Shown: one piece after another, positions 1-64,000 of the stretch
Position numbering within the stretch: the first letter of the stretch is position 1
How the letters are laid out: each line of letters opens with the position of its first letter
Origin: Roseofilum acuticapitatum BLCC-M154
GTDB taxonomy: Bacteria > Cyanobacteriota > Cyanobacteriia > Cyanobacteriales > Desertifilaceae
DNA length: 64,000 nucleotides
Reading direction: 5' to 3'
Assembly (NCBI RefSeq): GCF_030068475.1
Contig: NZ_JAQOSP010000041.1
Location: 62,001-126,000, forward strand
Notes under the pieces: generated by a model
The model's database searches: none
Told to the model about the DNA's origin: nothing
Seen by the model: only the letters and a program-made list of their open reading frames with translations
Position numbers and translations under genes: made by a program

Positions 1-19
1 AAATCACCATTTCACTCAT
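1..19 (-). CDS. Start of a probable polysaccharide-export ABC ATPase (partial)
   Basis: Only the first six codons are visible, reading MSEMVI from an ATG at 19; the rest lies beyond the window edge. The call rests on position: it directly follows the permease gene on the same strand, where Wzt-type ATP-binding subunits normally sit, and ATPases of this family in cyanobacteria often begin in a similar way. No clear ribosome binding site is visible. The function is an inference. Confidence 0.4.
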
Positions 20-95
20 GGAAACACAATATCTTTAGTCCGTGCGATCGTCAACCAACCCGACACTCTATCACCAATAACCATCCGTCCCTCCC

Positions 96-974
96 CTAGA
101 TCACATCAGCAAACGCAGGGCGCAGTCGTCGATAGACCCATAAACCCCCTGACAACAGTACCAGAGAAACGCCCAAAGCACTCATCCATTCTCCCCAATG
201 TTGCATCTGCCCCACTAAGATCAAATCCCGATAAGTTTCCGAAATAGCCGCCAAAGGATTAAGCCAAAACACCAACTGTCGCCAAGGTTCAGGAATAATG
301 CTCACCGGATACACAATCGGAGTCATATAAAACCACAAATTGGTAATCACCGCCAAACTTTGGGGAATATCGCGCAAAAAAACCGTTAAGGCCGAGACCA
401 AATACCCCAAACCGGCCGTGAGCAATAACTGGGGTAACCAAGCCAAGGGCAATAATAACAGCGTCGGATGCAGCGTCTGGGTAATTAAGCCCGTTAAAAC
501 AATTAGGGCAATTAACCCCATAGAACTTTCAATAAAGGCGCTCAGAACCGGCACAAGGGGCAACAAACCCAGGGGAAAGACCACTTTCTTCACTAAATTC
601 GGTTGACTAATCACCGCATTCGAGGACTGAAGCAAACCCGTCATAAAAGCAGTCCAGGGCAGCAGTCCCGCAAATAACCATAACCCAAATGTGAGGTTGT
701 TGGCCGCCATGCCCTGAAGATTGAGCTTCACCTTCAGCACAATCGAAAACACATAGGTGTAAATCAGCAATTGGGAGAGTTGATTGAGCAACGGCCACAA
801 ATTTCCCAGTACCGAACCCTGGTAACGGGCTGCTAAATCCCGGTGAACTAAGCTTTTGAGTAAATTAGCTTGCAGCAACCATTGACGTTTTCCCCAAGAT
901 TTGGCGATCGCCTCTAACCCTATTCCTCCCTTATTTGCCCTCAACAAAATGTGTCCTCTCTCACCACTCAACAA
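96..974 (-). CDS. ABC-2 type polysaccharide export permease (Wzm/TagG-like)
   Basis: This 292-residue protein is probably the membrane subunit of an ABC exporter that moves O-antigen, teichoic-acid-like or exopolysaccharide chains across the inner membrane. The family signature is visible near the N-terminus (a segment around residues 40-60 with VHRDLAARYQGSVLGNLW), followed by about six hydrophobic segments and the conserved NPLAAISETYRD stretch near residue 240. The frame opens at a TTG at 974 and has no ATG until about residue 88, so the exact start is uncertain. The ATPase partner appears to start 77 bp downstream at the window edge. The transported glycan cannot be told from the sequence. 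Confidence 0.85.
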   Translation of the reverse strand: MLSGERGHILLRANKGGIGLEAIAKSWGKRQWLLQANLLKSLVHRDLAARYQGSVLGNLWPLLNQLSQLLIYTYVFSIVLKVKLNLQGMAANNLTFGLWLFAGLLPWTAFMTGLLQSSNAVISQPNLVKKVVFPLGLLPLVPVLSAFIESSMGLIALIVLTGLITQTLHPTLLLLPLAWLPQLLLTAGLGYLVSALTVFLRDIPQSLAVITNLWFYMTPIVYPVSIIPEPWRQLVFWLNPLAAISETYRDLILVGQMQHWGEWMSALGVSLVLLSGGLWVYRRLRPAFADVI

Positions 975-1151
975 TAGCGCAATCCCAGACTCCAGAGAGT
1001 ATGGCTCTCAAATTCTGACACTCTCCCCGACTAGCGTGCAACGGTGTCTTTACCCAAAGTTTTGTAAAATCGTAGTCTCGGTTACAGCAATCTAGTCTAT
1101 CCCATCTCTATATCATAAAGTGTTCAACTCACTCGAATTTTATCCATTAGT

Positions 1152-2594
1152 GTGAACTTTGATTCCTACAATCCAGGGGACTTCTACGATGAACTCTTCG
1201 GCCCCGACGGTAATCCCCGGCCCGAATGCAAACCCCTTATAGACCACTTAAATCATCTCTCTCGCGAACACCTTCACCAACGCCAACAAGCTGCCCAGAT
1301 TGGACTCTTCAAGCTGGGAGTAACCTTTAATGTCTATGGTGCAGAAGAAGGAACCGAGCGGATTTTTCCCTTCGATCTCATTCCCCGTGTCGTCTTATCT
1401 CACGAGTGGAAAACCCTACAACAGGGACTCAAACAACGGATTGAAGCCCTGAATTTATTTATTGCCGACATTTATGACCAGCAAAAAATCATTAAAGATA
1501 AAGTCATTCCCGAAGAATTAATTCACTCGGCCACCGGCTTTCTCAAACCCTGTATGGGACTCAAACCCCCCAAAGGAGTCTGGTGTCATATTACTGGAAC
1601 CGACTTGGTGCGCGATAAAGACGGAAAATGGTACGTTTTAGAAGACAATTTGCGCTGTCCTTCCGGCGTTTCCTATGTCCTAGAAAATCGCCGGGTCATG
1701 AAAAGTACCTTTCCTCAAGTCTTTAGCTTGATGGATATTGAACCGGTCGATCAATATGCCGGGGGTTTACTCGATACCTTACTTAACCTAGCCCCCAGCC
1801 ATGTCCCTGAACCAACAGTAGTCGTATTAACTCCTGGAGTCTATAACTCGGCTTATTTTGAACATTCATTTTTAGCCCAGCAAATGGGAGTGGAATTAGT
1901 GGAAGGCCGGGATTTAGTCATTGCTGATGGCTACCTGCAAATGCGAACCACCAAGGGACTGCAACGGGTGGATGTGGTTTATCGTCGCATTGATGATAGC
2001 TTTATCGATCCAACCGTGTTTAATCCCGATTCCTTATTAGGGGTTCCCGGTTTAATGGAAGTCTATCAGTCGGGACGAGTGGCCTTAGCTAATGCTCTCG
2101 GAACTGGGGTAGCTGATGATAAGGTGATTTATTCTTATGTTCCCGAAATGATTCGCTATTATTTGGGCGAAGAGCAAATTTTAGCCAATGTTCCGACTTA
2201 TTTATGTTGGGAGCCAAAACAACAAGAGTATGTCCTCAACCATCTGGAGGAATTGGTTGTTAAAGCAGCCGATGAATCCGGAGGTTATGGGATGTTAGTT
2301 GGCCCCAATTCTACAGCCGAGCAACGGGAAGAGTTCGCCCAACGGATAAAGGCCAATCCCCGTAAATATATTGCCCAACCCACCCTCTGTTTATCTAGGG
2401 TTCCCACGCTTTTAGAGGGCAATATTGAAGGCTGTCATGTGGATTTACGTCCCTATATTCTCTATGGTGAGGAGATTTCTGTAATGCCGGGAGGCTTAAC
2501 CCGAGTTGCTCTCAAGCGAGGCTCTTTAGTTGTCAATTCTTCTCAAGGGGGGGGGAGTAAAGATACTTGGGTTTTACGAGATGAGCTGGTTTAA
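1152..2594 (+). CDS. Circularly permuted ATP-grasp type 2 protein (predicted amidoligase)
   Basis: This 480-residue protein belongs to the COG2308 family (DUF404/DUF407), predicted peptide- or amide-forming ligases using ATP. Motifs visible are LEDNLRCPSG at 163-172, typical of the metal/ATP site, and the glycine-rich VVKAADESGGYGMLVG segment near 370, whose order reflects the circular permutation. The start is a GTG at 1152. In many bacteria members sit next to an alpha-E protein, a transglutaminase-like protein and the Anbu protease; all three follow here within 4 kb. Comparative genomics of ATP-grasp amidoligases has suggested these genes make and process a peptide or peptide tag, but substrate and product are unknown. 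The family call is strong; the reaction is inferred. Confidence 0.92.
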   Translation: MNFDSYNPGDFYDELFGPDGNPRPECKPLIDHLNHLSREHLHQRQQAAQIGLFKLGVTFNVYGAEEGTERIFPFDLIPRVVLSHEWKTLQQGLKQRIEALNLFIADIYDQQKIIKDKVIPEELIHSATGFLKPCMGLKPPKGVWCHITGTDLVRDKDGKWYVLEDNLRCPSGVSYVLENRRVMKSTFPQVFSLMDIEPVDQYAGGLLDTLLNLAPSHVPEPTVVVLTPGVYNSAYFEHSFLAQQMGVELVEGRDLVIADGYLQMRTTKGLQRVDVVYRRIDDSFIDPTVFNPDSLLGVPGLMEVYQSGRVALANALGTGVADDKVIYSYVPEMIRYYLGEEQILANVPTYLCWEPKQQEYVLNHLEELVVKAADESGGYGMLVGPNSTAEQREEFAQRIKANPRKYIAQPTLCLSRVPTLLEGNIEGCHVDLRPYILYGEEISVMPGGLTRVALKRGSLVVNSSQGGGSKDTWVLRDELV

Positions 2595-2718
2595 CGAGGT
2601 TGAATGTCATGAATATAACAATAAGTGAATTTTCGTGAATTATTGCTAACCCTCAGTTGGCGAAACTCAAGATCATCTCGTATGCTGACAGTAATGAGTT
2701 TTTGATGACATAACAACG

Positions 2719-3303
2719 ATGATGGAATCACTTGCATTGACCCATGCTTCCCTGGCTTATGAAGATCCGAACCCTGCTCCAGAATTACGGTCTTTTGAAG
2801 TCATCAATTTATCCCTAGCTAAAAGTGCTGTAGGCGTTCTGGCTTTAGGTGTGGCGCTGTCGATTTTTAGTGCAGCAGAAAATGCTATGGCCTATCTAAG
2901 TTATGGGTCTAGGGGTAGTGATGTTGTTTATCTGCAAGATTTACTAAAACGTGCAGGTTATTTTCCCTATACGGTAGGATCGACAGGCTACTATAGTGAT
3001 ATTACTTATGATGCAGTAGTAAGCTATCAGTACGATATGGGTCTAGCCGTAGATGGTGTTGCTGGGTCTCAAACCTTTGCTTCTTTAGAAGCGGGTGGTG
3101 GTGACCCCAACATGGGTGGTGGTAGCCATATGGTGGTAGCTGGAAGTGGCTTAAATGTCCGTTCAGGGATAGGAACATCGTTTCCCGTTATTGGTGGACT
3201 CGGCTATGGACAACGGGTTTATGTGGAATACTTTGACCATAGTGGTTGGGCGAAACTTGCCGGTGGTGGATATGTGTCCGGTGACTATCTGGCGGCACTT
3301 TAA
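2719..3303 (+). CDS. Exported peptidoglycan-binding / SH3-like domain protein
   Basis: The 194-residue product has a cytoplasmic-looking N-terminus (1-35), one hydrophobic segment at about 36-58 that could be a signal sequence or anchor, a PG_binding_1-type domain at about 62-124 (LQDLLKRAGYFP, then AVDGVAGSQTF) and a bacterial SH3-like domain at about 138-192 (GLNVRSGIGTSFPVIGGL). Such proteins bind cell-wall material or sheath. A second ATG lies at codon 2. It is inserted between the ATP-grasp gene and the alpha-E gene, on the same strand, and ends shortly before a strong hairpin. No catalytic domain is visible, so it is probably a binding or structural protein. A link to the amidoligase neighbours is speculative. 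Confidence 0.8.
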   Translation: MMESLALTHASLAYEDPNPAPELRSFEVINLSLAKSAVGVLALGVALSIFSAAENAMAYLSYGSRGSDVVYLQDLLKRAGYFPYTVGSTGYYSDITYDAVVSYQYDMGLAVDGVAGSQTFASLEAGGGDPNMGGGSHMVVAGSGLNVRSGIGTSFPVIGGLGYGQRVYVEYFDHSGWAKLAGGGYVSGDYLAAL

Positions 3304-3328
3304 TTTCTAAGCTGGCTGATTGACTATG

Positions 3329-3376
3329 GCGATCGCTCCTGTGGTATCAATGTGGGAGCGATCGCTCTGTATACTC
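3329..3376 (+). terminator. HIP1-built hairpin and T-run after the PG-binding gene
   Basis: An 11-bp perfect stem (3329-3339 with 3355-3365) is formed by two copies of the HIP1 octamer GCGATCGC extended by TCC/GGA. A run of seven T lies about ten bases further on. The position 25 bases after a stop codon fits an intrinsic terminator, although the T-run is not directly attached to the stem. Confidence 0.45.
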
Positions 3377-3452
3377 TTTTTTAAAGATAGTATAAGTTAT
3401 TGTCAATTTCGGACGCTGGGGTAAACCTTCAAAGTACCAACGGGGTCAAGCC

Positions 3453-3668
3453 TTAACCGGCCAAAGAAGAAGGAATTAAATGGACTTTCCCTCGCTGTAC
3501 TGCTCGCAGCAAACGGTTAATAGACTTGCGTTCATGAGATTCTAAATGAGAATAGCTAGAAACTAGTTGCAGGGTATGATAATCCGCGAAAGACATAACA
3601 CCGGTTGCACCTACTGAGCCAAAAATGTCGGAAATGCGGTCAGATAACTTTTCGGTTGGAGATAACAT
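3453..3668 (-). CDS. Small conserved-looking protein of unknown function
   Basis: This is a 71-residue soluble, mostly helical protein (begins MLSPTEKLSDRISDIFG) with a basic central stretch (HERKSINRLLRAVQRGK). The ATG at 3668 opens a compact frame with normal composition. It lies alone on the minus strand between the PG-binding gene and the alpha-E gene. I do not recognise a named family; similar short proteins occur in cyanobacteria, and the basic helix could suit a regulator, but nothing shows a function. Confidence 0.6.
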   Translation of the reverse strand: MLSPTEKLSDRISDIFGSVGATGVMSFADYHTLQLVSSYSHLESHERKSINRLLRAVQRGKVHLIPSSLAG

Positions 3669-3720
3669 AGCTTTTGGTCATCAACTCATCTTATGTCCCT
3701 ATTCTCCTCCCCTTTCGCTG

Positions 3721-3745
3721 AGTGTGGGGTGATAACCCCCACACT
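3721..3745. other. Nine-base-pair hairpin between divergent genes
   Basis: AGTGTGGGG (3721-3729) pairs perfectly with CCCCACACT (3737-3745) across a seven-base loop. It lies between the minus-strand gene ending at 3453 (start 3668) and the plus-strand alpha-E gene, so it could act in either leader or as an operator. No T-run follows. Confidence 0.35.
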
Positions 3746-3889
3746 AGGTTTGTGATTTACGTTGGATATGTTGGTGAGATGGGGGAGATAGGGAGATGGG
3801 GACTGGATTTCCGTTTACAACGAGCAGAATTTTGCCCATACGATCCGATAATACGGAAGTTAGGGTTTAACTTCTGTGTCAGGTAGTCT

Positions 3890-4846
3890 ATGTTAAGTCG
3901 TGTAGCAGATGCAATCTATTGGCTCAATCGCTATGTGGAGCGAGCGGAAAATACGGCTCGCTTTATTGATGCCAATTTGACCTTGATTTTGGATTCCCCC
4001 GTTGGGGTAGCCCATCAGTGGGAACCCTTGGTGATTACCACGGGCGATCGCCAAGTGTTTTGGGATCGTTATGGGGAAGCAACAAAAGAGAATGTGCGCC
4101 ACTTTCTCACATTCGATGCTAAAAATCCCAATTCGATTTTATCTTGTTTGTGGATGGCTCGTGAGAATGCCCGCTCTATTCGAGAGGTGATTTCTTCGGA
4201 GATGTGGCAGCAGATTAATGAGTTTTATTATATGGTCAAGGAGACTTCACCAGAGGGGTCAATGGTGGAGCTATCGGATTTTTATGATGAAGTGAAGCGC
4301 TGTAGTCATTTGTTTACAGGCTTAATGGATGCCACCATGTCCCATAATGAGGGATGGCATTTTGGTTTAATTGGCCGGTTGCTAGAACGAGCAGATAAGA
4401 CTTCGCGAATTTTAGATGTAAAGTATTTCATTTTGTTACCTTCGGCTCAGGATGTGGGCACAACCTTAGATGAAATTCATTGGATAGCCCTATTAAAGTC
4501 GGCGAGTGCCTACGAAATGTATCGCAAACAAATCCACCGTCACCAAATTACTCCCATGGGAGTGGCGGGATTTTTGTTGCTCGATCGCCATTTTCCCCGT
4601 GCGGTGCGCTCTTGTCTGTTTCGCTCTGAGCAATCTCTGCATAGAATTAATGGTACAGCACCGGCTACCTGGAGCGATCCGGCCGAACGGGCCCTAGGTC
4701 GTCTGCGATCGGAATTAGAGTATATTACCATTGAGGAAATTGTTAAGCAGGGATTACATGAATTTGTAGATCATTTACAACAAGAGTTGAATTTTGTGGG
4801 TGAGCAGCTTTATCAAAGCTATTTCTGTTTAGAGTCAGTCTGTTAA
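3890..4846 (+). CDS. Alpha-E domain protein
   Basis: The 318-residue protein is an almost all-helical alpha-E domain (COG2307, DUF403). The N-terminal signature MLSRVADAIYWLNRYVERAE is intact, as is the later LIGRLLERADKTSRILD segment. The biochemical role is unknown. The family nearly always accompanies the permuted ATP-grasp ligase and a transglutaminase-like protein, so it is thought to act with them, perhaps as a substrate-handling or structural partner. The transglutaminase gene begins 19 bp downstream, so the two are probably one transcript. The family assignment is firm; the function is an inference from neighbourhood only. Confidence 0.93.
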   Translation: MLSRVADAIYWLNRYVERAENTARFIDANLTLILDSPVGVAHQWEPLVITTGDRQVFWDRYGEATKENVRHFLTFDAKNPNSILSCLWMARENARSIREVISSEMWQQINEFYYMVKETSPEGSMVELSDFYDEVKRCSHLFTGLMDATMSHNEGWHFGLIGRLLERADKTSRILDVKYFILLPSAQDVGTTLDEIHWIALLKSASAYEMYRKQIHRHQITPMGVAGFLLLDRHFPRAVRSCLFRSEQSLHRINGTAPATWSDPAERALGRLRSELEYITIEEIVKQGLHEFVDHLQQELNFVGEQLYQSYFCLESVC

Positions 4847-4865
4847 ATCACGAAAAAGCCAAACC

Positions 4866-5726
4866 ATGCGCTATAAAATTATTCACTTTACTCAGTATAT
4901 TTATAGTGAGTTTGTAGCCCTGAGTCCCCATTGGCTGCGATTGCGATCGCGCTCCGATGGTCAGCAAACCCTGCATCACTTTCAGCTAGAAATTGACCCA
5001 CCACCCACAGGCTGCTCCTCTGTCCTGGATGCAGAAGGCAATGTACTCGAAAAAATTTGGTTTGACCGTCAGGAACTCAAAGCGCTGAAGATTACTGCCA
5101 TTTCAGAAGTAGAAACCCACTGTACAAACCCATTTAACTATCTCTTAGAGCCTTGGGCGGTTCAGTTTCCCATCGATTATCCTTCGAGTTTATTAGCTCG
5201 GTTATCCCCCTATTTTGCACCCAGAACCTTACCAAATCCAGTCGATCCGAAGGTTTATGCTTGGGCGGTGGAAATCGCCGATCGCGTCCAGTATCAAGTT
5301 GTGCCCTTTCTGAGTGCCATCAATCAGGACATTTATGAACGGTGCGATTATTATATTCGCGATACCGGCGATCCCTTTCCTCCGGGCGTTACCTGGGAGC
5401 AAAAAGGGGGAACTTGCCGAGATTATGCGGTCTTGTTTATGGAAGCTTGTCGCGCTATGGGATTAGCCGCAAGGTTTGTCAGTGGCTATCAAGAAGGCGA
5501 TCGCGACACCACAGACCGTCACCTCCATGCTTGGGCAGAAGTGTACCTTCCCGGAGCGGGATGGCGGGGCTATGACCCTACCCTCGGTCTAGCTGTTAGC
5601 AATGGCCATATCGCCGTCGCAGCCAGTGCCATCCCCCAAAATACAGCTCCAGTTTCTGGTACACTGCACCGCTCCCAGGTACAGAGCCAAATGGACTTTG
5701 ATTTGGCGATCGAATTTCTAGATTAA
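4866..5726 (+). CDS. Transglutaminase-like cysteine protease/ligase
   Basis: This 286-residue cytoplasmic protein has a beta-rich bacterial transglutaminase N-domain (about 1-85) followed by a transglutaminase core. The catalytic triad is complete: Cys184 in GGTCRDYAVLF, His221 in HLHAWAEVYLPG and Asp237 in WRGYDPTLG. It has no signal peptide. Bacterial members of this superfamily are often peptidases rather than cross-linkers. It follows the alpha-E gene by 19 bp and overlaps the convergent Anbu gene by four bases. In the predicted amidoligase system it could trim or transfer the product of the ATP-grasp enzyme; that is an inference. Confidence 0.9.
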   Translation: MRYKIIHFTQYIYSEFVALSPHWLRLRSRSDGQQTLHHFQLEIDPPPTGCSSVLDAEGNVLEKIWFDRQELKALKITAISEVETHCTNPFNYLLEPWAVQFPIDYPSSLLARLSPYFAPRTLPNPVDPKVYAWAVEIADRVQYQVVPFLSAINQDIYERCDYYIRDTGDPFPPGVTWEQKGGTCRDYAVLFMEACRAMGLAARFVSGYQEGDRDTTDRHLHAWAEVYLPGAGWRGYDPTLGLAVSNGHIAVAASAIPQNTAPVSGTLHRSQVQSQMDFDLAIEFLD

Positions 5727-6490
5727 TCCGTACTTAAATCGCTCTCTTCTCCCTGGGCATAATACTCCCAATCAATATTAGGAATACTTTCGACCGCATG
5801 GTTAAGAGCAACTTCCCAAGTTTTGCGAAGTTTGCCCAAATAGGGGTCTCTCAAGGGTAGCTCAAGCTGGTGGCGAACCACCAAACTATCCCGTTCATAC
5901 ATGACCAGATTAATGGGCGGGCCCACGGAAATATTGGATTTCATAGTAGAATCGATGGACAAAATCGCCGCTTTCGCTGCCACATCTACCGGAGTGTCGA
6001 AGTGAACCGTGCGATCGAGAATCGGTTTACCATACTTAGTCTCCCCAATTTGTAAAAAGGGAGTTTCTGGAGTCGCTTGAATGGAATTGCCTTGGGTATA
6101 GATCAGATACAGTTCTGGATCTTCTCCCTGAATTTGCCCCCCCACCAAAAAATTACAATGGTAGTCAATACCATCTTTTTCTAACCAAGGTCGGTCTTGC
6201 TCTAGCAGTTGGCGGGTTTTGCTCCCAACGTAGCGGGCAATTTCATGAAACGTGGGCAGAGAATGTAAATTAACATCCTGCTGTACTTTAATATCTTTCT
6301 TCAAACTAGAGATCACCGCTTGGGTAATGGAGAGGTTCCCCGAAGAACAAAAGATAATCACTCGTTCCCCCGGTAGGGAAAAATCAAACAACTTGCGATA
6401 GGTGGAAATATAATCCACTCCAGCATTGGTTCGCGAGTCAGCGGCCAGCACCAGTCCGGAATTGGTGATAATGCCAAGACAATAGGTCAT
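5723..6490 (-). CDS. Anbu, proteasome-like peptidase
   Basis: The 255-residue product belongs to the Anbu family (COG3484), relatives of the HslV and proteasome beta subunits. With the initiator Met removed, Thr is residue 1 (MTYCLG) and the other expected catalytic residues are in place: Asp17 in AADSRTNAG and Lys32 in TYRKLFDF. No propeptide is present. Known Anbu proteins form open or helical ring assemblies in the cytoplasm, and their substrates are not established. The gene converges on the transglutaminase gene with a four-base overlap, so Anbu is in the cluster but separately transcribed. The family call is firm and the activity is likely from the intact triad. Confidence 0.93.
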   Translation of the reverse strand: MTYCLGIITNSGLVLAADSRTNAGVDYISTYRKLFDFSLPGERVIIFCSSGNLSITQAVISSLKKDIKVQQDVNLHSLPTFHEIARYVGSKTRQLLEQDRPWLEKDGIDYHCNFLVGGQIQGEDPELYLIYTQGNSIQATPETPFLQIGETKYGKPILDRTVHFDTPVDVAAKAAILSIDSTMKSNISVGPPINLVMYERDSLVVRHQLELPLRDPYLGKLRKTWEVALNHAVESIPNIDWEYYAQGEESDLSTD

Positions 6491-6588
6491 AAAAGCTAGA
6501 TAACAACACCTTACTGATTGTACGGAATTTAGGGAATGTGGTAGGGCTGAGGTGTATATTGACCTATTGAGTTCATCAGGAAAAGGGT

Positions 6589-6960
6589 ATGAATGCCCTG
6601 AAAACTACTGCCTTAATCTTCACAGGTGCTTGCTTCAGCCTCTGTTTGACTGCCTCTCCAGCCCAGCCACTGCAATTGCACTTTCAATCTCCGGATGGTC
6701 GGACAAGTGCAGATCTCTTGTTTGGAGACTATGTTACCAATTTTAATCCGGCTTGGACAAGTTACAATGCCGTGGGGATCGAACTTCATCAAGATCCCAC
6801 TAAAGACCCAATTGATTCTTTTCTCAAAGGTGAGAGTTATAAGGCTTATTACCACAATGGTTCTCCCGATCCCAATTTGATTGAGCTAATCAAGACTAGT
6901 ATTCAGGCTAATAAACCTTACAAGTGTTCTCCCACGGAATGTTTATTCCCCCTTAACTAA
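6589..6960 (+). CDS. Small secreted protein of unknown function
   Basis: The 123-residue product starts with a clear signal peptide (MNALKTTALIFTGACFSLC then TASPAQP, cleavage likely near residue 26). The mature part is about 97 residues, with aromatic residues (DYVTNFNPAWTSYNAV) and two cysteines near the C-terminus (YKCSPTECLF) that could form a disulfide. I recognise no family. It is divergent from the Anbu gene, with about 100 bp between the two starts. Its extracytoplasmic location is the only supported property. Confidence 0.65.
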   Translation: MNALKTTALIFTGACFSLCLTASPAQPLQLHFQSPDGRTSADLLFGDYVTNFNPAWTSYNAVGIELHQDPTKDPIDSFLKGESYKAYYHNGSPDPNLIELIKTSIQANKPYKCSPTECLFPLN

Positions 6961-7147
6961 GGAACACAACTTAAGTTAAGGAGGAAACTTACCCCTCTTT
7001 TGTCACTTTTTCTGTAGAGAATTTTAGGAATCTGGCGTTACTTAGGTGTATATTTACTTAATTGGGCTTGTTGTTGTTCGGGAGTTGGGGGTGGTTGAAG
7101 TATCGGAGAAGTTAAATTATAGAATGACGGTGAGTATCTCAACTCCC

Positions 7148-8050
7148 CTATTCTCCTTCCTTTGCAAATCGCTCTAATAGATCTTCGCGAGACAGGTGTA
7201 GCAACAGAGGAGTAAACTCTGCTGATGGCAGAGTTGCTATTTGCTCCACAATAGCTGCCAGTTCCTCATCTACTTCTTGGAAACGGACGCGCAAAATATC
7301 TGCTATCAACCGGAGGGTTGCTCGTTGTTCTCCCTCTTGTCGCTCTTCTTCACGCAGTTGAGCGATCGCCTCTTCATACAATTGAGTTAGAGTCACAATT
7401 AGCACCTCATCATCTCGATCGGCTTCTTGGTTTTGCCGCGTGGCTAAAATAGTTAAAAGATTATAGACCAATCTTATCACATTCCCTCGCCATCGGTTAG
7501 TTTGCGGTAGGCTCTGCAATTCTTGAATGGCTTGTTGTTGCACTGTTCCTCTGCCTAGAAGTCTTAACCATAAGGTTTCTGGCGTTCTCCGCAATTGATG
7601 GATAACGATGATGGCACTTTTATACAGATCGCCTAAATAATAGACTCCTGGAGGGCCGTTTTCTGCCTCCTTTGCACGAGCATTATCTAGCAAATTCTTG
7701 GATGCGGTTGGCGTTAATATCCACAGTCTAGGTAGATCGGTTTCCCTAAGTTTTCTGCTCTCTTGATCCCGTTCCCATTTGGCTTGCACCATGAATAATT
7801 TCAACAGACAAGTGCGAATCTCATTGGCGGTTATGGGATTACGAAAGGGTTCAAAGAGTGCTGGAGTCGCTATCAGTTGTCCCAATAATCCGAGTTCCCT
7901 GACATCGAGATCGCAAGAGGAGGGCGTAAACCAAACATCGACCTCGCGCACTTCTGAGGCAATCTTTTTGCTCGTTTCTACTGTTCCGAACCGGGAGAGT
8001 AGTTCACTGAGGTAATCTTTGGCGAATTGATCGTGAATGAATCGAGTCAC
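7148..8050 (-). CDS. Cyanobacterial Rpn/PD-(D/E)XK-like family protein
   Basis: The 300-residue protein begins MTRFIHDQFAKDYLSELLS and continues with SEVREVDVWFTP, a form seen in many copies in large cyanobacterial genomes. These proteins resemble the Rpn-type or transposase-associated nuclease families, with a C-terminal helical region rich in Glu, Arg and Gln (about 215-300). The acidic residues in EVREVDVWF could belong to a PD-(D/E)XK-type site, but I cannot confirm the complete motif. It stands alone, divergent from folK. The function is unknown; a nuclease-like fold is suspected. Confidence 0.7.
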   Translation of the reverse strand: MTRFIHDQFAKDYLSELLSRFGTVETSKKIASEVREVDVWFTPSSCDLDVRELGLLGQLIATPALFEPFRNPITANEIRTCLLKLFMVQAKWERDQESRKLRETDLPRLWILTPTASKNLLDNARAKEAENGPPGVYYLGDLYKSAIIVIHQLRRTPETLWLRLLGRGTVQQQAIQELQSLPQTNRWRGNVIRLVYNLLTILATRQNQEADRDDEVLIVTLTQLYEEAIAQLREEERQEGEQRATLRLIADILRVRFQEVDEELAAIVEQIATLPSAEFTPLLLHLSREDLLERFAKEGE

Positions 8051-8144
8051 AATGGGCAGTTGAGCAACGAAATAAGATTATAAGCGATCGCCTCGAATAA
8101 CCTGATAGACTGTCGATCGCTACTCTCTACCAGGGAATATAAGG

Positions 8145-8678
8145 ATGGTCACATCCAATCATAGGGAAACTCCAAAATCGACAAAGAGCGCGATCGCCTT
8201 GGGAAGTAACTTGGGTGACTCGAAAGCAACCCTTAACAGCGCTCTAAGCATCCTCGATCAAACGACTGGAATTAGGGTTCAAACTTACTCTAGCTACTAC
8301 CATACTGCACCGATCGGGCCGGCACAACCAGATTTCCTAAATGCCTGTGCTATTTTGCAGGTAGAGTTAACACCTCAAGCCTTACTCAATCATTTACTCC
8401 GTATCGAACAGCACTTTGGTCGAATCCGTCGAGAACGTTGGGGGCCTCGAACCCTTGATTTAGATATCCTATTATTTGAAGATTTAATTCTCTCTACCCC
8501 TGAACTGCAAATCCCTCACCCCTGTATGACCGAGAGAGCATTTGTGTTAGTCCCATTAGCAGAAATTGCTCCAGACTGGATAGAACCCGTTTCTAAAGAG
8601 GCGATCGCCCAATTAGTAAAAAAGATAGACTGTTCTGGAGTCACTCTATCTATCCAGAAAGACTCCACAGCCACTTAA
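8145..8678 (+). CDS. folK: 2-amino-4-hydroxy-6-hydroxymethyldihydropteridine pyrophosphokinase
   Basis: The 177-residue enzyme transfers pyrophosphate from ATP to 6-hydroxymethyl-7,8-dihydropterin in folate synthesis. Family motifs are clear: AIALGSNLGD near residue 17, TAPIGPAQPDFLNAC, and the signature RRERWGPRTLDLDILLF. The C-terminal PHPCMTERAFVLVPLAEIAP block is also present. The roughly 16-residue N-terminal extension is Ser/Thr-rich, so an internal start is possible but no better Met exists. It appears monocistronic, 61 bp ahead of a glycosyltransferase gene. A pteridine-reductase-like SDR and a folate/biopterin-type transporter lie within 10 kb. Confidence 0.95.
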   Translation: MVTSNHRETPKSTKSAIALGSNLGDSKATLNSALSILDQTTGIRVQTYSSYYHTAPIGPAQPDFLNACAILQVELTPQALLNHLLRIEQHFGRIRRERWGPRTLDLDILLFEDLILSTPELQIPHPCMTERAFVLVPLAEIAPDWIEPVSKEAIAQLVKKIDCSGVTLSIQKDSTAT

Positions 8679-8739
8679 AAACAGTTTCAGGATTCACCGC
8701 AAATATGGTTTGATGTAGAGAAACGCCCTAACTTTTATC

Positions 8740-9636
8740 ATGTCGGACAAGACTCAACCCCTAGTCAGCATTATTATTCCAGCCTACAAAGCTACAACAA
8801 CGATCGCCTCTACGGTTGAAAGTCTCATTAATCAAACCTATACCCATTGGGAAGCCGCGATCGCCTCCGATGATAACCTAGACTATCTTGCCCTTCTCGC
8901 CCAACAAGGCATCACCGACCCCCGCATCAAACAAACCTTCACCGGCAGCATCGGCAATGGAGAAGCCGTAGCACGCAATGCAGCCGTCCAAATCAGCAAC
9001 GGAGAAATTTTAGCCAACCTTGATGCCGACGATGCCTACAGTCCCAACCGTTTGCAAGAACTGGTTCCCTTAGCCCTAGAATACGGCGCAGCCATCGATA
9101 ACACAGGAGTCTACAATACAGAATTAATCCTCTACAAACAGCCTTTCCCAAAACGAAACACCCTCACCTTTGCCACCCCCGATGATATCCTCCAACCCCG
9201 CGTTCCCTTCTTCCCCGTCTTCCAAAGACAATATCTCGGTACAGGCTGGACAAAAGTGCCCTTTGCCGCCGACGTTCTCTTTAACCTAGAACTCCTTAGT
9301 CGCATCCAAAAAGTCGCCATTCACCCCCAACCCCTTTACCAATATTACAAGCGCGAAAACTCCATTACCCAATCCACCAACGCTTTTGAAACCGCCGAAC
9401 GCGCCTATCAACAAATTCTCGCCTTATTAGCAGAAGAAAAATTCGATCTCACCCCAGAAATTCGCCAAGCCGCTAACGATGAATTTTCCCAAAACTTACT
9501 CCTAAATCGGCTCTTTCGCCAGTATATGGAATCCGGACGTTGCCAAAATCTAGAACAATTTCTCGACCTCACAGAAAATGGTCATGCCCATTGGTTAAAA
9601 CCCGAATTAGAATCCGTTACCCTTCAGATTTTTTAA
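8740..9636 (+). CDS. Family 2 glycosyltransferase
   Basis: A 298-residue GT-A fold glycosyltransferase. The nucleotide-sugar motif PLVSIIIPAYKATTTIAST is at the N-terminus and the metal-binding DxD-type motif lies in ILANLDADDAYSPNRL (about 90-106). No membrane segment is visible, so it acts at the cytoplasmic face. Its stop codon is one base before the start of the next glycosyltransferase gene, indicating translational coupling and a shared pathway. The donor and acceptor sugars cannot be deduced. Confidence 0.9.
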   Translation: MSDKTQPLVSIIIPAYKATTTIASTVESLINQTYTHWEAAIASDDNLDYLALLAQQGITDPRIKQTFTGSIGNGEAVARNAAVQISNGEILANLDADDAYSPNRLQELVPLALEYGAAIDNTGVYNTELILYKQPFPKRNTLTFATPDDILQPRVPFFPVFQRQYLGTGWTKVPFAADVLFNLELLSRIQKVAIHPQPLYQYYKRENSITQSTNAFETAERAYQQILALLAEEKFDLTPEIRQAANDEFSQNLLLNRLFRQYMESGRCQNLEQFLDLTENGHAHWLKPELESVTLQIF

Positions 9637-9637
9637 A

Positions 9638-10690
9638 ATGAAATTACTCTTTATCTCTAGTCCTGTCAGTTCCTTAAACTCTGGTCGTCTGGGAGGGGTC
9701 GCCCTAAATCTCAAGACCATCGCCACAGAAATGAGCCAACGAGGACATCAAATCCAAATCATTGCCCCTACAGACTCCACCATAGCATCCCTACCCATCA
9801 AAGAAATCCCTGGAGAACTGCAACCCTTAATCCCCGAACCCACCTATAACGACCCCGTAATCATTCCCAATAACTCAGTTTTGGCCAATATGTGGGATTA
9901 TGCCCATCAAGTTCAGGCTGATTATGACCTAATTATTGACTTTGGTTACGAATGGCTACCCTTTTACTTATCACCCTTCTTTAAATGTCCCGTTCTTCAC
10001 TATGTCTGTATCGGTTCCTGGACGGGTGTGATGGATCGGGCCATTGAAAGAGTCGCACACCTCTGTCCAGGAACTCTGGGGGCCCATACCAAAGCTCAAG
10101 CTGCTACCTACTCAGTAGCCGAATCCTTTAGGATTTTAGGGGGTGCTATTGACCTAACTCAATATCAATTTTGCCCAGAACCTGGGAATAGTTTAGCTTG
10201 GGCAGGGCGAATATCAGCAGAAAAGGGACTCGAAGATGCAGTGGCTGCCGCTCAAAAAATAGGTATTCATCTGCAAGTATTTGGCTATCTTCAAGATCCA
10301 GAATATTGGCAACAGATATGCCAGGACTATCCCCAGGCTTCCCTAGAGTATATGGGCTTTTTACCCACCCAAGACTTTCAAAGCAAATTAGGAAAATGTC
10401 GAGCTTTACTGATGACCCATAAGTGGGTAGAAGCTTTTGGTCGCGTAGCATTAGAAGCCCTGGCTTGTGGCGTTCCTGTGATTTCCTATCGTCGCGGTGG
10501 CCCCTCAGAAATTGTGGTAGATGGTCAAACGGGTTGGTTAGTTGAACCGGATAACCTAGATGAATTAGTTAGAGCCATTAAGAATATTAACAAAATCGAT
10601 CGCCATCAGTGTCGCCAACGGGCAGAAACAGAATACTCGTTACCAGGATTTGGCGATCGCCTGGAACAATGGTTTCAGGATGTTTTGTAA
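9638..10690 (+). CDS. GT-B glycosyltransferase (family 4), copy 1
   Basis: This 350-residue GT-B enzyme has the N-terminal glycine loop (SGRLGGVALNLKTIATEMSQ) and the C-terminal E-x7-E motif in EAFGRVALEALACGVPVISY. It is coupled to the upstream GT2 gene (ATG one base after its stop). The protein is closely similar along its whole length to the product of 11594-12652. At DNA level the last 100 bases are far more alike than the rest, including a 70-base identical run (10593-10662). Surface polysaccharide or glycolipid synthesis is likely, but the substrate is unknown. Confidence 0.9.
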   Translation: MKLLFISSPVSSLNSGRLGGVALNLKTIATEMSQRGHQIQIIAPTDSTIASLPIKEIPGELQPLIPEPTYNDPVIIPNNSVLANMWDYAHQVQADYDLIIDFGYEWLPFYLSPFFKCPVLHYVCIGSWTGVMDRAIERVAHLCPGTLGAHTKAQAATYSVAESFRILGGAIDLTQYQFCPEPGNSLAWAGRISAEKGLEDAVAAAQKIGIHLQVFGYLQDPEYWQQICQDYPQASLEYMGFLPTQDFQSKLGKCRALLMTHKWVEAFGRVALEALACGVPVISYRRGGPSEIVVDGQTGWLVEPDNLDELVRAIKNINKIDRHQCRQRAETEYSLPGFGDRLEQWFQDVL

Positions 10691-10751
10691 TTGTTGAAGT
10701 TTTAAATAGCGAAACTTGCTATGAATAAATTGCTTCTCAACTCCTCAAGTC

Positions 10752-11495
10752 CTACTTCCAGCACTCAATGCCAACCATATGTGGATATTGAACGTAATCT
10801 TGCCAGAAGTCTTCCCCCAATTCCCGGATTCCTGCCTCTGAAAGAGTCTGTTCATGCCAGTGAATCTCCTTAAATCCCACTTCTCTAAATGCCCATTCAT
10901 AAGTCGCTTGGCTGAGGTAATAGTCTTCAATAATGACCGTTTTTCCTTCCAACTTGTATGCAAGAGTAGGTAAAGGCTGCCCTTCCTTCAGGGAGTCGCT
11001 AACAGTTTCCTCAGATCCATATTCTTCCAAGAATCGGTAGGACTCAGGTGCCCGATCCAGTTTATTGTTAATCGCGACAAAACGACCTTCCGGCTTCAGG
11101 TTGGCAGATATAGTCTGACACATTTCGAGCAGTTGTTCTTTAGTTTGGGCATGATTCAGGGAATAGGCAGCAGTCACTAAATCAAATCTGCCAATTTGTC
11201 CAAGTTTCTGCATATCGCCGAGAATATATTCAATTCCCAGAGGCTTTTTCGCTTCTTCTTCTTTGGCTAGTGTTATCATGCCCTCGGATATATCAACTCC
11301 CACAACTCGCGCAGCCCCTTTTTCCTTAAACTTGCGGCTGTAAATACCTTCTCCACAACCGAGATCCAAAATGGATTTTCCTGTAATGTCGCCCAGGAGA
11401 TTAAAGTAAGTCGGTTGCTCAATATACTGATTAAAAGGTGTGTTAGGGTGACGTTTTTCTTTGTACTGCTTGGCGATTGGATCGTAAACTGACAT
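10752..11495 (-). CDS. Class I SAM-dependent methyltransferase
   Basis: The 247-residue enzyme carries motif I as ILDLGCGEGIYSRKF (about 40-54), the acidic end of strand beta-2 in VVGVDISEGMI, and motif post-I/II in FDLVTAAYSLNHAQ. It resembles small-molecule or lipid methyltransferases of the Methyltransf_11/25 type. The ATG at 11495 is followed by a compact frame. It lies on the minus strand between two paralogous glycosyltransferase genes, so the gene duplication may have bracketed it. The substrate is unknown. Confidence 0.88.
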   Translation of the reverse strand: MSVYDPIAKQYKEKRHPNTPFNQYIEQPTYFNLLGDITGKSILDLGCGEGIYSRKFKEKGAARVVGVDISEGMITLAKEEEAKKPLGIEYILGDMQKLGQIGRFDLVTAAYSLNHAQTKEQLLEMCQTISANLKPEGRFVAINNKLDRAPESYRFLEEYGSEETVSDSLKEGQPLPTLAYKLEGKTVIIEDYYLSQATYEWAFREVGFKEIHWHEQTLSEAGIRELGEDFWQDYVQYPHMVGIECWK

Positions 11496-11593
11496 GATTG
11501 CTTTCTAAGATCTAAGAATAACGTATAAAACAAAAATAGCATATAGTAGACCCTATCATTATACTGATTATTGTTGTTTATTTAGAAGAATGA

Positions 11594-12652
11594 ATGAAAC
11601 TGCTTTTTGTCGCTAGTCCAGTTGGGACATTAAAGTCGGGTCAGGTGGGTGGAGTGGGTATCAATATACTGAATATTAGTCAGGAAATGCTCCGACGAGG
11701 ACATCAACTAAAAGTCCTAGCCCCTGTTGGCTCTGCGATTAAGTCTTTGCCTATCGAAGAAGTTGCTGGAGAGTTTCAACCCTCAGCTCCTAACCAGACT
11801 TTTAGCGATCCCGCGATCATACCCCAAAATGCTGTCCTGGCTAATATGTGGAATCGGACTCGCGAAATCCAGAATCAATATGATATTGTTTTTAACTTTG
11901 CCTATGACTGGTTACCTTTTTATCTAGCCCCATTTTTTAACAGACCTCCACTGCATCTGATCAATTTAGTGTCTTTGAGTTCAGTCATGGATCGGGCGAT
12001 CAAACAAGTGGCCTATCTATGTCCAGGAACTCTAGGGGTTCATACAAAAGCGCAAGCTGAAACTTATCGAGTGCCTTTAGAATTTTTTCGGATTTTAGGT
12101 GGAGCGATTGATATTGATCGGTATGAATTCTGTCCAGAACCTGGAGATAGCTTGGCCTGGGCAGGACGAATTTCGCCAGAAAAGGGACTTGAGGATGCTG
12201 TGGCGGTAGCTGTGGCTTTAGGGATCAAGCTCAAAATATTTGGGTATTTACAGAATCCAGAGTATTGGCAACAGATTTGCGATCGCTATCCTAATGCCCC
12301 TTTGGAATACATGGGTTTTTTACCGACGGAAAACTTCCAAGCGGAATTAGGAAAATGCAAGGCTTTGCTGATGACTCATAAGTGGGTGGAGGCTTTAGGC
12401 AGAGTTGCACTAGAAGCATTAGCTTGTGGCGTACCTATAATTTCTTACTGTCGCGGCGGCCCATCAGAAATTGTGTTGGATAGTAAAACTGGTTGGTTAG
12501 TGGAACCCGATAACCTAGATGAATTAATTGTAGCTATAAGGCGGATTGACCAAATCGATCGCCATCAGTGTCGCCAACGGGCAGAAACAGAATACTCGTT
12601 ACCAGGATTTGGCGATCGCCTAGAACAATGGTTTAAGGATGTTCTCTATTGA
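11594..12652 (+). CDS. GT-B glycosyltransferase (family 4), copy 2
   Basis: This 352-residue paralogue of the gene at 9638 shares the N-terminal glycine loop (SGQVGGVGINILNISQEM) and the E-x7-E motif (EALGRVALEALACGVPIISY). It ends VLY instead of VL. The two genes are about 2 kb apart in the same orientation. They differ in many codons, yet share the identical 70-base tract at 12552-12621, which suggests recent gene conversion. Its 3' end overlaps the convergent methyltransferase gene by 20 bases. The two copies probably add similar sugars with different specificity. Confidence 0.9.
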   Translation: MKLLFVASPVGTLKSGQVGGVGINILNISQEMLRRGHQLKVLAPVGSAIKSLPIEEVAGEFQPSAPNQTFSDPAIIPQNAVLANMWNRTREIQNQYDIVFNFAYDWLPFYLAPFFNRPPLHLINLVSLSSVMDRAIKQVAYLCPGTLGVHTKAQAETYRVPLEFFRILGGAIDIDRYEFCPEPGDSLAWAGRISPEKGLEDAVAVAVALGIKLKIFGYLQNPEYWQQICDRYPNAPLEYMGFLPTENFQAELGKCKALLMTHKWVEALGRVALEALACGVPIISYCRGGPSEIVLDSKTGWLVEPDNLDELIVAIRRIDQIDRHQCRQRAETEYSLPGFGDRLEQWFKDVLY

Positions 12653-13325
12653 TTCTAGCCAGAGCAATATTGCCATCTTGAGTCTCGAAGTCAACATTTA
12701 GGAGCTTTTCCCATCGTTTGACAATTTCTTGTTCGCCCTGCCGATTAACATCATCAATCACAATCGTACAATTCTGACTAAAAAATGGCACAAAATAAGG
12801 AACTGCGGGATATCGAGAATACTGCGTCTCTTCGGTATAAGCTGTGGGGCCATCGACCAATAACAGATCGATCTTTATATCTTGAGGAAGCTGTTTCCTC
12901 AGTGCTTCTGGATCGTACCATGGAATATCATCCAGACCCAAGCCACTAGATTTCAAAGGAGCTTCAATGAGCATGACACTATCTAGCAGTCCCTCTTTTT
13001 TTAATCCCTTCTCTAAAAAATCAAGCCATTCCTGATTGTGTTCTATGGTATATAAATGACTGTCACTATCCTTGAGTAATCGAGCCATATAAAAGGTAGA
13101 AAGCCCTCCACCGCACTCGACAATAACCCTGCGGTTATTAATCATAATATCATTGAGAACATTAACCAGTCCACTCGGTCGCAGAGCATATCCACTCCAG
13201 GGCAGGTAATTGGTGGATAAAGGAGCAAGATAATGGGTCGCCAATATATCTTTCTGCTGCTCTATTATCTCATTGAGTTGATGCACAGAATTGGCTGGAT
13301 TAAATGATGATAATTGATGTTTCAT
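12633..13325 (-). CDS. Class I methyltransferase-like protein
   Basis: The 230-residue protein looks like a Methyltransf_24-type SAM-dependent enzyme: RVIVECGGGLSTFYMARLL (about 66-84) is motif I, LYTIEHNQEWLDFL supplies the beta-2 acidic residue, and IDLLLVDGPTAY matches strand beta-4. IVIDDVNRQGE follows. It is read toward, and overlaps by 20 bases, the glycosyltransferase gene. It begins 9 bases after the SDR gene stop on the same strand, so SDR and methyltransferase are likely cotranscribed. The substrate is unknown. Confidence 0.8.
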   Translation of the reverse strand: MKHQLSSFNPANSVHQLNEIIEQQKDILATHYLAPLSTNYLPWSGYALRPSGLVNVLNDIMINNRRVIVECGGGLSTFYMARLLKDSDSHLYTIEHNQEWLDFLEKGLKKEGLLDSVMLIEAPLKSSGLGLDDIPWYDPEALRKQLPQDIKIDLLLVDGPTAYTEETQYSRYPAVPYFVPFFSQNCTIVIDDVNRQGEQEIVKRWEKLLNVDFETQDGNIALARINREHP

Positions 13326-13334
13326 AGTTTTTCA

Positions 13335-14081
13335 CTAATTTACAAGATATTCTCCACCATCAAGGGTGATTGTACTCCCAGTGAGAAAGTCTTGTTGCAG
13401 TAAAAATAAGGCACAATCTGTAACTACTTGAGGATTCCCTGGAATTTTTAAGGGAATTCTCTGATTGGCATACTCTTGCATAAATTTTGCCGGATCGGGA
13501 TCGTTATGAGGTTCAAGAATTTGACCCAAGGCTAAAGCATTAACCGTGATTCTGGGAGCTAATTCTAAGGATAACATTTGGGTCAGATCCCACAATCCTC
13601 GCTTGGTTAATCGATAGGAAAAATTACCGGGTTTAGGACGGGGAATCCGAGCATCATTAATATTGATAATTTTGCCTTGACTATCGGGGGGAAGCTGCTG
13701 GGCAAAGGCTTGGGAAAGTTGGAATGGGGCACGCAAGTTAATGGCAAAAATTTTATCCCAGGATTCTACATCAATCTGGTTAAATTGATCGTCTTGAGGA
13801 TAAATGGACGCACTATTAATCAAAATATCAACTTTGCCGAAGGCTTCAACAGCTTTGGGGATAATTGTATCGGTAGCGGATGCATCAGCCAAATTGGCTG
13901 CATAAGTCACTGCTCGTACTCCGAAAGATTCTGCTTTTTCTTTGACTTCAGAGGCTGCATCAGCCGAATTTCCATAATGGATGAAGACATCACAACCTGC
14001 TTCTGCCAGAGCTAGAACGAGAGCGCGGCCAACACGAACGCCACCACCAGTAATCAGGGCTACTTTGTTCCTTAAGTCCAT
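13335..14081 (-). CDS. SDR oxidoreductase, pteridine reductase-like
   Basis: The 248-residue Rossmann protein has the NAD(P) motif TGGGVRVGRAL (11-21). The active site is of the pteridine reductase (PTR1/FolM) type rather than the classical Ser-Tyr-Lys: Asp143 replaces Ser, and Tyr156 and Lys160 follow at the PTR1 spacing of 13 and 4 residues (NDARIPRPKPGNFSYRLTK). Such enzymes reduce dihydropterins or dihydrofolate. The folK gene and a folate/biopterin-type transporter nearby agree with a pterin role. It is the first gene of a probable two-gene unit with the downstream methyltransferase. The family is certain; pterin specificity is likely but inferred. Confidence 0.85.
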   Translation of the reverse strand: MDLRNKVALITGGGVRVGRALVLALAEAGCDVFIHYGNSADAASEVKEKAESFGVRAVTYAANLADASATDTIIPKAVEAFGKVDILINSASIYPQDDQFNQIDVESWDKIFAINLRAPFQLSQAFAQQLPPDSQGKIININDARIPRPKPGNFSYRLTKRGLWDLTQMLSLELAPRITVNALALGQILEPHNDPDPAKFMQEYANQRIPLKIPGNPQVVTDCALFLLQQDFLTGSTITLDGGEYLVN

Positions 14082-14147
14082 GAGATTAACTAATTATTCG
14101 CCTTTCTAGTCATAACCACAAGATGAGCCATTTTACAAGCTGAGGGT

Positions 14148-14942
14148 TTAAATCCAGCCTTTGAGACCATAGACGAACAACCCGATATATTCTTTTAAGG
14201 CGTTGGTGGTATCTCGGAGGCGACTGCTATCAGGGATGAGACTGAGTAGGGCTGATTCCCAGCTAGTCTCGGTTTCAGTGGGATTACGACCGGGGGGACT
14301 GAGGAAGTCGGTGGGGGCGGGAATGGCTTCGATACCTTGTTTTTGGAAGACGAGGAGCGATCGCGGCATATGAGTTGCAGAAGTCACCAATAATACCCGA
14401 TTAATCCCCTCTTCGTCCAGAATTTGGCGCACATTCACCGCATTTTGATGGGTATTTAAGGAACTGGGGTCTTCTAAAATTGCCTCTTTTGGAACCCCCA
14501 AAGCTATGGCAATTTGGGCCATATCTGATGATTCTGGCGGCCCACCATCCTTCCAATCAATGCGTCCACCCGTGAGGATTAACCGGGGGGCTTTCCCTTG
14601 CAGATACAACTGAGAGCCATGTAGAATGCGATCGCCAGCCTCCGAAACATCCACCCAAGGCCGGGGATAAATTTGGGTCTTAATTCCCCCTCCCAGCACC
14701 ACAATCGCCTCCGCAGCAGGCAAATCCTCCGGCGGAACATGGCGCAGTTCCAGAGACTGAATCAACTCCCGATTCACCCAACTATTTCCACCCAACAATA
14801 ACACCAACAGCGCCAAAGACAGGGAAATCGCCGCTCGTTTGGGCCACTTCCACAGCAACACCAAAGAAACAACCATTAACACACAACTTAACCCCATTGG
14901 GTAAACAAATAAGGGAAGTAACTTAGAGAGAAATAAAAACAT
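14148..14942 (-). CDS. DUF218 membrane protein (SanA/ElyC/YdcF-like)
   Basis: The likely start is the ATG at 14942 (264 residues), which begins directly with a hydrophobic region; an in-frame ATG at 14966 would add eight polar residues. Two membrane segments (about 1-45) precede the DUF218 domain, which opens with EAIVVLGGGI, continues with RLILTGGRIDWKDGG, and contains LLVTSATHMPRSLLVF. ElyC and SanA relatives affect envelope integrity and peptidoglycan precursor or undecaprenyl carrier use. The active domain is probably periplasmic. The exact role is not known. Confidence 0.88.
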   Translation of the reverse strand: MFLFLSKLLPLFVYPMGLSCVLMVVSLVLLWKWPKRAAISLSLALLVLLLGGNSWVNRELIQSLELRHVPPEDLPAAEAIVVLGGGIKTQIYPRPWVDVSEAGDRILHGSQLYLQGKAPRLILTGGRIDWKDGGPPESSDMAQIAIALGVPKEAILEDPSSLNTHQNAVNVRQILDEEGINRVLLVTSATHMPRSLLVFQKQGIEAIPAPTDFLSPPGRNPTETETSWESALLSLIPDSSRLRDTTNALKEYIGLFVYGLKGWI

Positions 14943-14987
14943 ATAGTTAGATCGAATCCTGAACAACCCCCTTAAATTTTGGGGCTA

Positions 14988-15004
14988 GGGAGCGAGACGC
15001 TCCC
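14988..15004. repeat. 17-nt palindromic repeat unit (GGGAGCG type)
   Basis: GGGAGCG-AGA-CGCTCCC has 7-base arms and a 3-base centre and is followed by ACTCC. It is one of the dispersed palindromes that occur at 21275, 32266, 32313, 32551, 32598, 54339 and 54386 and throughout the 37.2-kb array. Confidence 0.8.
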
Positions 15005-15065
15005 ACTCCAGTCATACACAACTTTTTCACGGACACGACAAACTGATGTACGTTCCTTGAAATTC

Positions 15066-15093
15066 TTACTCATTACTCATCACTCATTACTCA
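15066..15093. repeat. Short tandem heptamer repeat
   Basis: Four tandem heptamers of the form TTACTCA (one reads TCACTCA) run directly up to the stop codon of the minus-strand gene at 15091. This is the type of short tandemly repeated sequence common in cyanobacterial intergenic DNA; a related TAATGAG run lies at 27830. Confidence 0.75.
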
Positions 15094-15414
15094 TTTCCGC
15101 CACTTTTCTCCCTTCGTGCGATTTTGGGACAAAGAATTATTTTCTGCCCTCGGATCAGTCGGTAAACTTCGAGCATCTTCATTCACCTCTTCCTCTATTT
15201 GCCAAGAAGTTTCAATCCACCAACTGGCCACTCCTCCCACAACGCCCCAGAGTATACTCATTGCAGGAGAAAAGTTAACCAACAAAAAAGCGATCGTAAA
15301 CCCCAAACCCATCAGCACCCCTGGGGGCAGTCTTCTCTTCAATTGAGAGGATACAGGGGTGTCTTCAGTTACTGGAGAGGGAGTATTAGGCGGCTGTTCC
15401 CCTTCCTTTACCAT
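15091..15414 (-). CDS. Small membrane protein of unknown function
   Basis: The 107-residue product has a Pro/Thr/Ser-rich N-terminus (1-27), one or two hydrophobic segments at about 32-65 (GVLMGLGFTIAFLLVNF, then ILWGVVGGVASWWIE) and a charged C-terminal tail. The pattern suggests a membrane-anchored protein with cytoplasmic tails. It lies five bases after the cysH stop codon on the same strand, so it may be cotranscribed with cysH. I recognise no functional family. Confidence 0.65.
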   Translation of the reverse strand: MVKEGEQPPNTPSPVTEDTPVSSQLKRRLPPGVLMGLGFTIAFLLVNFSPAMSILWGVVGGVASWWIETSWQIEEEVNEDARSLPTDPRAENNSLSQNRTKGEKWRK

Positions 15415-15419
15415 AGCTC

Positions 15420-16178
15420 TTATAAACCACTAGAATCAAGACTTTGGGCCTCATCTTGACTCGTTGGTAAATGTAATCCACACTCTTGTTTAAGACCTTG
15501 GAAGCGAGTATCTCGTTCATGTTCATCGTCCAAACTGAGCGGACGAGAAGAATGCCAGTCTCCCACCGTCATATACCCCTGATCAAACAAGGGATGATAG
15601 GGCAAATCATGGGCCACTAAATATTGATAAACATCCCGTGAATTCCAATTCAGAATCGGTAAAACCTTATAAATATCTCCTTGACGGTTGATAAACTGTA
15701 AACTCTTACGATGATCCGTTTGATCGCGACGCAAACCCGCTAACCAAGCCGTTACCTTAAGTTCCTTAAGCGCTCGTTGCATCGGTTCAACCTTGCGGAG
15801 TTGATCGTATTGATTCAAGGATTCCACTGTCCCTTGTTCCCAGAGCTTGCCATAAATCGCTTCCATATGGGCAGGACTCATGGGAGATTGGTAAATTTTT
15901 AGGTTCAGATTTAGCTTGTGGGTTAAATCATGGGCAAAGCGATAGGTTTCTGGGGGAAGATAGCCCGTATCAACCCATACAATCGGGATATTGGGCACAA
16001 CAGAAGTAACCAAATGGAGCATCACAGCCGATTGGATACCGAAACTGGTACTCAGGGCTAGACCTTCGCCAAATGTGCTGGCAGCCCATTGAACAATATC
16101 CCTAGCTTCTATATCCGACAGTTGTTGGTGTAGGGTTTCTGTATCAAGGTTGGGTAGGGCGGTGATGGTTGAGTTCAT
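15420..16178 (-). CDS. cysH: Phosphoadenosine phosphosulfate reductase
   Basis: The enzyme reduces PAPS to sulfite with thioredoxin in assimilatory sulfate reduction. Visible features are the nucleotide-binding loop [18 protein letters not shown], the [15 protein letters not shown] segment, [17 protein letters not shown], and the C-terminal catalytic ECGLH motif. The paired cysteines that hold an iron-sulfur cluster in APS reductases are absent, so PAPS is the expected substrate. The ATG at 16178 gives 252 residues, the usual length; in-frame upstream starts at 16208 and 16250 would only add a non-conserved tail. Confidence 0.93.
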
Positions 16179-16273
16179 TAATAATTCAGGTTCCCAATGG
16201 GTAGTCATGGACTTGATTATTGATATCAGGTTATCAAAGGATGGAGACAAGAGGGGAGAATTTAAACCTTAAG

Positions 16274-17668
16274 TTAACTGAGGATTGAGATTGGCTCTGG
16301 AGTGCTTTCTGAGTCATTTTCTTCATCTAGAAGAGGATGAAAGGAGTTTTCTGTCACTTGTGGGGTGCTAAGGGTGTCATCACTGGGCAAAAGTTTTAGG
16401 AAGGGAAGGGGCAGAAGGGAGGAGAGATTAGTGAGGGTAACGAGCAGGGCAAGGTTATCGAAGGTATTGGGGGTAATGGCAAAGCTATGCATGAGGATAG
16501 CACCTAATTCTTGGGAGAGAACATGGGCAAGGTTGGTAATGGACATGAGGAGAGCAAATAAGGTGGCTTCGATACCGGGGGGGCAAAGTTTGGCGCAGAG
16601 AACGAGAACGGGCATAAAGGCGATTTCACCAATGACGGTGAGGATGACGCTATCTCCTAAGCTAAACCATTGATCGCCGATGCCTAAGAGTCGATTGGTA
16701 TGGGTAATGAGGATGACGGGGGTGAAGCCAAACAGAACGGCTATAAGGGTACTCCAGGCGAAGATTTTCCGAAAGGGAACGGCTTTGAGGAAGCGTTGAA
16801 AAATCCAAATGCCGATTAATGCAGCAATGCTGGTGAATAGACGCACCCGGCCGAGAAATTCGGGTTGAAAGCCTAATTCGTTGGTGGTGAAGAAGAAGAA
16901 GGCTGAGTCGGAGGAGGGGGTGGCTTGCCAAAGGAAGAGGAAGAGGGTGGGTTTCCAGATGGAGGGGAGCAAGATGGCTTCTTTGAGTTGTCTGACTTGG
17001 TGTTTTACGGTGTTCCAAGCGGGGGTAGGGTCGATGATGGGGGATTCGGCGATTAATGCGGCTCCTAGGGCGACGATGAGGGGGAAGATGGCGGTAATAC
17101 CAAAGACTTGTTGGGGGGTGAAGAGTTCTAATAACCATCCACTTAAGTAGGCTGCGATCAGTCCGCCCAGGGCTGATGTTGCCCAACAGAGGGATTGCAG
17201 GGAGCCGAGTTGACTGGTGGTTTCGGTTCTGGCTCGTTCGACTACGAGGGAGTCGGCGATTACGTCACTGATGGCAACGGAGAGGGAGCTAAGGGCGATC
17301 GCCCCGGTTGCTGCTCCTGCATTATCGACTACTGTTGCCAAGAGTCCCCAAGATAAACTGCCCATTAAACCGGACAAAATTAGATAGGGGCGGCGACGAT
17401 AGCCAAAAATGGGCAAACCATCAGAGATAAAGCCCCACAGGGGTTTAACGATCCAAGGCAGGGCTGCTACGCCAGTTAGGGCGGCAACTTGGGCGGGAGA
17501 GAGACCTAAATCATCTTTGAGAAAAAAGCTAATGGCTAGTCGAGCCAGACTTAAGACCCCTTGAACGAAATACACCAGCAAAATGCCGAGTAATTCTGGG
17601 GTGGGTTCATTACCCAATAGCAGTTTTTTAAACAGACTCTGGGAGCCAGAGGACGAAAAGCCGATCAT
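16274..17668 (-). CDS. Folate/biopterin transporter family (FBT) membrane protein
   Basis: The 464-residue protein has about twelve hydrophobic segments and belongs to the FBT/BT1 branch of the major facilitator superfamily. Family stretches are visible: LGILLVYFVQGVLSLARLA near the N-terminus, then LPWIVKPLWGFISDGLPIFG and YRRRPYLILSGLMG. Cyanobacterial and plant plastid members transport folate or related pterins. The C-terminus is an acidic, Ser/Pro-rich cytoplasmic tail. The gene ends 24 bp before the longest possible cysH frame on the same strand. The substrate is inferred from the family. Confidence 0.88.
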   Translation of the reverse strand: MIGFSSSGSQSLFKKLLLGNEPTPELLGILLVYFVQGVLSLARLAISFFLKDDLGLSPAQVAALTGVAALPWIVKPLWGFISDGLPIFGYRRRPYLILSGLMGSLSWGLLATVVDNAGAATGAIALSSLSVAISDVIADSLVVERARTETTSQLGSLQSLCWATSALGGLIAAYLSGWLLELFTPQQVFGITAIFPLIVALGAALIAESPIIDPTPAWNTVKHQVRQLKEAILLPSIWKPTLFLFLWQATPSSDSAFFFFTTNELGFQPEFLGRVRLFTSIAALIGIWIFQRFLKAVPFRKIFAWSTLIAVLFGFTPVILITHTNRLLGIGDQWFSLGDSVILTVIGEIAFMPVLVLCAKLCPPGIEATLFALLMSITNLAHVLSQELGAILMHSFAITPNTFDNLALLVTLTNLSSLLPLPFLKLLPSDDTLSTPQVTENSFHPLLDEENDSESTPEPISILS

Positions 17669-17714
17669 GTTACAAATCTTTATATTCTTTGGTAACTATG
17701 ATAGCGCTCTCTTT

Positions 17715-17748
17715 GGGGATGGGGGGATGGGGGGATGGGGGGATGGGG
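17715..17748. repeat. G-rich 8-nt minisatellite
   Basis: Three to four tandem GGGGGGAT-type units give five runs of four to six G on the plus strand. It lies between the transporter start (17668) and a small membrane protein gene. It could form a G-quadruplex and is likely to vary in length. Confidence 0.75.
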
Positions 17749-17789
17749 AGAAATTGCCTCTTCCCAATTCCCAACTCCCCATTCCCCAT

Positions 17790-18200
17790 CTAATCTCTGG
17801 ATTTTCGGGCCCCTGTCGCGGCTGCACCGTAATTAATCCGACAGCCGATGTTAAAGACGCTTGCGCCACATTCTAGGGGTACAACCTGATCGTTAAGAAT
17901 GGCGCTACAGCTCACATATTCGTCACCATTGGTGTCCTTAACCATACATTCAATGGGGGTTGCGCCAGCTTGTGATGACCAGAGCTTCATACCCAAACTG
18001 GCCACTTCATGTTGCCAAAAGAAAACCGTCAGAGCGATCGCCACCAGCACCGCGCTCACCAGTCCCACCTTGACTTGCCAACTGCCCAATAAATTGCCCA
18101 ACTTCGTTGGCAGAGGCTCCAGAAAGCTGGTATCCTCCTTCTTTTCGGTCACCGTTTCCACGGATTTAGACGATTCTGAATTTCCTTGAGTTTCAGACAT
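17790..18200 (-). CDS. Single-span membrane protein with cysteine-rich outer domain
   Basis: The 136-residue protein has a Ser/Glu-rich N-terminus (1-40), one membrane helix (about 46-64, KVGLVSAVLVAIALTVFFW) and an outer domain of about 70 residues with four cysteines (IECMVKD, VSCSAIL, LECGASV, IGCRINY) that could form two disulfides. The topology suggests a cytoplasmic N-terminus and an extracytoplasmic C-terminus. I recognise no family. It is divergent from glpX, with about 200 bp between the starts. Confidence 0.65.
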   Translation of the reverse strand: MSETQGNSESSKSVETVTEKKEDTSFLEPLPTKLGNLLGSWQVKVGLVSAVLVAIALTVFFWQHEVASLGMKLWSSQAGATPIECMVKDTNGDEYVSCSAILNDQVVPLECGASVFNIGCRINYGAAATGARKSRD

Positions 18201-18402
18201 AGTATGGCTCCTGTAGTTTTCAGCTCAGGTGAGTCTTTGTCGATAATTATAGGAGATCTCAGCAGAACGCCCAGAAGATGCAAAACTTAACATAATCTCA
18301 GAGAGCCTCTCGTCGAACTTTGTCCCCAGACTCTGATAGACTAATACACTGAAACCGGCTAAATATAAGCATTTCACTGAATGACCTCTTGGGAGAAAAA
18401 CT

Positions 18403-19443
18403 GTGATTGAAACCACATTGGGATTAGAAATTATAGAAGTCGTCGAACAAGCGGCGATCGCCTCCGCTCGTTGGATGGGAAAAGGAGAAAAAAATACTGC
18501 TGACGAAGTAGCCGTAGAAGCCATGCGCGAACGGATGAACCAAATCCACATGCGCGGACGCATCGTCATCGGAGAAGGCGAACGGGATGACGCTCCCATG
18601 CTCTACATCGGCGAAGAAGTCGGCATTTGCTCCCGTGAAGATGCCAAAGAATACTGCAACCCCGACGAATTAGTAGAAATCGACATCGCCGTTGACCCCT
18701 GCGAAGGAACTAACCTCGTAGCCTATGGTCAACCCGGTTCCATGGCCGTACTCGCCATTTCCGAAAAAGGCGGACTCTTCGCTGCTCCCGACTTCTACAT
18801 GAAAAAACTCGCCGCTCCTCCAGCCGCTCGAAACCATGTAGACATCCGCAAATCCGCCACCGAAAACCTCAAACTCATCTCCGAGTGCCTCAACCGCTCC
18901 GTAGAAGAACTCGTGGTTGTGGTCATGGATCGCCCCCGTCACAAAAACCTGATTAACGAAATTCGCAGCGCTGGCGCTCGTGTTCGCCTAATTGCCGATG
19001 GAGACGTATCCGCAGCCATTTCCTGCGCCTTCTCCGGAACCAATATCCATGCCTTAATGGGAATTGGAGCCGCTCCCGAAGGAGTCATTTCTGCGGCTGC
19101 CATGCGCTGCTTAGGCGGTCATTTCCAAGGGCAACTGATCTACGATCCAGAAATCGTCAAAACCGGCTTAATTGGTGAAAGCAAAGAAAGCAACCTCGAA
19201 CGTCTACGCAGCATGGGCATCGAAGACCCCGACCGTGTATACAATGCTGAAGAACTCGCCTGTGGAGAAACCGTCTTATTTGCCGCTTCCGGCATTACCC
19301 CAGGAACCCTCATGGATGGTGTACGCTATTTCCATGGCGGCGCAAGAACTCACAGCTTGGTCATTTCCAGTCAGTCTAAAACCGCTCGGTTTGTAGACAC
19401 CGTTCATATGTTTGACTCACCAAAAAGCATCCAATTAAGATAG
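18403..19443 (+). CDS. glpX: Class II fructose-1,6-/sedoheptulose-1,7-bisphosphatase
   Basis: The 346-residue GlpX-type phosphatase is the bifunctional F/SBPase of the Calvin cycle in cyanobacteria. The start is a GTG at 18403 preceded by GGGAGA. Metal and substrate motifs are visible: [11 protein letters not shown] (about 54-64), [10 protein letters not shown] (about 101-110) and the C-terminal [11 protein letters not shown]. Codon use is strongly biased to C-ending codons compared with its neighbours, as expected for a highly expressed enzyme. The gene stands alone and is followed by a nested-palindrome repeat. Confidence 0.95.
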
Positions 19444-19479
19444 GATAACTTTTCAACTACAGTAATTTCTGCTGTCGAA

Positions 19480-19620
19480 GATCCCCCCAACCCCCCTTAA
19501 AAAGGGGGGCACTAACATAAACTGCTCCTTTTTTAAGGGAGAACTGTACAAAAGAGTTCCCTTTTTTAAGAGAAAGCCGCACAAAAAAGTCCCCCTTTTT
19601 AAGGGGGATTTAGGGGGATC
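19480..19620. repeat. Nested GATCCCCC palindromic element, copy 1
   Basis: The element starts GATCCCCCC and ends GGGGGATC, with inner inverted repeats of the form CCCCCTTAAAAAGGGGG. It fills most of the glpX-hemA spacer. Three more copies lie at 32374-32463, 53523-53594 and 56194-56269, always between genes. It is a non-coding, miniature-element-like repeat of a kind widespread in cyanobacteria. Confidence 0.8.
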
Positions 19621-19681
19621 GAACTTTTCTTCATAAATCCGCCCGAAATCTTAGCAAGTTGCCATTAACAAACATTAAAAA

Positions 19682-20980
19682 ATGAATGTTGCAGTTATCG
19701 GTTTAAGTCATAAAACAGCCTCCGTTGAAGTTCGCGAAAAACTCAGTATTCCCGAACCTCAACTCGAACAAGCCATAACCACCCTCAAGCTCTATCCTCA
19801 TATCGAAGAAGTAGCCATTCTCAGCACCTGTAACCGCTTAGAAATTTATGTGGTGATTAGCGACAATCAACAGGGAGTCTGGGAAGTTACCCAATTTCTT
19901 TCCGAACATAGCCAACTGCCTCTGGCTCAATTGCGTCCTCACTTGTTTATCCTCCTCCATGAAGATGCAATTATGCATCTAATGCGCGTGGCAGCCGGAT
20001 TAGACAGCTTGGTACTCGGTGAAGGGCAAATTTTATCCCAAGTTAAACAGGGACATAAACTCGGTCAACAGTATAAAGGTGTAGGTCGGATTCTCAACCG
20101 CTTAATGAAACAAGCCATTACTGCGGGGAAACGGGTACGCACAGAAACCAATATTGGTACAGGAGCCGTTTCTATTAGTTCAGCAGCCGTTGAACTGGCG
20201 CAAATGAAACTCGAAACCCTGGAAGGATGCAAGATTGCCATTATCGGCGCGGGTAAAATGTCCCGGTTATTGGTACAGCATTTGCTCTCCAAAGGTGGGA
20301 CTCAAATTAGCATCGTCAATCGCTCTATGCAGCGAGCGGAAGAACTCGCTGGTAAGTTTAGCGATGCTTCTTTAGCACTCCATCCCATGGGAGAAATGAT
20401 GGACGTGGTTCAGGCATCCGATTTAGTCTTTACCAGTACCGGAGCAACTCAACCCTTATTAAATCGCGCTAATTTAGAACCCATTGTTAACCCAGAAAAG
20501 CCCTTAACTTTGATTGATATTTCCGTTCCTCGGAATGTGGCTGCTGATGTGAGTGAGTTGCCCTCAGTCAAGCCCTATAATGTGGATGACTTGAAGGCAG
20601 TGGTGGCTCAAAATCAGGAAAGTCGCCGCCAAATGGCGATGGAAGCGGAAAGCTTATTGGAAGAAGAAGTTGAAGCTTTTGAGGTGTGGTGGCGCAGTCT
20701 GGAAACTGTACCCACGATTAACGGTTTGCGCCATAAAATTGAGACCATTCGCGAGCAAGAGTTAGAAAAAGCCCTTTCTCGTTTGGGGTCTGAGTTTGCG
20801 GAGAAACACCAAGAGGTAATTGAAGCGCTCACCCGTGGAATTGTGAATAAAATTCTTCATGACCCTATGGTACAACTACGGGCGCAACAGGATATTGAAG
20901 CCCGCAAGCAAGCCATGGATACCTTGAATACGTTGTTTAATTTGGAAATTGAGGCAGCTTCTAGTAATCAATATAGCTAG
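19682..20980 (+). CDS. hemA: Glutamyl-tRNA reductase
   Basis: The 432-residue enzyme makes glutamate-1-semialdehyde from glutamyl-tRNA, the first committed step of chlorophyll, haem and bilin synthesis. The active-site cysteine is Cys50 in [11 protein letters not shown]. The N-terminal [15 protein letters not shown], the [13 protein letters not shown] segment, the NADPH-binding [11 protein letters not shown] (about 186) and the C-terminal dimerisation helices are all present. Length is normal. It begins 61 bp after the repeat element, with no partner gene in the operon. Confidence 0.97.
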
Positions 20981-20987
20981 AAGGAAT

Positions 20988-21007
20988 CCATGAATAATTA
21001 TTCATGG
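20988..21007. other. Perfect 20-nt palindrome after hemA
   Basis: CCATGAATAATTATTCATGG begins eight bases after the hemA stop codon. The RNA would form a 9-10 bp hairpin, but without a following T-run it is more likely a processing or stability element than a standard terminator. Confidence 0.45.
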
Positions 21008-21044
21008 GGATTTCATAGTCATTCAAAACTAATATCCTGGATCT

Positions 21045-21072
21045 GTAGGGGTCAACAGCCGTTGACCCCTAC
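21045..21072. repeat. Perfect 12-bp hairpin
   Basis: The arms 21045-21056 and 21061-21072 (GTAGGGGTCAAC and its complement) are perfectly paired around a 4-base loop AGCC. It resembles a dispersed palindrome seen in many cyanobacterial genomes. Confidence 0.7.
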
Positions 21073-21073
21073 T

Positions 21074-21188
21074 GCCGTGACACAGCGAAAAATGTGCATT
21101 AGCGTAGGGTGGGTTAGGCGGCTAAAACCTAGACTGTGATAGCAATCTCTCAATCCGCCGTAACCCACCATTTTAGGGTTGTCACGGC
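21074..21188. repeat. 115-bp imperfect inverted repeat (MITE-like)
   Basis: The ends GCCGTGAC and GTCACGGC are complementary, and an inner pair (GGTGGGTTA near 21111 and TAACCCACC near 21162) extends the stem. There is no reading frame in it. It is probably a non-autonomous mobile or folded repeat; I see no transposase in the window. Confidence 0.6.
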
Positions 21189-21228
21189 ACTACAATGCAC
21201 AGAGGGAGTTATATCAAATTTTGATATG

Positions 21229-21298
21229 ATATCAAGTCCGGTTTCCGCAAGCGGACATGAAAATTTGTTAAGAAGCGGGCAAGATGCCTGCACTCCTC
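21229..21298. repeat. 70-nt dispersed repeat, forward copy
   Basis: It begins ATATCAAGTCCGG, contains the 18-nt hairpin module TCCGCAAGCGGACATGAA (21244-21261), and ends with a GCGGGCA-type 17-nt palindrome (21275-21291, one arm mismatch). An inverted copy at 32591-32660 differs by one base in 70. Shorter relatives are at 24280 and 54309. Confidence 0.85.
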
Positions 21299-21362
21299 TC
21301 CTCGTATCGCCGCACTACAATGAAGAGAAGCGACGCAACCGAAGTGCGAAGGAGGATAATCT

Positions 21363-22262
21363 ATGACTCAAAGTACGGAAAAAATTATCTTACCGCCTCC
21401 TTTCCCCGACCATACGCAACTGCCAGAGGAGGATGGTACTTTTGTGAAAAATTTTCAGGAGCATCCCCAGAGTATTATCTTGACGGATTCTCTCGGCCCG
21501 ATTTTAGAGCAACTTCATCCAGATGGGCAATATGCGATCGGGCAAGATAGCGGCATTTATTGGCGGGAAACCGACCCACCCCAAGATGGAGCCGAAGCGC
21601 CAGATTGGTTTTATGTCCCCAATGTCCCCCCAGATATTGATGGACAATATCGCCGTTCTTACGTGATCTGGCGGGAATTGATCGCCCCCTTAATTGCCAT
21701 AGAATTGGCCAGTGGCAACGGGAACGAAGAGAGAGACACAACAGCTTTATCCCAACAGAATTTAGAGGAGAAAAAACGACCGGGAAAATTTTGGGTGTAC
21801 GAGAATATTATCCGCATTCCTTATTATGGAATTTATGTGATTCAAACCGGAGAATTGGAGGTTTATAATCTAGTTCGTGGCTCTTATGAACGGATGAGTC
21901 CGAATGAGCGAGGACATTATCCCATTGAGCGATTGGGAGTAGAGTTAGGCTTATGGCAAGGCAACTATCAGAATCAGAACCAACTCTGGTTGAGATGGTG
22001 GGATAGTGAGGGAAATTTGTTGCTCACTGGATGGGAACAAACGGCGCTCGAACAGATGCGGACTGAACGAGCCGAGTCTCGCGCTCAGGAAGCTGAGTCT
22101 CTTGCTCAACAGGAGCGAGAACGGGCCGAGCAAGCTGAATCTCGTGCCCAACAAGTCCAGCAAGCAGCCGTGTCTCGTTTATTAGCCATGGGATTGAGTG
22201 CAGAAGAGGTGGCTGCAACCCTTAATTTAACGGTGGAACAAGTCAATTCAAGTCAAAATTAA
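21363..22262 (+). CDS. Uma2-family putative nuclease with coiled-coil tail
   Basis: The 299-residue protein belongs to the Uma2/DUF820 group of PD-(D/E)XK-fold proteins, greatly expanded in cyanobacteria. The N-terminal part (about 20-190) has PDWFYVPNVPPDIDGQYRRSY and WVYENIIRIPYYGIYVI. A coiled-coil of repeated ERAESRAQEAES-type heptads follows (about 225-265), then a small helical end (LLAMGLSAEEVAATLNLT) resembling a helix-turn-helix-like tail. Biological roles are unknown, although a nuclease fold is predicted. A good ribosome binding site (AAGGAGG) supports the start. Confidence 0.85.
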   Translation: MTQSTEKIILPPPFPDHTQLPEEDGTFVKNFQEHPQSIILTDSLGPILEQLHPDGQYAIGQDSGIYWRETDPPQDGAEAPDWFYVPNVPPDIDGQYRRSYVIWRELIAPLIAIELASGNGNEERDTTALSQQNLEEKKRPGKFWVYENIIRIPYYGIYVIQTGELEVYNLVRGSYERMSPNERGHYPIERLGVELGLWQGNYQNQNQLWLRWWDSEGNLLLTGWEQTALEQMRTERAESRAQEAESLAQQERERAEQAESRAQQVQQAAVSRLLAMGLSAEEVAATLNLTVEQVNSSQN

Positions 22263-22305
22263 GATTCTGTCAGGGGCAAGGAAGGTATCAATTCTCTACT
22301 TGTGC

Positions 22306-22350
22306 AAATCCCCCTTTTCTGGTGGTTGATCTGAAAAGGGGGATTTTTCT
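22306..22350 (+). terminator. Strong intrinsic terminator after the Uma2 gene
   Basis: A perfect 14-bp stem (22306-22319 with 22333-22346) has five C-G pairs in its core, a 13-base loop, and a T-run that begins in the right arm and continues TTCT. Because A residues precede the left arm, it could work in both directions. It separates the Uma2 gene from the pseudopilin gene. Confidence 0.8.
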
Positions 22351-22404
22351 CGGATTGTAGTATAATTTATGGATGTATCGATTCAATGATTATTCTGGTC
22401 GCCA

Positions 22405-22977
22405 ATGTTGAGAAATGGGTGCAGAGAATCCGGTTTTACCCTGATTGAGGGATTGGTAGTTATTGCCATAATTAGTATTTTAATGGCGATCGCCCTACCG
22501 AGTTATTTGCGGTTTGTGCAGATTCAGCGCCTCAACTTAGTCAGAGAGCAGATTCATCTCGCCCTTAAAGAAGCCCAAAGCAACGCCAAACGGGATAAAA
22601 TCGTGTGGCAAGCCAGTTTTAGGAATAACCCCCATCCTCAATATAGCGTACATCAACGGTTACCCAGTGGCTCTGATTTAACCGGCTTAAATTGGCAAGA
22701 CTTAGATCGGAATATGCTCATTATTGATGGTAATAATCAAAACGAAACCACATTTTATCAATACACCAGTGGTGTAAATAAAGGCATCTGGCGGATGCAA
22801 TTTAATCATCACGGTCATCCCAATGGTCAATTAGGTAGAATTACAGTAGGCTTTAAGGATAGCGATCCAGAAAATAAGCACAGACCTCTGCGGTGCGTGA
22901 TTGTCTCCACCTTATTGGGAGCCATGCGAACATCCCATGAACAAAGGACAAAGCAAGATAGCAGATATTGTTATTAA
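22405..22977 (+). CDS. Type IV pilin-like protein (GspH/FimT type pseudopilin)
   Basis: The 190-residue product has a prepilin leader of ten residues (MLRNGCRESG), the processing site G10/F11 and Glu at position +5 (FTLIEGLVVIAIISILMAIA), followed by the hydrophobic helix. The C-terminal domain has one cysteine in RPLRCVIVSTLLGAMR, as in GspH/FimT minor pilins. It would be cut by PilD and placed in a type IV pilus or related machine for motility or DNA uptake. It stands alone; comF, also linked to competence, is 6 kb downstream. Confidence 0.88.
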   Translation: MLRNGCRESGFTLIEGLVVIAIISILMAIALPSYLRFVQIQRLNLVREQIHLALKEAQSNAKRDKIVWQASFRNNPHPQYSVHQRLPSGSDLTGLNWQDLDRNMLIIDGNNQNETTFYQYTSGVNKGIWRMQFNHHGHPNGQLGRITVGFKDSDPENKHRPLRCVIVSTLLGAMRTSHEQRTKQDSRYCY

Positions 22978-23058
22978 TCGAAAGATAGCCCAAGGGACGA
23001 CTTGAGAGGGCTACATGCGCTTCTAGGATCAGAATTTTTTCCAGAATTGGAATTTTGT

Positions 23059-23097
23059 GTAAATAGGCATACATTTTCTAAAGGGTTCTGGTACTCT
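23059..23097 (+). promoter_or_regulatory. Candidate NtcA-dependent promoter of gltA
   Basis: A perfect NtcA consensus GTA-N8-TAC lies at 23059-23072 and a TAN3T -10 box (TACTCT) at 23092-23097, 19 bases further on. This is close to the usual 20-24 base spacing of NtcA-activated cyanobacterial promoters. It sits 46 bases before the citrate synthase start. NtcA reads 2-oxoglutarate, which is made from citrate, so control of gltA would make sense. Confidence 0.55.
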
Positions 23098-23118
23098 GAG
23101 ACAGTACACTTCACAGGC

Positions 23119-24276
23119 ATGGTAAATAAAACTATGGCGACAATCGCTTGTGAGTATAAGCCAGGGTTAGAAGGCATTCCCGCAAGTCAATCAAGCATTA
23201 GCTATGTTGATGGGGGAAAAGGACTTTTGGAATATCGAGGCATTTCCATTACCGAACTAGCCCATAAAAGCAACTTTATTGAAACGGCCTATCTCTTAAT
23301 CTGGGGCAAACTCCCCACCAAAGAGGAATTGGCGCAGTTTGAAGCCGAAATTCGTCATCATCGACGCATTAAATACCGGATTCGGGATATGATGAAATGC
23401 TTTCCCGAATCCGGACATCCGATGGATGCTCTGCAAGCCTCAGCAGCAGCATTAGGCTTATTTTATTCCCGTCGTGCTTTGGATGACCCTCAATACATTC
23501 GAGATGCGGTGATCCGCTTAATTGCTAAGTTACCCACCATGGTAGCGGCATTTAAGTTGATGCGTAAGGGTAACGATCCGATTCAACCACGCGATGATTT
23601 GGATTATGCGACTAACTTCTTATATATGTTGACCGAAGAAGTCCCCGATCCGATCGCCGCCAGGGTATTCGATGCCAGCATGATCCTTCATGCCGAACAT
23701 ACCATGAATGCCTCAACCTTCTCAGCGCGAGTTACCGCTTCTACCCTTACAGATCCTTATGCAGTGGTTGCTTCTGCGGTTGGAACCTTAGCCGGGCCTC
23801 TCCATGGAGGAGCCAACGAAGAAGTCTTAGAAATGCTAGAGGAAATTGGTTCAGTGGAAAATGTACGCCCTTACATTGAAAACTGTGTTGCCAACAAGAA
23901 GAAAATCATGGGTTTTGGCCACCGCGTGTATAAAGTCAAAGACCCCAGAGCCAAAATTTTGCAAGAATTAGCGGAACGGCTATTTAAGCAAAAAGGACAC
24001 GATCGCTATTACGATATCGCCGTTGAAGTCGAAAAGGTTGTAGAAGAACAATTAGGAGCCAAAGGCATTTATCCTAATGTAGATTTCTACTCCGGACTGG
24101 TGTATCGGAAAATGGGTATTCCCAGCGATTTATTTACCCCCATTTTTGCCATGGCACGGGTGGCAGGTTGGTTGGCTCACTGGAAAGAACAACTGGGAGA
24201 AAACCGGATTTTCCGACCGACTCAGGTCTATGTGGGGAACCATGAGGCTGAGTATCTTCCCATAGCTGAACGATAA
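23119..24276 (+). CDS. gltA: Citrate synthase
   Basis: The enzyme condenses oxaloacetate and acetyl-CoA. Catalytic residues are visible in the LHAEHTMNASTF region, GPLHGGANEEV and GFGHRVYK, with the catalytic Asp in NVDFYSGLVYRKMG. From the ATG at 23119 it has 385 residues; an ATG five codons later (23134) gives MATIACEYKPG, which matches the usual start of the family and may be the real one. The frame is open upstream to 23002 with only a TTG, which I reject. In cyanobacteria this enzyme feeds 2-oxoglutarate production for ammonium assimilation. Confidence 0.95.
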   Translation: MVNKTMATIACEYKPGLEGIPASQSSISYVDGGKGLLEYRGISITELAHKSNFIETAYLLIWGKLPTKEELAQFEAEIRHHRRIKYRIRDMMKCFPESGHPMDALQASAAALGLFYSRRALDDPQYIRDAVIRLIAKLPTMVAAFKLMRKGNDPIQPRDDLDYATNFLYMLTEEVPDPIAARVFDASMILHAEHTMNASTFSARVTASTLTDPYAVVASAVGTLAGPLHGGANEEVLEMLEEIGSVENVRPYIENCVANKKKIMGFGHRVYKVKDPRAKILQELAERLFKQKGHDRYYDIAVEVEKVVEEQLGAKGIYPNVDFYSGLVYRKMGIPSDLFTPIFAMARVAGWLAHWKEQLGENRIFRPTQVYVGNHEAEYLPIAER

Positions 24277-24279
24277 CTC

Positions 24280-24308
24280 ATATCAAGTCCGGTGAATGGG
24301 TTAAGAAG
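24280..24308. repeat. Partial copy of the ATATCAAGTCCGG dispersed repeat
   Basis: It starts ATATCAAGTCCGGTGAATGGG four bases after the gltA stop and then reads TTAAGAAG, as in the copy at 21229. The 18-nt hairpin module present in the 21229 copy is missing here. Confidence 0.7.
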
Positions 24309-24309
24309 T

Positions 24310-24344
24310 GGGTTAACCTGGATCTGCGGGTTAACCCCCTTTTT
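24310..24344 (+). terminator. Candidate terminator of gltA
   Basis: GGGTTAACC (24310-24318) pairs with GGTTAACCC (24329-24337) across a 10-base loop, followed by CCTTTTT. It lies 34 bases after the stop codon. Confidence 0.65.
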
Positions 24345-24368
24345 AGACCAATCGCCTACTTACCCATT

Positions 24369-24821
24369 TCAGTCATCTGTAGCATCATCTTGCTGATTCT
24401 GTTGATTGAGTAGAATATCGAGGATGCGGCGATTCTCCGTTTGCAGTCCACGAGTCTCTTCTTGGAGTCTCCGAATCTCTTCTTGTCGTTGATCCATTCT
24501 CTGAAATAACTGTCGCCGCTCTTCCCCGGCTTCTGCTGCGGCATTGGCTAGAGCTTGAATCACACGAGCATTACTTTCGATCAGGCGATCGTAGTTCTTA
24601 GCTTTTTCAAATAACTGTTGCCGCTCTTCCCTCGCTTCTGCTGAGGCCTGGGTTAGAGCTTCTATCATACGACTATTGCTTTCCAGGATGCGCTCATGCC
24701 TCTCGGCTGCACGAGCATTACTTTCCAGGATGCGCTCATGCCTCTCGGCTGCACGAGCATTACTTTCAATGAGATCGGCTAAACGGTCTAACCGTTCATC
24801 ATCCCAACGCCCTGTACTCAT
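24369..24821 (-). CDS. Coiled-coil protein with internal tandem duplication
   Basis: The 150-residue protein is nearly all charged helix. The repeat SNARAAERHERILE occurs twice in a row through a perfect 42-bp DNA duplication (24681-24764). A larger unit of about 33 residues (SNxRxIxALxxAxAEAxEERxQLF) also appears twice. Such repeats in the heptad frame lengthen a coiled coil in 14-residue steps. It has no signal peptide or membrane segment. Proteins of this kind accompany Uma2-type or hypothetical genes in cyanobacteria, but I can give no function. Confidence 0.7.
   Translation of the reverse strand: MSTGRWDDERLDRLADLIESNARAAERHERILESNARAAERHERILESNSRMIEALTQASAEAREERQQLFEKAKNYDRLIESNARVIQALANAAAEAGEERRQLFQRMDQRQEEIRRLQEETRGLQTENRRILDILLNQQNQQDDATDD
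24681..24764. repeat. Perfect 42-bp tandem duplication inside a coding region
   Basis: Two identical 42-base units (24681-24722 and 24723-24764) encode two 14-residue coiled-coil repeats on the minus strand. The unit length keeps the reading frame and is two heptads. Confidence 0.9.
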
Positions 24822-25010
24822 CCATGTGTCTCCTTAATTGCTCATATCATTTTTTGATCTTACATAACCGGAGCTTGGGTGTTGCGATCGCCGGCCGCCA
24901 GGTCTCTCCCCATTCCGCCAGGGGACTATTTATGGTCAAATAGGAAGCATGTTGATGGGTCTAATTAGAAGATCAGACCCAAAAAACCCTCAATAAACTC
25001 TAAAATCCAT

Positions 25011-25031
25011 AAAGGAAGCCTGACTTCCTTT
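25011..25031 (+). promoter_or_regulatory. Leader hairpin of the ndhAIGE operon
   Basis: AAAGGAAG (25011-25018) pairs perfectly with CTTCCTTT (25024-25031) over a 5-base loop, 20 bases ahead of the ndhA ATG. A weaker stem (24957-24962 with 24975-24980) lies upstream. They are probably in the transcribed leader and could influence translation or stability. Confidence 0.4.
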
Positions 25032-25051
25032 CACTGGAATCGCGAGGAAAG

Positions 25052-26170
25052 ATGAATTTAGGAATTGACTTACAAAGAAGTTTTATCGAATTGCTGACGA
25101 ACTTCGGTCTACCCCAGGGAGCTGCCAAAGCCTTGTGGATTCCCCTACCCATGTTAGTGGTTCTGGTGGGCGCAACAGTCGGCGTATTGGTCACCACCTG
25201 GCTAGAGCGAAAAGTATCAGCAGCCGTGCAACAGCGCATTGGCCCCGAATATATGGGCCCCTTTGGGGTCTTAGTTCCCGTTGCCGATGGTCTCAAACTC
25301 TTGCTCAAACAAGATATCATCCCCGACAAGGCCGATCCCATTTTATTTACCCTAGGGCCAGCCCTAGTGGTGATTCCGGTCTTTTTGTCCTTTCTGATCG
25401 TGCCCTTTGGAGAAAACCTGATGATCTCCAATCTGGGAATTGGGATCTTTTTGTGGATTGCCCTTTCTAGTGTGGCCCCCATTGGCCTGTTAATGTCAGG
25501 CTATGCCTCCAATAACAAGTATTCCCTCTTGGGAGGACTGCGGGCAGCCGCGCAATCCATTAGCTATGAAATTCCCTTAGCATTCTGCGTACTGGCGATC
25601 GTCATGATGTCCAATAGCCTCAGTACCATCGATATTGTCGATCAACAATCCGGTTATGGCATCCTCGGCTGGAATATTTGGCGGCAACCCGTAGGCTTTA
25701 TCATTTTCTGGATTGCTGCTTTGGCTGAATGCGAGCGCCTACCCTTCGATTTACCCGAAGCCGAAGAAGAATTAGTCGCTGGATACCAAACCGAGTACAC
25801 CGGCATGAAATTTGCCCTGTTTTATCTCGGCTCCTATGTGAACCTGGTACTCTCCGGTCTTCTCGTAGCCGTTCTATACTTAGGGGGATGGGAATTTATT
25901 ATTCCCATTGAGCAGGTCGCCCAGTGGTTAGGCATACCCGAAACCACCGCCTGGTTACAAGTGCTAATGGCGAGTTTGGGAATTACCGTGGTAATTTTCA
26001 AAACCTATTTACTGGTCTTTATTGCTGTTCTCTGTCGGTGGACGCTGCCCCGCGTGCGGATTGACCAACTGTTAGATTTAGGATGGAAATTCCTTCTACC
26101 AGTTTCCTTAGTCAATCTTCTATTGACCGCAGCTCTGAAGTTAGTCTTTCCCTTTGCCTTTGGCGGATAG
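25052..26170 (+). CDS. ndhA: NAD(P)H-quinone oxidoreductase subunit 1
   Basis: The 372-residue NdhA (NuoH homologue) is a thylakoid membrane subunit of the photosynthetic NDH-1 complex at the junction of the peripheral arm and the membrane, near the quinone site. About eight hydrophobic segments are present, with [20 protein letters not shown] near residue 50 and the signature [19 protein letters not shown] at about 227. GAGGAAAG precedes the ATG. It is the first gene of ndhA-ndhI-ndhG-ndhE, the usual cyanobacterial order, directly downstream of gltA as in other cyanobacteria. Confidence 0.97.
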
Positions 26171-26214
26171 TGGACAGTTATCTATTTTGTGGAGTTACGA
26201 GGGATTAATCCATC

Positions 26215-26811
26215 ATGTTGAAGTTCTTAAAACAAGTCAGTGATTATGCAAAAGGGACAGTAGAAGCAGCCAAGTATATTGGTCAAGGTTTGTCGGTGAC
26301 GTTTGACCATATGCAACGCCGTCCCATTACTGTGCAATATCCCTATGAAAAGCTGATTCCTTCGGAACGGTATCGGGGACGCATTCACTTTGAGTTCGAT
26401 AAGTGTATTGCCTGTGAAGTTTGTGTTCGGGTTTGTCCGATTAATCTTCCGGTGGTCGATTGGGAGATGAATAAGGAGTCGAAGAAAAAACAACTGAAGC
26501 ACTACAGTATTGATTTCGGAGTCTGTATTTTTTGCGCCAATTGCATTGAATATTGTCCGACCAATTGTTTGTCAGCGACGGAAGAGTATGAGCTGGCGGC
26601 CTACGATCGCCACGAGTTGAACTATGATAATGTAGCCCTGGGCCGCATTCCCTATAAAGTCACCAATGACCCCATGGTTCAACCGATGCGTGAATTTGCT
26701 TATCTGCCCAAGGGAGTCATTGACCCTCATACCGTATCCCACACGGAGCGACGGGCTGGACTACGGCCAGAGGAAATTCTGGAACAATCGGAAACACGAA
26801 ATAAGGATTAA
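26215..26811 (+). CDS. ndhI: NAD(P)H-quinone oxidoreductase subunit I (2 x 4Fe-4S)
   Basis: The 198-residue iron-sulfur subunit carries electrons to plastoquinone in NDH-1. Two 4Fe-4S motifs are complete: [12 protein letters not shown] (about 64-75) and [12 protein letters not shown] (about 103-114). The C-terminal tail after residue 150 is typical of cyanobacterial NdhI. It lies 44 bp after ndhA and 5 bp before ndhG, in the same operon. Confidence 0.97.
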
Positions 26812-26816
26812 AGAAC

Positions 26817-27428
26817 GTGAATTTAGCTGAAGGGGTTCAATTGGTATCATTTGGGCTGTTGGCGATTATGGCGATCGCCGCCGCCCTCGGCGTAGTCTTA
26901 CTGAAGAATATTGTCCACTCTGCCTTTTTGTTGGCAGGAGTGTTGATCTGTATGGCTGGGCTGTATCTATTGCTGAATGCTGGGTTTGTGGCGGCGGCTC
27001 AAACCCTGATCTATGTGGGGGCAATTAATGTCCTCATCCTGTTTGCTATCATGTTGGTGAATAAACAGGAAGACTATCAACCCCTGGTGCGGGGTTGGAT
27101 TCGCAAGGGTGCAACGGCTGCCGTTTGTGGGGGCTTATTTGCTCTCTTAGGGACAATGGTTGTACAAACCCCCTGGCAACTCTCCCAAGAGGCGATCGCC
27201 GGAGATAGTGCCACAACCCTGATTGGGTTGCATTTCTTTAGTGATTTTCTCCTGCCTTTTGAGTTGGCATCCATCCTCCTATTAATGGCTTTGGTGGGGG
27301 CAATTATTCTCGCCCGTCGGGAAGAAATTCCTGAGCAACGTCCCCAAGGCAAAGGTATTTCCGATATTTTACAATTACCAGAACGACCCAGAGAATTGGT
27401 CTCATCTGGTGACAAAAAAGAATCCTAA
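26817..27428 (+). CDS. ndhG: NAD(P)H-quinone oxidoreductase chain 6
   Basis: The 203-residue NdhG (NuoJ homologue) has five hydrophobic segments, with the family stretch AAQTLIYVGAINVLILFAIM near residue 61-80. The start is a GTG at 26817, five bases after ndhI. The polar C-terminal tail (about 170-203) is normal for cyanobacteria. It is part of the membrane arm of NDH-1, next to NdhE. Confidence 0.96.
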   Translation: MNLAEGVQLVSFGLLAIMAIAAALGVVLLKNIVHSAFLLAGVLICMAGLYLLLNAGFVAAAQTLIYVGAINVLILFAIMLVNKQEDYQPLVRGWIRKGATAAVCGGLFALLGTMVVQTPWQLSQEAIAGDSATTLIGLHFFSDFLLPFELASILLLMALVGAIILARREEIPEQRPQGKGISDILQLPERPRELVSSGDKKES

Positions 27429-27473
27429 AAGCTCTAGAGCTGGTTGATTACATTGGGAGAAAAAGGAAAGACG

Positions 27474-27785
27474 ATGGTTTTACAACTCGAATATTTTTTG
27501 CTCATTGCCGCCGCCCTATTTTGTATCGGCATTTATGGCTTGATTACCAGCCGAAATGCGGTGCGAGTTCTGATGTCCATTGAGTTATTGCTCAATGCAG
27601 TGAACTTAAATCTGATGGCCTTTTCTAACTTTTTAGATCCGCAAGGCATTCGCGGCCAAGTGTTTACAGTGTTTGTGATTACTGTAGCAGCCGCCGAAGC
27701 TGCTGTGGGCTTGGCGATCGTGCTATCCATTTACCGTAACCGCAATACGGTGGATATGGAGCAGTTTAACTTACTCAAATGGTAA
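27474..27785 (+). CDS. ndhE: NAD(P)H-quinone oxidoreductase subunit 4L
   Basis: The 103-residue NdhE (NuoK homologue) has three membrane helices and the conserved [16 protein letters not shown] and [17 protein letters not shown] segments with the buried glutamates. The ATG at 27474, behind AAAGGAAAG, gives the normal length; ten upstream in-frame codons are not part of the family. It closes the ndhAIGE operon. Confidence 0.96.
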
Positions 27786-27796
27786 GGGAAATTCAA

Positions 27797-27826
27797 GGGG
27801 TTGGGTGAACCAGCCCCTTAGTTATT
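27797..27826 (+). terminator. Possible terminator of the ndhAIGE operon
   Basis: GGGGTTGG (27797-27804) pairs with CCAGCCCC (27810-27817), one G-U pair, loop GTGAA, followed by TTAGTTATT. It starts 11 bases after the ndhE stop. The T-run is weak. Confidence 0.45.
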
Positions 27827-27829
27827 AAG

Positions 27830-27887
27830 TAATGAGTAATGAGTAATGAGTAAACATCATTTTTAATTTTTAATTTTTAATTTTTAA
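27830..27887. repeat. Heptamer tandem repeats ahead of nadK
   Basis: Three TAATGAG heptamers (27830-27850) and four TTTTTAA heptamers (27860-27887) fill the space directly before the nadK GTG start. They are likely to vary in copy number and leave little room for a standard ribosome binding site. Confidence 0.8.
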
Positions 27888-27894
27888 TTGAATT

Positions 27895-28818
27895 GTGGAA
27901 CTTAAACAGGTCATTATTTCCCATAAAGCCGGAGATGCAGAGAGTCGTAAATGGGCCGAGCGGTGTGCAAAAGAGTTAGATGCTCTCGGTTGTCGGGTAC
28001 TTATGGGGCCATCGGGAGCGAAGGATAATCCTTATCCGGTATTTTTGGCTTCAGCGCCTGAACCCATCGATCTGGCGGTAGTTTTGGGGGGGGATGGCTC
28101 TGCTCTGGCGGCCGCTCGACAGTTGGCGGCCGAAGGTATCCCAATATTGGCGGTCAATATTGGCGGACATTTAGGGTTTTTAACGGAGTCTGCGGATAAT
28201 TTTTATGACACGCAACGGGTTTGGGAGCGGTTGCAAGGCGATCGCTATGCGGTGCAGCGTAGAATGATGCTAGAAGCAGCAGTTTATGAAAGCAATTTGC
28301 GGTTTGTACCTCCCGTGAGCGATCGCTTTTTGGCCTTGAATGAAATCTGTATTAAACCTGCTTCCCATGACCGTATGATTACCTCCCATCTAGAAATTGA
28401 GATTGATGGGGAAGTCGTCGATCAATATCAAGGGGATGGTTTATTGGTCTCAACGCCCACCGGTTCGACTTGTTACAATCTCTCGGCCAATGGCCCTATT
28501 ATTCATGAGGGAATGGAAGCGATGACGGTTACTCCTATTTGTCCCTTAAGTTTATCGAGTCGTCCCATTGTTATTCCTTCTGGTTGTATCGTCAGGGTCT
28601 GGCCCCTCGCAGACTACGATTTAAGTACCAAACTCTGGACAGATGGGGTGATGGGTACGGCGATTTGGCCGGGTCATCGGGTAGATGTGCGGATGGCCGA
28701 TTATCAAGCCAAGTTTATTATCCTAGAAGAAAATCACTCTTACTATCGCACCCTCCGTAATAAGCTTCAATGGGCGGGGACAAGAATTGAGTTTAATAAT
28801 AATCACCGCAAAAATTAA
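27895..28818 (+). CDS. nadK: NAD kinase
   Basis: The 307-residue enzyme phosphorylates NAD to NADP. The GGDG motif is in VVLGGDGSALAAARQLA (about 63-79) and the second signature in TGSTCYNLSANGPIIHEG (about 192-209). The start is a GTG at 27895, at the end of AT-rich tandem repeats and without a clear Shine-Dalgarno sequence. Cyanobacteria usually have two NAD kinases; this one follows ndhE, as in other cyanobacterial genomes, which suits a link to NADPH supply. Length and motifs are normal. Confidence 0.95.
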   Translation: MELKQVIISHKAGDAESRKWAERCAKELDALGCRVLMGPSGAKDNPYPVFLASAPEPIDLAVVLGGDGSALAAARQLAAEGIPILAVNIGGHLGFLTESADNFYDTQRVWERLQGDRYAVQRRMMLEAAVYESNLRFVPPVSDRFLALNEICIKPASHDRMITSHLEIEIDGEVVDQYQGDGLLVSTPTGSTCYNLSANGPIIHEGMEAMTVTPICPLSLSSRPIVIPSGCIVRVWPLADYDLSTKLWTDGVMGTAIWPGHRVDVRMADYQAKFIILEENHSYYRTLRNKLQWAGTRIEFNNNHRKN

Positions 28819-28856
28819 ACACGAACCTGTGATGAGAACAAGAGAGGGTAACTTTT

Positions 28857-29558
28857 ATGGGATTTTGGACTCAATTCACCAATAGTCTTCTGAACCTATT
28901 TTTGCGCCCGAATTGTCCGATGTGCGATCGCCCCACGGAAGGAGAAGTGCTATGTTCCGCTTGTAGTCGCTCCTTGCGCCAATTGCAGTTTTGCCCCTCC
29001 CATCGCCAGCTCTACACTTGTCACTCCCCGTCAACTCCCGTCTGGGTTTGGGGAAAATATCAAGGACAGCTCAAACGGGCGATCGCCAGCTTAAAATATG
29101 ACAATCATCCCGAAATTGCCCAACCCCTAGGTCAATGGTTAGGAGAAGCTTGGAGAGCCACCACAATCTCTCACCGAGTTTCGCCCCTTGTCATTCCCAT
29201 TCCCCTACATCCAGAAAAACTCAAACAACGAGGATTTAACCAAGCAGAACGCCTAGCCGCCAGTTTTTGCCAGGTTACGAGTTTACCCTTATCTGCAAAC
29301 GGCCTCATTCGGTCTCGTCAAACCGAAGCCCAATTTGGCAAAAGTGCCGATCAACGCCATGCTAATCTTAAAAATGCCTTTACCGTGAACACAGCTCAGA
29401 TTTCCCGTTATCGTTCCTCCCCTGTGCTATTGTTAGACGATATCTACACCACAGGGGCAACCGTACAGTCTGCCACCCAAGCCTTACGTCATCAGGGGAT
29501 ATCGGTTCATGGTGTAGTGGCGATCGCCACAACGGGTGTAGCGCAAGCTCCCAGTTAA
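28857..29558 (+). CDS. comF: ComF-type phosphoribosyltransferase-fold competence protein
   Basis: The 233-residue ComF/GntX family protein has an N-terminal zinc ribbon (CPMCDRPTEGEVLCSAC, about 20-36) and a PRPP-binding loop in VLLLDDIYTTGATVQSA (about 192-208). ComF is needed for DNA uptake during natural transformation. It sits 38 bp after nadK and 33 bp before the response regulator gene, so the three could be one transcript. Confidence 0.93.
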   Translation: MGFWTQFTNSLLNLFLRPNCPMCDRPTEGEVLCSACSRSLRQLQFCPSHRQLYTCHSPSTPVWVWGKYQGQLKRAIASLKYDNHPEIAQPLGQWLGEAWRATTISHRVSPLVIPIPLHPEKLKQRGFNQAERLAASFCQVTSLPLSANGLIRSRQTEAQFGKSADQRHANLKNAFTVNTAQISRYRSSPVLLLDDIYTTGATVQSATQALRHQGISVHGVVAIATTGVAQAPS

Positions 29559-29591
29559 TCCTTCCTATTTTCTTCATTATCAAATGCAACT

Positions 29592-30248
29592 ATGCCTCCT
29601 TCCCCAGAACACCCCACTCTCTTAAGGGTTCTCATCGTTGAAGACGACCCCATGATGCAGCTTGGCTTAGAACAAACCTTAACCGAATTTCCCCACTTGG
29701 AAATTATCGGCCAAGCCGAAGATGGTTATCTAGGAGTCCAAGCCGCCAAACAGCTCAAACCCGATTTAATCGTCATGGATATTGGTCTACCTCGCTTAGA
29801 TGGCATTGCCGCTACCCAACAAATTAAAGCGGAACTCCCCAACACGCGGGTCGTCATGCTCACCTCCCACACCACCGAAAATGAAATCATTGCCGCCCTC
29901 TCCAGTGGTGCAGATGCCTATTGTATTAAAGGGGCTAATGTAGACCGACTGTTAGCCGCCATTGCCGCAGCCCAGGAAGGGGCAACCTATCTCGATCCCC
30001 AAATTGCCCGTCAAGTCATTAGTCATCTCAAGCCGCCCACACCCCAAGGCAATATTGCCAATTTATCCGAACGGGAATCCGAAGTGCTGAAATTAATGGT
30101 AGAAGGCTATAGCAACCCCCAGATCGCCCAACAGCTCTATCTCAGCCCCAATACCGTTAAAACCCATGTACGGGGCATTATGAATAAGTTAGCGGTCGAT
30201 GACCGGGTACAAGTCGCCGTCAAAGCTTTAAGAGAAGGGCTGGTGTAG
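29592..30248 (+). CDS. NarL/FixJ-family response regulator
   Basis: The 218-residue regulator has an intact receiver (about 8-125): VLIVEDDP supplies the acidic pocket, the phospho-acceptor Asp is in LIVMDIGLPRLDG, with VVMLTSH and CIKGAN for Thr/Ser and Lys. The C-terminal LuxR-type helix-turn-helix (about 153-215) has LSERESEVLKLMVEGYSNPQ and NTVKTHV. It is a DNA-binding transcription factor. The cognate kinase is not in the same operon; the histidine kinase gene at 30825, about 580 bp away, is a possible partner. Confidence 0.93.
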   Translation: MPPSPEHPTLLRVLIVEDDPMMQLGLEQTLTEFPHLEIIGQAEDGYLGVQAAKQLKPDLIVMDIGLPRLDGIAATQQIKAELPNTRVVMLTSHTTENEIIAALSSGADAYCIKGANVDRLLAAIAAAQEGATYLDPQIARQVISHLKPPTPQGNIANLSERESEVLKLMVEGYSNPQIAQQLYLSPNTVKTHVRGIMNKLAVDDRVQVAVKALREGLV

Positions 30249-30293
30249 TGATGCCTGTGCCCTATACCCTTCTCCTTGTCAAAGGAGTGAAGT

Positions 30294-30485
30294 CTAAGCC
30301 TGTCGATTTTTCTCGGTTAACCCTAAACCAGCTACTTCCATCAGGAGAGCTGTACCGGGTAATCCAGGGGGGATACTTTTAAGCGCCAGCAGCCCAGAAG
30401 CCACACAGCCACCACCGAGCAAAAATAGGGCAGCACCGCCGGTGACTAATCCTTGGGCAACTTTGGTTTGGAGTTCAGGTTTCAT
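30294..30485 (-). CDS. Small membrane protein of unknown function
   Basis: The 63-residue protein has one or two hydrophobic segments (LVTGGAALFLLGGGCVASGL and GLPGTALLMEVAGLGL) and short charged ends. The frame is well formed from the ATG at 30485. It converges on the response regulator gene. It resembles small conserved cyanobacterial membrane proteins, but I can name no family. Confidence 0.55.
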   Translation of the reverse strand: MKPELQTKVAQGLVTGGAALFLLGGGCVASGLLALKSIPPGLPGTALLMEVAGLGLTEKNRQA

Positions 30486-30824
30486 ACGGTTCTTTAAGTT
30501 TTTTATGTGCTTTAGGGAATTTTGAGGCTTGTAATGTTAAGCAATAATAAGTCTTTTTGAGGATTTTGTCATCTCATTACCGCCTGAGAGTCAGACCGAT
30601 CTCATAGAAACTTTACCCTCTGGGACTCTCGCCCTCCGGTATCGGTCACTTTAATAAAGATTAAATTTTGTTATAACTTTAATGAGAAATTCTCAAGTTG
30701 ATTGAATTTTCACCGAGATCAAACGGATTACCGGTCTAAAGTTAGATACCCTTGTAAAAGATAGTTCTTAGACCTGGTACTAAAGCTAATCTTGATTCTA
30801 AACGACTTGCAACTAGCTACAGCC
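30486..30824. other. Intergenic region with interlocked inverted repeats
   Basis: No gene is visible in this 339-bp divergent gap. It contains two pairs of perfect 7-base inverted repeats in an interlocked order: GAGAGTC 30586-30592 with GACTCTC 30624-30630, and GACCGAT 30594-30600 with ATCGGTC 30641-30647. An AT-rich stretch with TATAAC at about 30671 could hold a promoter for the kinase gene. Confidence 0.45.
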
Positions 30825-32225
30825 ATGAGCATTCAGCCTCCGAATTCCCATCCATCTTCTTTAACGTCTGACAAAAGTTCACCGAACCTGGACAGAGTTG
30901 AGCAACGAACCAGTCAACTGGAGCAAGCTTTAGAGTTTGAGGCTATGCTCAAGCGGATTACGGATAAAGTCCGAGATAGTTTAGATGAAACCCAAATTTG
31001 GCAAACTGCGGTGCGGGAATTGACGTTAGTGTTGGGGATTAAAGGGTGTAATGCCTCTTTGTATGATTTAGAGAAGGGAACCTCGACGATTTGCTCGGAA
31101 TATGCGGCTACTATTCCGGCGATTCATGGACGGGTGGCGAAGTTAGCTAAGTTTCCTGAATTGTATCAACAGTTGCTGCGAGGACAGTATTTTCAGTTTT
31201 GCTCTTTGTTGCCGAATCCAGAACGGGGGCGATCGGCGATGTTAGCTTGTCCAATTTTTGACAATCAAGGGGTACTGGGGGACTTGTGGTTGGTTCACTC
31301 TGCGGAGTATGAGTTTAGCGATCTAGAAATTCGATTGGTGCAACAGGTGGCGAATCAATGTGGGATCGCCGTCCGCCAAGCGCGTCTGTTTCAATCTTCA
31401 CAAGCTCAGGTGAAGGAATTGGAAAAACTGAATAATCTCAAGGATGATTTTCTCAGTACCGTTTCCCATGAGCTACGCACCCCGGTGTCTAATATGAAAA
31501 TGGCCATTCGGATGCTCAATATTTCCTTAGAGCGATATTTGGCTCCTGAATTGAATCCGCCACCGGAGACTCCTAACCCCCAACGGGAAGCCTTAGAGAA
31601 AAAAGTGACCCATTACTTGCAAATTTTAGGAGCTGAATGCGAACGGGAAATTAATCTGATTAATGATTTGCTCGATCTACAACGGTTGGAAAATCAGGAA
31701 GCTCCCAATGAACTAGATCGGATTAACTTAGGGAGTTTTATGGAAAAAATTCTACCCTCATTCCGCGATCGCGCCCACAGTCGTCAACAGAATCTTGCCG
31801 TTGAAATTGCTGATGAGATTCCGGAGTTTCTCTCAGAAACCTTTAGTTTAGAGCGAGTGATTGCCGAACTGCTCAATAATGCTTGTAAATATACCCCTCC
31901 AGAGGAATCGATCCGATTGAAGGCTTGGTTACAGGAACCTCCTGAATTTTTACCCACCAATCCCGATCGAATGGCGATCGCTCGTCCTAAACTGTGGATT
32001 GAGGTCAAAAATACAGGTATAGAAATTTCTGAGTCTGAACTCGATCGGATTTTTGATAAGTTTTATCGTATTCCCAGCGCCGATCCTTGGAAGCAAGGGG
32101 GCACAGGTTTAGGACTGGCTTTAGTGAAAAAATTGAGCGAGCGTTTAGGGGGAAAAATTCAAGTCACCAGTGAGAGTAAATTTGTTTGTTTTACGGTGGT
32201 TTTGCCGATTCAGGTGGTTGTGTAG
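30825..32225 (+). CDS. GAF-domain sensor histidine kinase
   Basis: The protein has 466 residues from the ATG at 30825; an in-frame TTG at 30792 is less likely. A Ser/Asn-rich N-terminus is followed by a GAF domain (about 45-190), a HisKA domain with the phospho-acceptor His in DFLSTVSHELRTPVSNM (about 217), and a HATPase domain with N-box LLNNACKY, IKVKNTG-type G1 and GGTGLGLALVKKL. No membrane segment is visible, so it is cytoplasmic. The GAF domain may bind a small molecule or bilin; no chromophore cysteine signature is evident. The partner regulator is not adjacent. Confidence 0.92.
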   Translation: MSIQPPNSHPSSLTSDKSSPNLDRVEQRTSQLEQALEFEAMLKRITDKVRDSLDETQIWQTAVRELTLVLGIKGCNASLYDLEKGTSTICSEYAATIPAIHGRVAKLAKFPELYQQLLRGQYFQFCSLLPNPERGRSAMLACPIFDNQGVLGDLWLVHSAEYEFSDLEIRLVQQVANQCGIAVRQARLFQSSQAQVKELEKLNNLKDDFLSTVSHELRTPVSNMKMAIRMLNISLERYLAPELNPPPETPNPQREALEKKVTHYLQILGAECEREINLINDLLDLQRLENQEAPNELDRINLGSFMEKILPSFRDRAHSRQQNLAVEIADEIPEFLSETFSLERVIAELLNNACKYTPPEESIRLKAWLQEPPEFLPTNPDRMAIARPKLWIEVKNTGIEISESELDRIFDKFYRIPSADPWKQGGTGLGLALVKKLSERLGGKIQVTSESKFVCFTVVLPIQVVV

Positions 32226-32265
32226 CACTTGGGTAGGATATTTTTGATCTCCAATTAAAAATCCA

Positions 32266-32329
32266 GGGAGCAAGATGCTCCCACTCCGGTAATATCAAGG
32301 GATTAGAGGAGTGCGGGCATCTTGCCCGC
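32266..32329. repeat. Double palindrome block, copy A
   Basis: GGGAGCA-AGA-TGCTCCC (32266-32282) and GCGGGCA-TCT-TGCCCGC (32313-32329) are joined by a spacer that contains AATATCAAGGGATT. Copy B with the same spacing is at 32551-32614; only two spacer bases differ. Confidence 0.85.
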
Positions 32330-32373
32330 TAGTCATACAGCGCAAAGCGCTGTATCGGTGGACAGTAGGAAAA

Positions 32374-32463
32374 GATCCCCCTAAATCCCCCTTAAAAAGG
32401 GGGGAATAGGAAAGTCCCCCTTTTTAAGGGGGATTTTCCGCAAGCGGACATGAAAGGGGGATC
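32374..32463. repeat. Nested GATCCCCC palindromic element, copy 2, with insertion
   Basis: It has the same ends as the element at 19480 but carries 18 extra bases, TCCGCAAGCGGACATGAA (32437-32454), between GGATTT and AGGGGGATC. In copy 1 those two pieces are directly joined. The inserted 18-mer also occurs at 21244 and, inverted, in 32591-32660. Confidence 0.85.
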
Positions 32464-32550
32464 AAGATGTCCGACATAAAGCGCGAAAACTGCTGTATCA
32501 AGTCCGATTGTTCATGTCCGCGAAGCGGAAATACCATGATTAAAAACTTA

Positions 32551-32660
32551 GGGAGCAAGATGCTCCCACTCCAGTAATATCAAGGGATTGGAGGAGTGCG
32601 GGCATCTTGCCCGCTTCTTAACAAATTTTCATGTCCGCTTGCGGAAACCGGACTTGATAT
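32551..32660. repeat. Double palindrome block copy B plus inverted 70-nt repeat
   Basis: The palindromes at 32551-32567 and 32598-32614 repeat those of copy A. The second palindrome is also the end of the inverted 70-nt repeat (32591-32660) that matches 21229-21298 with one mismatch. The two repeat families therefore overlap here and share the palindrome. Confidence 0.85.
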
Positions 32661-32693
32661 CATAGCAGAGGAAACTGCTGTATCCCTAAAAAC

Positions 32694-32730
32694 AACTGCC
32701 TCCTCTATAAACAGAAGGAGGCAGTTATTT
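32694..32730 (+). terminator. Strong hairpin terminator between convergent genes
   Basis: AACTGCCTCCT (32694-32704) pairs perfectly with 32716-32726 (11 bp), an 11-base loop between them, followed by ATTTTC. It could end transcripts from the kinase gene after read-through of the repeat island, and with its upstream A residues it may also act on the minus strand. Confidence 0.7.
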
Positions 32731-32823
32731 TCGAGCTTATCCTGTAGCCAGGGCTATTCTAGCTCACCCTTTTGGGCAATATGGTAACTATGACTACGGG
32801 GATCGCACTTAAATAAGGAACAT

Positions 32824-34455
32824 TCAAAAACTTGATTCTAGGGGTAAGAGGAGACGGGAAGGAGAAGTGCCGCCAGATTGAAGGGAGAAGCTGATAACCT
32901 GGGCATCGATTAGACGGGTTTGACCAGGGTTTTGGCCTGTACCAGGATTGACGGGATAGGCGGGGAAACAAGCGCCACTTAAACTTAACCGCAGACTACT
33001 GCCAACCGGTAGTTGTATACAAACTGATTGCAGGCGAATTTGTTGATAGTTCTGGGGTTCTGTTACACAGAGATAACCTTGAGTAAAGTTATAAACTCGA
33101 CCATCGGGTTGAACTTGGGAGAGGATGGCGCAGAGGTCAAAGCTGTGGGTAGAGGCTTGTACATAGACTTCAACGATCGCCTCTCCTAAGATACACATGG
33201 CTTCCGTTAAGGGTTCGCTGGTATAGGTTACGGTATCGGTGCGGCACTCTAGCAGGGAGCGATCGCACGCTCCAAAGGGACTATAGACATGGCCACCCAA
33301 AGCCGGAAAGGGTCGCCAGGGGTCATGAACCCAGCGATCGACACTAGGATTAGGAGGCGGATTTTCAATTAAAAATCCTTCCTTATCGCTCATATTCGCC
33401 AGTCCCGTACTAGAGAGATAAAAGGATTTATGGGGATGTTTGGGCCACTTAGAGAGCGATCGCCATCGGTTACTTCCCATCTCAAACACGGAAATGGGGG
33501 GCATATCCAACCGTCCCGTATCTTGACCTTTGAGAAATTGATTAAACCAATTCACTTGAATCAGATCCACCGGACTGGCTGCGGCTGCACCATAATCCAA
33601 TTCTCCCACCTTACGCCCCCAAGGGAGATGGGCCCAGGGGCCAACGATCAGATGTTGAGGATAGCTACTGCGTCCGGCCAGCTCATGATACCAGCGCAAT
33701 GTGCCTCGCAAATAGGGATCGAACCAGCCGCCAATATGGAGCATAGGCAGATCGACTGCATCTAGTTTTGGCGATAAGTCTTGCCAATAGTCATCGGGTT
33801 CGGCATGTTCTAGCCAGCGATAATAAAAGGCATCGGGGCAATATTTTCGTAGGGTTTCATCTAAGCGCGGTTCTCGGCCGTGGATAGGAAGATTTCGGGA
33901 GGCACTGTAGAGAATTTGGTGGGCGATCACATCATTTTTTAATCGTGCGGTTTCAGCCGCTAATTGCAGGGCCCAACTTAAATTACCCGCTAAACAAAAG
34001 GCTCCCCCTTCATAGGCCCAATCTGCATATAAATCATAGGCAATCATGGCGGGACAAATGGTTTTTAAGGCTTTCGGTTTCCCGGAAGCGGCATATAATT
34101 GGGTCATTCCCTGATAGGAAAACCCATACATTCCCAGCTCTCCCGTACTTCCGGGGAGTTGGGCCGCCCAATTGATCGTATCAAGGCCATCTTCGAGTTC
34201 ATGGGTAAACAGGTGAAATTCTCCTTGGGAGGTTCCCCGACCCCGTACATCTTGAATGACGACAATATAGCCATGGGCTGCATACCATTGGGGGTGAGCA
34301 TAGACGACCGTTGAGGCAATTTCCCGACCATAGGGTTGCCGCATCAGCAACACCGGATAGGGGCCGTCTCCTTCGGGTTGATAAATATCAGCATCGAGTC
34401 TGACTCCATCACGGGTAATCAAGGATGCAGTTTGTTTGGGACGCAGAGTTAACAT
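32824..34455 (-). CDS. CocE/NonD family hydrolase (X-Pro peptidase S15 fold)
   Basis: The 543-residue alpha/beta hydrolase has the nucleophile motif GFSYQGMTQL (Ser near residue 119), the oxyanion region VIQDVRGRGTSQGEF, the catalytic Asp in IGGWFDPYLRG and His in VGPWAHLPWG. The C-terminal jelly-roll domain (about 330-540) is typical of the CocE/S15 family. Such enzymes cleave esters or X-Pro dipeptides; the natural substrate here is unknown. No signal peptide is present. The gene is monocistronic and well separated from its neighbours. Confidence 0.9.
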   Translation of the reverse strand: MLTLRPKQTASLITRDGVRLDADIYQPEGDGPYPVLLMRQPYGREIASTVVYAHPQWYAAHGYIVVIQDVRGRGTSQGEFHLFTHELEDGLDTINWAAQLPGSTGELGMYGFSYQGMTQLYAASGKPKALKTICPAMIAYDLYADWAYEGGAFCLAGNLSWALQLAAETARLKNDVIAHQILYSASRNLPIHGREPRLDETLRKYCPDAFYYRWLEHAEPDDYWQDLSPKLDAVDLPMLHIGGWFDPYLRGTLRWYHELAGRSSYPQHLIVGPWAHLPWGRKVGELDYGAAAASPVDLIQVNWFNQFLKGQDTGRLDMPPISVFEMGSNRWRSLSKWPKHPHKSFYLSSTGLANMSDKEGFLIENPPPNPSVDRWVHDPWRPFPALGGHVYSPFGACDRSLLECRTDTVTYTSEPLTEAMCILGEAIVEVYVQASTHSFDLCAILSQVQPDGRVYNFTQGYLCVTEPQNYQQIRLQSVCIQLPVGSSLRLSLSGACFPAYPVNPGTGQNPGQTRLIDAQVISFSLQSGGTSPSRLLLPLESSF

Positions 34456-34718
34456 AATTGCCTGGAAATTCTAGGACTGGGGAATACCATTACTAATAGC
34501 GTGCCTAAGCATCCCACGGGAGAGGGATTGAGGGAGAGGGCATTTCCTGTTGCACAACTCATTTAGACTAGCTATAACTGTGAATATTACTGGAGTAAAT
34601 GCATCTGGCTCCCTAAATTTTAAATTATGGTGTTTTCCCTTCTGAGTCCTCTTCCTAGCGCATCACGCTATACAATATACGATTAGCGCCTGTAGAGTAG
34701 AGGGGAGTGTTAACTACT

Positions 34719-37199
34719 GTGAGTATGATTGAAAATCAACAGCTTGAGGAAGGAATGAGCGATCGCATCCTAACATCGTTTCTGCAAGCAATGCTTCCCT
34801 CATGCGACTCCTTCAATAACACCATCTCTGACAACGATGAGATGTTTCTCATGGCTCTAGAGAACACAGACGGCGATCGCACCCAAGCCGCTATCCGCTA
34901 TCATGGCAATGGACTCCGCATCTTCCAAGCCATCCAACAAATTATCAGCCATCACTTCGGCAGTTGGGATCAGCTCTCCACCTTCCTCGACTTTGCCGGA
35001 GGATATGGACGCTTTACCCGCTTCCTGACTCAAGTTCTCCCTGCCGAACAAATTTGGATCTCCGATATCTATCCAGAAGCCGTACACTTTCAAATCGAAC
35101 AATTCCAAGTTCAGGGTATTCCCTCCACCCTCACCCCCACAGAATATCAAATCGATCAAAGCTTTGACTGTATTCTTGCCAGTTCCTTCTTTAGCCACAT
35201 TCCCGAAAGTACCTTTATCCCTTGGCTCAAAACCCTCTACCAGCATCTGAATGACGGGGGATTACTGATTTTTAGCACCCATGACATTACTCTAGCGGCT
35301 AACCCCTTCACCCTCTCAGCTTCTGGAATTCACTTTATCCCCCAAAGTGAAAGTCGTACCCTAGATCCCTCGGTGTATGGTACAACCTATGTTAGTGAAG
35401 AATTTATTCAACATGCCCTCAATCAAATTTTAGGGCCCAGTGCCACCTATCACCGTATCCCCAAAGGACTCGCCGACCATCAGGATCTGTATATTATTAG
35501 TAAAAATAGTAGCCCAGACTGGTCAAGCTTTACGTTTATCTATCCTCCCCAAGGCTCTCTGGAGAGTACAGAACTGACTTCTTCTGGAGATTGGGAATTT
35601 AAAGGGAAAGTCTGGAGTCTGAACCCAGGAAACGCCGCGAAATCGATTGAATTGTGGGTGAATAATCGGATCATTCATCGCGGTGTTCCCCGTAGTGAAG
35701 GCTCTTGGGTGTGTCATCTCAACCATACTCAAGTCGAGCGCTCTGATGTGGTGATGATTAAAGCGATAGGTACGAATGGAGAGTTACAACGGATGCTGGT
35801 TTGCCAAACTTTGGAAAAATTGGCGAGTTTAGAGTCGGGACACTCATCGGGTAAAGGGTTGGCTGAAGGGATCTTTATTCTGGGGGGAATGCACCGCTCT
35901 GGCACTTCTCTTACTGCGTCGTTGCTGAATAATTTGGGGGTTCATTTGGGCGATCGCCTCGTAGCCACTAAAATAGGTAACGATCGCGGTCATTTTGAAG
36001 ATCTAGACTTCGTAGAATTCCACCAAAATGTTCTCCGCTCCCAAGGCCTAGAAATCGACGGACTCAGCCTAGAATCAGAAATTATGGTCGCCTCACGCTA
36101 CCATCAAAGCGCCAAACTGCTGCTGAAAGAGAAAACCGAGCGCTCGCTCTGGGGATGGAAAGATCCCCGGACTACCCTATTTCTCAAGTTTTGGTCTGAG
36201 TTACTCCCCTCAGCCTATTTCCTCTTAGTCTATCGCTCTCCCTGGGAAGTGGTAGACTCCCTCTATCGTCGCGGTTCTGATGAAGTCGTGGCTGCTTATC
36301 CAGAAAAAGCGGTAGAACTCTGGATGCATTACAACCGGCAGATGCTCGAATTTGCCCAAACCTATCCAGATCGCTGTTTAGTTGCTAATCTTGATGCTAT
36401 TGTTGATCATCCCCAGGCTTGGATACAAGCTATTGAGGAAAAATGGCAGCTCTCTTTGGGTGAACCGGATTCATCCTTGATTGAAACTGAACTGCTCAGA
36501 CGGGATGTTTCCCAAACGGATAAACCCGCCTTAATTCAGGCATTTTTCCCAGAAGCGATAACCCTTTATCAGGAGCTGGAAACCCTAGCGGGTTCTTTGG
36601 CAAGTGTAGACTCAACTGTACCTGCTCATCTCGATCTAGAGGTAGAGTTGGAGAAAATTGCATCTTTAAGTCCCCAAGATTGGGCGTTTCGCAGTTGGCA
36701 GGAAGTGGGAAGTGCGGCAAAATATCAGAAACTGCTGAAACTGAAACAGAAGGAACTGGATCGACAAGCTCAAGAGTTGCGAAGGATGCGATCGCAGTAT
36801 GAAGAATCAGAATACCAAAAATCTCTGATTCAGAAGAAGATGCAGGAAAATAAAGCGCTCTTACAACAGGCTGAAGACTATAAACATATGGCCAATCAAC
36901 TGCGATCGCAACTTGAACAAGCCAATTATCACCTGGAACAAACCCAAAAAGAACTGAATCAATCCCACGCGGAAGCGGTACAAATTAATCAGCAATTGAT
37001 TAATACTAACGCTGAACTCCAACATACCCATAACCTTTCAGCCGACATTCAAGCTCAACTCAATGCTCAACTCCAGGACTTAAATAGTCAACTCCATCAC
37101 CGTAACCTGGAATTGGCAGCGATTAAAGCCAATAAAACTTGGCGTTTGCGGATGAAATGGGTACAACTGAAGAAAAATCTCGGTTTGATTAAGGAGTAA
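34719..37199 (+). CDS. Methyltransferase-sulfotransferase fusion with coiled-coil tail
   Basis: The product has about 826 residues. Residues about 50-230 resemble a SAM methyltransferase (FLDFAGGYGRFTRFL as motif I). A beta-rich linker (about 270-370) follows. Residues about 385-620 are a sulfotransferase domain with the PAPS 5'-phosphosulfate loop GMHRSGTSLTASLL and the 3'-phosphate motif LLVYRSPWEVVDSLYRR. Residues about 660-800 form a coiled coil, and the protein ends with the KANKTWRLRMKW motif common at the ends of glycan-modifying proteins. The GTG at 34719 has AGGGGAG upstream; GTG 34707 and ATG 34725 are alternatives. It probably modifies a surface glycan or glycolipid. Confidence 0.85.
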   Translation: MSMIENQQLEEGMSDRILTSFLQAMLPSCDSFNNTISDNDEMFLMALENTDGDRTQAAIRYHGNGLRIFQAIQQIISHHFGSWDQLSTFLDFAGGYGRFTRFLTQVLPAEQIWISDIYPEAVHFQIEQFQVQGIPSTLTPTEYQIDQSFDCILASSFFSHIPESTFIPWLKTLYQHLNDGGLLIFSTHDITLAANPFTLSASGIHFIPQSESRTLDPSVYGTTYVSEEFIQHALNQILGPSATYHRIPKGLADHQDLYIISKNSSPDWSSFTFIYPPQGSLESTELTSSGDWEFKGKVWSLNPGNAAKSIELWVNNRIIHRGVPRSEGSWVCHLNHTQVERSDVVMIKAIGTNGELQRMLVCQTLEKLASLESGHSSGKGLAEGIFILGGMHRSGTSLTASLLNNLGVHLGDRLVATKIGNDRGHFEDLDFVEFHQNVLRSQGLEIDGLSLESEIMVASRYHQSAKLLLKEKTERSLWGWKDPRTTLFLKFWSELLPSAYFLLVYRSPWEVVDSLYRRGSDEVVAAYPEKAVELWMHYNRQMLEFAQTYPDRCLVANLDAIVDHPQAWIQAIEEKWQLSLGEPDSSLIETELLRRDVSQTDKPALIQAFFPEAITLYQELETLAGSLASVDSTVPAHLDLEVELEKIASLSPQDWAFRSWQEVGSAAKYQKLLKLKQKELDRQAQELRRMRSQYEESEYQKSLIQKKMQENKALLQQAEDYKHMANQLRSQLEQANYHLEQTQKELNQSHAEAVQINQQLINTNAELQHTHNLSADIQAQLNAQLQDLNSQLHHRNLELAAIKANKTWRLRMKWVQLKKNLGLIKE

Positions 37200-37639
37200 G
37201 GAAAGGCAAAGCTAGTAGTGCGAGCGTCTCGCTCGCTGTCTATCTCTAGCAAGCAAGATGTTCTTTGCCTATCTAGTAGTGCGAGCGTCTCGCTCGCTGT
37301 CTATCTCTAGCAAGCAAGATGTTCTTTGCCTATCTAGTAATGCGAGCGTCTCGCTCGCTGTCTATCTCTAGCGAGCAAGATGCTCTCTTTGCCTATCTCT
37401 AGCGAGCAAGATGCTCTCTTTGCCTATCTCTAGCGAGCAAGATGCTCTTTGCCTATTTAGTAATGCGAGCGTCTCGCTCGCTGTCTATCTCTAGCGAGCA
37501 AGATGCTCTCTTTGCCTATCTCTAGCGAGCAAGATGCTCTCTTTGCCTATCTCTAGCGAGCAAGATGCTCTCTTTGCCTATCTCTAGCGAGCAAGATGCT
37601 CGCACTCCTTTAAATTGATACTCAAGAGATTACCCGGAC
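37200..37639. other. Intergenic region occupied by a tandem repeat array
   Basis: The 440-bp gap between the sulfotransferase gene and the TPR gene is almost wholly a variable tandem repeat (37212-37608). Only about 30 bases at the end, with no clear Shine-Dalgarno sequence, remain for the leader of the TPR gene. Confidence 0.85.
37212..37608. repeat. Tandem array of 61-nt and 31-nt palindromic units
   Basis: Three long units begin at 37212, 37273 and 37334 (61-base period). Two 31-base units and one 29-base unit start at 37366, 37397 and 37428. A fourth long unit begins at 37457, and 31-base units start at 37489, 37520, 37551 and 37582. The long unit carries the palindrome GCGAGCG-TCT-CGCTCGC and then CTCTAGC(A/G)AGCAAGATG; the short unit is the second half alone. 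The last unit ends ATGCTCGCACTCC, the boundary of the dispersed palindromes. There are no unique spacers, so it is not CRISPR. Confidence 0.95.
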
Positions 37640-38761
37640 ATGATTATGACTCTAACTCCCAACCCCCGACTCCTGACTTCTCAGCGTATAGTGCTATATC
37701 TAGCTCCTTGGATTATTGGCTGGGGAGGGTTATGGATGTTGCCCGTTGCCGCCGATTCTGTAAACTCTGAAGAGCTGGATACATTCCATCAGCAGGCACT
37801 AGAGTTACTGAATCAGGGCGATAAACTCGCAGCTTTTCAACTTTGGCAACGGGAATTAGAGTTACGCCAAGGGTTGGGAAAAATTGAGGAAATTCAAGCC
37901 TTGTCGAGAGTGGGAGAAATTGCTTGGTCAGAAGGGGAGTCGGCGATGATTCGAGCCATTATCGCTCGCTTAGACGAAATTCAAGGGGAAGTTGAGGAGG
38001 GAGATAGTGAAACTTTACGGGAATTGGGAATAGCTTATCAGCAGTTGCGATCGCCCCAATCTGCCCTAGTAGTCTATCAAAAACTGTTGGATCTGGCCAT
38101 TGAGGAGTCTGATGAGGAGGAACAAGCAGCGCTACTGATGCAAATTGCCCAAACTCAGCTCAACTGGTTTGACTATCCCCAAGCCATTTCAGGCTATGAA
38201 GCGGTGTTGAAGTTTGCCCAACAGCAGGAGGATGCTCTGACTCAAATTCAGGCTTATCAACAGTTGGCTTATAGTTACGAGCAGATGGAGGACTGGGAAG
38301 GGGCGATCGAAACTCGATTGAATCTGATTAACCTGTATAATCAGTCAGGGCAAGTTAGTGAAATTTCCAAGGAGCAAATGGCGATCGCCAAACACTACCA
38401 AACCCTAGGAAACCTCAAAACCAGTGCCCAACTCTATGAGCAAGCCTACCTGAGTGCCTTTCAACAACAACAGCTCGCCCATGCTGCTCAAGCCTTACAA
38501 TCCCTTGCTCAACTCTATCAACAACAAAAGCAATTTCCCCAAGCCCTAGCCGTTTATCGGTCTCTTCTCGGCACTCAAGCCCAAGCCTATGATGCCTATG
38601 GTATGATGAATACCTATGAACAAATTGCCCAGATCCATAAAGATTTGAACCAACCCAATCAAGCCTTATCAGCCCTAGAACAAGGACTAAAATTAGCCCA
38701 GCATCTCAACTTAAAAACCGATTATTTCTCCCATCTGATTCAAACTCTTCAAAACCCATAA
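37640..38761 (+). CDS. Tetratricopeptide repeat protein, probably exported
   Basis: The 373-residue protein has a hydrophobic N-terminal segment (about 18-37, IVLYLAPWIIGWGGLWML), then an all-helical region with about seven to eight TPR units (for example ALELLNQGDKLAAFQLWQRE and AISGYEAVLKFAQQQEDALT). The N-terminus suggests secretion or membrane anchoring, with the TPR domain outside. TPR domains bind partner proteins; no partner can be named. Its promoter and leader must lie in or next to the tandem repeat array. Confidence 0.82.
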   Translation: MIMTLTPNPRLLTSQRIVLYLAPWIIGWGGLWMLPVAADSVNSEELDTFHQQALELLNQGDKLAAFQLWQRELELRQGLGKIEEIQALSRVGEIAWSEGESAMIRAIIARLDEIQGEVEEGDSETLRELGIAYQQLRSPQSALVVYQKLLDLAIEESDEEEQAALLMQIAQTQLNWFDYPQAISGYEAVLKFAQQQEDALTQIQAYQQLAYSYEQMEDWEGAIETRLNLINLYNQSGQVSEISKEQMAIAKHYQTLGNLKTSAQLYEQAYLSAFQQQQLAHAAQALQSLAQLYQQQKQFPQALAVYRSLLGTQAQAYDAYGMMNTYEQIAQIHKDLNQPNQALSALEQGLKLAQHLNLKTDYFSHLIQTLQNP

Positions 38762-38773
38762 TTTCGATTCCGG

Positions 38774-39085
38774 TTAAGCACTACGGTTAATTGAAACAAC
38801 CTTTAAATTCGCCCGGCCGCTCAATTCCGAGTCTAATCCATATCGAACCCGAATTTGATAACAGGGAAGAACTTCTACAATTTTCTCTTCACCCACCGAT
38901 TGATAATGAATGCGTAATTGAGCCATTTCTGGTACTTCAAATGCCAATCTTTCTTCTGGACAAACTAGCCGCTCAAAGTACCAATCCTCCACATTATCAA
39001 TCGTTAAAATTTGTACTTGTTGACTTTCATTTTTGTAGTAACACAGCATCCAGTTTTTTTGGTCAAAGGTTTGGGGATATAACAT
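38774..39085 (-). CDS. DUF1830 family protein
   Basis: This 103-residue soluble protein matches the cyanobacterial DUF1830 family: MLCYYKNESQQVQILTI near residue 13, then NVEDWYFERLVCPEERLAFE, a pattern that defines the family. The function is unknown. It is the last gene of a minus-strand run with a zinc-ribbon protein and receiver proteins, and converges on the TPR gene with 12 bp between their stops. Confidence 0.82.
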   Translation of the reverse strand: MLYPQTFDQKNWMLCYYKNESQQVQILTIDNVEDWYFERLVCPEERLAFEVPEMAQLRIHYQSVGEEKIVEVLPCYQIRVRYGLDSELSGRANLKVVSINRSA

Positions 39086-39138
39086 GATTAATGTCTCCTA
39101 AATGAAAAAGTGATGAAGCGATGTAAACAAGGATGAAT

Positions 39139-39345
39139 TTATGCACCCATAGCCAACATTTTTTGGTTTTTATACCTGAGCCATTCTTCAATAAATGGGG
39201 AAGTCATAGGACGATGACTGTCTAATGGTCGCATGAAACTAACTGGCATTTCTTGATGACAATGACTACAGTACCAATACATTCCTGTAGAGCTAATATG
39301 TCTGAGTAATGGATAAGAGCAACAAGGACAATTTACTTCTAACAT
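39139..39345 (-). CDS. Small zinc-ribbon protein
   Basis: The 68-residue protein has two cysteine pairs, CPCC near residue 6 and CSHCH near residue 32, spaced as in a zinc ribbon (CPCCSYPLLRHISS ... YWYCSHCHQEMP). A short basic C-terminus follows (EEWLRYKNQKML). A GGAGGAG ribosome binding site precedes the ATG. Its place between a receiver gene and a DUF1830 gene suggests a small regulatory adaptor, but nothing proves it. Confidence 0.78.
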   Translation of the reverse strand: MLEVNCPCCSYPLLRHISSTGMYWYCSHCHQEMPVSFMRPLDSHRPMTSPFIEEWLRYKNQKMLAMGA

Positions 39346-39386
39346 CAGGTCTCCTCCTGTGGAGTTTAGTCAACTAAAGCAAAGGA

Positions 39387-39767
39387 TTAAACATAGGTGG
39401 GTTGATCCAGCAAATAAGTCTGAATATTTTGTCGCAATTGGTCAATATTGACCGGCTTAAACAAATAATTATCTACTGTATAAAGAGATTTACGATGTTC
39501 AATAATATGAGCCGGGTGAATTACCGCAATCAAGGGAATGTGAGGACGTTCAAAACTGCCATTAACCTGTTGTGAAAATTCATATCCATGTAATTCGGGA
39601 AGTTCAAAGTCCACGAAAATCATATTGGGGGATAGATGATCGCATAACTGTAATGCTAAGGAAGGCTCAGTGGTAGAAATAAAATTAAATGTTGCAAAAG
39701 AGCGAATCTCATTGAGCAACTCCCGCAGTTCTCCAGTCTGTTCAATCAATAGTATCTTTGGATACAT
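39387..39767 (-). CDS. Single-domain response regulator with altered acidic pocket
   Basis: From the ATG at 39767, preceded by AGGAGA, the protein has 126 residues; the longer open frame to 39878 lies over the neighbouring gene and is rejected. The phospho-acceptor Asp is kept in MIFVDFELPELHGYEF and the Lys in YLFKPVN, but the acidic pair after the first strand is ILLIEQTGE, with Glu and Gln in place of the usual Asp-Asp. Such receivers may bind metal poorly. It has no output domain. Confidence 0.85.
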   Translation of the reverse strand: MYPKILLIEQTGELRELLNEIRSFATFNFISTTEPSLALQLCDHLSPNMIFVDFELPELHGYEFSQQVNGSFERPHIPLIAVIHPAHIIEHRKSLYTVDNYLFKPVNIDQLRQNIQTYLLDQPTYV

Positions 39768-39777
39768 GACTATTCTC

Positions 39778-40182
39778 CTAGATAGACAAGCGAGTTGAGG
39801 CAAACCAGGCTGTCGTCCGAGGATCTCGATAATCCCAATCAGATTTGGATACAGAAGATCGATCCTGGAGATCGACATAAGGCATTAAGCAGCCTGAATG
39901 GTCTAAGATCCACTGATGGGTATTTCGATCAATCTGAGCGAGTTGATCGACAGCATCTTGAAGAACTCCTTCGATTTGGCTTGGTGTAGGCAAAACCATC
40001 AAGAAATCAGTCAGCGAATGGATGAGAGCGGGATCTTGAGTTTTGAGAACATCGATCGCCAGGTTAATATAGTCGATGTCCGTCCATAGTCCGTCAACAG
40101 ATGGTGAAACCTGCATACTTTGCCCTGCTGCACCGCTCACTTTACTATCCCCAGTTGTAGGACTCCCAGATGTATAGCCCAT
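39778..40182 (-). CDS. Unknown protein in a two-component gene cluster
   Basis: The 134-residue protein has a Gly/Ser-rich N-terminus (1-30), a helical middle part (about 35-90) and a polar C-terminus with WDYRDPRTTAWFAS. It is 10 bp upstream of a receiver gene and 113 bp downstream of another on the same strand, so it is probably cotranscribed with signalling genes. I recognise no domain. It could be a partner of one of the receivers. Confidence 0.65.
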   Translation of the reverse strand: MGYTSGSPTTGDSKVSGAAGQSMQVSPSVDGLWTDIDYINLAIDVLKTQDPALIHSLTDFLMVLPTPSQIEGVLQDAVDQLAQIDRNTHQWILDHSGCLMPYVDLQDRSSVSKSDWDYRDPRTTAWFASTRLSI

Positions 40183-40295
40183 AACTGTTTGACCCCTGAA
40201 TTAATCTTTGCCCCCAAACTATAAAAAACAAATGTGAGGATTTTGTGATTCTGTTTGTCTAGGGAATAAAAGTTAACAATTCTTTATATATAGCC

Positions 40296-40682
40296 CTAGA
40301 GTTCTGACCAATGGAGCAGTGAACACATTTGTTGCACTAACCCCATCGCATCAAAGGGTTTAGTAATCACCCCAGTCACCCCTAGATCTTCAATAAACTG
40401 CTGTTTTTCACTATTTTTGGCCTTAGCCGTCAGGAGAATGGTGGGAATCTTCTGAGTTAAAGGATTGGCTTGTAGTGCTTGGTAAGTTGCCTTACCATCC
40501 ATGCCTGGCATCATCATATCTAAAAGAATGGCATCCGGCTGTTCAATCGCTGCCACCTCTATCCCCTCTTGCCCTGATGAAGTAGGGATCACATCCCATC
40601 CAGCCGCCGCTTCTAGGGAAATCTGAATAATTTCCCGCACGCCATCATCATCATCAATCACTAAAATTCGTTTGCTTGCCAT
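40296..40682 (-). CDS. Single-domain CheY-like response regulator
   Basis: The 128-residue receiver is complete: RILVIDDDDGVREI for the acidic pocket, the phospho-acceptor Asp in AILLDMMMPGMDG, TILLTAKA for the Thr, and VITKPFD for the Lys. No output domain is present. It begins 3 bases after the stop codon of the large kinase gene, so it is almost certainly the direct phosphorylation target of that kinase. Confidence 0.93.
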   Translation of the reverse strand: MASKRILVIDDDDGVREIIQISLEAAAGWDVIPTSSGQEGIEVAAIEQPDAILLDMMMPGMDGKATYQALQANPLTQKIPTILLTAKAKNSEKQQFIEDLGVTGVITKPFDAMGLVQQMCSLLHWSEL

Positions 40683-40685
40683 AAT

Positions 40686-43600
40686 TTACCCTTCTCCTGG
40701 GCTATCAATGGGTAGGGAAAAAGAAAACCGACTCCCTTGGTTTAACTGACTTTCTACCCAAATCCTGCCCCCATGTTGTTCGACGATACTGCGGCAGATG
40801 GCTAGACCTAAACCCGTGCCTCCCTTGCGACGGGAGTCGGAGGCATCCACTTGATGGAAGCGCTCAAAAATGGACTCTAATTTATCTTCTGGAATACCCC
40901 GGCCACGATCTTCAATGCTAAAGGTGAGATGGGAAGCAGAACTCACCCTGACCATTAACTTTACGGGATCTCCAGGATCGGAAAACTTAATCGCATTACT
41001 TAACAAATTGGTCAGCACTTGTAACATACGGTCTATATCCGCATAAAACTCTACGCCTGAAGTCTGTTCCGAGACCACAAGGGTTACTCCGGCGCGGCTG
41101 GCCATCACCTGCATTTGCTCTACTGCAAGAAGCAATAATTCGTTGACGGCGATCGCCTGTTTTTGTAAACGGATTTTACCGGACTCTAGGCGCTCTAATT
41201 CCAGAATATCATTGACTAATCGCACTAAACGTTCCGCACTATCAGCCGCAATATCGATTACATGCTTTCCTTTGGGCGAACTGGGATTGACCAAGCCACT
41301 CGATAATAAATTTAAGCCTCCATGAATGGAAGTTAAAGGGGTGCGAAGTTCATGGCTGACTACAGAAATAAACTCATCTTTCATCCGCTCAATGGCGTAG
41401 CGTTCTGTAATATCTTCACCAATACTCATTGTACCGATCGCCTCACCCTGGGCATTCTGTAACTGAGTGCTATTCCAGGCAATCATTTTCTCTTCTCCCG
41501 ACTGGGTAAGTAAGGTTTGTTGATAATGGGGATTGCCTTCAGGAGTCAGAAGCGCTTGCAGGATACGACGGACTTTGGTGTAAGCATGGGCGGGAATGAG
41601 AGTATCAAACCAGTTTTTACCGATGATTTCGGAGGCTTGATAACCGGTTAACTCCAGAAAAAAGGGATTGACATATTCGATGGTTCCCTGACAATCTAGC
41701 CCTACGACTAACAACCGTACATTTTCCAATAGTGTCCGCCACCGGCGCTCGGCTTCCTCTAAAATAGCCTTACTTTGTTTTTGATCGGTAATATCCTGCA
41801 TCACCACCATACCGGCAAAGATCTGGCCCTGCTCATTTTTCAAGGGATTGGCGCGATAGTGATAAATTCGTTCTTGGTAAGTAATTTCTGTGGTGACAGT
41901 CTGGCCTACTAAGGCAGCATGATAGATAAACTCTGTACTTTCGAGCAGCTCAGGGGGGAGAACCTGGGCAATGAGTTGCCCTTCTAGGTTTTCTGCCTCA
42001 AGTCCCATGGCGGCTAATCCTACACCATCGGCAATGGTATAGCGAAATTGGCGATCGAAGAGGAAAACGGCCCCTTGGGGAAAGTTCTGGACAAGGGTGC
42101 GATATTGTTGATGGGAATTTCGCAATTGGGCTTCTGTTTGTTGTCTTTGTTCGAGTTCAACTCTCAGCCGTAGATTGGCTGAAGCGAGTTCAGTGGTTCT
42201 TTGAGCGACTCGGACTTCTAGATGTTCGTTGGTGCGTCTGAGGAGTTCTTCTGTTTCTTTGCGGGTGGTAATATCTTTGGCAATTCCTGCCCGTCGATAG
42301 ATTTGGCCGTTAGCATCGACAATGGGAAATCCTCGATCCCAAATCCAGCGAATTGAGCCATTGGGTTGTTCGATCCGATATTCGAGATCGAAGGTATGAG
42401 AGGATTGGAGAGCAGTGATTATTCTGGGGCGATCGCTCGGATGTATGGCTTCTACAAAAGACTGGGGGCGCTGATACAAGCTCTCTTGAGTGCGTCCCCA
42501 AATTTTTTCATAGGCAGGACTGACATAGAGGACTTCTTGTTGATTGCCGCTCGTCATCCAGAAGACATCATCGATATTTTCGGCCAATTGGCGAAATTTT
42601 TCTTCGCTTTCTGCATGGGCATGATGGGTTTTCAGGGCAATAATCCCATAGGTGACATCTTCACTCAATTCAGATAAAAGTTGAATTTCAGAGGCATCAA
42701 AGGCATCGGCTTGACTGGAGTAGAGGTTAAGGACGGCAAATACACCTTGGTCAGTCTTTAGGGGGAGAGCGATGGAGGAGCGATAACCCCGTTGTTCGGC
42801 TTCTTGTCGCCAAGGGGTATAGAGGGGGTTGGTGAGGATGTTTTGGAAGGCACAGGGCCCCGCAGTGCGAACTGCGGTTCCTGTGGGGCCTCGGCCCAGT
42901 TGGGTATCGGCCCAAGTAAGCTGGATCTGGTCGAGATAACCGCGATCGTACCCGGCTTTGGCGATGGGGGTGATGCTTTTCTGGGGGTCTTGTTGGACAT
43001 AGCCGATCCAAGCGAGGCGATATCCACCCACGTTCACCAGGATCTCGCAGATGCGATGGAGGAGGTCGGTTTCCGTGGTGGAAAGGAGGATGATGTTTCG
43101 CATGGCTGAGGCGATCGCCTGGTTACAGTTGCTGAGGGTATGCAGGGCGCGGTTGAGGCGATGAAGTTCGGCTTCATGGAGGATGCGATCGCTGATATCG
43201 GTGTAGTGTTCGATGCGTCCACCGGCGTATAAACCGGATTGGATGGGTTGGCTCAGGTGTTCTAACCATCGTTCTGGATGGGTTTCATGGGCGAGGATAT
43301 GGCATTCAAAGTTTTCGATATAGGTGTTATTGTCGTAGGTGGCCAGGACGGTATCATGAAACCGTTGGGGGTTGGCGAACAGGTATTGAATGCGATCGCG
43401 AATCAGGTCTCGTTTATCCCGACCGATAATCTCTTCTCGCTTGATGCCAAAAAACTTTTCTAGGGTTTCATTGACCCACACGACCTTAAATTCGCCGTCG
43501 AGAATGAAAATACCAACGGCAGATTTATCGAGTACATCATTGGTGAGGGAACTATAGCGGGCTTCACTTTCTCTCAGGGCTGCTTCTGCTTGTTTGCGAT

Positions 43601-45632
43601 CGCTAATATCCGTGTGCGAACCCACCATTCTTAGCACATTCCCCCCTTCATCCCAGAGCGCTTGTCCCCGGTCTAAAATCCATTTATAAGTTCCATCTTT
43701 GCACTGTAATCGATGCTCATTCATATAGAATGGAGTTTCTTGATTAAAATGCTTCCGAATGGCTCGCACAGCCCAGGGTAAATCATCCGGATGGACTCGT
43801 TTCGTCCATTCATCTAGGTTATCAGCAATTTCCCGATCGCCATAGCCTAGCATTTCTTTCCATCTTGGGGAAAAAAAGACTTCATTGGTTTGTACATTCC
43901 AATCCCATATTCCATCATGATTGCCTTGAATAGCCAGTTGCCAACGTTCTTCACTCTGCCGAAGCGACTCTTCCACTTGCTTGCGATCGCTAATGTCAAT
44001 CACTTGCGAAATTAGATGTAAAGGATGTCCCTTATCATCATAAATTAAGGAGACTTTCAAAAGAGTATAAACAATTTCTTTGTCTTTATTGATCAATCTT
44101 TTTTCTAAGGTGTAATCATTAATGGTACGATCGATAAGTTGACGACAAAAATCTTGCTCAACATGCAGATCGTCAGGATGAACAAAGTAACGACTCGGTA
44201 ATTGCTTAAACTCAGCAAAACTATATCCTAAAAGATGCAAATAGGCTTCATTGACTTGGACAACTGTACCATCTAAATTATTTAAAATCATCCCAATAGG
44301 CGACTGTTCAAATGTGATCCGAAAATGGGCTTCACTTTCGCGCAGAGCCGTTTCTGCCTTGTGGCGATCGCTCACATCCTGTACCAAAGAAAGAATCGAT
44401 AACACATTCCCTTCTTCATCCCGCAGAACAGAGTGATACCATTCACAATAAATAACTGTTCCTTCTTTAGTCAAATTCCGATAGCTAGAAATTTGTCGAT
44501 CCTGACTGCCATCAATCAGGTTAAAAACAGATTGCTTAAACTCTTCGAGATCTGGTGCAAAAACAAAGGAAAATTGAGACCAATGTTGACCTTGTACCTC
44601 CGCAAAACTCCAGCCTAAAATATGCTCGGCTTGCCTAGACCATTGACTTACCCGAAATTCTTGATTCCACTCAATAACGGCTAGGGGAGAATTTTCAAAA
44701 TGGAACGTCAGTTTTTGGGCAACCAGACGTAATTTTTCCAGAATAGCAGATTGGGTAATCGCAATTCCGGCTTGATTACTTAACTGCTCAATTAAATCAA
44801 TTTCCCAAGATTGCCATTTGCGGGGATGGGCACATTGGTGAAGAATAATAAATCCCCAGAGTTGATCTTGACTAATAATCGGAATGACCAAATTGGCTTG
44901 AACTTGAAAATATTCTAAAAAATCTCGATAACAAGAATCTTGATTGAGGCTTTCAATTTGGTTTAATTGACCAATACGGCCTTGAAGATATTGGGAGGTA
45001 TAGGATTGCAAGCAGGGGTCATAAATTTTCTGTCCCAATAAAGACAGCCATCCCGGAGCAACGGATTCTTGAATCACCAGAGCCGAGCCATCGGTTTGCA
45101 GTTGTAAAATTAAAGTACGGTCAGTGTGGAGTAATTTACAAAGTTCAGTGGTGGTTGCTTCTAAGATGTCGGCTAAATCTAAAGACTGGCGAATTTTGAG
45201 CGTGATTTCTGCTAGAAGGGAAGGAAGACTCGCCGGTGCAGAGAGGAAAGTCTGGGGACAAGAAACCCACAGAATCGTATTTTCAGCGTAAGGGTAAATT
45301 TGTGCTTGAAAAGAGCGCGTCAGTTGGTTGCTATGGGTTAATTGATATTCAAAGGATTGGGAAGTTTGAGTGAAGATCGCCTCCTGCATCAGGCGAAACA
45401 CACAATCTCTGGATAATTCTTGTATGGTTAGTTCTATCCAATGACTCTGTATATTCGTAGGAATTACCTTAATCTCGTGGCGATCGAGATCGATGATGAG
45501 CATGAGGTGTTCCATAACAGCCAAAGCCTTATGAATTTCCCGATCAGTAGCCAATTGAGTCTTAAACCGCTCTGAGCATGGGTTGCGGTTTGTCTCTTCT
45601 ATAGAATTGCATCGATAATTTGAAAACACCAT
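40686..45632 (-). CDS. Giant multi-PAS/GAF sensor histidine kinase
   Basis: The 1,648-residue cytoplasmic protein has, in order: an N-terminal region (1-130), GAF 1 (about 140-295), PAS 1 (about 310-420), PAS 2 (425-550), PAS 3 with PAC (555-680), PAS 4 (685-815), GAF 2 (about 820-1000), PAS 5 (1015-1135), a coiled coil, PAS 6 (1170-1280), PAS 7 (1285-1405), HisKA with the His near 1425 (EFISVVSHELRTPLTS), and HATPase ([13 protein letters not shown]). There is no membrane segment or receiver. It lies between a REC-HPt regulator (80 bp upstream) and a CheY-like receiver (3 bp downstream). The ligands are unknown. Confidence 0.93.
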   Translation of the reverse strand: MVFSNYRCNSIEETNRNPCSERFKTQLATDREIHKALAVMEHLMLIIDLDRHEIKVIPTNIQSHWIELTIQELSRDCVFRLMQEAIFTQTSQSFEYQLTHSNQLTRSFQAQIYPYAENTILWVSCPQTFLSAPASLPSLLAEITLKIRQSLDLADILEATTTELCKLLHTDRTLILQLQTDGSALVIQESVAPGWLSLLGQKIYDPCLQSYTSQYLQGRIGQLNQIESLNQDSCYRDFLEYFQVQANLVIPIISQDQLWGFIILHQCAHPRKWQSWEIDLIEQLSNQAGIAITQSAILEKLRLVAQKLTFHFENSPLAVIEWNQEFRVSQWSRQAEHILGWSFAEVQGQHWSQFSFVFAPDLEEFKQSVFNLIDGSQDRQISSYRNLTKEGTVIYCEWYHSVLRDEEGNVLSILSLVQDVSDRHKAETALRESEAHFRITFEQSPIGMILNNLDGTVVQVNEAYLHLLGYSFAEFKQLPSRYFVHPDDLHVEQDFCRQLIDRTINDYTLEKRLINKDKEIVYTLLKVSLIYDDKGHPLHLISQVIDISDRKQVEESLRQSEERWQLAIQGNHDGIWDWNVQTNEVFFSPRWKEMLGYGDREIADNLDEWTKRVHPDDLPWAVRAIRKHFNQETPFYMNEHRLQCKDGTYKWILDRGQALWDEGGNVLRMVGSHTDISDRKQAEAALRESEARYSSLTNDVLDKSAVGIFILDGEFKVVWVNETLEKFFGIKREEIIGRDKRDLIRDRIQYLFANPQRFHDTVLATYDNNTYIENFECHILAHETHPERWLEHLSQPIQSGLYAGGRIEHYTDISDRILHEAELHRLNRALHTLSNCNQAIASAMRNIILLSTTETDLLHRICEILVNVGGYRLAWIGYVQQDPQKSITPIAKAGYDRGYLDQIQLTWADTQLGRGPTGTAVRTAGPCAFQNILTNPLYTPWRQEAEQRGYRSSIALPLKTDQGVFAVLNLYSSQADAFDASEIQLLSELSEDVTYGIIALKTHHAHAESEEKFRQLAENIDDVFWMTSGNQQEVLYVSPAYEKIWGRTQESLYQRPQSFVEAIHPSDRPRIITALQSSHTFDLEYRIEQPNGSIRWIWDRGFPIVDANGQIYRRAGIAKDITTRKETEELLRRTNEHLEVRVAQRTTELASANLRLRVELEQRQQTEAQLRNSHQQYRTLVQNFPQGAVFLFDRQFRYTIADGVGLAAMGLEAENLEGQLIAQVLPPELLESTEFIYHAALVGQTVTTEITYQERIYHYRANPLKNEQGQIFAGMVVMQDITDQKQSKAILEEAERRWRTLLENVRLLVVGLDCQGTIEYVNPFFLELTGYQASEIIGKNWFDTLIPAHAYTKVRRILQALLTPEGNPHYQQTLLTQSGEEKMIAWNSTQLQNAQGEAIGTMSIGEDITERYAIERMKDEFISVVSHELRTPLTSIHGGLNLLSSGLVNPSSPKGKHVIDIAADSAERLVRLVNDILELERLESGKIRLQKQAIAVNELLLLAVEQMQVMASRAGVTLVVSEQTSGVEFYADIDRMLQVLTNLLSNAIKFSDPGDPVKLMVRVSSASHLTFSIEDRGRGIPEDKLESIFERFHQVDASDSRRKGGTGLGLAICRSIVEQHGGRIWVESQLNQGSRFSFSLPIDSPGEG

Positions 45633-45712
45633 ATCCGATCGCCTGATAAGGATTATCTCTGTTTGGTTCCATGAACCAGAATCCCTTTATTCTATCTCTG
45701 CTCACTCCTAAA

Positions 45713-47548
45713 TTAGTCCCTAGGTAAATAGCGCTGAACTAAAGAAGGTTGCTTCGATCGACGCTCCAAACGGTTGAGAATGCGGGCGATTAACTCCGGT
45801 TCTACGATCGGTTTTTGGATATAATCATCAGCTCCAGCCAAAAAAACTTGCTGAATGGTTTGGGAATCTCGATGACTCGATAGAAACAACACCGGAAGCG
45901 CCATCCATTGGGGATCGTTTCGTAGCACTTGACATAGTTCAATACCCGTGACTTCAGGCATTTCAATATCCAGGAGGACTAAATCCGGTTGGGTGTCTTG
46001 CAGAGTTTGCCAAAACTCTTGGGGATGGTTGAGCAGGGTGATTTGAAACCCCCAAGGTTTGAGGATTTGTTGCAAATAAGCTAAAAGTTGGGCATCATCA
46101 TCCACAATCAGCAGTTGGGGAGATTGGGTTCGATCTCCCCTTAAAAAGGGACGCAAGGAGGCGATCGCTTCTTGAGCTGAAATGGGTTTTTGGACAAACC
46201 CTTGTCCTCCCGCTCTAGCCACCGCTACCCGGTCATTTAAGGTATTTTGTTCTGCTAAAACCACCACTGGTATGGGGGGTTCAACACTACTGAGGAGCGA
46301 AATCCATTCTAAAACTTGTGTTTGAGCTGTTTTAGGTAAGGATAACTCTATGAGGATGAGATCGGGTGGCTGCTGTTCTACTTGCTCTTTTCCCCCGGAT
46401 AAAGTAGAGACCACAACCGGCTTAAGATGAGCGCGAATCGCTTGCTCTTTCAAGGATTCAGCCAAAATGGGATCGGGTTCTATAATCAGAATTTGAGGTA
46501 AAGTAATAGGTTCTGGGGCAAGCAAAGCAGGTTTAGAAGTCGTATTCTGGGTTAGACCTTGATGCAATTCCTTCATGTGAGGCGCTACAGTTTCTAGCAG
46601 TGTTGCTTGATCTGAAGCGGTTTTCAGGGTGTTCTCAATTTGCCGTGCCACTTCTGAAAGATGATTGAGACCAAAACTACCCAGGGAACCCGCCAGGGTA
46701 TGCGCTTCTCGAATCGCATCCTGGAGGCAATCGGGATTCAGTAAACCCGTAGGTAGATCATCTAGGGTGGTTTGGATCGATTTTAGGCGATCGGCATATT
46801 GATGCTGATACCGTTCCCAAATCGGCAAAAACGCAGGCGGAATATCCGAATTTTGGGTTTCAGGAAGCTCTTGAGCTAAAGCCTTAAGACGATACCCTAA
46901 ACCATAGACGGTCTCAATTAAATCATTATCACTACCCGCTTTTTTCAGTTTTTGGCGCAAGCTTTTGATGTGGGTGCGTACCGCATTTTCGGAAGGTGGG
47001 TCATCAAAAGACCATAAATGATCCAGAATGGCACTTTGGCTAAAAATACGTTGAGGATGACGTAGAAACAGCTCTAGCAGCTCATATTCTTTAGCCGTCA
47101 GTTTCAACAGGTTTCGATCGTAAGTCACTTCACATTTACTCGGATCGAGATGCAACTTTCCCCAGCTTAGAGTCGGCAGTCGCGTATCATTACCCCGACG
47201 CAAAAGGGCGCGAATGCGGGCCAAAAGTTCTGGTAAATCAAAGGGTTTGGTTAGGTAATCATCCGCTCCTGCATCTAACCCGATAACCTTTTGGGTACTA
47301 GAGTCTTCCGCCGTCATTAGCAGAATTGGAGTGCGATCGCCCTTTTTTCGTCGCTTCTGACAAAACTCAATCCCATTGAGTTCCGGCAATCCCACATCCA
47401 GTAAAATTAAATCATAGATAATCCCTTCCGCCAGTTGCCAACCCAAATGGCCATCAAAAGCCACATCTACTAAGTAATGGTGCATTGTCAGTTCATTTTT
47501 TAACAGTTCAGCCAAGGCCTCATCATCTTCAACCAATAAAATTTTCAT
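45713..47548 (-). CDS. OmpR-type regulator with HPt and two extra receivers
   Basis: From the ATG at 47548 (an in-frame extension to 47626 is rejected) the protein has 611 residues. Order: REC 1 (1-120, Asp in LILLDVGLPELNG), winged-helix DNA-binding domain (about 125-225, ending ETVYGLGYRLK), HPt (about 255-340, His in REAHTLAGSLGS), REC 2 (about 345-465) and REC 3 (about 485-600, Asp in LVLLDIEMPEVTG). In REC 2 the acceptor position is Glu (LILIELSLPK) and the Thr is Ala (VVVLAEQ), so it cannot take phosphate normally. It is probably a phosphorelay hub as well as a transcription factor. Confidence 0.92.
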   Translation of the reverse strand: MKILLVEDDEALAELLKNELTMHHYLVDVAFDGHLGWQLAEGIIYDLILLDVGLPELNGIEFCQKRRKKGDRTPILLMTAEDSSTQKVIGLDAGADDYLTKPFDLPELLARIRALLRRGNDTRLPTLSWGKLHLDPSKCEVTYDRNLLKLTAKEYELLELFLRHPQRIFSQSAILDHLWSFDDPPSENAVRTHIKSLRQKLKKAGSDNDLIETVYGLGYRLKALAQELPETQNSDIPPAFLPIWERYQHQYADRLKSIQTTLDDLPTGLLNPDCLQDAIREAHTLAGSLGSFGLNHLSEVARQIENTLKTASDQATLLETVAPHMKELHQGLTQNTTSKPALLAPEPITLPQILIIEPDPILAESLKEQAIRAHLKPVVVSTLSGGKEQVEQQPPDLILIELSLPKTAQTQVLEWISLLSSVEPPIPVVVLAEQNTLNDRVAVARAGGQGFVQKPISAQEAIASLRPFLRGDRTQSPQLLIVDDDAQLLAYLQQILKPWGFQITLLNHPQEFWQTLQDTQPDLVLLDIEMPEVTGIELCQVLRNDPQWMALPVLFLSSHRDSQTIQQVFLAGADDYIQKPIVEPELIARILNRLERRSKQPSLVQRYLPRD

Positions 47549-47749
47549 CACCCACTCTTCTCTGCGATCGTCTATTATGGCTGTTGTAACGTGGGAGACG
47601 TTTCTTGGCAATAGGCAGAGATACAAAAATCACCGTTTCATTGGGAATTAAAGATTAAATTTTGCCCAACTTGAACCCACAGATTGAAATAAAGGGTTTA
47701 AAGTAGAACATTAGATCTAGAAGTATTGACTTCAAACTATGGGGGACTA

Positions 47750-50700
47750 ATGAATTACAAACGACGCTGGTATCATCTATCCTTACAAACTGTTTTTATT
47801 ATTCCTTTTCTCGTGGAGATCTTAGTAATTGTTGGATTAATCGGCTATTTTTCTTATTATAATAGCCAAAAATCAGTTCAAAAAATTGCCTATCAATTGC
47901 TAAATGAAAAAAGCGATCGTATCCAAGAAAAAGTTCATCATTTTTTAGACGTTCCTGAAACGATCCTGCAAAACCATCAAGCTCTGGTTAATAATAGTTT
48001 TCTGAACCTGCAAGATTTGGATGCATGGGTTCCTTATTTTTGGACTCAATCTCAATATTATCAATCTTATTTTATTAGTTCTATGCAGGTGGCTAATTTG
48101 CAAGGGGAATATCGAGCTTCAGGAACCAGTCACGATAGTCAAGGCAGAATCCGACAAGGTATTGCAGTTTCCACAAAAGAAAATAACTTTAGGATGGATG
48201 TTTATTATCATTTAGAAGATTTTTTATTGGATAATTCTCCCAATGAATTTAGAGGATATTTTTCAGCTAAAGATCGCCCTTGGTTTAAAGATGCTATGGA
48301 CGAAAAAAAGATGGTATGGACAGATATTTATTTTCGATTTATTGACAACCAGACATTGGCTATTAGTTTGTCCGCTCCAATCTTTAGCCTTGATGGTAAT
48401 GAAATTGAAGGTGTAAGTGCGATTTTGTTAGACTTAAATTATATTAATAAATTCCTGAAATCTCTTAAAATTGGTAAAACAGGTCAAGCTTTTATTGTTG
48501 ACCAATCAGGGCAATTAGTTGCTACCTCTTTACATGAAGACTTGGTAATCCAAGAAAACGGGGAATTGTCCAGGGTGACGGCAGTTCAAAGCCAAAATAT
48601 TATCACCAAAACGATTGCTAAACAGCTTGAATCAAAAATAATAAATTCAGCCAATCATCAAGAATTAAATATCTATCCTATAACAATCAATCAAGAAAAA
48701 TATTTTGTCAACAAATTGTTTTTTTCTTATGAAAACGATCTCAATTGGTGGGTTATAATCGTGATTCCAGAATCTGATTTCATGGACGAAATCAATCAAA
48801 ATACTCAAAACACGATTAAGCTTTGTCTTTTAGCTTTAGTTGGAGCCATTGCCATTGGTACACTTACTGCTCGTTGGGTGACCCAACCCTTAGTTAATTT
48901 GAATAACTATACTCAAAGAATTGCCCAAGGGGATTGGTCAACTCACTTGACTATAGATCGCAAAGATGAAATTGGAGAATTATCCCAATCTTTTAACACT
49001 ATGGTTAAAAAAGTCAAAACATACTTGACTCAAGTTAAAGAAAATGAACAACGTCTTCAACAATTCTTAGAATCCATTCCTTTAGGAATTGCCATTCATA
49101 ATCTAGATGGGACAATTTATTATATGAATCAAAAAGGTCGTCAACTTTTAGGGATTGTTTCCGATGAACAAACCCAGTATAGTTTTTCCCAAATGAATCA
49201 ATACTACCAAATCTATCAAGACCATAATGATAGACTCTATCCCATGGAAGAATTGCCCATTTCTAAAGCTCTTTTAGGACATAAAGTCTATCTTGACGAC
49301 TTGGTTATTAAACAGTTTGATAAACCTTTATATTATGAAGTTTGGGCGACTCCTATTTACGATCGACATGGAGAAATTATTTATGCGATTGCCATCTTTC
49401 AAGATATTACCCAGCGCAAGCAAACTGATTCTATTCTACGTGACTACAATCAACATTTGGAAACAGAAGTTAAACAGAGAACTGAACAACTTTATCAAGC
49501 CAAAGAAGTCGCCGAAGTTGCTAACAAAACGAAAAGCTTGTTTTTGGCTAATATGAGTCATGAACTCCGCTCTCCCCTGAATGCTATTTTAGGTTTTTCT
49601 AACCTCATGCTACGTTCAGAACATCTCAGCGCTGAACAAGAAGAAAATCTCCAGATTATTCATCAAAGTGGGGAATATCTCCTCAGCCTGATTAATAATG
49701 TTCTGGATTTATCCAAAGTGGAAGCTGGAAAAGTAAGTTTGAATGTGAAAAACTTTAATTTATATAACCTACTAAAAGAGGTTGAACAAAGTTTTCAAAA
49801 TAAAGTCACTAATCAACTCTTGCAATTTAGGATGAGTTACACGCCCAGGGTATCTGAATATATTTGTACTGACAAAATTAAATTACGTCAAATTTTAACC
49901 AACCTCTTAAGTAACGCTTTTAAGTTTACTGAAACTGGATCTATACAGGTCACTATCGATCAACAAAATTATGCCGAAGTCGCTCGACTAGAGTTTACCG
50001 TATCGGATACTGGACAAGGAATTGCACCTGAAGAATTGCCCCAATTATTCCAACCTTTTCATCAAACCCAATCGGGAAAAAAGGCTAAAGAAGGTACAGG
50101 TCTAGGCTTATCTATTAGTAAAAAATTTATTGACTTGATGGCAGGAGAGATTAGAGTGGAGAGTGAAGTTGGAAAGGGAACAACCTTTTTCTTTACCATT
50201 GAAGTGACACCCATTGCTGCCGATCAAATAACTGATTTAAAAGCTCCTCCTAGAGTTGTCGGATTGCAAGCAGGTCAACCCAATTATCGAATTTTAGTGG
50301 TTGACGATTGCCCCACAAATTGTAAATTATTAATGAAGTTTTTGCAACCGGTCGGATTTTATGTAGAAACTGCTCATAATGGGGAACGGGCTATCGAAAT
50401 TTGGCAGCAATGGCAACCGGATTTAATTTGGATGGATATGAGAATGCCGGTGATGAATGGCTATGAAGCGGTTAAGCGAATTAGGGAGCAAGAGGGAGAG
50501 CAAAAAACGATTATTATTGCCCTGACTGCAAGTATTGTGGAAGAGGAAAAAGTTTTAAGTTTATCTGCTGGATGTAATGATGTGGTATCTAAGCCTTTTG
50601 AGGAAGATCTAATTTTCCAAACGATCGCTAAACATTTAGATGTACGCTATATTTATAAACAAGAAAATCAGGATCGGCGATCGCCCACTACTCCCCACCC

Positions 50701-50914
50701 ACTCACCCCAGAAGATTTACGCCATCTCTCCCCCCAATGGCGACAAGATATGGGCCAAGCAGCCATCGAACTCGATGACCAGAAGGTGTTACGCTTGATT
50801 AAGGATATTCAAGCAACCGATCCAGAAATTGCCCATACCCTCACCCAGTTTATCAATGACTTTCGTTTCGATCGCATCAGTCAGTTGGTGTGTCTGTCTT
50901 CCAAAAGCGCTTAA
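47750..50914 (+). CDS. CACHE-HAMP-PAS hybrid histidine kinase
   Basis: From the ATG at 47750 (TTG at 47726 rejected) the protein has 1,054 residues: TM 1 (about 13-35), a double-CACHE periplasmic sensor (about 40-345), TM 2 (about 355-378, LLALVGAIAIGTLTARW), HAMP (380-430), PAS (435-570), coiled coil, HisKA (His in [17 protein letters not shown], about 610), HATPase (GTGLGLSISKKF), a C-terminal receiver (Asp in LIWMDMRMPVMNG) and a 60-residue tail. It senses an outside ligand. It is divergent from the REC-HPt regulator, 201 bp apart, so a phosphorelay between them is plausible. AT-richer codon use than its neighbours is noticeable. Confidence 0.92.
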   Translation: MNYKRRWYHLSLQTVFIIPFLVEILVIVGLIGYFSYYNSQKSVQKIAYQLLNEKSDRIQEKVHHFLDVPETILQNHQALVNNSFLNLQDLDAWVPYFWTQSQYYQSYFISSMQVANLQGEYRASGTSHDSQGRIRQGIAVSTKENNFRMDVYYHLEDFLLDNSPNEFRGYFSAKDRPWFKDAMDEKKMVWTDIYFRFIDNQTLAISLSAPIFSLDGNEIEGVSAILLDLNYINKFLKSLKIGKTGQAFIVDQSGQLVATSLHEDLVIQENGELSRVTAVQSQNIITKTIAKQLESKIINSANHQELNIYPITINQEKYFVNKLFFSYENDLNWWVIIVIPESDFMDEINQNTQNTIKLCLLALVGAIAIGTLTARWVTQPLVNLNNYTQRIAQGDWSTHLTIDRKDEIGELSQSFNTMVKKVKTYLTQVKENEQRLQQFLESIPLGIAIHNLDGTIYYMNQKGRQLLGIVSDEQTQYSFSQMNQYYQIYQDHNDRLYPMEELPISKALLGHKVYLDDLVIKQFDKPLYYEVWATPIYDRHGEIIYAIAIFQDITQRKQTDSILRDYNQHLETEVKQRTEQLYQAKEVAEVANKTKSLFLANMSHELRSPLNAILGFSNLMLRSEHLSAEQEENLQIIHQSGEYLLSLINNVLDLSKVEAGKVSLNVKNFNLYNLLKEVEQSFQNKVTNQLLQFRMSYTPRVSEYICTDKIKLRQILTNLLSNAFKFTETGSIQVTIDQQNYAEVARLEFTVSDTGQGIAPEELPQLFQPFHQTQSGKKAKEGTGLGLSISKKFIDLMAGEIRVESEVGKGTTFFFTIEVTPIAADQITDLKAPPRVVGLQAGQPNYRILVVDDCPTNCKLLMKFLQPVGFYVETAHNGERAIEIWQQWQPDLIWMDMRMPVMNGYEAVKRIREQEGEQKTIIIALTASIVEEEKVLSLSAGCNDVVSKPFEEDLIFQTIAKHLDVRYIYKQENQDRRSPTTPHPLTPEDLRHLSPQWRQDMGQAAIELDDQKVLRLIKDIQATDPEIAHTLTQFINDFRFDRISQLVCLSSKSA

Positions 50915-52200
50915 TCATTGATTCTTTGGTTAGCCGGAGGAGCAAGCACCGTTAACCCCTTGGGAATGCATTCAACTTCAATGGGAGTTGTGCCAATAAT
51001 TTCCCCATCTAAGACTACTTTCTGAGGGGGATGGGTTGCCACTTTGACTTTGCGAGTCCTTACTCCAAGGGTGTCGTCCCGTTGAATGGGGGTTTTAGTC
51101 AGTCCAGAACCAAATAAATCAATCATGGCATTCACGGTGGCTAGTTTAGTCTCTGCCGTAATAATTACGACTTCTAATAAACCATCATCAGGGATCACTT
51201 GCCCCATCCCCTGGGCCATCACTGAGGTCGGAGGTGCAGCATTGGCAATGGTAATCGCTCCCGCTTGGAAGGTTTTTAAAACTCCATCGATTTCCATTTC
51301 TACCTCGAAGAGTTCTTGCTCTCGCACTTGTTTCCATCCCGCCATAATATAGGCTAGGGGGCCCCAACGATTTTTAGCCTCGCGATCGGCTTTTTCAATG
51401 GCTCCCGCTTCATAACCGACACCAGCTAAGAGAATCATCGTTTTGCCATTACATAACCCCACATCCACCACACGAGTCATCCCGGTGACAATGACATCGC
51501 AGGCACTGCGAATGGGGGTTAAGCTGGAAATGATGCCTAAAGCATTAGCAAAGGCGTTGGCGGTTCCTCTGGGAATGACACCTAGGGGAATATCAGTGTT
51601 AATTAAGGCTCCAGCGACCGCCGATACGGTTCCGTCACCTCCGGAGGCGATGATCAGATCGGTTTCTTGGGCGATCGCTACTTTCGCCAGTTCTTCTGGT
51701 GCATCATCTGGGGTCGTCATTGATACAGTAAGCTGAAAATAGGGTTCCAACAGTTGTCGAATCAATAACAAGTCTTGTTGGGAATTCCCTTGACCCGAAA
51801 CCGGATTAAAGATTAAATGCGCTCTACGGGTACGTCGCAGACTGGTAATAACAGCTTCTGCGGTAGATAAGTTCGTGGCAAGAGCCACATTATGCACTTC
51901 ACAAATCCGTAGCAGAGCATTAATATCCGGTTCATGGGGTTGAGCGTAGAGAGGATCGATCAGAAAAATAACTGCCCTAACTTTTCCGGTAGCGACTGCT
52001 GCGGCGATTTGAGCATCCCCCCCCATGGGGCCCGATAACATTCGTTCTACGGTTAATCCGGTGGCAGAGGCGATGCGCTCTCCCGTGGTTCCGGTGGCGA
52101 TCAGAGGATAGCAAGAGAGTAATTTGGCATGTTTTTGGGCAAAGTTAACGATATCGTCTTTTTTGCTGTCGTGGGCAATCAGGGCAATTTTTTGAGACAT
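50911..52200 (-). CDS. Methylglyoxal synthase-diacylglycerol/sphingosine kinase fusion
   Basis: The 429-residue protein joins two enzymes. Residues 1-122 are a methylglyoxal synthase domain with the catalytic residues in place: Asp62 in LSGPMGGDAQ, His89 and Asp92 in PLYAQPHEPDINAL. Residues about 125-425 are a YegS/DAGK-type lipid kinase with IFNPVSGQGNS, GGDGT (187-191) and IPRGTANAFANAL. The first domain converts dihydroxyacetone phosphate to methylglyoxal; the second phosphorylates a lipid. The stop overlaps the convergent hybrid kinase gene by four bases. Such fusions occur in other cyanobacteria, but the reason is unclear. Confidence 0.92.
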   Translation of the reverse strand: MSQKIALIAHDSKKDDIVNFAQKHAKLLSCYPLIATGTTGERIASATGLTVERMLSGPMGGDAQIAAAVATGKVRAVIFLIDPLYAQPHEPDINALLRICEVHNVALATNLSTAEAVITSLRRTRRAHLIFNPVSGQGNSQQDLLLIRQLLEPYFQLTVSMTTPDDAPEELAKVAIAQETDLIIASGGDGTVSAVAGALINTDIPLGVIPRGTANAFANALGIISSLTPIRSACDVIVTGMTRVVDVGLCNGKTMILLAGVGYEAGAIEKADREAKNRWGPLAYIMAGWKQVREQELFEVEMEIDGVLKTFQAGAITIANAAPPTSVMAQGMGQVIPDDGLLEVVIITAETKLATVNAMIDLFGSGLTKTPIQRDDTLGVRTRKVKVATHPPQKVVLDGEIIGTTPIEVECIPKGLTVLAPPANQRIND

Positions 52201-52279
52201 GGCAATGGGTGAGCTTAAGAGCTAATCTTGTGGGGGTTTTAATTCATAGTATATAAAAAGAATCGACAGCAAGATGGAG

Positions 52280-52537
52280 TTAAAATTGGGCGCGAACAGT
52301 AAAGGTGTAATCACCGCCCGGTTCGAGTTGATAATCTCGCTGTTCTAAAAATCGACCCAGGGGTTCTTGAATCAGGGCGCGTCCTAGGGAGGGTTTGACG
52401 AGCAGTTGTCCATGGCGAAAGAGCCATTGAAATTCCCATTGATATTCGTCGGCTAAGACTTCTCCTTCAAGTTTTCCTTGTTGCCAAGAGTGGCGCAATA
52501 CGCGGACGTAAACGGTGGTTTCGGGTAGGCGCTTCAC
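52280..52537 (-). CDS. DUF3146 family protein
   Basis: The 85-residue protein fits the small cyanobacterial DUF3146 family: RHSWQQGKLEGEVLADEYQ, then EFQWLFRHGQLLVKPSLGRA and a DYQLEPGGDYTFTVRAQF end. It overlaps the end of pth by four bases (start 52537, pth stop 52534), so the two are translationally coupled. No function is known. Confidence 0.8.
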   Translation of the reverse strand: MKRLPETTVYVRVLRHSWQQGKLEGEVLADEYQWEFQWLFRHGQLLVKPSLGRALIQEPLGRFLEQRDYQLEPGGDYTFTVRAQF

Positions 52538-53193
52538 GATCGCTGTTCCAATGCTGCAAAGAGTCGGTTATTGTACAGATTCATGGCTTTTTCTACTCCT
52601 TGTTTAAGGCTGATTTCTATGGCATCGGCTGCTCCTGGAATTACATCATTGATGATTTGGGCTTCCGATGGGGAAAATTTGCCTAAAACGTGGGATACGG
52701 TGTCTTTGCTGTTGGTGTCTGGAGATTGGGATGAGCCGATACCGACTCGCAGACGCGGGAAGTCTTGGGTTCCTAAGTGGGCGATCGCACTTTTCATGCC
52801 ATTATGACCTCCCGCCGAACCGGATAAGCGCAGGCGTATCCGTCCCACGGGTAGATCCATATCATCGTAAACAATGAGGACGGAATTCTGTGGCAGTTTA
52901 TACCAATCGAGAACGGCGCGAATGGATTGTCCGGAGCGGTTCATATAAGTGGAAGGCTTGAGCAGGCGAAGTTTCTGCCCGTTAGTCCAAGGCGCTTCGG
53001 CAAACCATCCTTGAAATTTTTTGTTGGCACTCCCGGAGGCATTCCAGCGCCGGGCGAGTTCATCGACAATATCAAAGCCGATGTTATGGCGTGTGCCGTC
53101 GTATTGAGTGCCAGGGTTGCCTAAACCGACAATGAGTTGGGGAATGACCGGAGTAGGTTGCTCTTTGGGTTTAGGCGATCGCTCGCTATTCAT
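52534..53193 (-). CDS. pth: Peptidyl-tRNA hydrolase
   Basis: The 219-residue enzyme recycles tRNA from stalled peptidyl-tRNA. The N-terminal signature LIVGLGNPGTQYDGTRHNIG holds the catalytic His; LLKPSTYMNRSGQSI, VIVYDDMDLPVGRIRLR with the catalytic Asp, and GSAGGHNGMKSAIAHLG are all present. A Pro-rich 17-residue N-terminal extension precedes the conserved part. The gene is 9 bp downstream of tatA and overlaps the DUF3146 gene, forming a tatA-pth-DUF3146 unit. Confidence 0.96.
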   Translation of the reverse strand: MNSERSPKPKEQPTPVIPQLIVGLGNPGTQYDGTRHNIGFDIVDELARRWNASGSANKKFQGWFAEAPWTNGQKLRLLKPSTYMNRSGQSIRAVLDWYKLPQNSVLIVYDDMDLPVGRIRLRLSGSAGGHNGMKSAIAHLGTQDFPRLRVGIGSSQSPDTNSKDTVSHVLGKFSPSEAQIINDVIPGAADAIEISLKQGVEKAMNLYNNRLFAALEQRS

Positions 53194-53202
53194 AGCTCTG
53201 GG

Positions 53203-53496
53203 TTAGCTGGTAGGTGTCGAATTATTACTTTGAGTGAGTGTTTCCTGGGGTTGGGTTTCGGGGGACTGACTGGCCTCAACGCTCGGTTGAATGGTGGGTT
53301 GCTCTTTTACCGAGGCTTCGAGTTGAGAGGCTTCCCGCTTAAATTCCTGTTCAAATTCTTTCGAGGCTTGCTGGAAACTACGGATAGTTTTGGCGATCGC
53401 CTTACCCATCTCCGGTAATTTCTTTGGCCCAAAGATCAACAGAGCCACAATCATAATCACAGCCATCTCCGGTAAACCAATGCCAAAAATATTCAT
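53203..53496 (-). CDS. tatA: Sec-independent translocase subunit TatA/E
   Basis: The 97-residue protein has the TatA pattern: a membrane helix (about 4-22), the FGPKKLPEMGKAIAKTIRSF hinge and amphipathic helix, and a charged, Gln/Thr/Ser-rich tail. It forms the pore of the twin-arginine pathway in thylakoid and plasma membranes. It is read with pth 9 bp downstream, and lies behind psbH and its terminator. Confidence 0.93.
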   Translation of the reverse strand: MNIFGIGLPEMAVIMIVALLIFGPKKLPEMGKAIAKTIRSFQQASKEFEQEFKREASQLEASVKEQPTIQPSVEASQSPETQPQETLTQSNNSTPTS

Positions 53497-53522
53497 GCTC
53501 TTCTCCTAAATTAACCGTATCA

Positions 53523-53594
53523 GATCCCCTTCAATCCCCCTTAGAAAGGGGACTTTCTCGATCCCCCCCTTTCTAAGGGGGGCTAGGGGGGATC
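53523..53594. repeat. Nested GATCCCCC palindromic element, copy 3
   Basis: GATCCCCTTCAATCCCCCTT opens the element and GGGGGGATC closes it, with an inner CCCCCCCTTTCTAAGGGG stem. It lies between the tatA start and the psbH terminator. Confidence 0.8.
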
Positions 53595-53611
53595 GCCTAT
53601 AGGCTTCTACT

Positions 53612-53643
53612 TAAAAAAACCCGGTTTATAGACTAAACCGAGT
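53612..53643 (-). terminator. Intrinsic terminator of psbH
   Basis: On the minus strand a 10-bp stem (53643-53634 with 53628-53619, one G-U pair) with a 5-base loop is followed by a run of seven T. It lies about 60 bases after the psbH stop codon. Confidence 0.8.
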
Positions 53644-53703
53644 TTTTAGGCATCACTAAACGTTCTGAGTGAACGTTGGTAACTGTAATATGATTGCCGT
53701 ATC

Positions 53704-53907
53704 CTACCGACCGAGAGTCGTCCAGTCTACATCTAATCCTTCCAGCAGAAGGGAGGAGTTGTAGATTTGGAGAATAATCAGCAGGAAGACTAAGAACAGT
53801 AGCATAAACACTCCCATTAAGGGGGTGGTTCCCCAGCCGGGGGCTACCTTACCATATTCGGAGTTGAGGGGTCTGAGGATTTCTCCTAAACGGGTACGTT
53901 GTGCCAT
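53704..53907 (-). CDS. psbH: Photosystem II 10 kDa phosphoprotein
   Basis: The 67-residue PsbH has the conserved start [20 protein letters not shown], one membrane helix (about 30-50) and the [18 protein letters not shown] end. It stabilises the photosystem II core around CP47 and bicarbonate/QB function. It lies divergent from psbN, the arrangement conserved in cyanobacteria and chloroplasts. The cyanobacterial form lacks the plant N-terminal phosphorylation extension. Confidence 0.97.
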
Positions 53908-54022
53908 GGGTCTCCTATATTCCGTTTCAATTTTCTGATTTTACACTGGTCTGGGTCTGGCAGAACTGCGAATCCTGACGGAATCGGGATGACCAGATCG
54001 CCACCAAATGTAAATTTTTGTA

Positions 54023-54044
54023 ATACTATATTTAAGGATAGTAT
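54023..54044. promoter_or_regulatory. Inverted repeat in the psbH-psbN promoter region
   Basis: ATACTAT (54023-54029) and ATAGTAT (54038-54044) are perfect inverted copies 8 bases apart, 19 bases before the psbN start in the 155-bp divergent spacer. It may be an operator, or overlap -10 sequences of one promoter. Confidence 0.35.
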
Positions 54045-54062
54045 ATCTTAGTTCAGAAACCT

Positions 54063-54194
54063 ATGGAAACTGCAACGGTTCTTAATATTGGTATTGTGGT
54101 CATTGTACTGGCTTTAACTGGTGTTTCGTTATATACCTCTTTTGGGCCGCCCTCAGAAGCCCTAGACGATCCCTTTGAAGATCATGAAGATTAG
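54063..54194 (+). CDS. psbN: Photosystem II assembly protein PsbN
   Basis: This 43-residue frame reads METATVLNIGIVVIVLALTG, then VSLYTSFGPPSEALDDPFED and HED. It has one membrane helix and the conserved GPPSxxLxDPFxxHED end that defines PsbN. The protein helps assembly and repair of photosystem II and is not a subunit of the mature complex. It is below the usual length cut-off for gene finding and easily missed. It is divergent from psbH. Confidence 0.96.
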   Translation: METATVLNIGIVVIVLALTGVSLYTSFGPPSEALDDPFEDHED

Positions 54195-54308
54195 CAAGAT
54201 ATAACCTTTAGCACTGGTGTATCATGTAGGGGCTTTCTATCGATCTTCATGACCTTTAGTTCATTGATCTCCTTTAATTGTGCTTGGAAGTCTTCCAATT
54301 GAGAAGTA

Positions 54309-54402
54309 ATATCAAGTCCGGTGAATGGGAAAAGAGAAGCGGGCAAGATGCCCGCACTCCTCGAATCCCCTCATCTTACTGGAGTGGGAGCGTCTCGCTC
54401 CC
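54309..54402. repeat. Dispersed repeat with two 17-nt palindromes
   Basis: It starts ATATCAAGTCCGGTGAATGGG, like the copy at 24280, and contains GCGGGCA-AGA-TGCCCGC (54339-54355) and GGGAGCG-TCT-CGCTCCC (54386-54402). The palindromes are followed and preceded by ACTCC and GGAGT respectively. It fills most of the psbN-gshB spacer. Confidence 0.85.
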
Positions 54403-54422
54403 TAGAATTTTAATTATGGCGT

Positions 54423-55394
54423 TTAACCAAACTTCACATAATCGCTCACCCAAGTGATGACTTCTTCCCCTAAACGCACATCATTTAAGCGGTCAATTTC
54501 TCGAATACCGGTGGGACTGGTGACATTAATTTCAGTCAGATAGCCACCTATGACATCTAAGCCGACAAAATAGAGACCATTGTGGCGTAAAACAGGGGCT
54601 AAATGGGCACAGATTTCTTGTTCTCGCTCAGTAATTTCTGTCTTTTCCACTTCTCCACCGACAGCCATATTATTGCGGAATTCTTCGGTTCTAGAAACTC
54701 GATTCACTGCGCCAATAGGTTCTCCGTTGAGGACAATAATCCGTTTATCTCCCTCCTTAGCTGCGGGTAAAAACTGCTGCACCATCACCGGTAATTTTCC
54801 GTTTTGGGTACTGAGTTCAATTAAGGAATTAAAATTGCGATCGCCCGCTTCCAAGATCAGAATCCCTTCTCCTGCCTTGCCTCCCAAGGGTTTCATAATG
54901 GCTTTTCCTTGAGTTTGGACGAACTCACGAATCACCGTTTTATCTGCCGTTACCCTGGTTTCAGGGATGAATTGGGGAAACTGAAGGGCGTACATTTTCT
55001 CATTGGCATTGCGTAATCCTTTCGGATTATTCAACACCAGGGTTTTTTGAGGATCAATATAATCCAAAATATAGGTGGCATATAAATAGGAAGTCGTCAC
55101 GGGGGGATCGGTACGCATAAACACTGCACCCATCTCTTCTAAGGGACGAAACTCCGGGTTTCCGACTTCAAACCAAGGATTTTCAGCTACCCAATGGTCT
55201 GCTTTTAACTCGACTGGGGTTAAGCGAACGGGGGATAATTTAGCCCAAGCCTTGCCGGATCGTACTTCTAATTCTTGCGCTTGAGCGATCCAAACTTGAT
55301 GACCTAACTTTTGCCCTGCTTCCATCATGGCTACGCTGGTATCATGGCAGGGATCGAGACGGTGAATGGGGTCGATGATAAAGGTTATATCCAT
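54423..55394 (-). CDS. gshB: Glutathione synthetase
   Basis: The 323-residue ATP-grasp enzyme joins gamma-glutamylcysteine and glycine. Visible features are MDITFIIDPIHRLDPCHDTS at the start, VFMRTDPPVTTSYLYAT, the glycine-rich MKPLGGKAGEGILIL loop, and GLDVIGGYLTEINVTSPTGI for metal and product binding. Length is typical of bacterial GshB. Its ribosome binding region coincides with a C-rich tandem repeat (55395-55464 on the plus strand G-rich), so no Shine-Dalgarno sequence is visible. Confidence 0.96.
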   Translation of the reverse strand: MDITFIIDPIHRLDPCHDTSVAMMEAGQKLGHQVWIAQAQELEVRSGKAWAKLSPVRLTPVELKADHWVAENPWFEVGNPEFRPLEEMGAVFMRTDPPVTTSYLYATYILDYIDPQKTLVLNNPKGLRNANEKMYALQFPQFIPETRVTADKTVIREFVQTQGKAIMKPLGGKAGEGILILEAGDRNFNSLIELSTQNGKLPVMVQQFLPAAKEGDKRIIVLNGEPIGAVNRVSRTEEFRNNMAVGGEVEKTEITEREQEICAHLAPVLRHNGLYFVGLDVIGGYLTEINVTSPTGIREIDRLNDVRLGEEVITWVSDYVKFG

Positions 55395-55464
55395 GGGGGA
55401 ATGGGGGAATGGGGGAATGGGGAATGGGGAATAGGGAATAGGGAATGGGGAATGGGGAATGGGG
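55395..55464. repeat. G-tract minisatellite filling the plsY-gshB spacer
   Basis: Tandem GGGGGAAT, GGGGAAT and GGGAATA units (about nine) occupy the whole 70 bp between the plsY stop and the gshB start codon. The plus strand could form a G-quadruplex, and the plsY-gshB mRNA would carry a C-rich run at the gshB ribosome binding region. Confidence 0.85.
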
Positions 55465-56154
55465 TTAGGTGGAGGGTTCGGAGGCTTGGGAAGAGGTTTG
55501 GCCGATTTTGGGTTCGGTTCCGGCTAGAAGGCGTTCGATATTGCTGCGGTGTCGCACAATGACGTATAAGCCGCCGATAATGCCGAAGATTTCGTAGGCT
55601 AGGGGTTGATGGAAAGCTGCCATCAGTGCGGAAACGGCGATCGCCGCACTCATAGAACCCAGTGATACAATGCGGGTAATGCCGATGACACTACCAAACA
55701 CGGCAAACGTGAGTAAACCCACCGGCCAATATAGGGCCAACAATACCCCTAAACTGGTGGCGGCTGATTTTCCACCTTTAGTGAGGGATTTTCCTTCCGG
55801 TTGATTCCAGATTAACCAAATCGATAAGCTATGACCCAATAGGGCTAAAAATCCTGCCAACACCACCATCCAATCTTGCCATTGCTCACTGAGCGAAGTC
55901 GAAGTGAGCCAATGCCATTGATAGGCAAAGCGCACCAGAAAAACAGCCGCCGCGCCTTTAAAGATATCGACTAAAAGTACCGTTAATGCTGCACCTTTAC
56001 CCACTGTCCGCAACACATTGGTTGCCCCAGTTGAACCGGAACCAGACTCCCGAATATCAATCCCTTTAAGAGCTTTGGTTAACCAATATCCAGTCGGGAT
56101 AGAACCCAATAAATAAGCCCCTATCAACAGACTAATGGCGATCGCCCCTTCCAT
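55465..56154 (-). CDS. plsY: Acyl-phosphate glycerol-3-phosphate acyltransferase
   Basis: The 229-residue membrane enzyme makes lysophosphatidic acid from acyl phosphate and glycerol-3-phosphate. Motifs are visible: GSIPTGYWLTK, the conserved GSGSTGATNVLRTVGK, GHSLSIWLIWNQPEGKS and GGKSAATSLGVLL. About six hydrophobic segments are present. The 20-residue C-terminal polar tail may be variable. It is on the same strand as gshB (downstream) and the DUF3086 gene (upstream). Confidence 0.95.
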   Translation of the reverse strand: MEGAIAISLLIGAYLLGSIPTGYWLTKALKGIDIRESGSGSTGATNVLRTVGKGAALTVLLVDIFKGAAAVFLVRFAYQWHWLTSTSLSEQWQDWMVVLAGFLALLGHSLSIWLIWNQPEGKSLTKGGKSAATSLGVLLALYWPVGLLTFAVFGSVIGITRIVSLGSMSAAIAVSALMAAFHQPLAYEIFGIIGGLYVIVRHRSNIERLLAGTEPKIGQTSSQASEPST

Positions 56155-56193
56155 ACTTTTACCTCTTTATCGATCTACTTTATCCAACGTTTC

Positions 56194-56269
56194 GATCCCC
56201 CTAAATCCCCCTTCAAAAGGGGGACTTTGCTTGCGTTGCCCCCCTTTTTTAAGGGGGGTTGGGGGGATC
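56194..56269. repeat. Nested GATCCCCC palindromic element, copy 4
   Basis: It starts GATCCCCCTAAATCCCCCTT and ends GGGGGGATC, one base before the stop codon of the DUF3086 gene. The inner stem is CCCCCCTTTTTTAAGGGGGG. It separates plsY from the DUF3086 gene. Confidence 0.8.
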
Positions 56270-56270
56270 T

Positions 56271-57581
56271 CTACCAACTATCAATCATCGGTGGTGCTTC
56301 TGGATTCGGTGCAAATGCCAACCAGAGGGGAAACTGCAACATTGACACACTCACCTTATCCTCAGACTCATCAATAATAATCAGAGGCAGTTGCTTCTGT
56401 TGCGTAATCCGCTCGGCTTTTAAGGCTAAGGGTTCAGGAGCTTCAAACATGGTAATCCCTCGGTCTGAACTAAAATCCATGCGCGAAATACCCAAACAAT
56501 CCTGCAAACCCCGTCGCCATTCGCCCAAACGCTCTGGAGTATTGACTAAAATCAAGGGTCGCAGGCGATCGCCATATAAACTATAGACCACGGAAATCAC
56601 CGCCGAAGCCACCAAAATATTTTGGAGACGAGACCCCATGGTACGCACCGCACCCCGTCCTCCTTGGGTAAAAAACCACTGGGATACCCGTTCCGCATGG
56701 ATGGGTTCAAACGTGCGCCGCAACTGCCAAGCGGGGCCATAATAATCTGGACGGGTGCGATACTGATCCAACAGATTGCGAATTTGCCGCACTTGATCGG
56801 CAAACTTGGGTTTAGTAAATTGGGGATTGTCTAATTCTGGGGGGCGCTCCGGTTCTCGACGGGAACGGATCATCGGCACTTCCACGGGGGCTACGGGTTC
56901 GCGAACATCTGGCCCCAATTCTATATTTTCCGCCGCACTGGCCAAATCTTGCAAGCTCCCGACCAAATAATCCTTAAATCCCTGAATGCGGATGGCGAGA
57001 TCCTGGGAAACTCCAGCAAAGCTCGTCCGCATTTCTGCACGGATGTTCTCGGCTCGCCTTTCCAGTTTTTCGATGGTCACTTCTAGCTTATGTTTGCGAT
57101 GTTCTAGCTCGCTTAAGCCAGCTTGCACCAATTGCCCCATGGCGGATTGCTGGGTTTCCAGTTGCTCTTGCAGGCGATCGGCTTCCTGTCGCAATTGCTG
57201 CACCTGGTTTTGCAGGGCTTGCTCCGTAAACCTTAACTCATCAATTCGCGCTTGCCATTCATCCAGTTCTTCATCCTTGGGGGGTTCTGAGTCTTGATCC
57301 TCCAATCCGTCCCCTTGCTCTTGTCCCCCATCTGTGGCTGCCATTTCTTCGCGGGGTTCGGGATGATCGGGGGTTTTGGTATCAAGCTGAAGGGGGAGTA
57401 AGCTATCTCCCGTTTCCGTATTTTGATCGTCTAGGTTTTCATATTCTTCACTTTTCTGTTCAACATCCCCCGTCTCCTGAGAGGTTAAGGGTTCAGAAAC
57501 TTCAGAAGCGTCAGAGGGAGTTGGAGGAGTTGCAGGGGTTTCGGGATTGGAGTCCCAAGGATTCAATGGATCGGTATTCAT
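56271..57581 (-). CDS. DUF3086 family protein
   Basis: The 436-residue protein has an acidic, disordered N-terminus (1-110, Asp/Glu/Pro/Ser rich), a coiled coil (about 110-190) and a conserved C-terminal domain (about 240-430) with TRPDYYGPAWQLRRTFEP and GRGAVRTMGSRLQNILVA. DUF3086 proteins occur mainly in cyanobacteria and have no known function. The gene is followed by plsY and preceded by the DUF3119 gene (24 bp), a recurrent neighbourhood. No signal peptide or membrane helix is certain. Confidence 0.85.
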   Translation of the reverse strand: MNTDPLNPWDSNPETPATPPTPSDASEVSEPLTSQETGDVEQKSEEYENLDDQNTETGDSLLPLQLDTKTPDHPEPREEMAATDGGQEQGDGLEDQDSEPPKDEELDEWQARIDELRFTEQALQNQVQQLRQEADRLQEQLETQQSAMGQLVQAGLSELEHRKHKLEVTIEKLERRAENIRAEMRTSFAGVSQDLAIRIQGFKDYLVGSLQDLASAAENIELGPDVREPVAPVEVPMIRSRREPERPPELDNPQFTKPKFADQVRQIRNLLDQYRTRPDYYGPAWQLRRTFEPIHAERVSQWFFTQGGRGAVRTMGSRLQNILVASAVISVVYSLYGDRLRPLILVNTPERLGEWRRGLQDCLGISRMDFSSDRGITMFEAPEPLALKAERITQQKQLPLIIIDESEDKVSVSMLQFPLWLAFAPNPEAPPMIDSW

Positions 57582-57605
57582 CAGTTATTCATCGGTTCTA
57601 CAGGA

Positions 57606-58010
57606 TTAACGAGAACGGGGGCAGCGTTCTTCCAGACAGCTCTTGAGGGTTGAGTAGTCAAAGATAATGGGGACAAAATGGATACTCTTAATTTCTTTGA
57701 AATAGAACAGGATGGGCAGTTTGTCCCAAAAAATTTCCCAATTTTGCCATTCCCGATAGGGAAATTGGCGAATCTGTTTGCCCGAACGGTAAACTTCAAG
57801 AGCTGTTGGGGTAAAGGTTAGGCGGATGGTTGTGGTTTGTAGGGTTAAGAATAACCCAAAGAGGGCGATCGCCAGACTCAAGCCAATTTGAACTGCTCCG
57901 AGAGGAATCGCGAGCAACACTAGCACTAAGGGTATCCGGTAACTCGGTTTGAGGGTAACCGTTTCTAGGGTAGGGTTTGAGGTTGAAGATGAAAAGGGAG
58001 TTGAGGTCAT
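57606..58010 (-). CDS. DUF3119 family membrane protein
   Basis: The 134-residue protein has two close hydrophobic segments (about 27-60, IPLVLVLLAIPLGAVQIGLS) and a beta-rich PH-like cytoplasmic part with ALEVYRSGKQIRQFPYREW, matching cyanobacterial DUF3119. The function is unknown. It is 24 bp upstream of the DUF3086 gene, and the two are probably one transcript. The fold resembles bacterial PH (YcxB-like) proteins, but this is only an impression. Confidence 0.8.
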   Translation of the reverse strand: MTSTPFSSSTSNPTLETVTLKPSYRIPLVLVLLAIPLGAVQIGLSLAIALFGLFLTLQTTTIRLTFTPTALEVYRSGKQIRQFPYREWQNWEIFWDKLPILFYFKEIKSIHFVPIIFDYSTLKSCLEERCPRSR

Positions 58011-58097
58011 CGATGAAGTTCTAAATCGCCTACGGTTGACTATTTTATCGTGCCGTGGCTGGTAATGCCGGATCTGCCTTTGATCCCATCTTCCGCG

Positions 58098-58709
58098 TTA
58101 CCAAATTTTAGCCATCTTTAACGCAAACCCTGGCATCTCTGGTTCACAATTGACTGACTCTGGACGATCTAGAATTTGAGGTTCTCGATCGCCGCGATAG
58201 ATATGCACTTGGTTATTCTGGCGATCGATGAGCAAGCCTAAGCGTACTCCATTGCTGATATATTCTGCCATCTTGGTCTGGAGACTGGTCAGGGTATCGC
58301 TGCTAGAGCGGAGTTCGACGACAAAATCAGGCGCGATGGGGGCAAAAGAAGCCTGTTGTTCTGGTGAGAGAGCATTCCAGCGATCGCCTAATATCCAAGC
58401 TGCATCCGGCGATCGCACGGCTCCATTGGGTAATGTAAACCCAGAACTTGAATCAAATGCTTCTCCAGTGCCATCGGTTTCAGACCAGATAAAAAGCTGG
58501 CCAAAAACTCGACCCTTGCGGTTTCCCGTGTCAGCAAATGCTGGAGGCATAATGATAATTTCTCCATCGGCATTGCGTTCAATTTGCAAATTGACATTGG
58601 TGCGACAAAATTCATAGAACTGGCGATCGCTCATCGTTGATAAGGGAATGAGCGCAGAGAGATCGATGGGCCATAAGATCTGTTCAGATTTTATCAATAG
58701 GCTAGTCAT
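58098..58709 (-). CDS. Uma2 family putative endonuclease
   Basis: The 203-residue protein is a typical Uma2/DUF820 member with a PD-(D/E)XK core: SPDAAWILGDRWNALSPEQ, then APDFVVELRSSSDTLTSLQ, with the conserved Pro-Asp, Glu and Asp, and LLIDRQNNQVHIYRG near the C-terminus. These genes are found in many copies in cyanobacteria and their role is unknown. It lies 23 bp after the pheS stop on the same strand. It lacks the coiled-coil tail of the copy at 21363. Confidence 0.88.
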   Translation of the reverse strand: MTSLLIKSEQILWPIDLSALIPLSTMSDRQFYEFCRTNVNLQIERNADGEIIIMPPAFADTGNRKGRVFGQLFIWSETDGTGEAFDSSSGFTLPNGAVRSPDAAWILGDRWNALSPEQQASFAPIAPDFVVELRSSSDTLTSLQTKMAEYISNGVRLGLLIDRQNNQVHIYRGDREPQILDRPESVNCEPEMPGFALKMAKIW

Positions 58710-58732
58710 CGGTTCCTTGGCTCCTCAACCCC

Positions 58733-59761
58733 TTAAAACTGGCGTAAAAACCTCAGATCGCTGCTATAAAATCGGCGAATATCATCAATCTGATGCAGCA
58801 CCATGGCAAAGCGTTCAATCCCAAAACCGGCTGCAAACCCAGTATAGATTTCTGGATCGTAGCCTACCGCTTTTAATACATTGGGGTCTACCATGCCACA
58901 GCCTAAGACCTCCAACCATTTGCCATTCCATTGCACATCCACTTCTGCGGAGGGTTCCGTAAAGGGGAAATAACTGGCTCGAAAGCGGATATCCACCTCG
59001 CCAAACATTTGGGTGAGGAATTCTTTGACTGTGCCTTTTAAGTCTGTAAACGTGAGACCTTCATCTACCGCCAGTAACTCCATTTGGTGGAAAACCGCCG
59101 CATGGGTAGCATCGACCGTATCGCGACGATAGCAGCGTCCCGGAGCCACAATCCGGATCGGGGGGTCGTTCTTCTCCATGTAGCGAATTTGCACTGAGGA
59201 GGTATGAGTACGCAGGAGATTCCCATCGGGGAGATAGAAGGTATCTTGCATATCTCTAGCCGGATGGTCAGGGGGAGTGTTGAGGGCTTCAAAATTATAG
59301 TAGTCGGTTTCCATTTCTGGCCCGGCTGCTACAGTGTAGCCAAGTCCCACAAAGATATCTATGGCGCGGTCAAAGGTACTATTTAAAGGATGAATGCGCC
59401 CTTGGGGACGATAGACCCCAGGCATGGTCACATCAAGGGTTTCCGCTTCGAGCTTGGCTTGAATTTGGGCTTGTTGTAGGGTACTCTTTTTGTCATCTAG
59501 GGCAGTAGAGAGAGCTGTTTTCACCTCATTGGCAACTGCACCGATGCGGGGGCGATCGCCGGGATCTAACTTGCCCATCCCTCCCAATACTTTCGGTAAC
59601 TGACCTTTTTTGCCCAGATAAGTCACACGGAGTTCCTCAAGCTTCTGGAGATCCTCGCAAGAGGCGATCGCCTCCACTGCGGCTTGTTTAAGATCAGCTA
59701 ATTGTTTTTCAAGGTCAGTCAACATATCCATTTTCGGCGCTGGCAGGTCTGGAAAGAGCAT
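58733..59761 (-). CDS. pheS: Phenylalanine-tRNA ligase alpha subunit
   Basis: The 342-residue class II synthetase subunit has the N-terminal coiled coil (about 13-95), then the catalytic core with [36 protein letters not shown] (motif 2 region), [18 protein letters not shown] and the motif 3 stretch [24 protein letters not shown] upstream supports the ATG at 59761; ATGs at 59731 and 59725 would remove the first 10-12 residues and give a more typical start. The beta subunit gene is not adjacent. Confidence 0.95.
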
Positions 59762-59812
59762 AATGCCTTACCTGATGTTACCATTATTCCCGTTCTCCAC
59801 TGCCAGATTCTT

Positions 59813-60190
59813 ATGACGATTGTCCTTTCTTCCCAAGAGATCGCCCATTATCGCACAGAGTTAGCCGCCGACGCAGAAGCCTTAGAAGCCTTAGACCAAA
59901 TTGAAGACTGTGAAGGAGATCTCGAAGATGCCGCTCTTTCCCTCGGTATTCAAGCCGGACAACAACCCGATCGCACAGACTGGTTATCTGGAGTCGCTAA
60001 ACGCTGTCGGGTCATTTTATGCCAAGACCCCTGTCAGAGCTATTTTCAGCAAGGGCAACTCGCAGATGTAGTGACTACCCTCAAAGCCGCCCAAGTTTGT
60101 CCCTCCCTGCTCGTCACTCCCGTAGTTTTATATGTCTTAAAATCCGGTATTGAGTCCTTTTGTGACCCCTTGAATTATAAACAAACTTAA
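59813..60190 (+). CDS. Cyanobacterial protein of unknown function
   Basis: From the ATG at 59813 the protein has 125 residues; the open frame further upstream lies over the pheS promoter and is rejected. It is acidic and helical at the N-terminus (ELAADAEALEALDQIEDCEG), with four cysteines later (KRCRVILCQDPCQSYF and VCPSLL). It is divergent from pheS. I recognise no named domain. The cysteines could bind metal or form disulfides. Confidence 0.68.
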   Translation: MTIVLSSQEIAHYRTELAADAEALEALDQIEDCEGDLEDAALSLGIQAGQQPDRTDWLSGVAKRCRVILCQDPCQSYFQQGQLADVVTTLKAAQVCPSLLVTPVVLYVLKSGIESFCDPLNYKQT

Positions 60191-60484
60191 AGATTTTTTT
60201 GGGTTATTCTGAATCAATCTGGTTTACAATTGGAGTAACTATTAGACTCTAGTTTTTTTACCTACTTCTTTCGGCTACGTCTCCTAATAAAATCAAAAAA
60301 TCCGTATTTTTATGGGTTGTAATTGATTCTTTTTTTCAGTAAATTAGAGTCCACTACATAGCAAAGAAAAGATAAATAACATCATGAGCTTGTATTGGCA
60401 AGACTCAAGGGGCTAAACTCTACCCGATTGGACTAGGAACTGCTGTTATAGAGCTACAGACCATATCCCATAGGAGGTTCCGCC
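60191..60484. other. AT-rich intergenic region ahead of the chemoreceptor gene
   Basis: These 294 bases hold no clear gene. A ten-codon frame starting at 60384 (MSLYWQDSRG) could be an upstream leader peptide but has no support. GGAGG at 60474 is the ribosome binding site of the receptor gene. The short T-rich runs near 60196 and 60333 do not follow good stems. Confidence 0.4.
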
Positions 60485-61933
60485 GTGAAGTTAAGTAAAA
60501 AGTTATATCTAGGATTTGGGATTCCCTTAATTACCTTATGTATTGTAGGATTTTATGCCATATATTCTTTTAATCGGATTAATTATCGCATTGGAACCAT
60601 TTATGACGATCGCGTGATTCCCTTGTCTCAACTCAAACGAGTTTCCGACGAATATGCCATCCGTATTATCGATGCAGTCAATAAAGCCAATGCCAACCAA
60701 ATTTCTTTGTCCCAAGCTTTAGTCTCTGTACAACAAGCACAGGTGGAAATTCAAAGGAATTGGCAAGCCTATACCCAAACGGTTTTAACCAATAGGGAAC
60801 AAGTTCTAGCGCAGGAAATTGAAAATTTATTTGCTCAAGCTCAACCCGACATTCAAAATTTAGAAGAAGTTTTAAGAAGGGGCGATCGCACCACATTAGA
60901 TCGTCTTGACGGAGAACTTTATCTAGTTATCGATCCAATTACCCAACGCATCGATCGGTTAACTGAATTACAACTCCAAGTAGCGGGTGAAGAGAGACAA
61001 ATTGCGGGCAAGATTTACCAAGAAACCCTCTGGGTTTTTATTCCCCTCTTGATTGGGGCAATTTTGGTCGGATCTCCCGTAGGATTTATCATTATTCGCC
61101 GAGCAGTTACGGCTGCATTACAAGAAGTGATTGAAGTGATTGCCCTATCCTCTACTAAAATTGACTCCATTGCCGCAGAACAAGAAAGAATTATCAGTCA
61201 ACAGGCAGTTTCTGTGCATCAAACCACAGTATCAATCGATGAATTGAGTCAAACGGCTAAAAAATCTGCACAACAGGCACAATCAACAGTTAGCAATGCG
61301 ACGAATGCTCTGCAACTGAGTGAAGCAGGCAACCAAACGGCAGAACATACCCTTGAAGACATCCATACTTTAAACCAACAAGTGAATCAGATGTCCAGCA
61401 AAATTGCAGAACTCAAGCAACATGCCCAAGAAATTGCCAGTATTTCCGAATTAGTGAGTAATTTAGGCAACCAAACTAATATGTTAGCCTTGAATGCGGC
61501 AGTAGAAGCAGTTCGAGCCGGAGAGCATGGGAGTGGGTTTGGTGTAGTGGCAACGGAAATCCGAAAACTCGCCGATCAAAGTCGGGATTCGGCTGTAAAA
61601 ATTAATGATCTGGTCAATGAAATTCAACAGGCGATCGGCGATATGGTGATTATTGCCGATCGGGGTAAAGTTACGGTTGCAAATAGTAGTAAAACCCTAA
61701 AAAGTACAGCCGATTCTTTTTTAGGAGTGACCCAATCTATCCAGGAAGTCTTTATTAATAATCAAGAAACCTTCTTAAGTGCCCAACAACAGCAACAGGC
61801 GATCGCCCAAATCCTACAAGCGATTAATGAACTCAATAAAGCGGCTAAAATTAGCGCTGATGGTATCAGTCAGCTCAAATCTGGCACGGAGCAACTCAAA
61901 ATTGCTGCCGAACACTTAAGACTTATGGTTTAA
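60485..61933 (+). CDS. Methyl-accepting chemotaxis-type receptor
   Basis: The 482-residue protein starts at a GTG with GGAGG ten bases upstream. It has TM 1 (about 8-28), a four-helix-bundle type periplasmic domain (about 30-180, MCP_4HB-like), TM 2 (about 186-210), and a cytoplasmic signalling hairpin with [20 protein letters not shown] (about 333). No convincing HAMP domain lies between TM 2 and the signalling part. Such receptors control CheA kinases for type IV pilus motility or phototaxis. The hybrid kinase gene begins 20 bp downstream, so both are probably cotranscribed. Confidence 0.9.
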
Positions 61934-61953
61934 TTCAATTCATTGAAAAATTT

Positions 61954-64000
61954 ATGCACAATACAATAAAACCTAAATCAAAAAAGTCAAAGCTTATGTC
62001 TACAGCTATAGCGATCGTCGGAGTTGCTATAGCCTATGGGATATTTGCCCTAATCGCTCAAAAAACAGCCGCAGTATCTGATGATTTCACCCTAATTTGG
62101 CCCTCATCCGGTGTTGCCCTAGCCGCCATTTATCTCCTTGGTAATCCTATGGTTATTGGGGTTTTTTTAGGGACATTTTTGACCGATATTCTGTCCTGGA
62201 TCGGTCACATAGATTCCCTATCCTCTAGAGATTTTTTGCTTTACTTTATAATCTGGTTTGGAGTTGCCTTTAACTGTTGGTTAGGGTCTTTTTTGTTGCG
62301 AAAAACCCTTAAATATCGCCACCCCTTCTATCGAATTTCAGATGTTTTAAAATTTTTAATCTTGGCCGGTATGTTGTCACCCATTGTCAGTACAACCCTA
62401 GGGGTGACTTCTCTTTATTTACAACACAAAATACCAGTAGCAATTTATGGAGAAGTATTTTTTTCCTGGTGGATCACGGAGGTTGCTGGTATATTTGTCC
62501 TTGCTCCATTGCTGTTATGTTTAGCCCATTCCATTGAGCTAAACCAACGGACGATCCAAAAATGGTTACGAATGCGTAACCTTGATGATTTTAAGAGACA
62601 AATAAGCCAACTTTTAGATCGGGCAAATTCTCAAAAAAATATTGAAGGCTTTATTTTACTGGCCTTAATTTATTGGGTGAGCAAAATCACATTTTGGGGA
62701 GAGTACCCCGTTGAGTATGTGCTGATTCCTTTGCTAACTTGGTGTGCATTTCGTTTTGGACAACTAGCCACCACATTTTTAATGGTGCTGGTTTCTGCTA
62801 ATGCAGTGATGGCAACAGCAGAAGGGTTAGGAGTATTTGCCCGAGAAAATGTGAATGAATCCTTGATTTTCTTGCAATCGTTTATTACGGTAGTTGTGTT
62901 TACTTTGTTAATTCTAATCGCGGCGATTGCCGAACGCTCCCAAGCTGAAGATCAATTGCAATCAGCCCTTAATCGCCTAGCCCAAACCAATGAAGAACTC
63001 GAAGATCGGGTTCAAGCACGCACTGCCGAACTAGAGGTAGCCAAGGAAAGAGCGGAAGTGGCAAACCAAGCCAAAAGCACCTTTATTGCTAACATGAGTC
63101 ATGAATTACGCTCTCCTCTTAATGGAATTCTCGGATATGCTCAGATTCTACAGCGCGATCGCGATACCTCTGCCAAACAAAAGGATGGACTGACCATCAT
63201 TTATCAATGTGGCTCCCATTTGTTAACCCTCATTAACGATATCTTAGACTTGTCCAAAATTGAAGCCCAAAAGCTAGAACTCTATCCGACCGATTTTAAT
63301 TTCCAGAAATTTTTACAAACCGTAGTAGACATTTGTCGAATTCGAGCCGAACAAAAAGAAATTGGGTTTGTTTATCGCGCCTCTACCCTTTTGCCTCAAG
63401 CGGTTCGTGCCGATGAAAAACGTCTGCGTCAAGTGCTGATTAATTTGCTCGGAAATGCAGTTAAATTCACCGATGAGGGACAAGTGATGTTTACCGTCAC
63501 CGAGCAACCTAGACGAGGGAATGCCGCAACCCCTCAACCCATGCATTGGATTCGGTTTGAGATAGAAGATACGGGTGTGGGGATGGAAACTGAACAACTG
63601 GAAAACATCTTTCTCGCATTCGAGCAAGTGGGCGATCGCACCCGTCAAGATGAAGGAACCGGACTCGGATTAGCCATTACTCGCCAACTGGTAGAGATGA
63701 TGGGAGGAACGATTAATGTTGCCAGTATTCCCGGAAAAGGCAGTCGCTTTTGGTTTAATCTCGAACTTCCTGGAGCCGAAGATTGGCAAGTTTTGGGCAC
63801 AACACCCTTACAAATTTTTCCTTGTGGGTATACTCTAATCTCTGAGAATGCCCGTAATCTGCCGCTCAAGTTTTTGATTGTAGACGATCGCCCGGAAAAT
63901 CGGTTAGTCTTAATAGATTGGCTTAAACCCATCGGCTTTACGATCCTCGAAGCCGAAAATGGCCAACAAGGCTGGGAGAGAGCCATCGAATCCGAGCCTG
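61954..64000 (+). CDS. MASE1-domain hybrid histidine kinase (partial, runs off the end)
   Basis: The frame is open from the ATG at 61954 to the window end (682 codons). An N-terminal MASE1-type sensor of about eight membrane segments (about 15-325; [19 protein letters not shown] and [19 protein letters not shown]) is followed by a coiled coil, a HisKA domain (His in [17 protein letters not shown], about 380), a HATPase domain ([14 protein letters not shown]) and the start of a receiver ([14 protein letters not shown]). The phospho-acceptor Asp lies beyond the edge. It is 20 bp behind the chemoreceptor gene. A ligand cannot be deduced. Confidence 0.9.

Follow-up and report, generated by a model that had tools for sequence, protein, structure and literature searches.

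The tandem array at 37212..37609 of the window is a known kind of mobile repeat, a REP/REPIN, seen turning into a minisatellite. The window is the whole 64,000-nt stretch analysed, C41:62001-126000 of the Roseofilum acuticapitatum BLCC-M154 genome (G000), which is a 5.22-Mb draft of 154 contigs. The favoured account is that a REPIN inserted behind an 830-aa gene and was amplified in place to a BIME-like array, that its REPs belong to a GTAG-class family with a 7-bp stem, a TCT loop and the tag GGAG or GTAG, and that a RAYT transposase is the likely partner of this family; taken jointly, these propositions are given a probability of about 0.87. The array begins 12 nt past the stop codon (at 37199) of the upstream neighbour, an 830-aa protein with methyltransferase and sulfotransferase domains (34707..37199, plus strand). 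It is followed by the gene of a 373-aa TPR protein (37640..38761, plus strand), whose start may be 37646 because relatives align from residue 3.

Repeat analysis divides the array into 13 half-units, four of type A and nine of type B, in the order A B A B A B B B A B B B B. The two types are one palindrome in opposite orientations, and each long unit consists of two half-units that are inverted copies of it. The A half-units, 32 nt each on the plus strand, carry the forward palindrome GCGAGCGTCTCGCTCGC after a tag; the first (37212..37243) forms the left array end with its GTAG outward, and the others (37273-37304, 37334-37365 and 37457-37488) are tagged GTAG, GTAA and GTAA. The B half-units, on the minus strand and mostly reading GCATCTTGCTCGC, are 29 or 31 nt long, with the last running into the flank. 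Two early ones, single 29-nt copies at 37244-37272 and 37305-37333, are eroded; the three inner ones at 37366..37456 (31, 31 and 29 nt) have lost the tag and have an eroded outer stem, and a second, similar run (31, 31 and 31 nt) lies at 37489-37581. Tag and stem are intact in all four A half-units and, among the B half-units, only in the last (37582..37609), a reverse REP with a full stem whose outward GGAG tag closes the array on the right. Both end tags, GTAG and GGAG, are unpaired.

Inverse A/B pairing and outward tags are the structural features of a REPIN/BIME, which consists of REP elements: inverse REPs with tags outward stand at the array ends, as in a REPIN, and a REP and an inverted REP recur in consecutive tandem copies, as in a BIME. 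The initial annotation had recognized the long and short units and placed the array correctly, but it missed the inverse pairing and the outward tags, and did not set the last unit apart from the other B half-units; since its description lacked the inverse pairing, the identification was changed to REPIN/BIME. A CRISPR identity was rejected, as the stretches between the palindromes are repeated and are not unique spacers. Matches to Rfam were limited to two under the gathering scores, Plastid-psbA-2 (E 0.4) and mir-208 (E 0.72), and both identities were dismissed as chance.

The annotated tandem array of 61- and 31-nt units is real. Tandem Repeats Finder reports 37212-37583 with periods of 61 and 123 and 37240-37601 with a period of 31, and the long units start at 37212, 37273, 37334 and 37457, giving spacings of 61, 61 and 123. 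The array includes identical copies, namely the first two A-B pairs (61-nt units) and five 31-nt B units, and a 123-nt block recurs within it at 95 percent; duplication therefore took place at three scales (31, 61 and 123 nt). The point variants quoted earlier between neighbouring units are present in the sequence, and their reading as a record of ordered duplication fits at all three scales. Two further tandem repeats occur in the window, a heptamer GGGGAAT in 9.6 copies (55396-55464) and a 42-nt unit, a multiple of three in length, in 2.2 copies at 98 percent (24675-24767).

The units of the array belong to a dispersed palindrome family, as had been proposed. The palindrome core, allowing ≤3 mismatches, matches 18 times in the window against a mean of 0.10 in dinucleotide shuffles of it; 12 of these matches lie inside the array, where one site counts twice, once per strand. 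Across G000, GAGTGCGAGCATCTTGCTCGCT with ≤3 mismatches is found in 714 places and the reversed-pattern control in none. Stems were checked in eight contigs or contig parts (1.17 Mb of G000) by a search for tag and loop that left the stems free; 132 of the 275 matches have six of six stem pairs and 11 have five of six, 143 in all, while the reversed-sequence control gives 93 matches, none with more than four. The loop-closing pair in these 143 REPs is A-T in 105, G-C in 38 and never mixed, and the hairpin thus has a stem of 7 bp and a TCT loop. Between REP subfamilies, stem pairs 2 and 4 covary on both sides. The tag reads GGAG in 123, GTAG in 15 and otherwise in five, in a search that required G-N-A-[AG]; in several other genera the same position mostly reads TAG among the matches listed. 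The preponderance of GGAG over GTAG in G000 counts against the favoured account. Palindrome matches number 714, 185, 0, 368, 4 and 1 in the Roseofilum genomes G000 to G005, all drafts with one genome per species, and in the order as a whole (≤2 mismatches) 47 of 195 genomes have at least one match, five of them Roseofilum.

These are high-copy, short and mainly intergenic palindromes, as REPs are. Among 78 clusters, which comprise all subfamilies in the 1.17-Mb sample, only six have their midpoint inside an ORF of at least 100 aa against 67 expected at a coding share of 0.86. Of the 66 placeable clusters, 29 lie in convergent gaps, which make up 122 of all 667 gaps (Fisher 8e-6), and five lie in divergent gaps, which make up 164 of 667 (Fisher 0.001); these shares are approximate because the ORFs were called mechanically. 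Two other subfamilies, with GGGAGC and GCGGGC stems, form pairs in the window at 32266-32329 and 32551-32614, with tags inward and cores 47 nt apart, and have one REP on either side at 54339-54402. A 780-kb sample contains 21 instances of this tags-inward spacing of 47 nt. GCGGGC-type REPs also stand in arrays, with at least nine at a 38-nt period at L043:6168-6526 (contig C17). In five of the contigs examined, a REP of the paired subfamilies lies about 50 nt or less from the contig start (L028:29, L031:20, L034:40, L035:42 and L043:47), and such repeats therefore probably break the assembly.

Similar arrays elsewhere in the genome, which the initial annotation had suggested looking for, do exist: the 1.17-Mb sample contains 11 clusters of at least three REPs of the array subfamily. 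In eight of them the first REP is forward and the last reverse, in two both terminal REPs are reverse, and one has the opposite arrangement to the eight (0.0012 against an expectation of one in four, for 11 clusters that are not fully independent). Their spacings vary, with 24, 28, 31, 36 and 54 nt among others. Few C41 blocks match G001:C92 and G003:C71, so five array sites were compared across species, the array at 37212-37609 among them; two of the five have an altered neighbourhood in some or all relatives. At C59:2666 there are seven REPs in G000 and six in G003 (four matched the pattern; two others, which carry a point change, were recognized by eye), with like borders, and none in G001, G002, G004 or G005. 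The nine REPs at C41:134222 have no such array as counterpart in the other five genomes, and the next gene, judged by eye, is like that of G000 in G004 and G005 but unlike it in the remaining genomes. The C89 array is missing in G001, where both flanks are present about 140 nt apart. The C131 array has a 29-nt unit, and no REP stands there in G001 or G003; the following sequence differs in these two genomes, so this is no clean empty site.

The gap behind the 830-aa gene is one of these sites. A search with the TPR protein gives Roseofilum halophilum BLCC-M91 as the nearest named relative, at 80 percent. The 830-aa gene and the TPR gene are adjacent in G000, G001, G004 and G005; in G003 the same pair spans two contigs that overlap by 141 nt, and in G002 the two genes are on separate contigs. 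The site in G001 holds a single REPIN of two REPs, with outward tags GTAA and GGAG and cores 29 nt apart. Its right flank nearly matches that of the G000 array; the left flanks differ, and one border of the site is accordingly not clean. In G003 the site has eight REPs, one forward and then, 29 nt on, seven reverse at a 21-nt period. No REP of the array family was found between the same gene pair in G004 and G005. Another palindrome, starting with GTAG and overlapping the stop codon of the upstream gene, is present in these two (L055 and L056 loci; GTAGGGGCGAACGG...CGCCCCTAC).

Folding of the G001 REPIN gives a hairpin of 19 bp (-25.4 kcal/mol, z -10.5), the long hairpin of a REPIN. An inner A-B pair of the G000 array folds without it (-11.1, z -2.7), and the 31-nt B unit, folded as DNA, is near its shuffles (z -0.55). 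The array thus consists of weakened palindromes, perhaps because long perfect palindromes are unstable; a like argument is made in section 14 of PMC3733652. Relatives have both filled and empty sites, as a mobile REPIN would leave, and we infer the direction of change. Judged from sequence, the gap would have gained a REPIN in the G000/G001/G003 lineage, and arrays with different units would have followed in two of the three. Because the orthologous gap has a single REPIN, an array of 21-nt units or none, a dispersed palindrome did turn into a minisatellite, in two lineages and with a different unit in each, and the earlier suggestion of such a transition is borne out by the REPIN in G001 and the differently built array in G003.

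A candidate for the enzyme that mobilizes the family lies on contig C36. The Y1 transposase family has eight matching places in G000, and NCBIfam classes one of them, L025:6985-7434, as a REP-associated tyrosine transposase (102 bits, cut-off 80); it has the motifs DHVH, WQ and YIRENP. Its sole sequence match in the PDB is E. coli TnpA-REP (4er8, E 0.0023). REPs flank this gene on both sides, ten behind and three in front, an arrangement of RAYT and REPs known as a REPtron, and REPs of the array subfamily stand beside none of 11 other Y1-transposase places in G000, G001 and G003. A second RAYT-like gene on C36 (L025:13146-13694, 182 aa, NCBIfam 82.9 bits, cut-off 80) has no adjoining REP of the array subfamily, and a Y1 place on C17 has a GCGGGC-type REP directly behind it.

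In other genera, 8 of 25 close RAYT loci have strict REPs (same tag, loop and stem rule) and 17 do not; among 28 control loci, picked by the analyst from TPR matches and distant RAYT matches, one has a strict REP, which is the G001 REPIN of the array site itself. Across the 195 genomes of the order, a REP match is found in 13 of 26 with a close RAYT compared with 34 of 169 without (Fisher 0.002), where close means E 1e-20 or better, a cut set after seeing the matches, and the genome lists were entered by hand. Within Roseofilum a close RAYT is present in G000 only; G001 and G003 give matches of 27 to 30 percent, and none were found in G002, G004 or G005. The expectation that RAYT presence tracks REP abundance was set aside, as several REP-rich genomes (G001 with 185 REPs, G003 with 368, G130, G106 and G182) have no close RAYT. 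By sequence comparison, the C36-type RAYT is a likely partner of the REP family, and the assignment is not exclusive because 17 of 25 close loci are free of strict REPs and, within the genus, the close RAYT is confined to G000.

The sequence of events proposed for the array starts with a REPIN, two inverse REP palindromes with tags out, which would have inserted behind the 830-aa gene. A RAYT would spread REPs by single-strand cleavage; cutting and joining in vitro have been shown for E. coli TnpA-REP (excerpt of PMC8266576). Later growth probably proceeded in units of REP plus spacer, the repeated arms having undergone slippage in replication or unequal exchange, and the hairpins would help growth, with or without nicking by RAYT. 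The growth unit consists in G003 of a single REP bracketed by two CT pairs and in G000 of one REP plus the REPIN spacer, and both are compatible with slippage at hairpins. Simple cutting by RAYT does not fit, because the CT pairs that bound the G003 unit are on the untagged strand, and RAYT nicking may nevertheless have contributed. A broader proposal is that REPINs repeatedly seed fast-growing intergenic minisatellites in Roseofilum, each with its own unit length from 21 to 54 nt, that growth occurs via the REP itself (RAYT nicking or hairpin-driven copying) and not by chance slippage, and that one orthologous REPIN grew independently in each of two species, giving 31/61-nt units in the first and 21-nt units in the second. 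This wider claim is tentative, and the odds are against it as a whole.

Two other explanations of the array have to be weighed against a REPIN amplified in place. An ordinary minisatellite, produced by slippage with no mobile element involved, would account for the nested duplications of 31, 61 and 123 nt and for the identical copies, but its unit would hardly be one of hundreds of dispersed, tagged palindromes, nor would a relative, G001, have a single REPIN at the very site; slippage as the sole cause is barely credible. The number or order of units could instead be an artefact of assembly. The genome is a draft in 154 contigs and the longest exact internal repeat of the array is 114 nt, so that the number of half-units may indeed be wrong. 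An artefact is nonetheless improbable, given that collapse would not yield the point changes and length differences among half-units and that separately assembled relatives likewise have REPs at the site. Insertion and local amplification of a REPIN is the reading retained, and unit counts from short reads at such array sites need long reads.

With regard to function, a neutral mobile repeat is the most likely interpretation, and at most the array would amount to a series of transcribed hairpins downstream of the 830-aa gene. The initial annotation had envisaged that unit number tunes transcription of the TPR gene, as in bacterial contingency loci. The array does occupy the gap ahead of that gene, its unit number and length differ between species, and its transcribed strand is more stably folded than shuffled sequences (z -4.2), which is what an array of palindromes would show. 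Against this stand the absence of any promoter-like or terminator-like match inside the array, the presence of this gene pair in G004 and G005 with no such REPs between the genes, and the avoidance of divergent gaps by the family; the one promoter-like match of the scan, at 37615-37644, is outside the array and no more than chance would give (0.8 expected), and the scan gave no terminator-like site. Promoter tuning by the array is unlikely, and a contingency-type regulatory minisatellite very much so. Somewhat less remote, yet still not expected, is a role at the RNA level, in which the hairpins would protect or shape the upstream transcript at its 3' end, a role that REPs have in E. coli. The position 12 nt behind a stop codon, the preference for convergent gaps and the stable RNA fold speak for such a role. 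The inner B half-units are, however, weak hairpins (from one unit folded as DNA), convergent gaps may just be the least harmful places for insertion, and the available part of PMC13289151 describes REP-like stabilizing 3'-end structures as common in E. coli and largely absent in the cyanobacterium studied. An effect on mRNA ends, or a mild effect on the transcript, is possible for what is most likely a neutral repeat.

One gene pair in close relatives thus presents no REPIN, a single REPIN and two different arrays, and the question of how REP pairs become BIME arrays is thereby open to direct test. A cyanobacterial REP family is, in addition, now linked to a likely RAYT.

Filamentous cyanobacteria contain other intergenic tandem repeats, the STRR and LTRR, which are direct repeats of 7 nt and 37 nt. 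The Roseofilum unit, by contrast, pairs two tagged palindromes in inverse orientation. There are published accounts of REPs, REPINs and BIMEs, of tandem arrays of REPs and of REP families in cyanobacteria (available parts of PMC3733652, PMC3116915, PMC8266576 and PMC6006769). The palindrome sequence itself was not found printed in the literature searched by oligonucleotide. Among the titles and abstract openings listed for Roseofilum and repeats, none concerned these elements, and nothing on this REP family appeared among the matches listed for LTRR/STRR or for REPIN and cyanobacteria. Independent growth of one orthologous REPIN into arrays of different units was not found described in the REPIN literature as far as it was available, and no claim of absence is made.

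A close cyanobacterial precedent is the GTAG REP super-family (GTAG-15 and GTAG-16; Di Nocera 2013, excerpts of PMC3733652), which likewise consists of tagged palindromes in filamentous and unicellular cyanobacteria, occurring as dimers with tags out or in and as clusters. GTAG-15 has large loops (9-15) compared with the 3-nt loop in Roseofilum, a comparison by description and not by consensus. The C36 RAYT resembles TnpA-REP subclass 2.7 (Quentin 2018, excerpts of PMC6006769), whose cyanobacterial members have the motifs [ND]HVH, WQ and YI[LR][NQ]NP and REPs tagged GT[AG]G; the motifs, compared by eye, are alike except for an E in the Y motif where the subclass has N or Q. The E. coli BIMEs and TnpA-REP (excerpt of PMC8266576) share with the Roseofilum array the consecutive tandem copies of a REP and an inverted REP, the tag at the 5' foot of the hairpin and a transposase of the same family; the Roseofilum tag is mostly GGAG and the stem is perfect, whereas the E. 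coli stem is bulged. The REPIN clusters of Pseudomonas fluorescens SBW25 (Bertels and Rainey 2011, excerpts of PMC3116915) are likewise built on an inverted REP pair, in a genome with RAYT genes, and include tandem arrays of up to 12 REPs. Their REP sequence and spacing are different, and their tandem units include flanking segments, whereas the commonest unit in the Roseofilum array is one REP with a short spacer.
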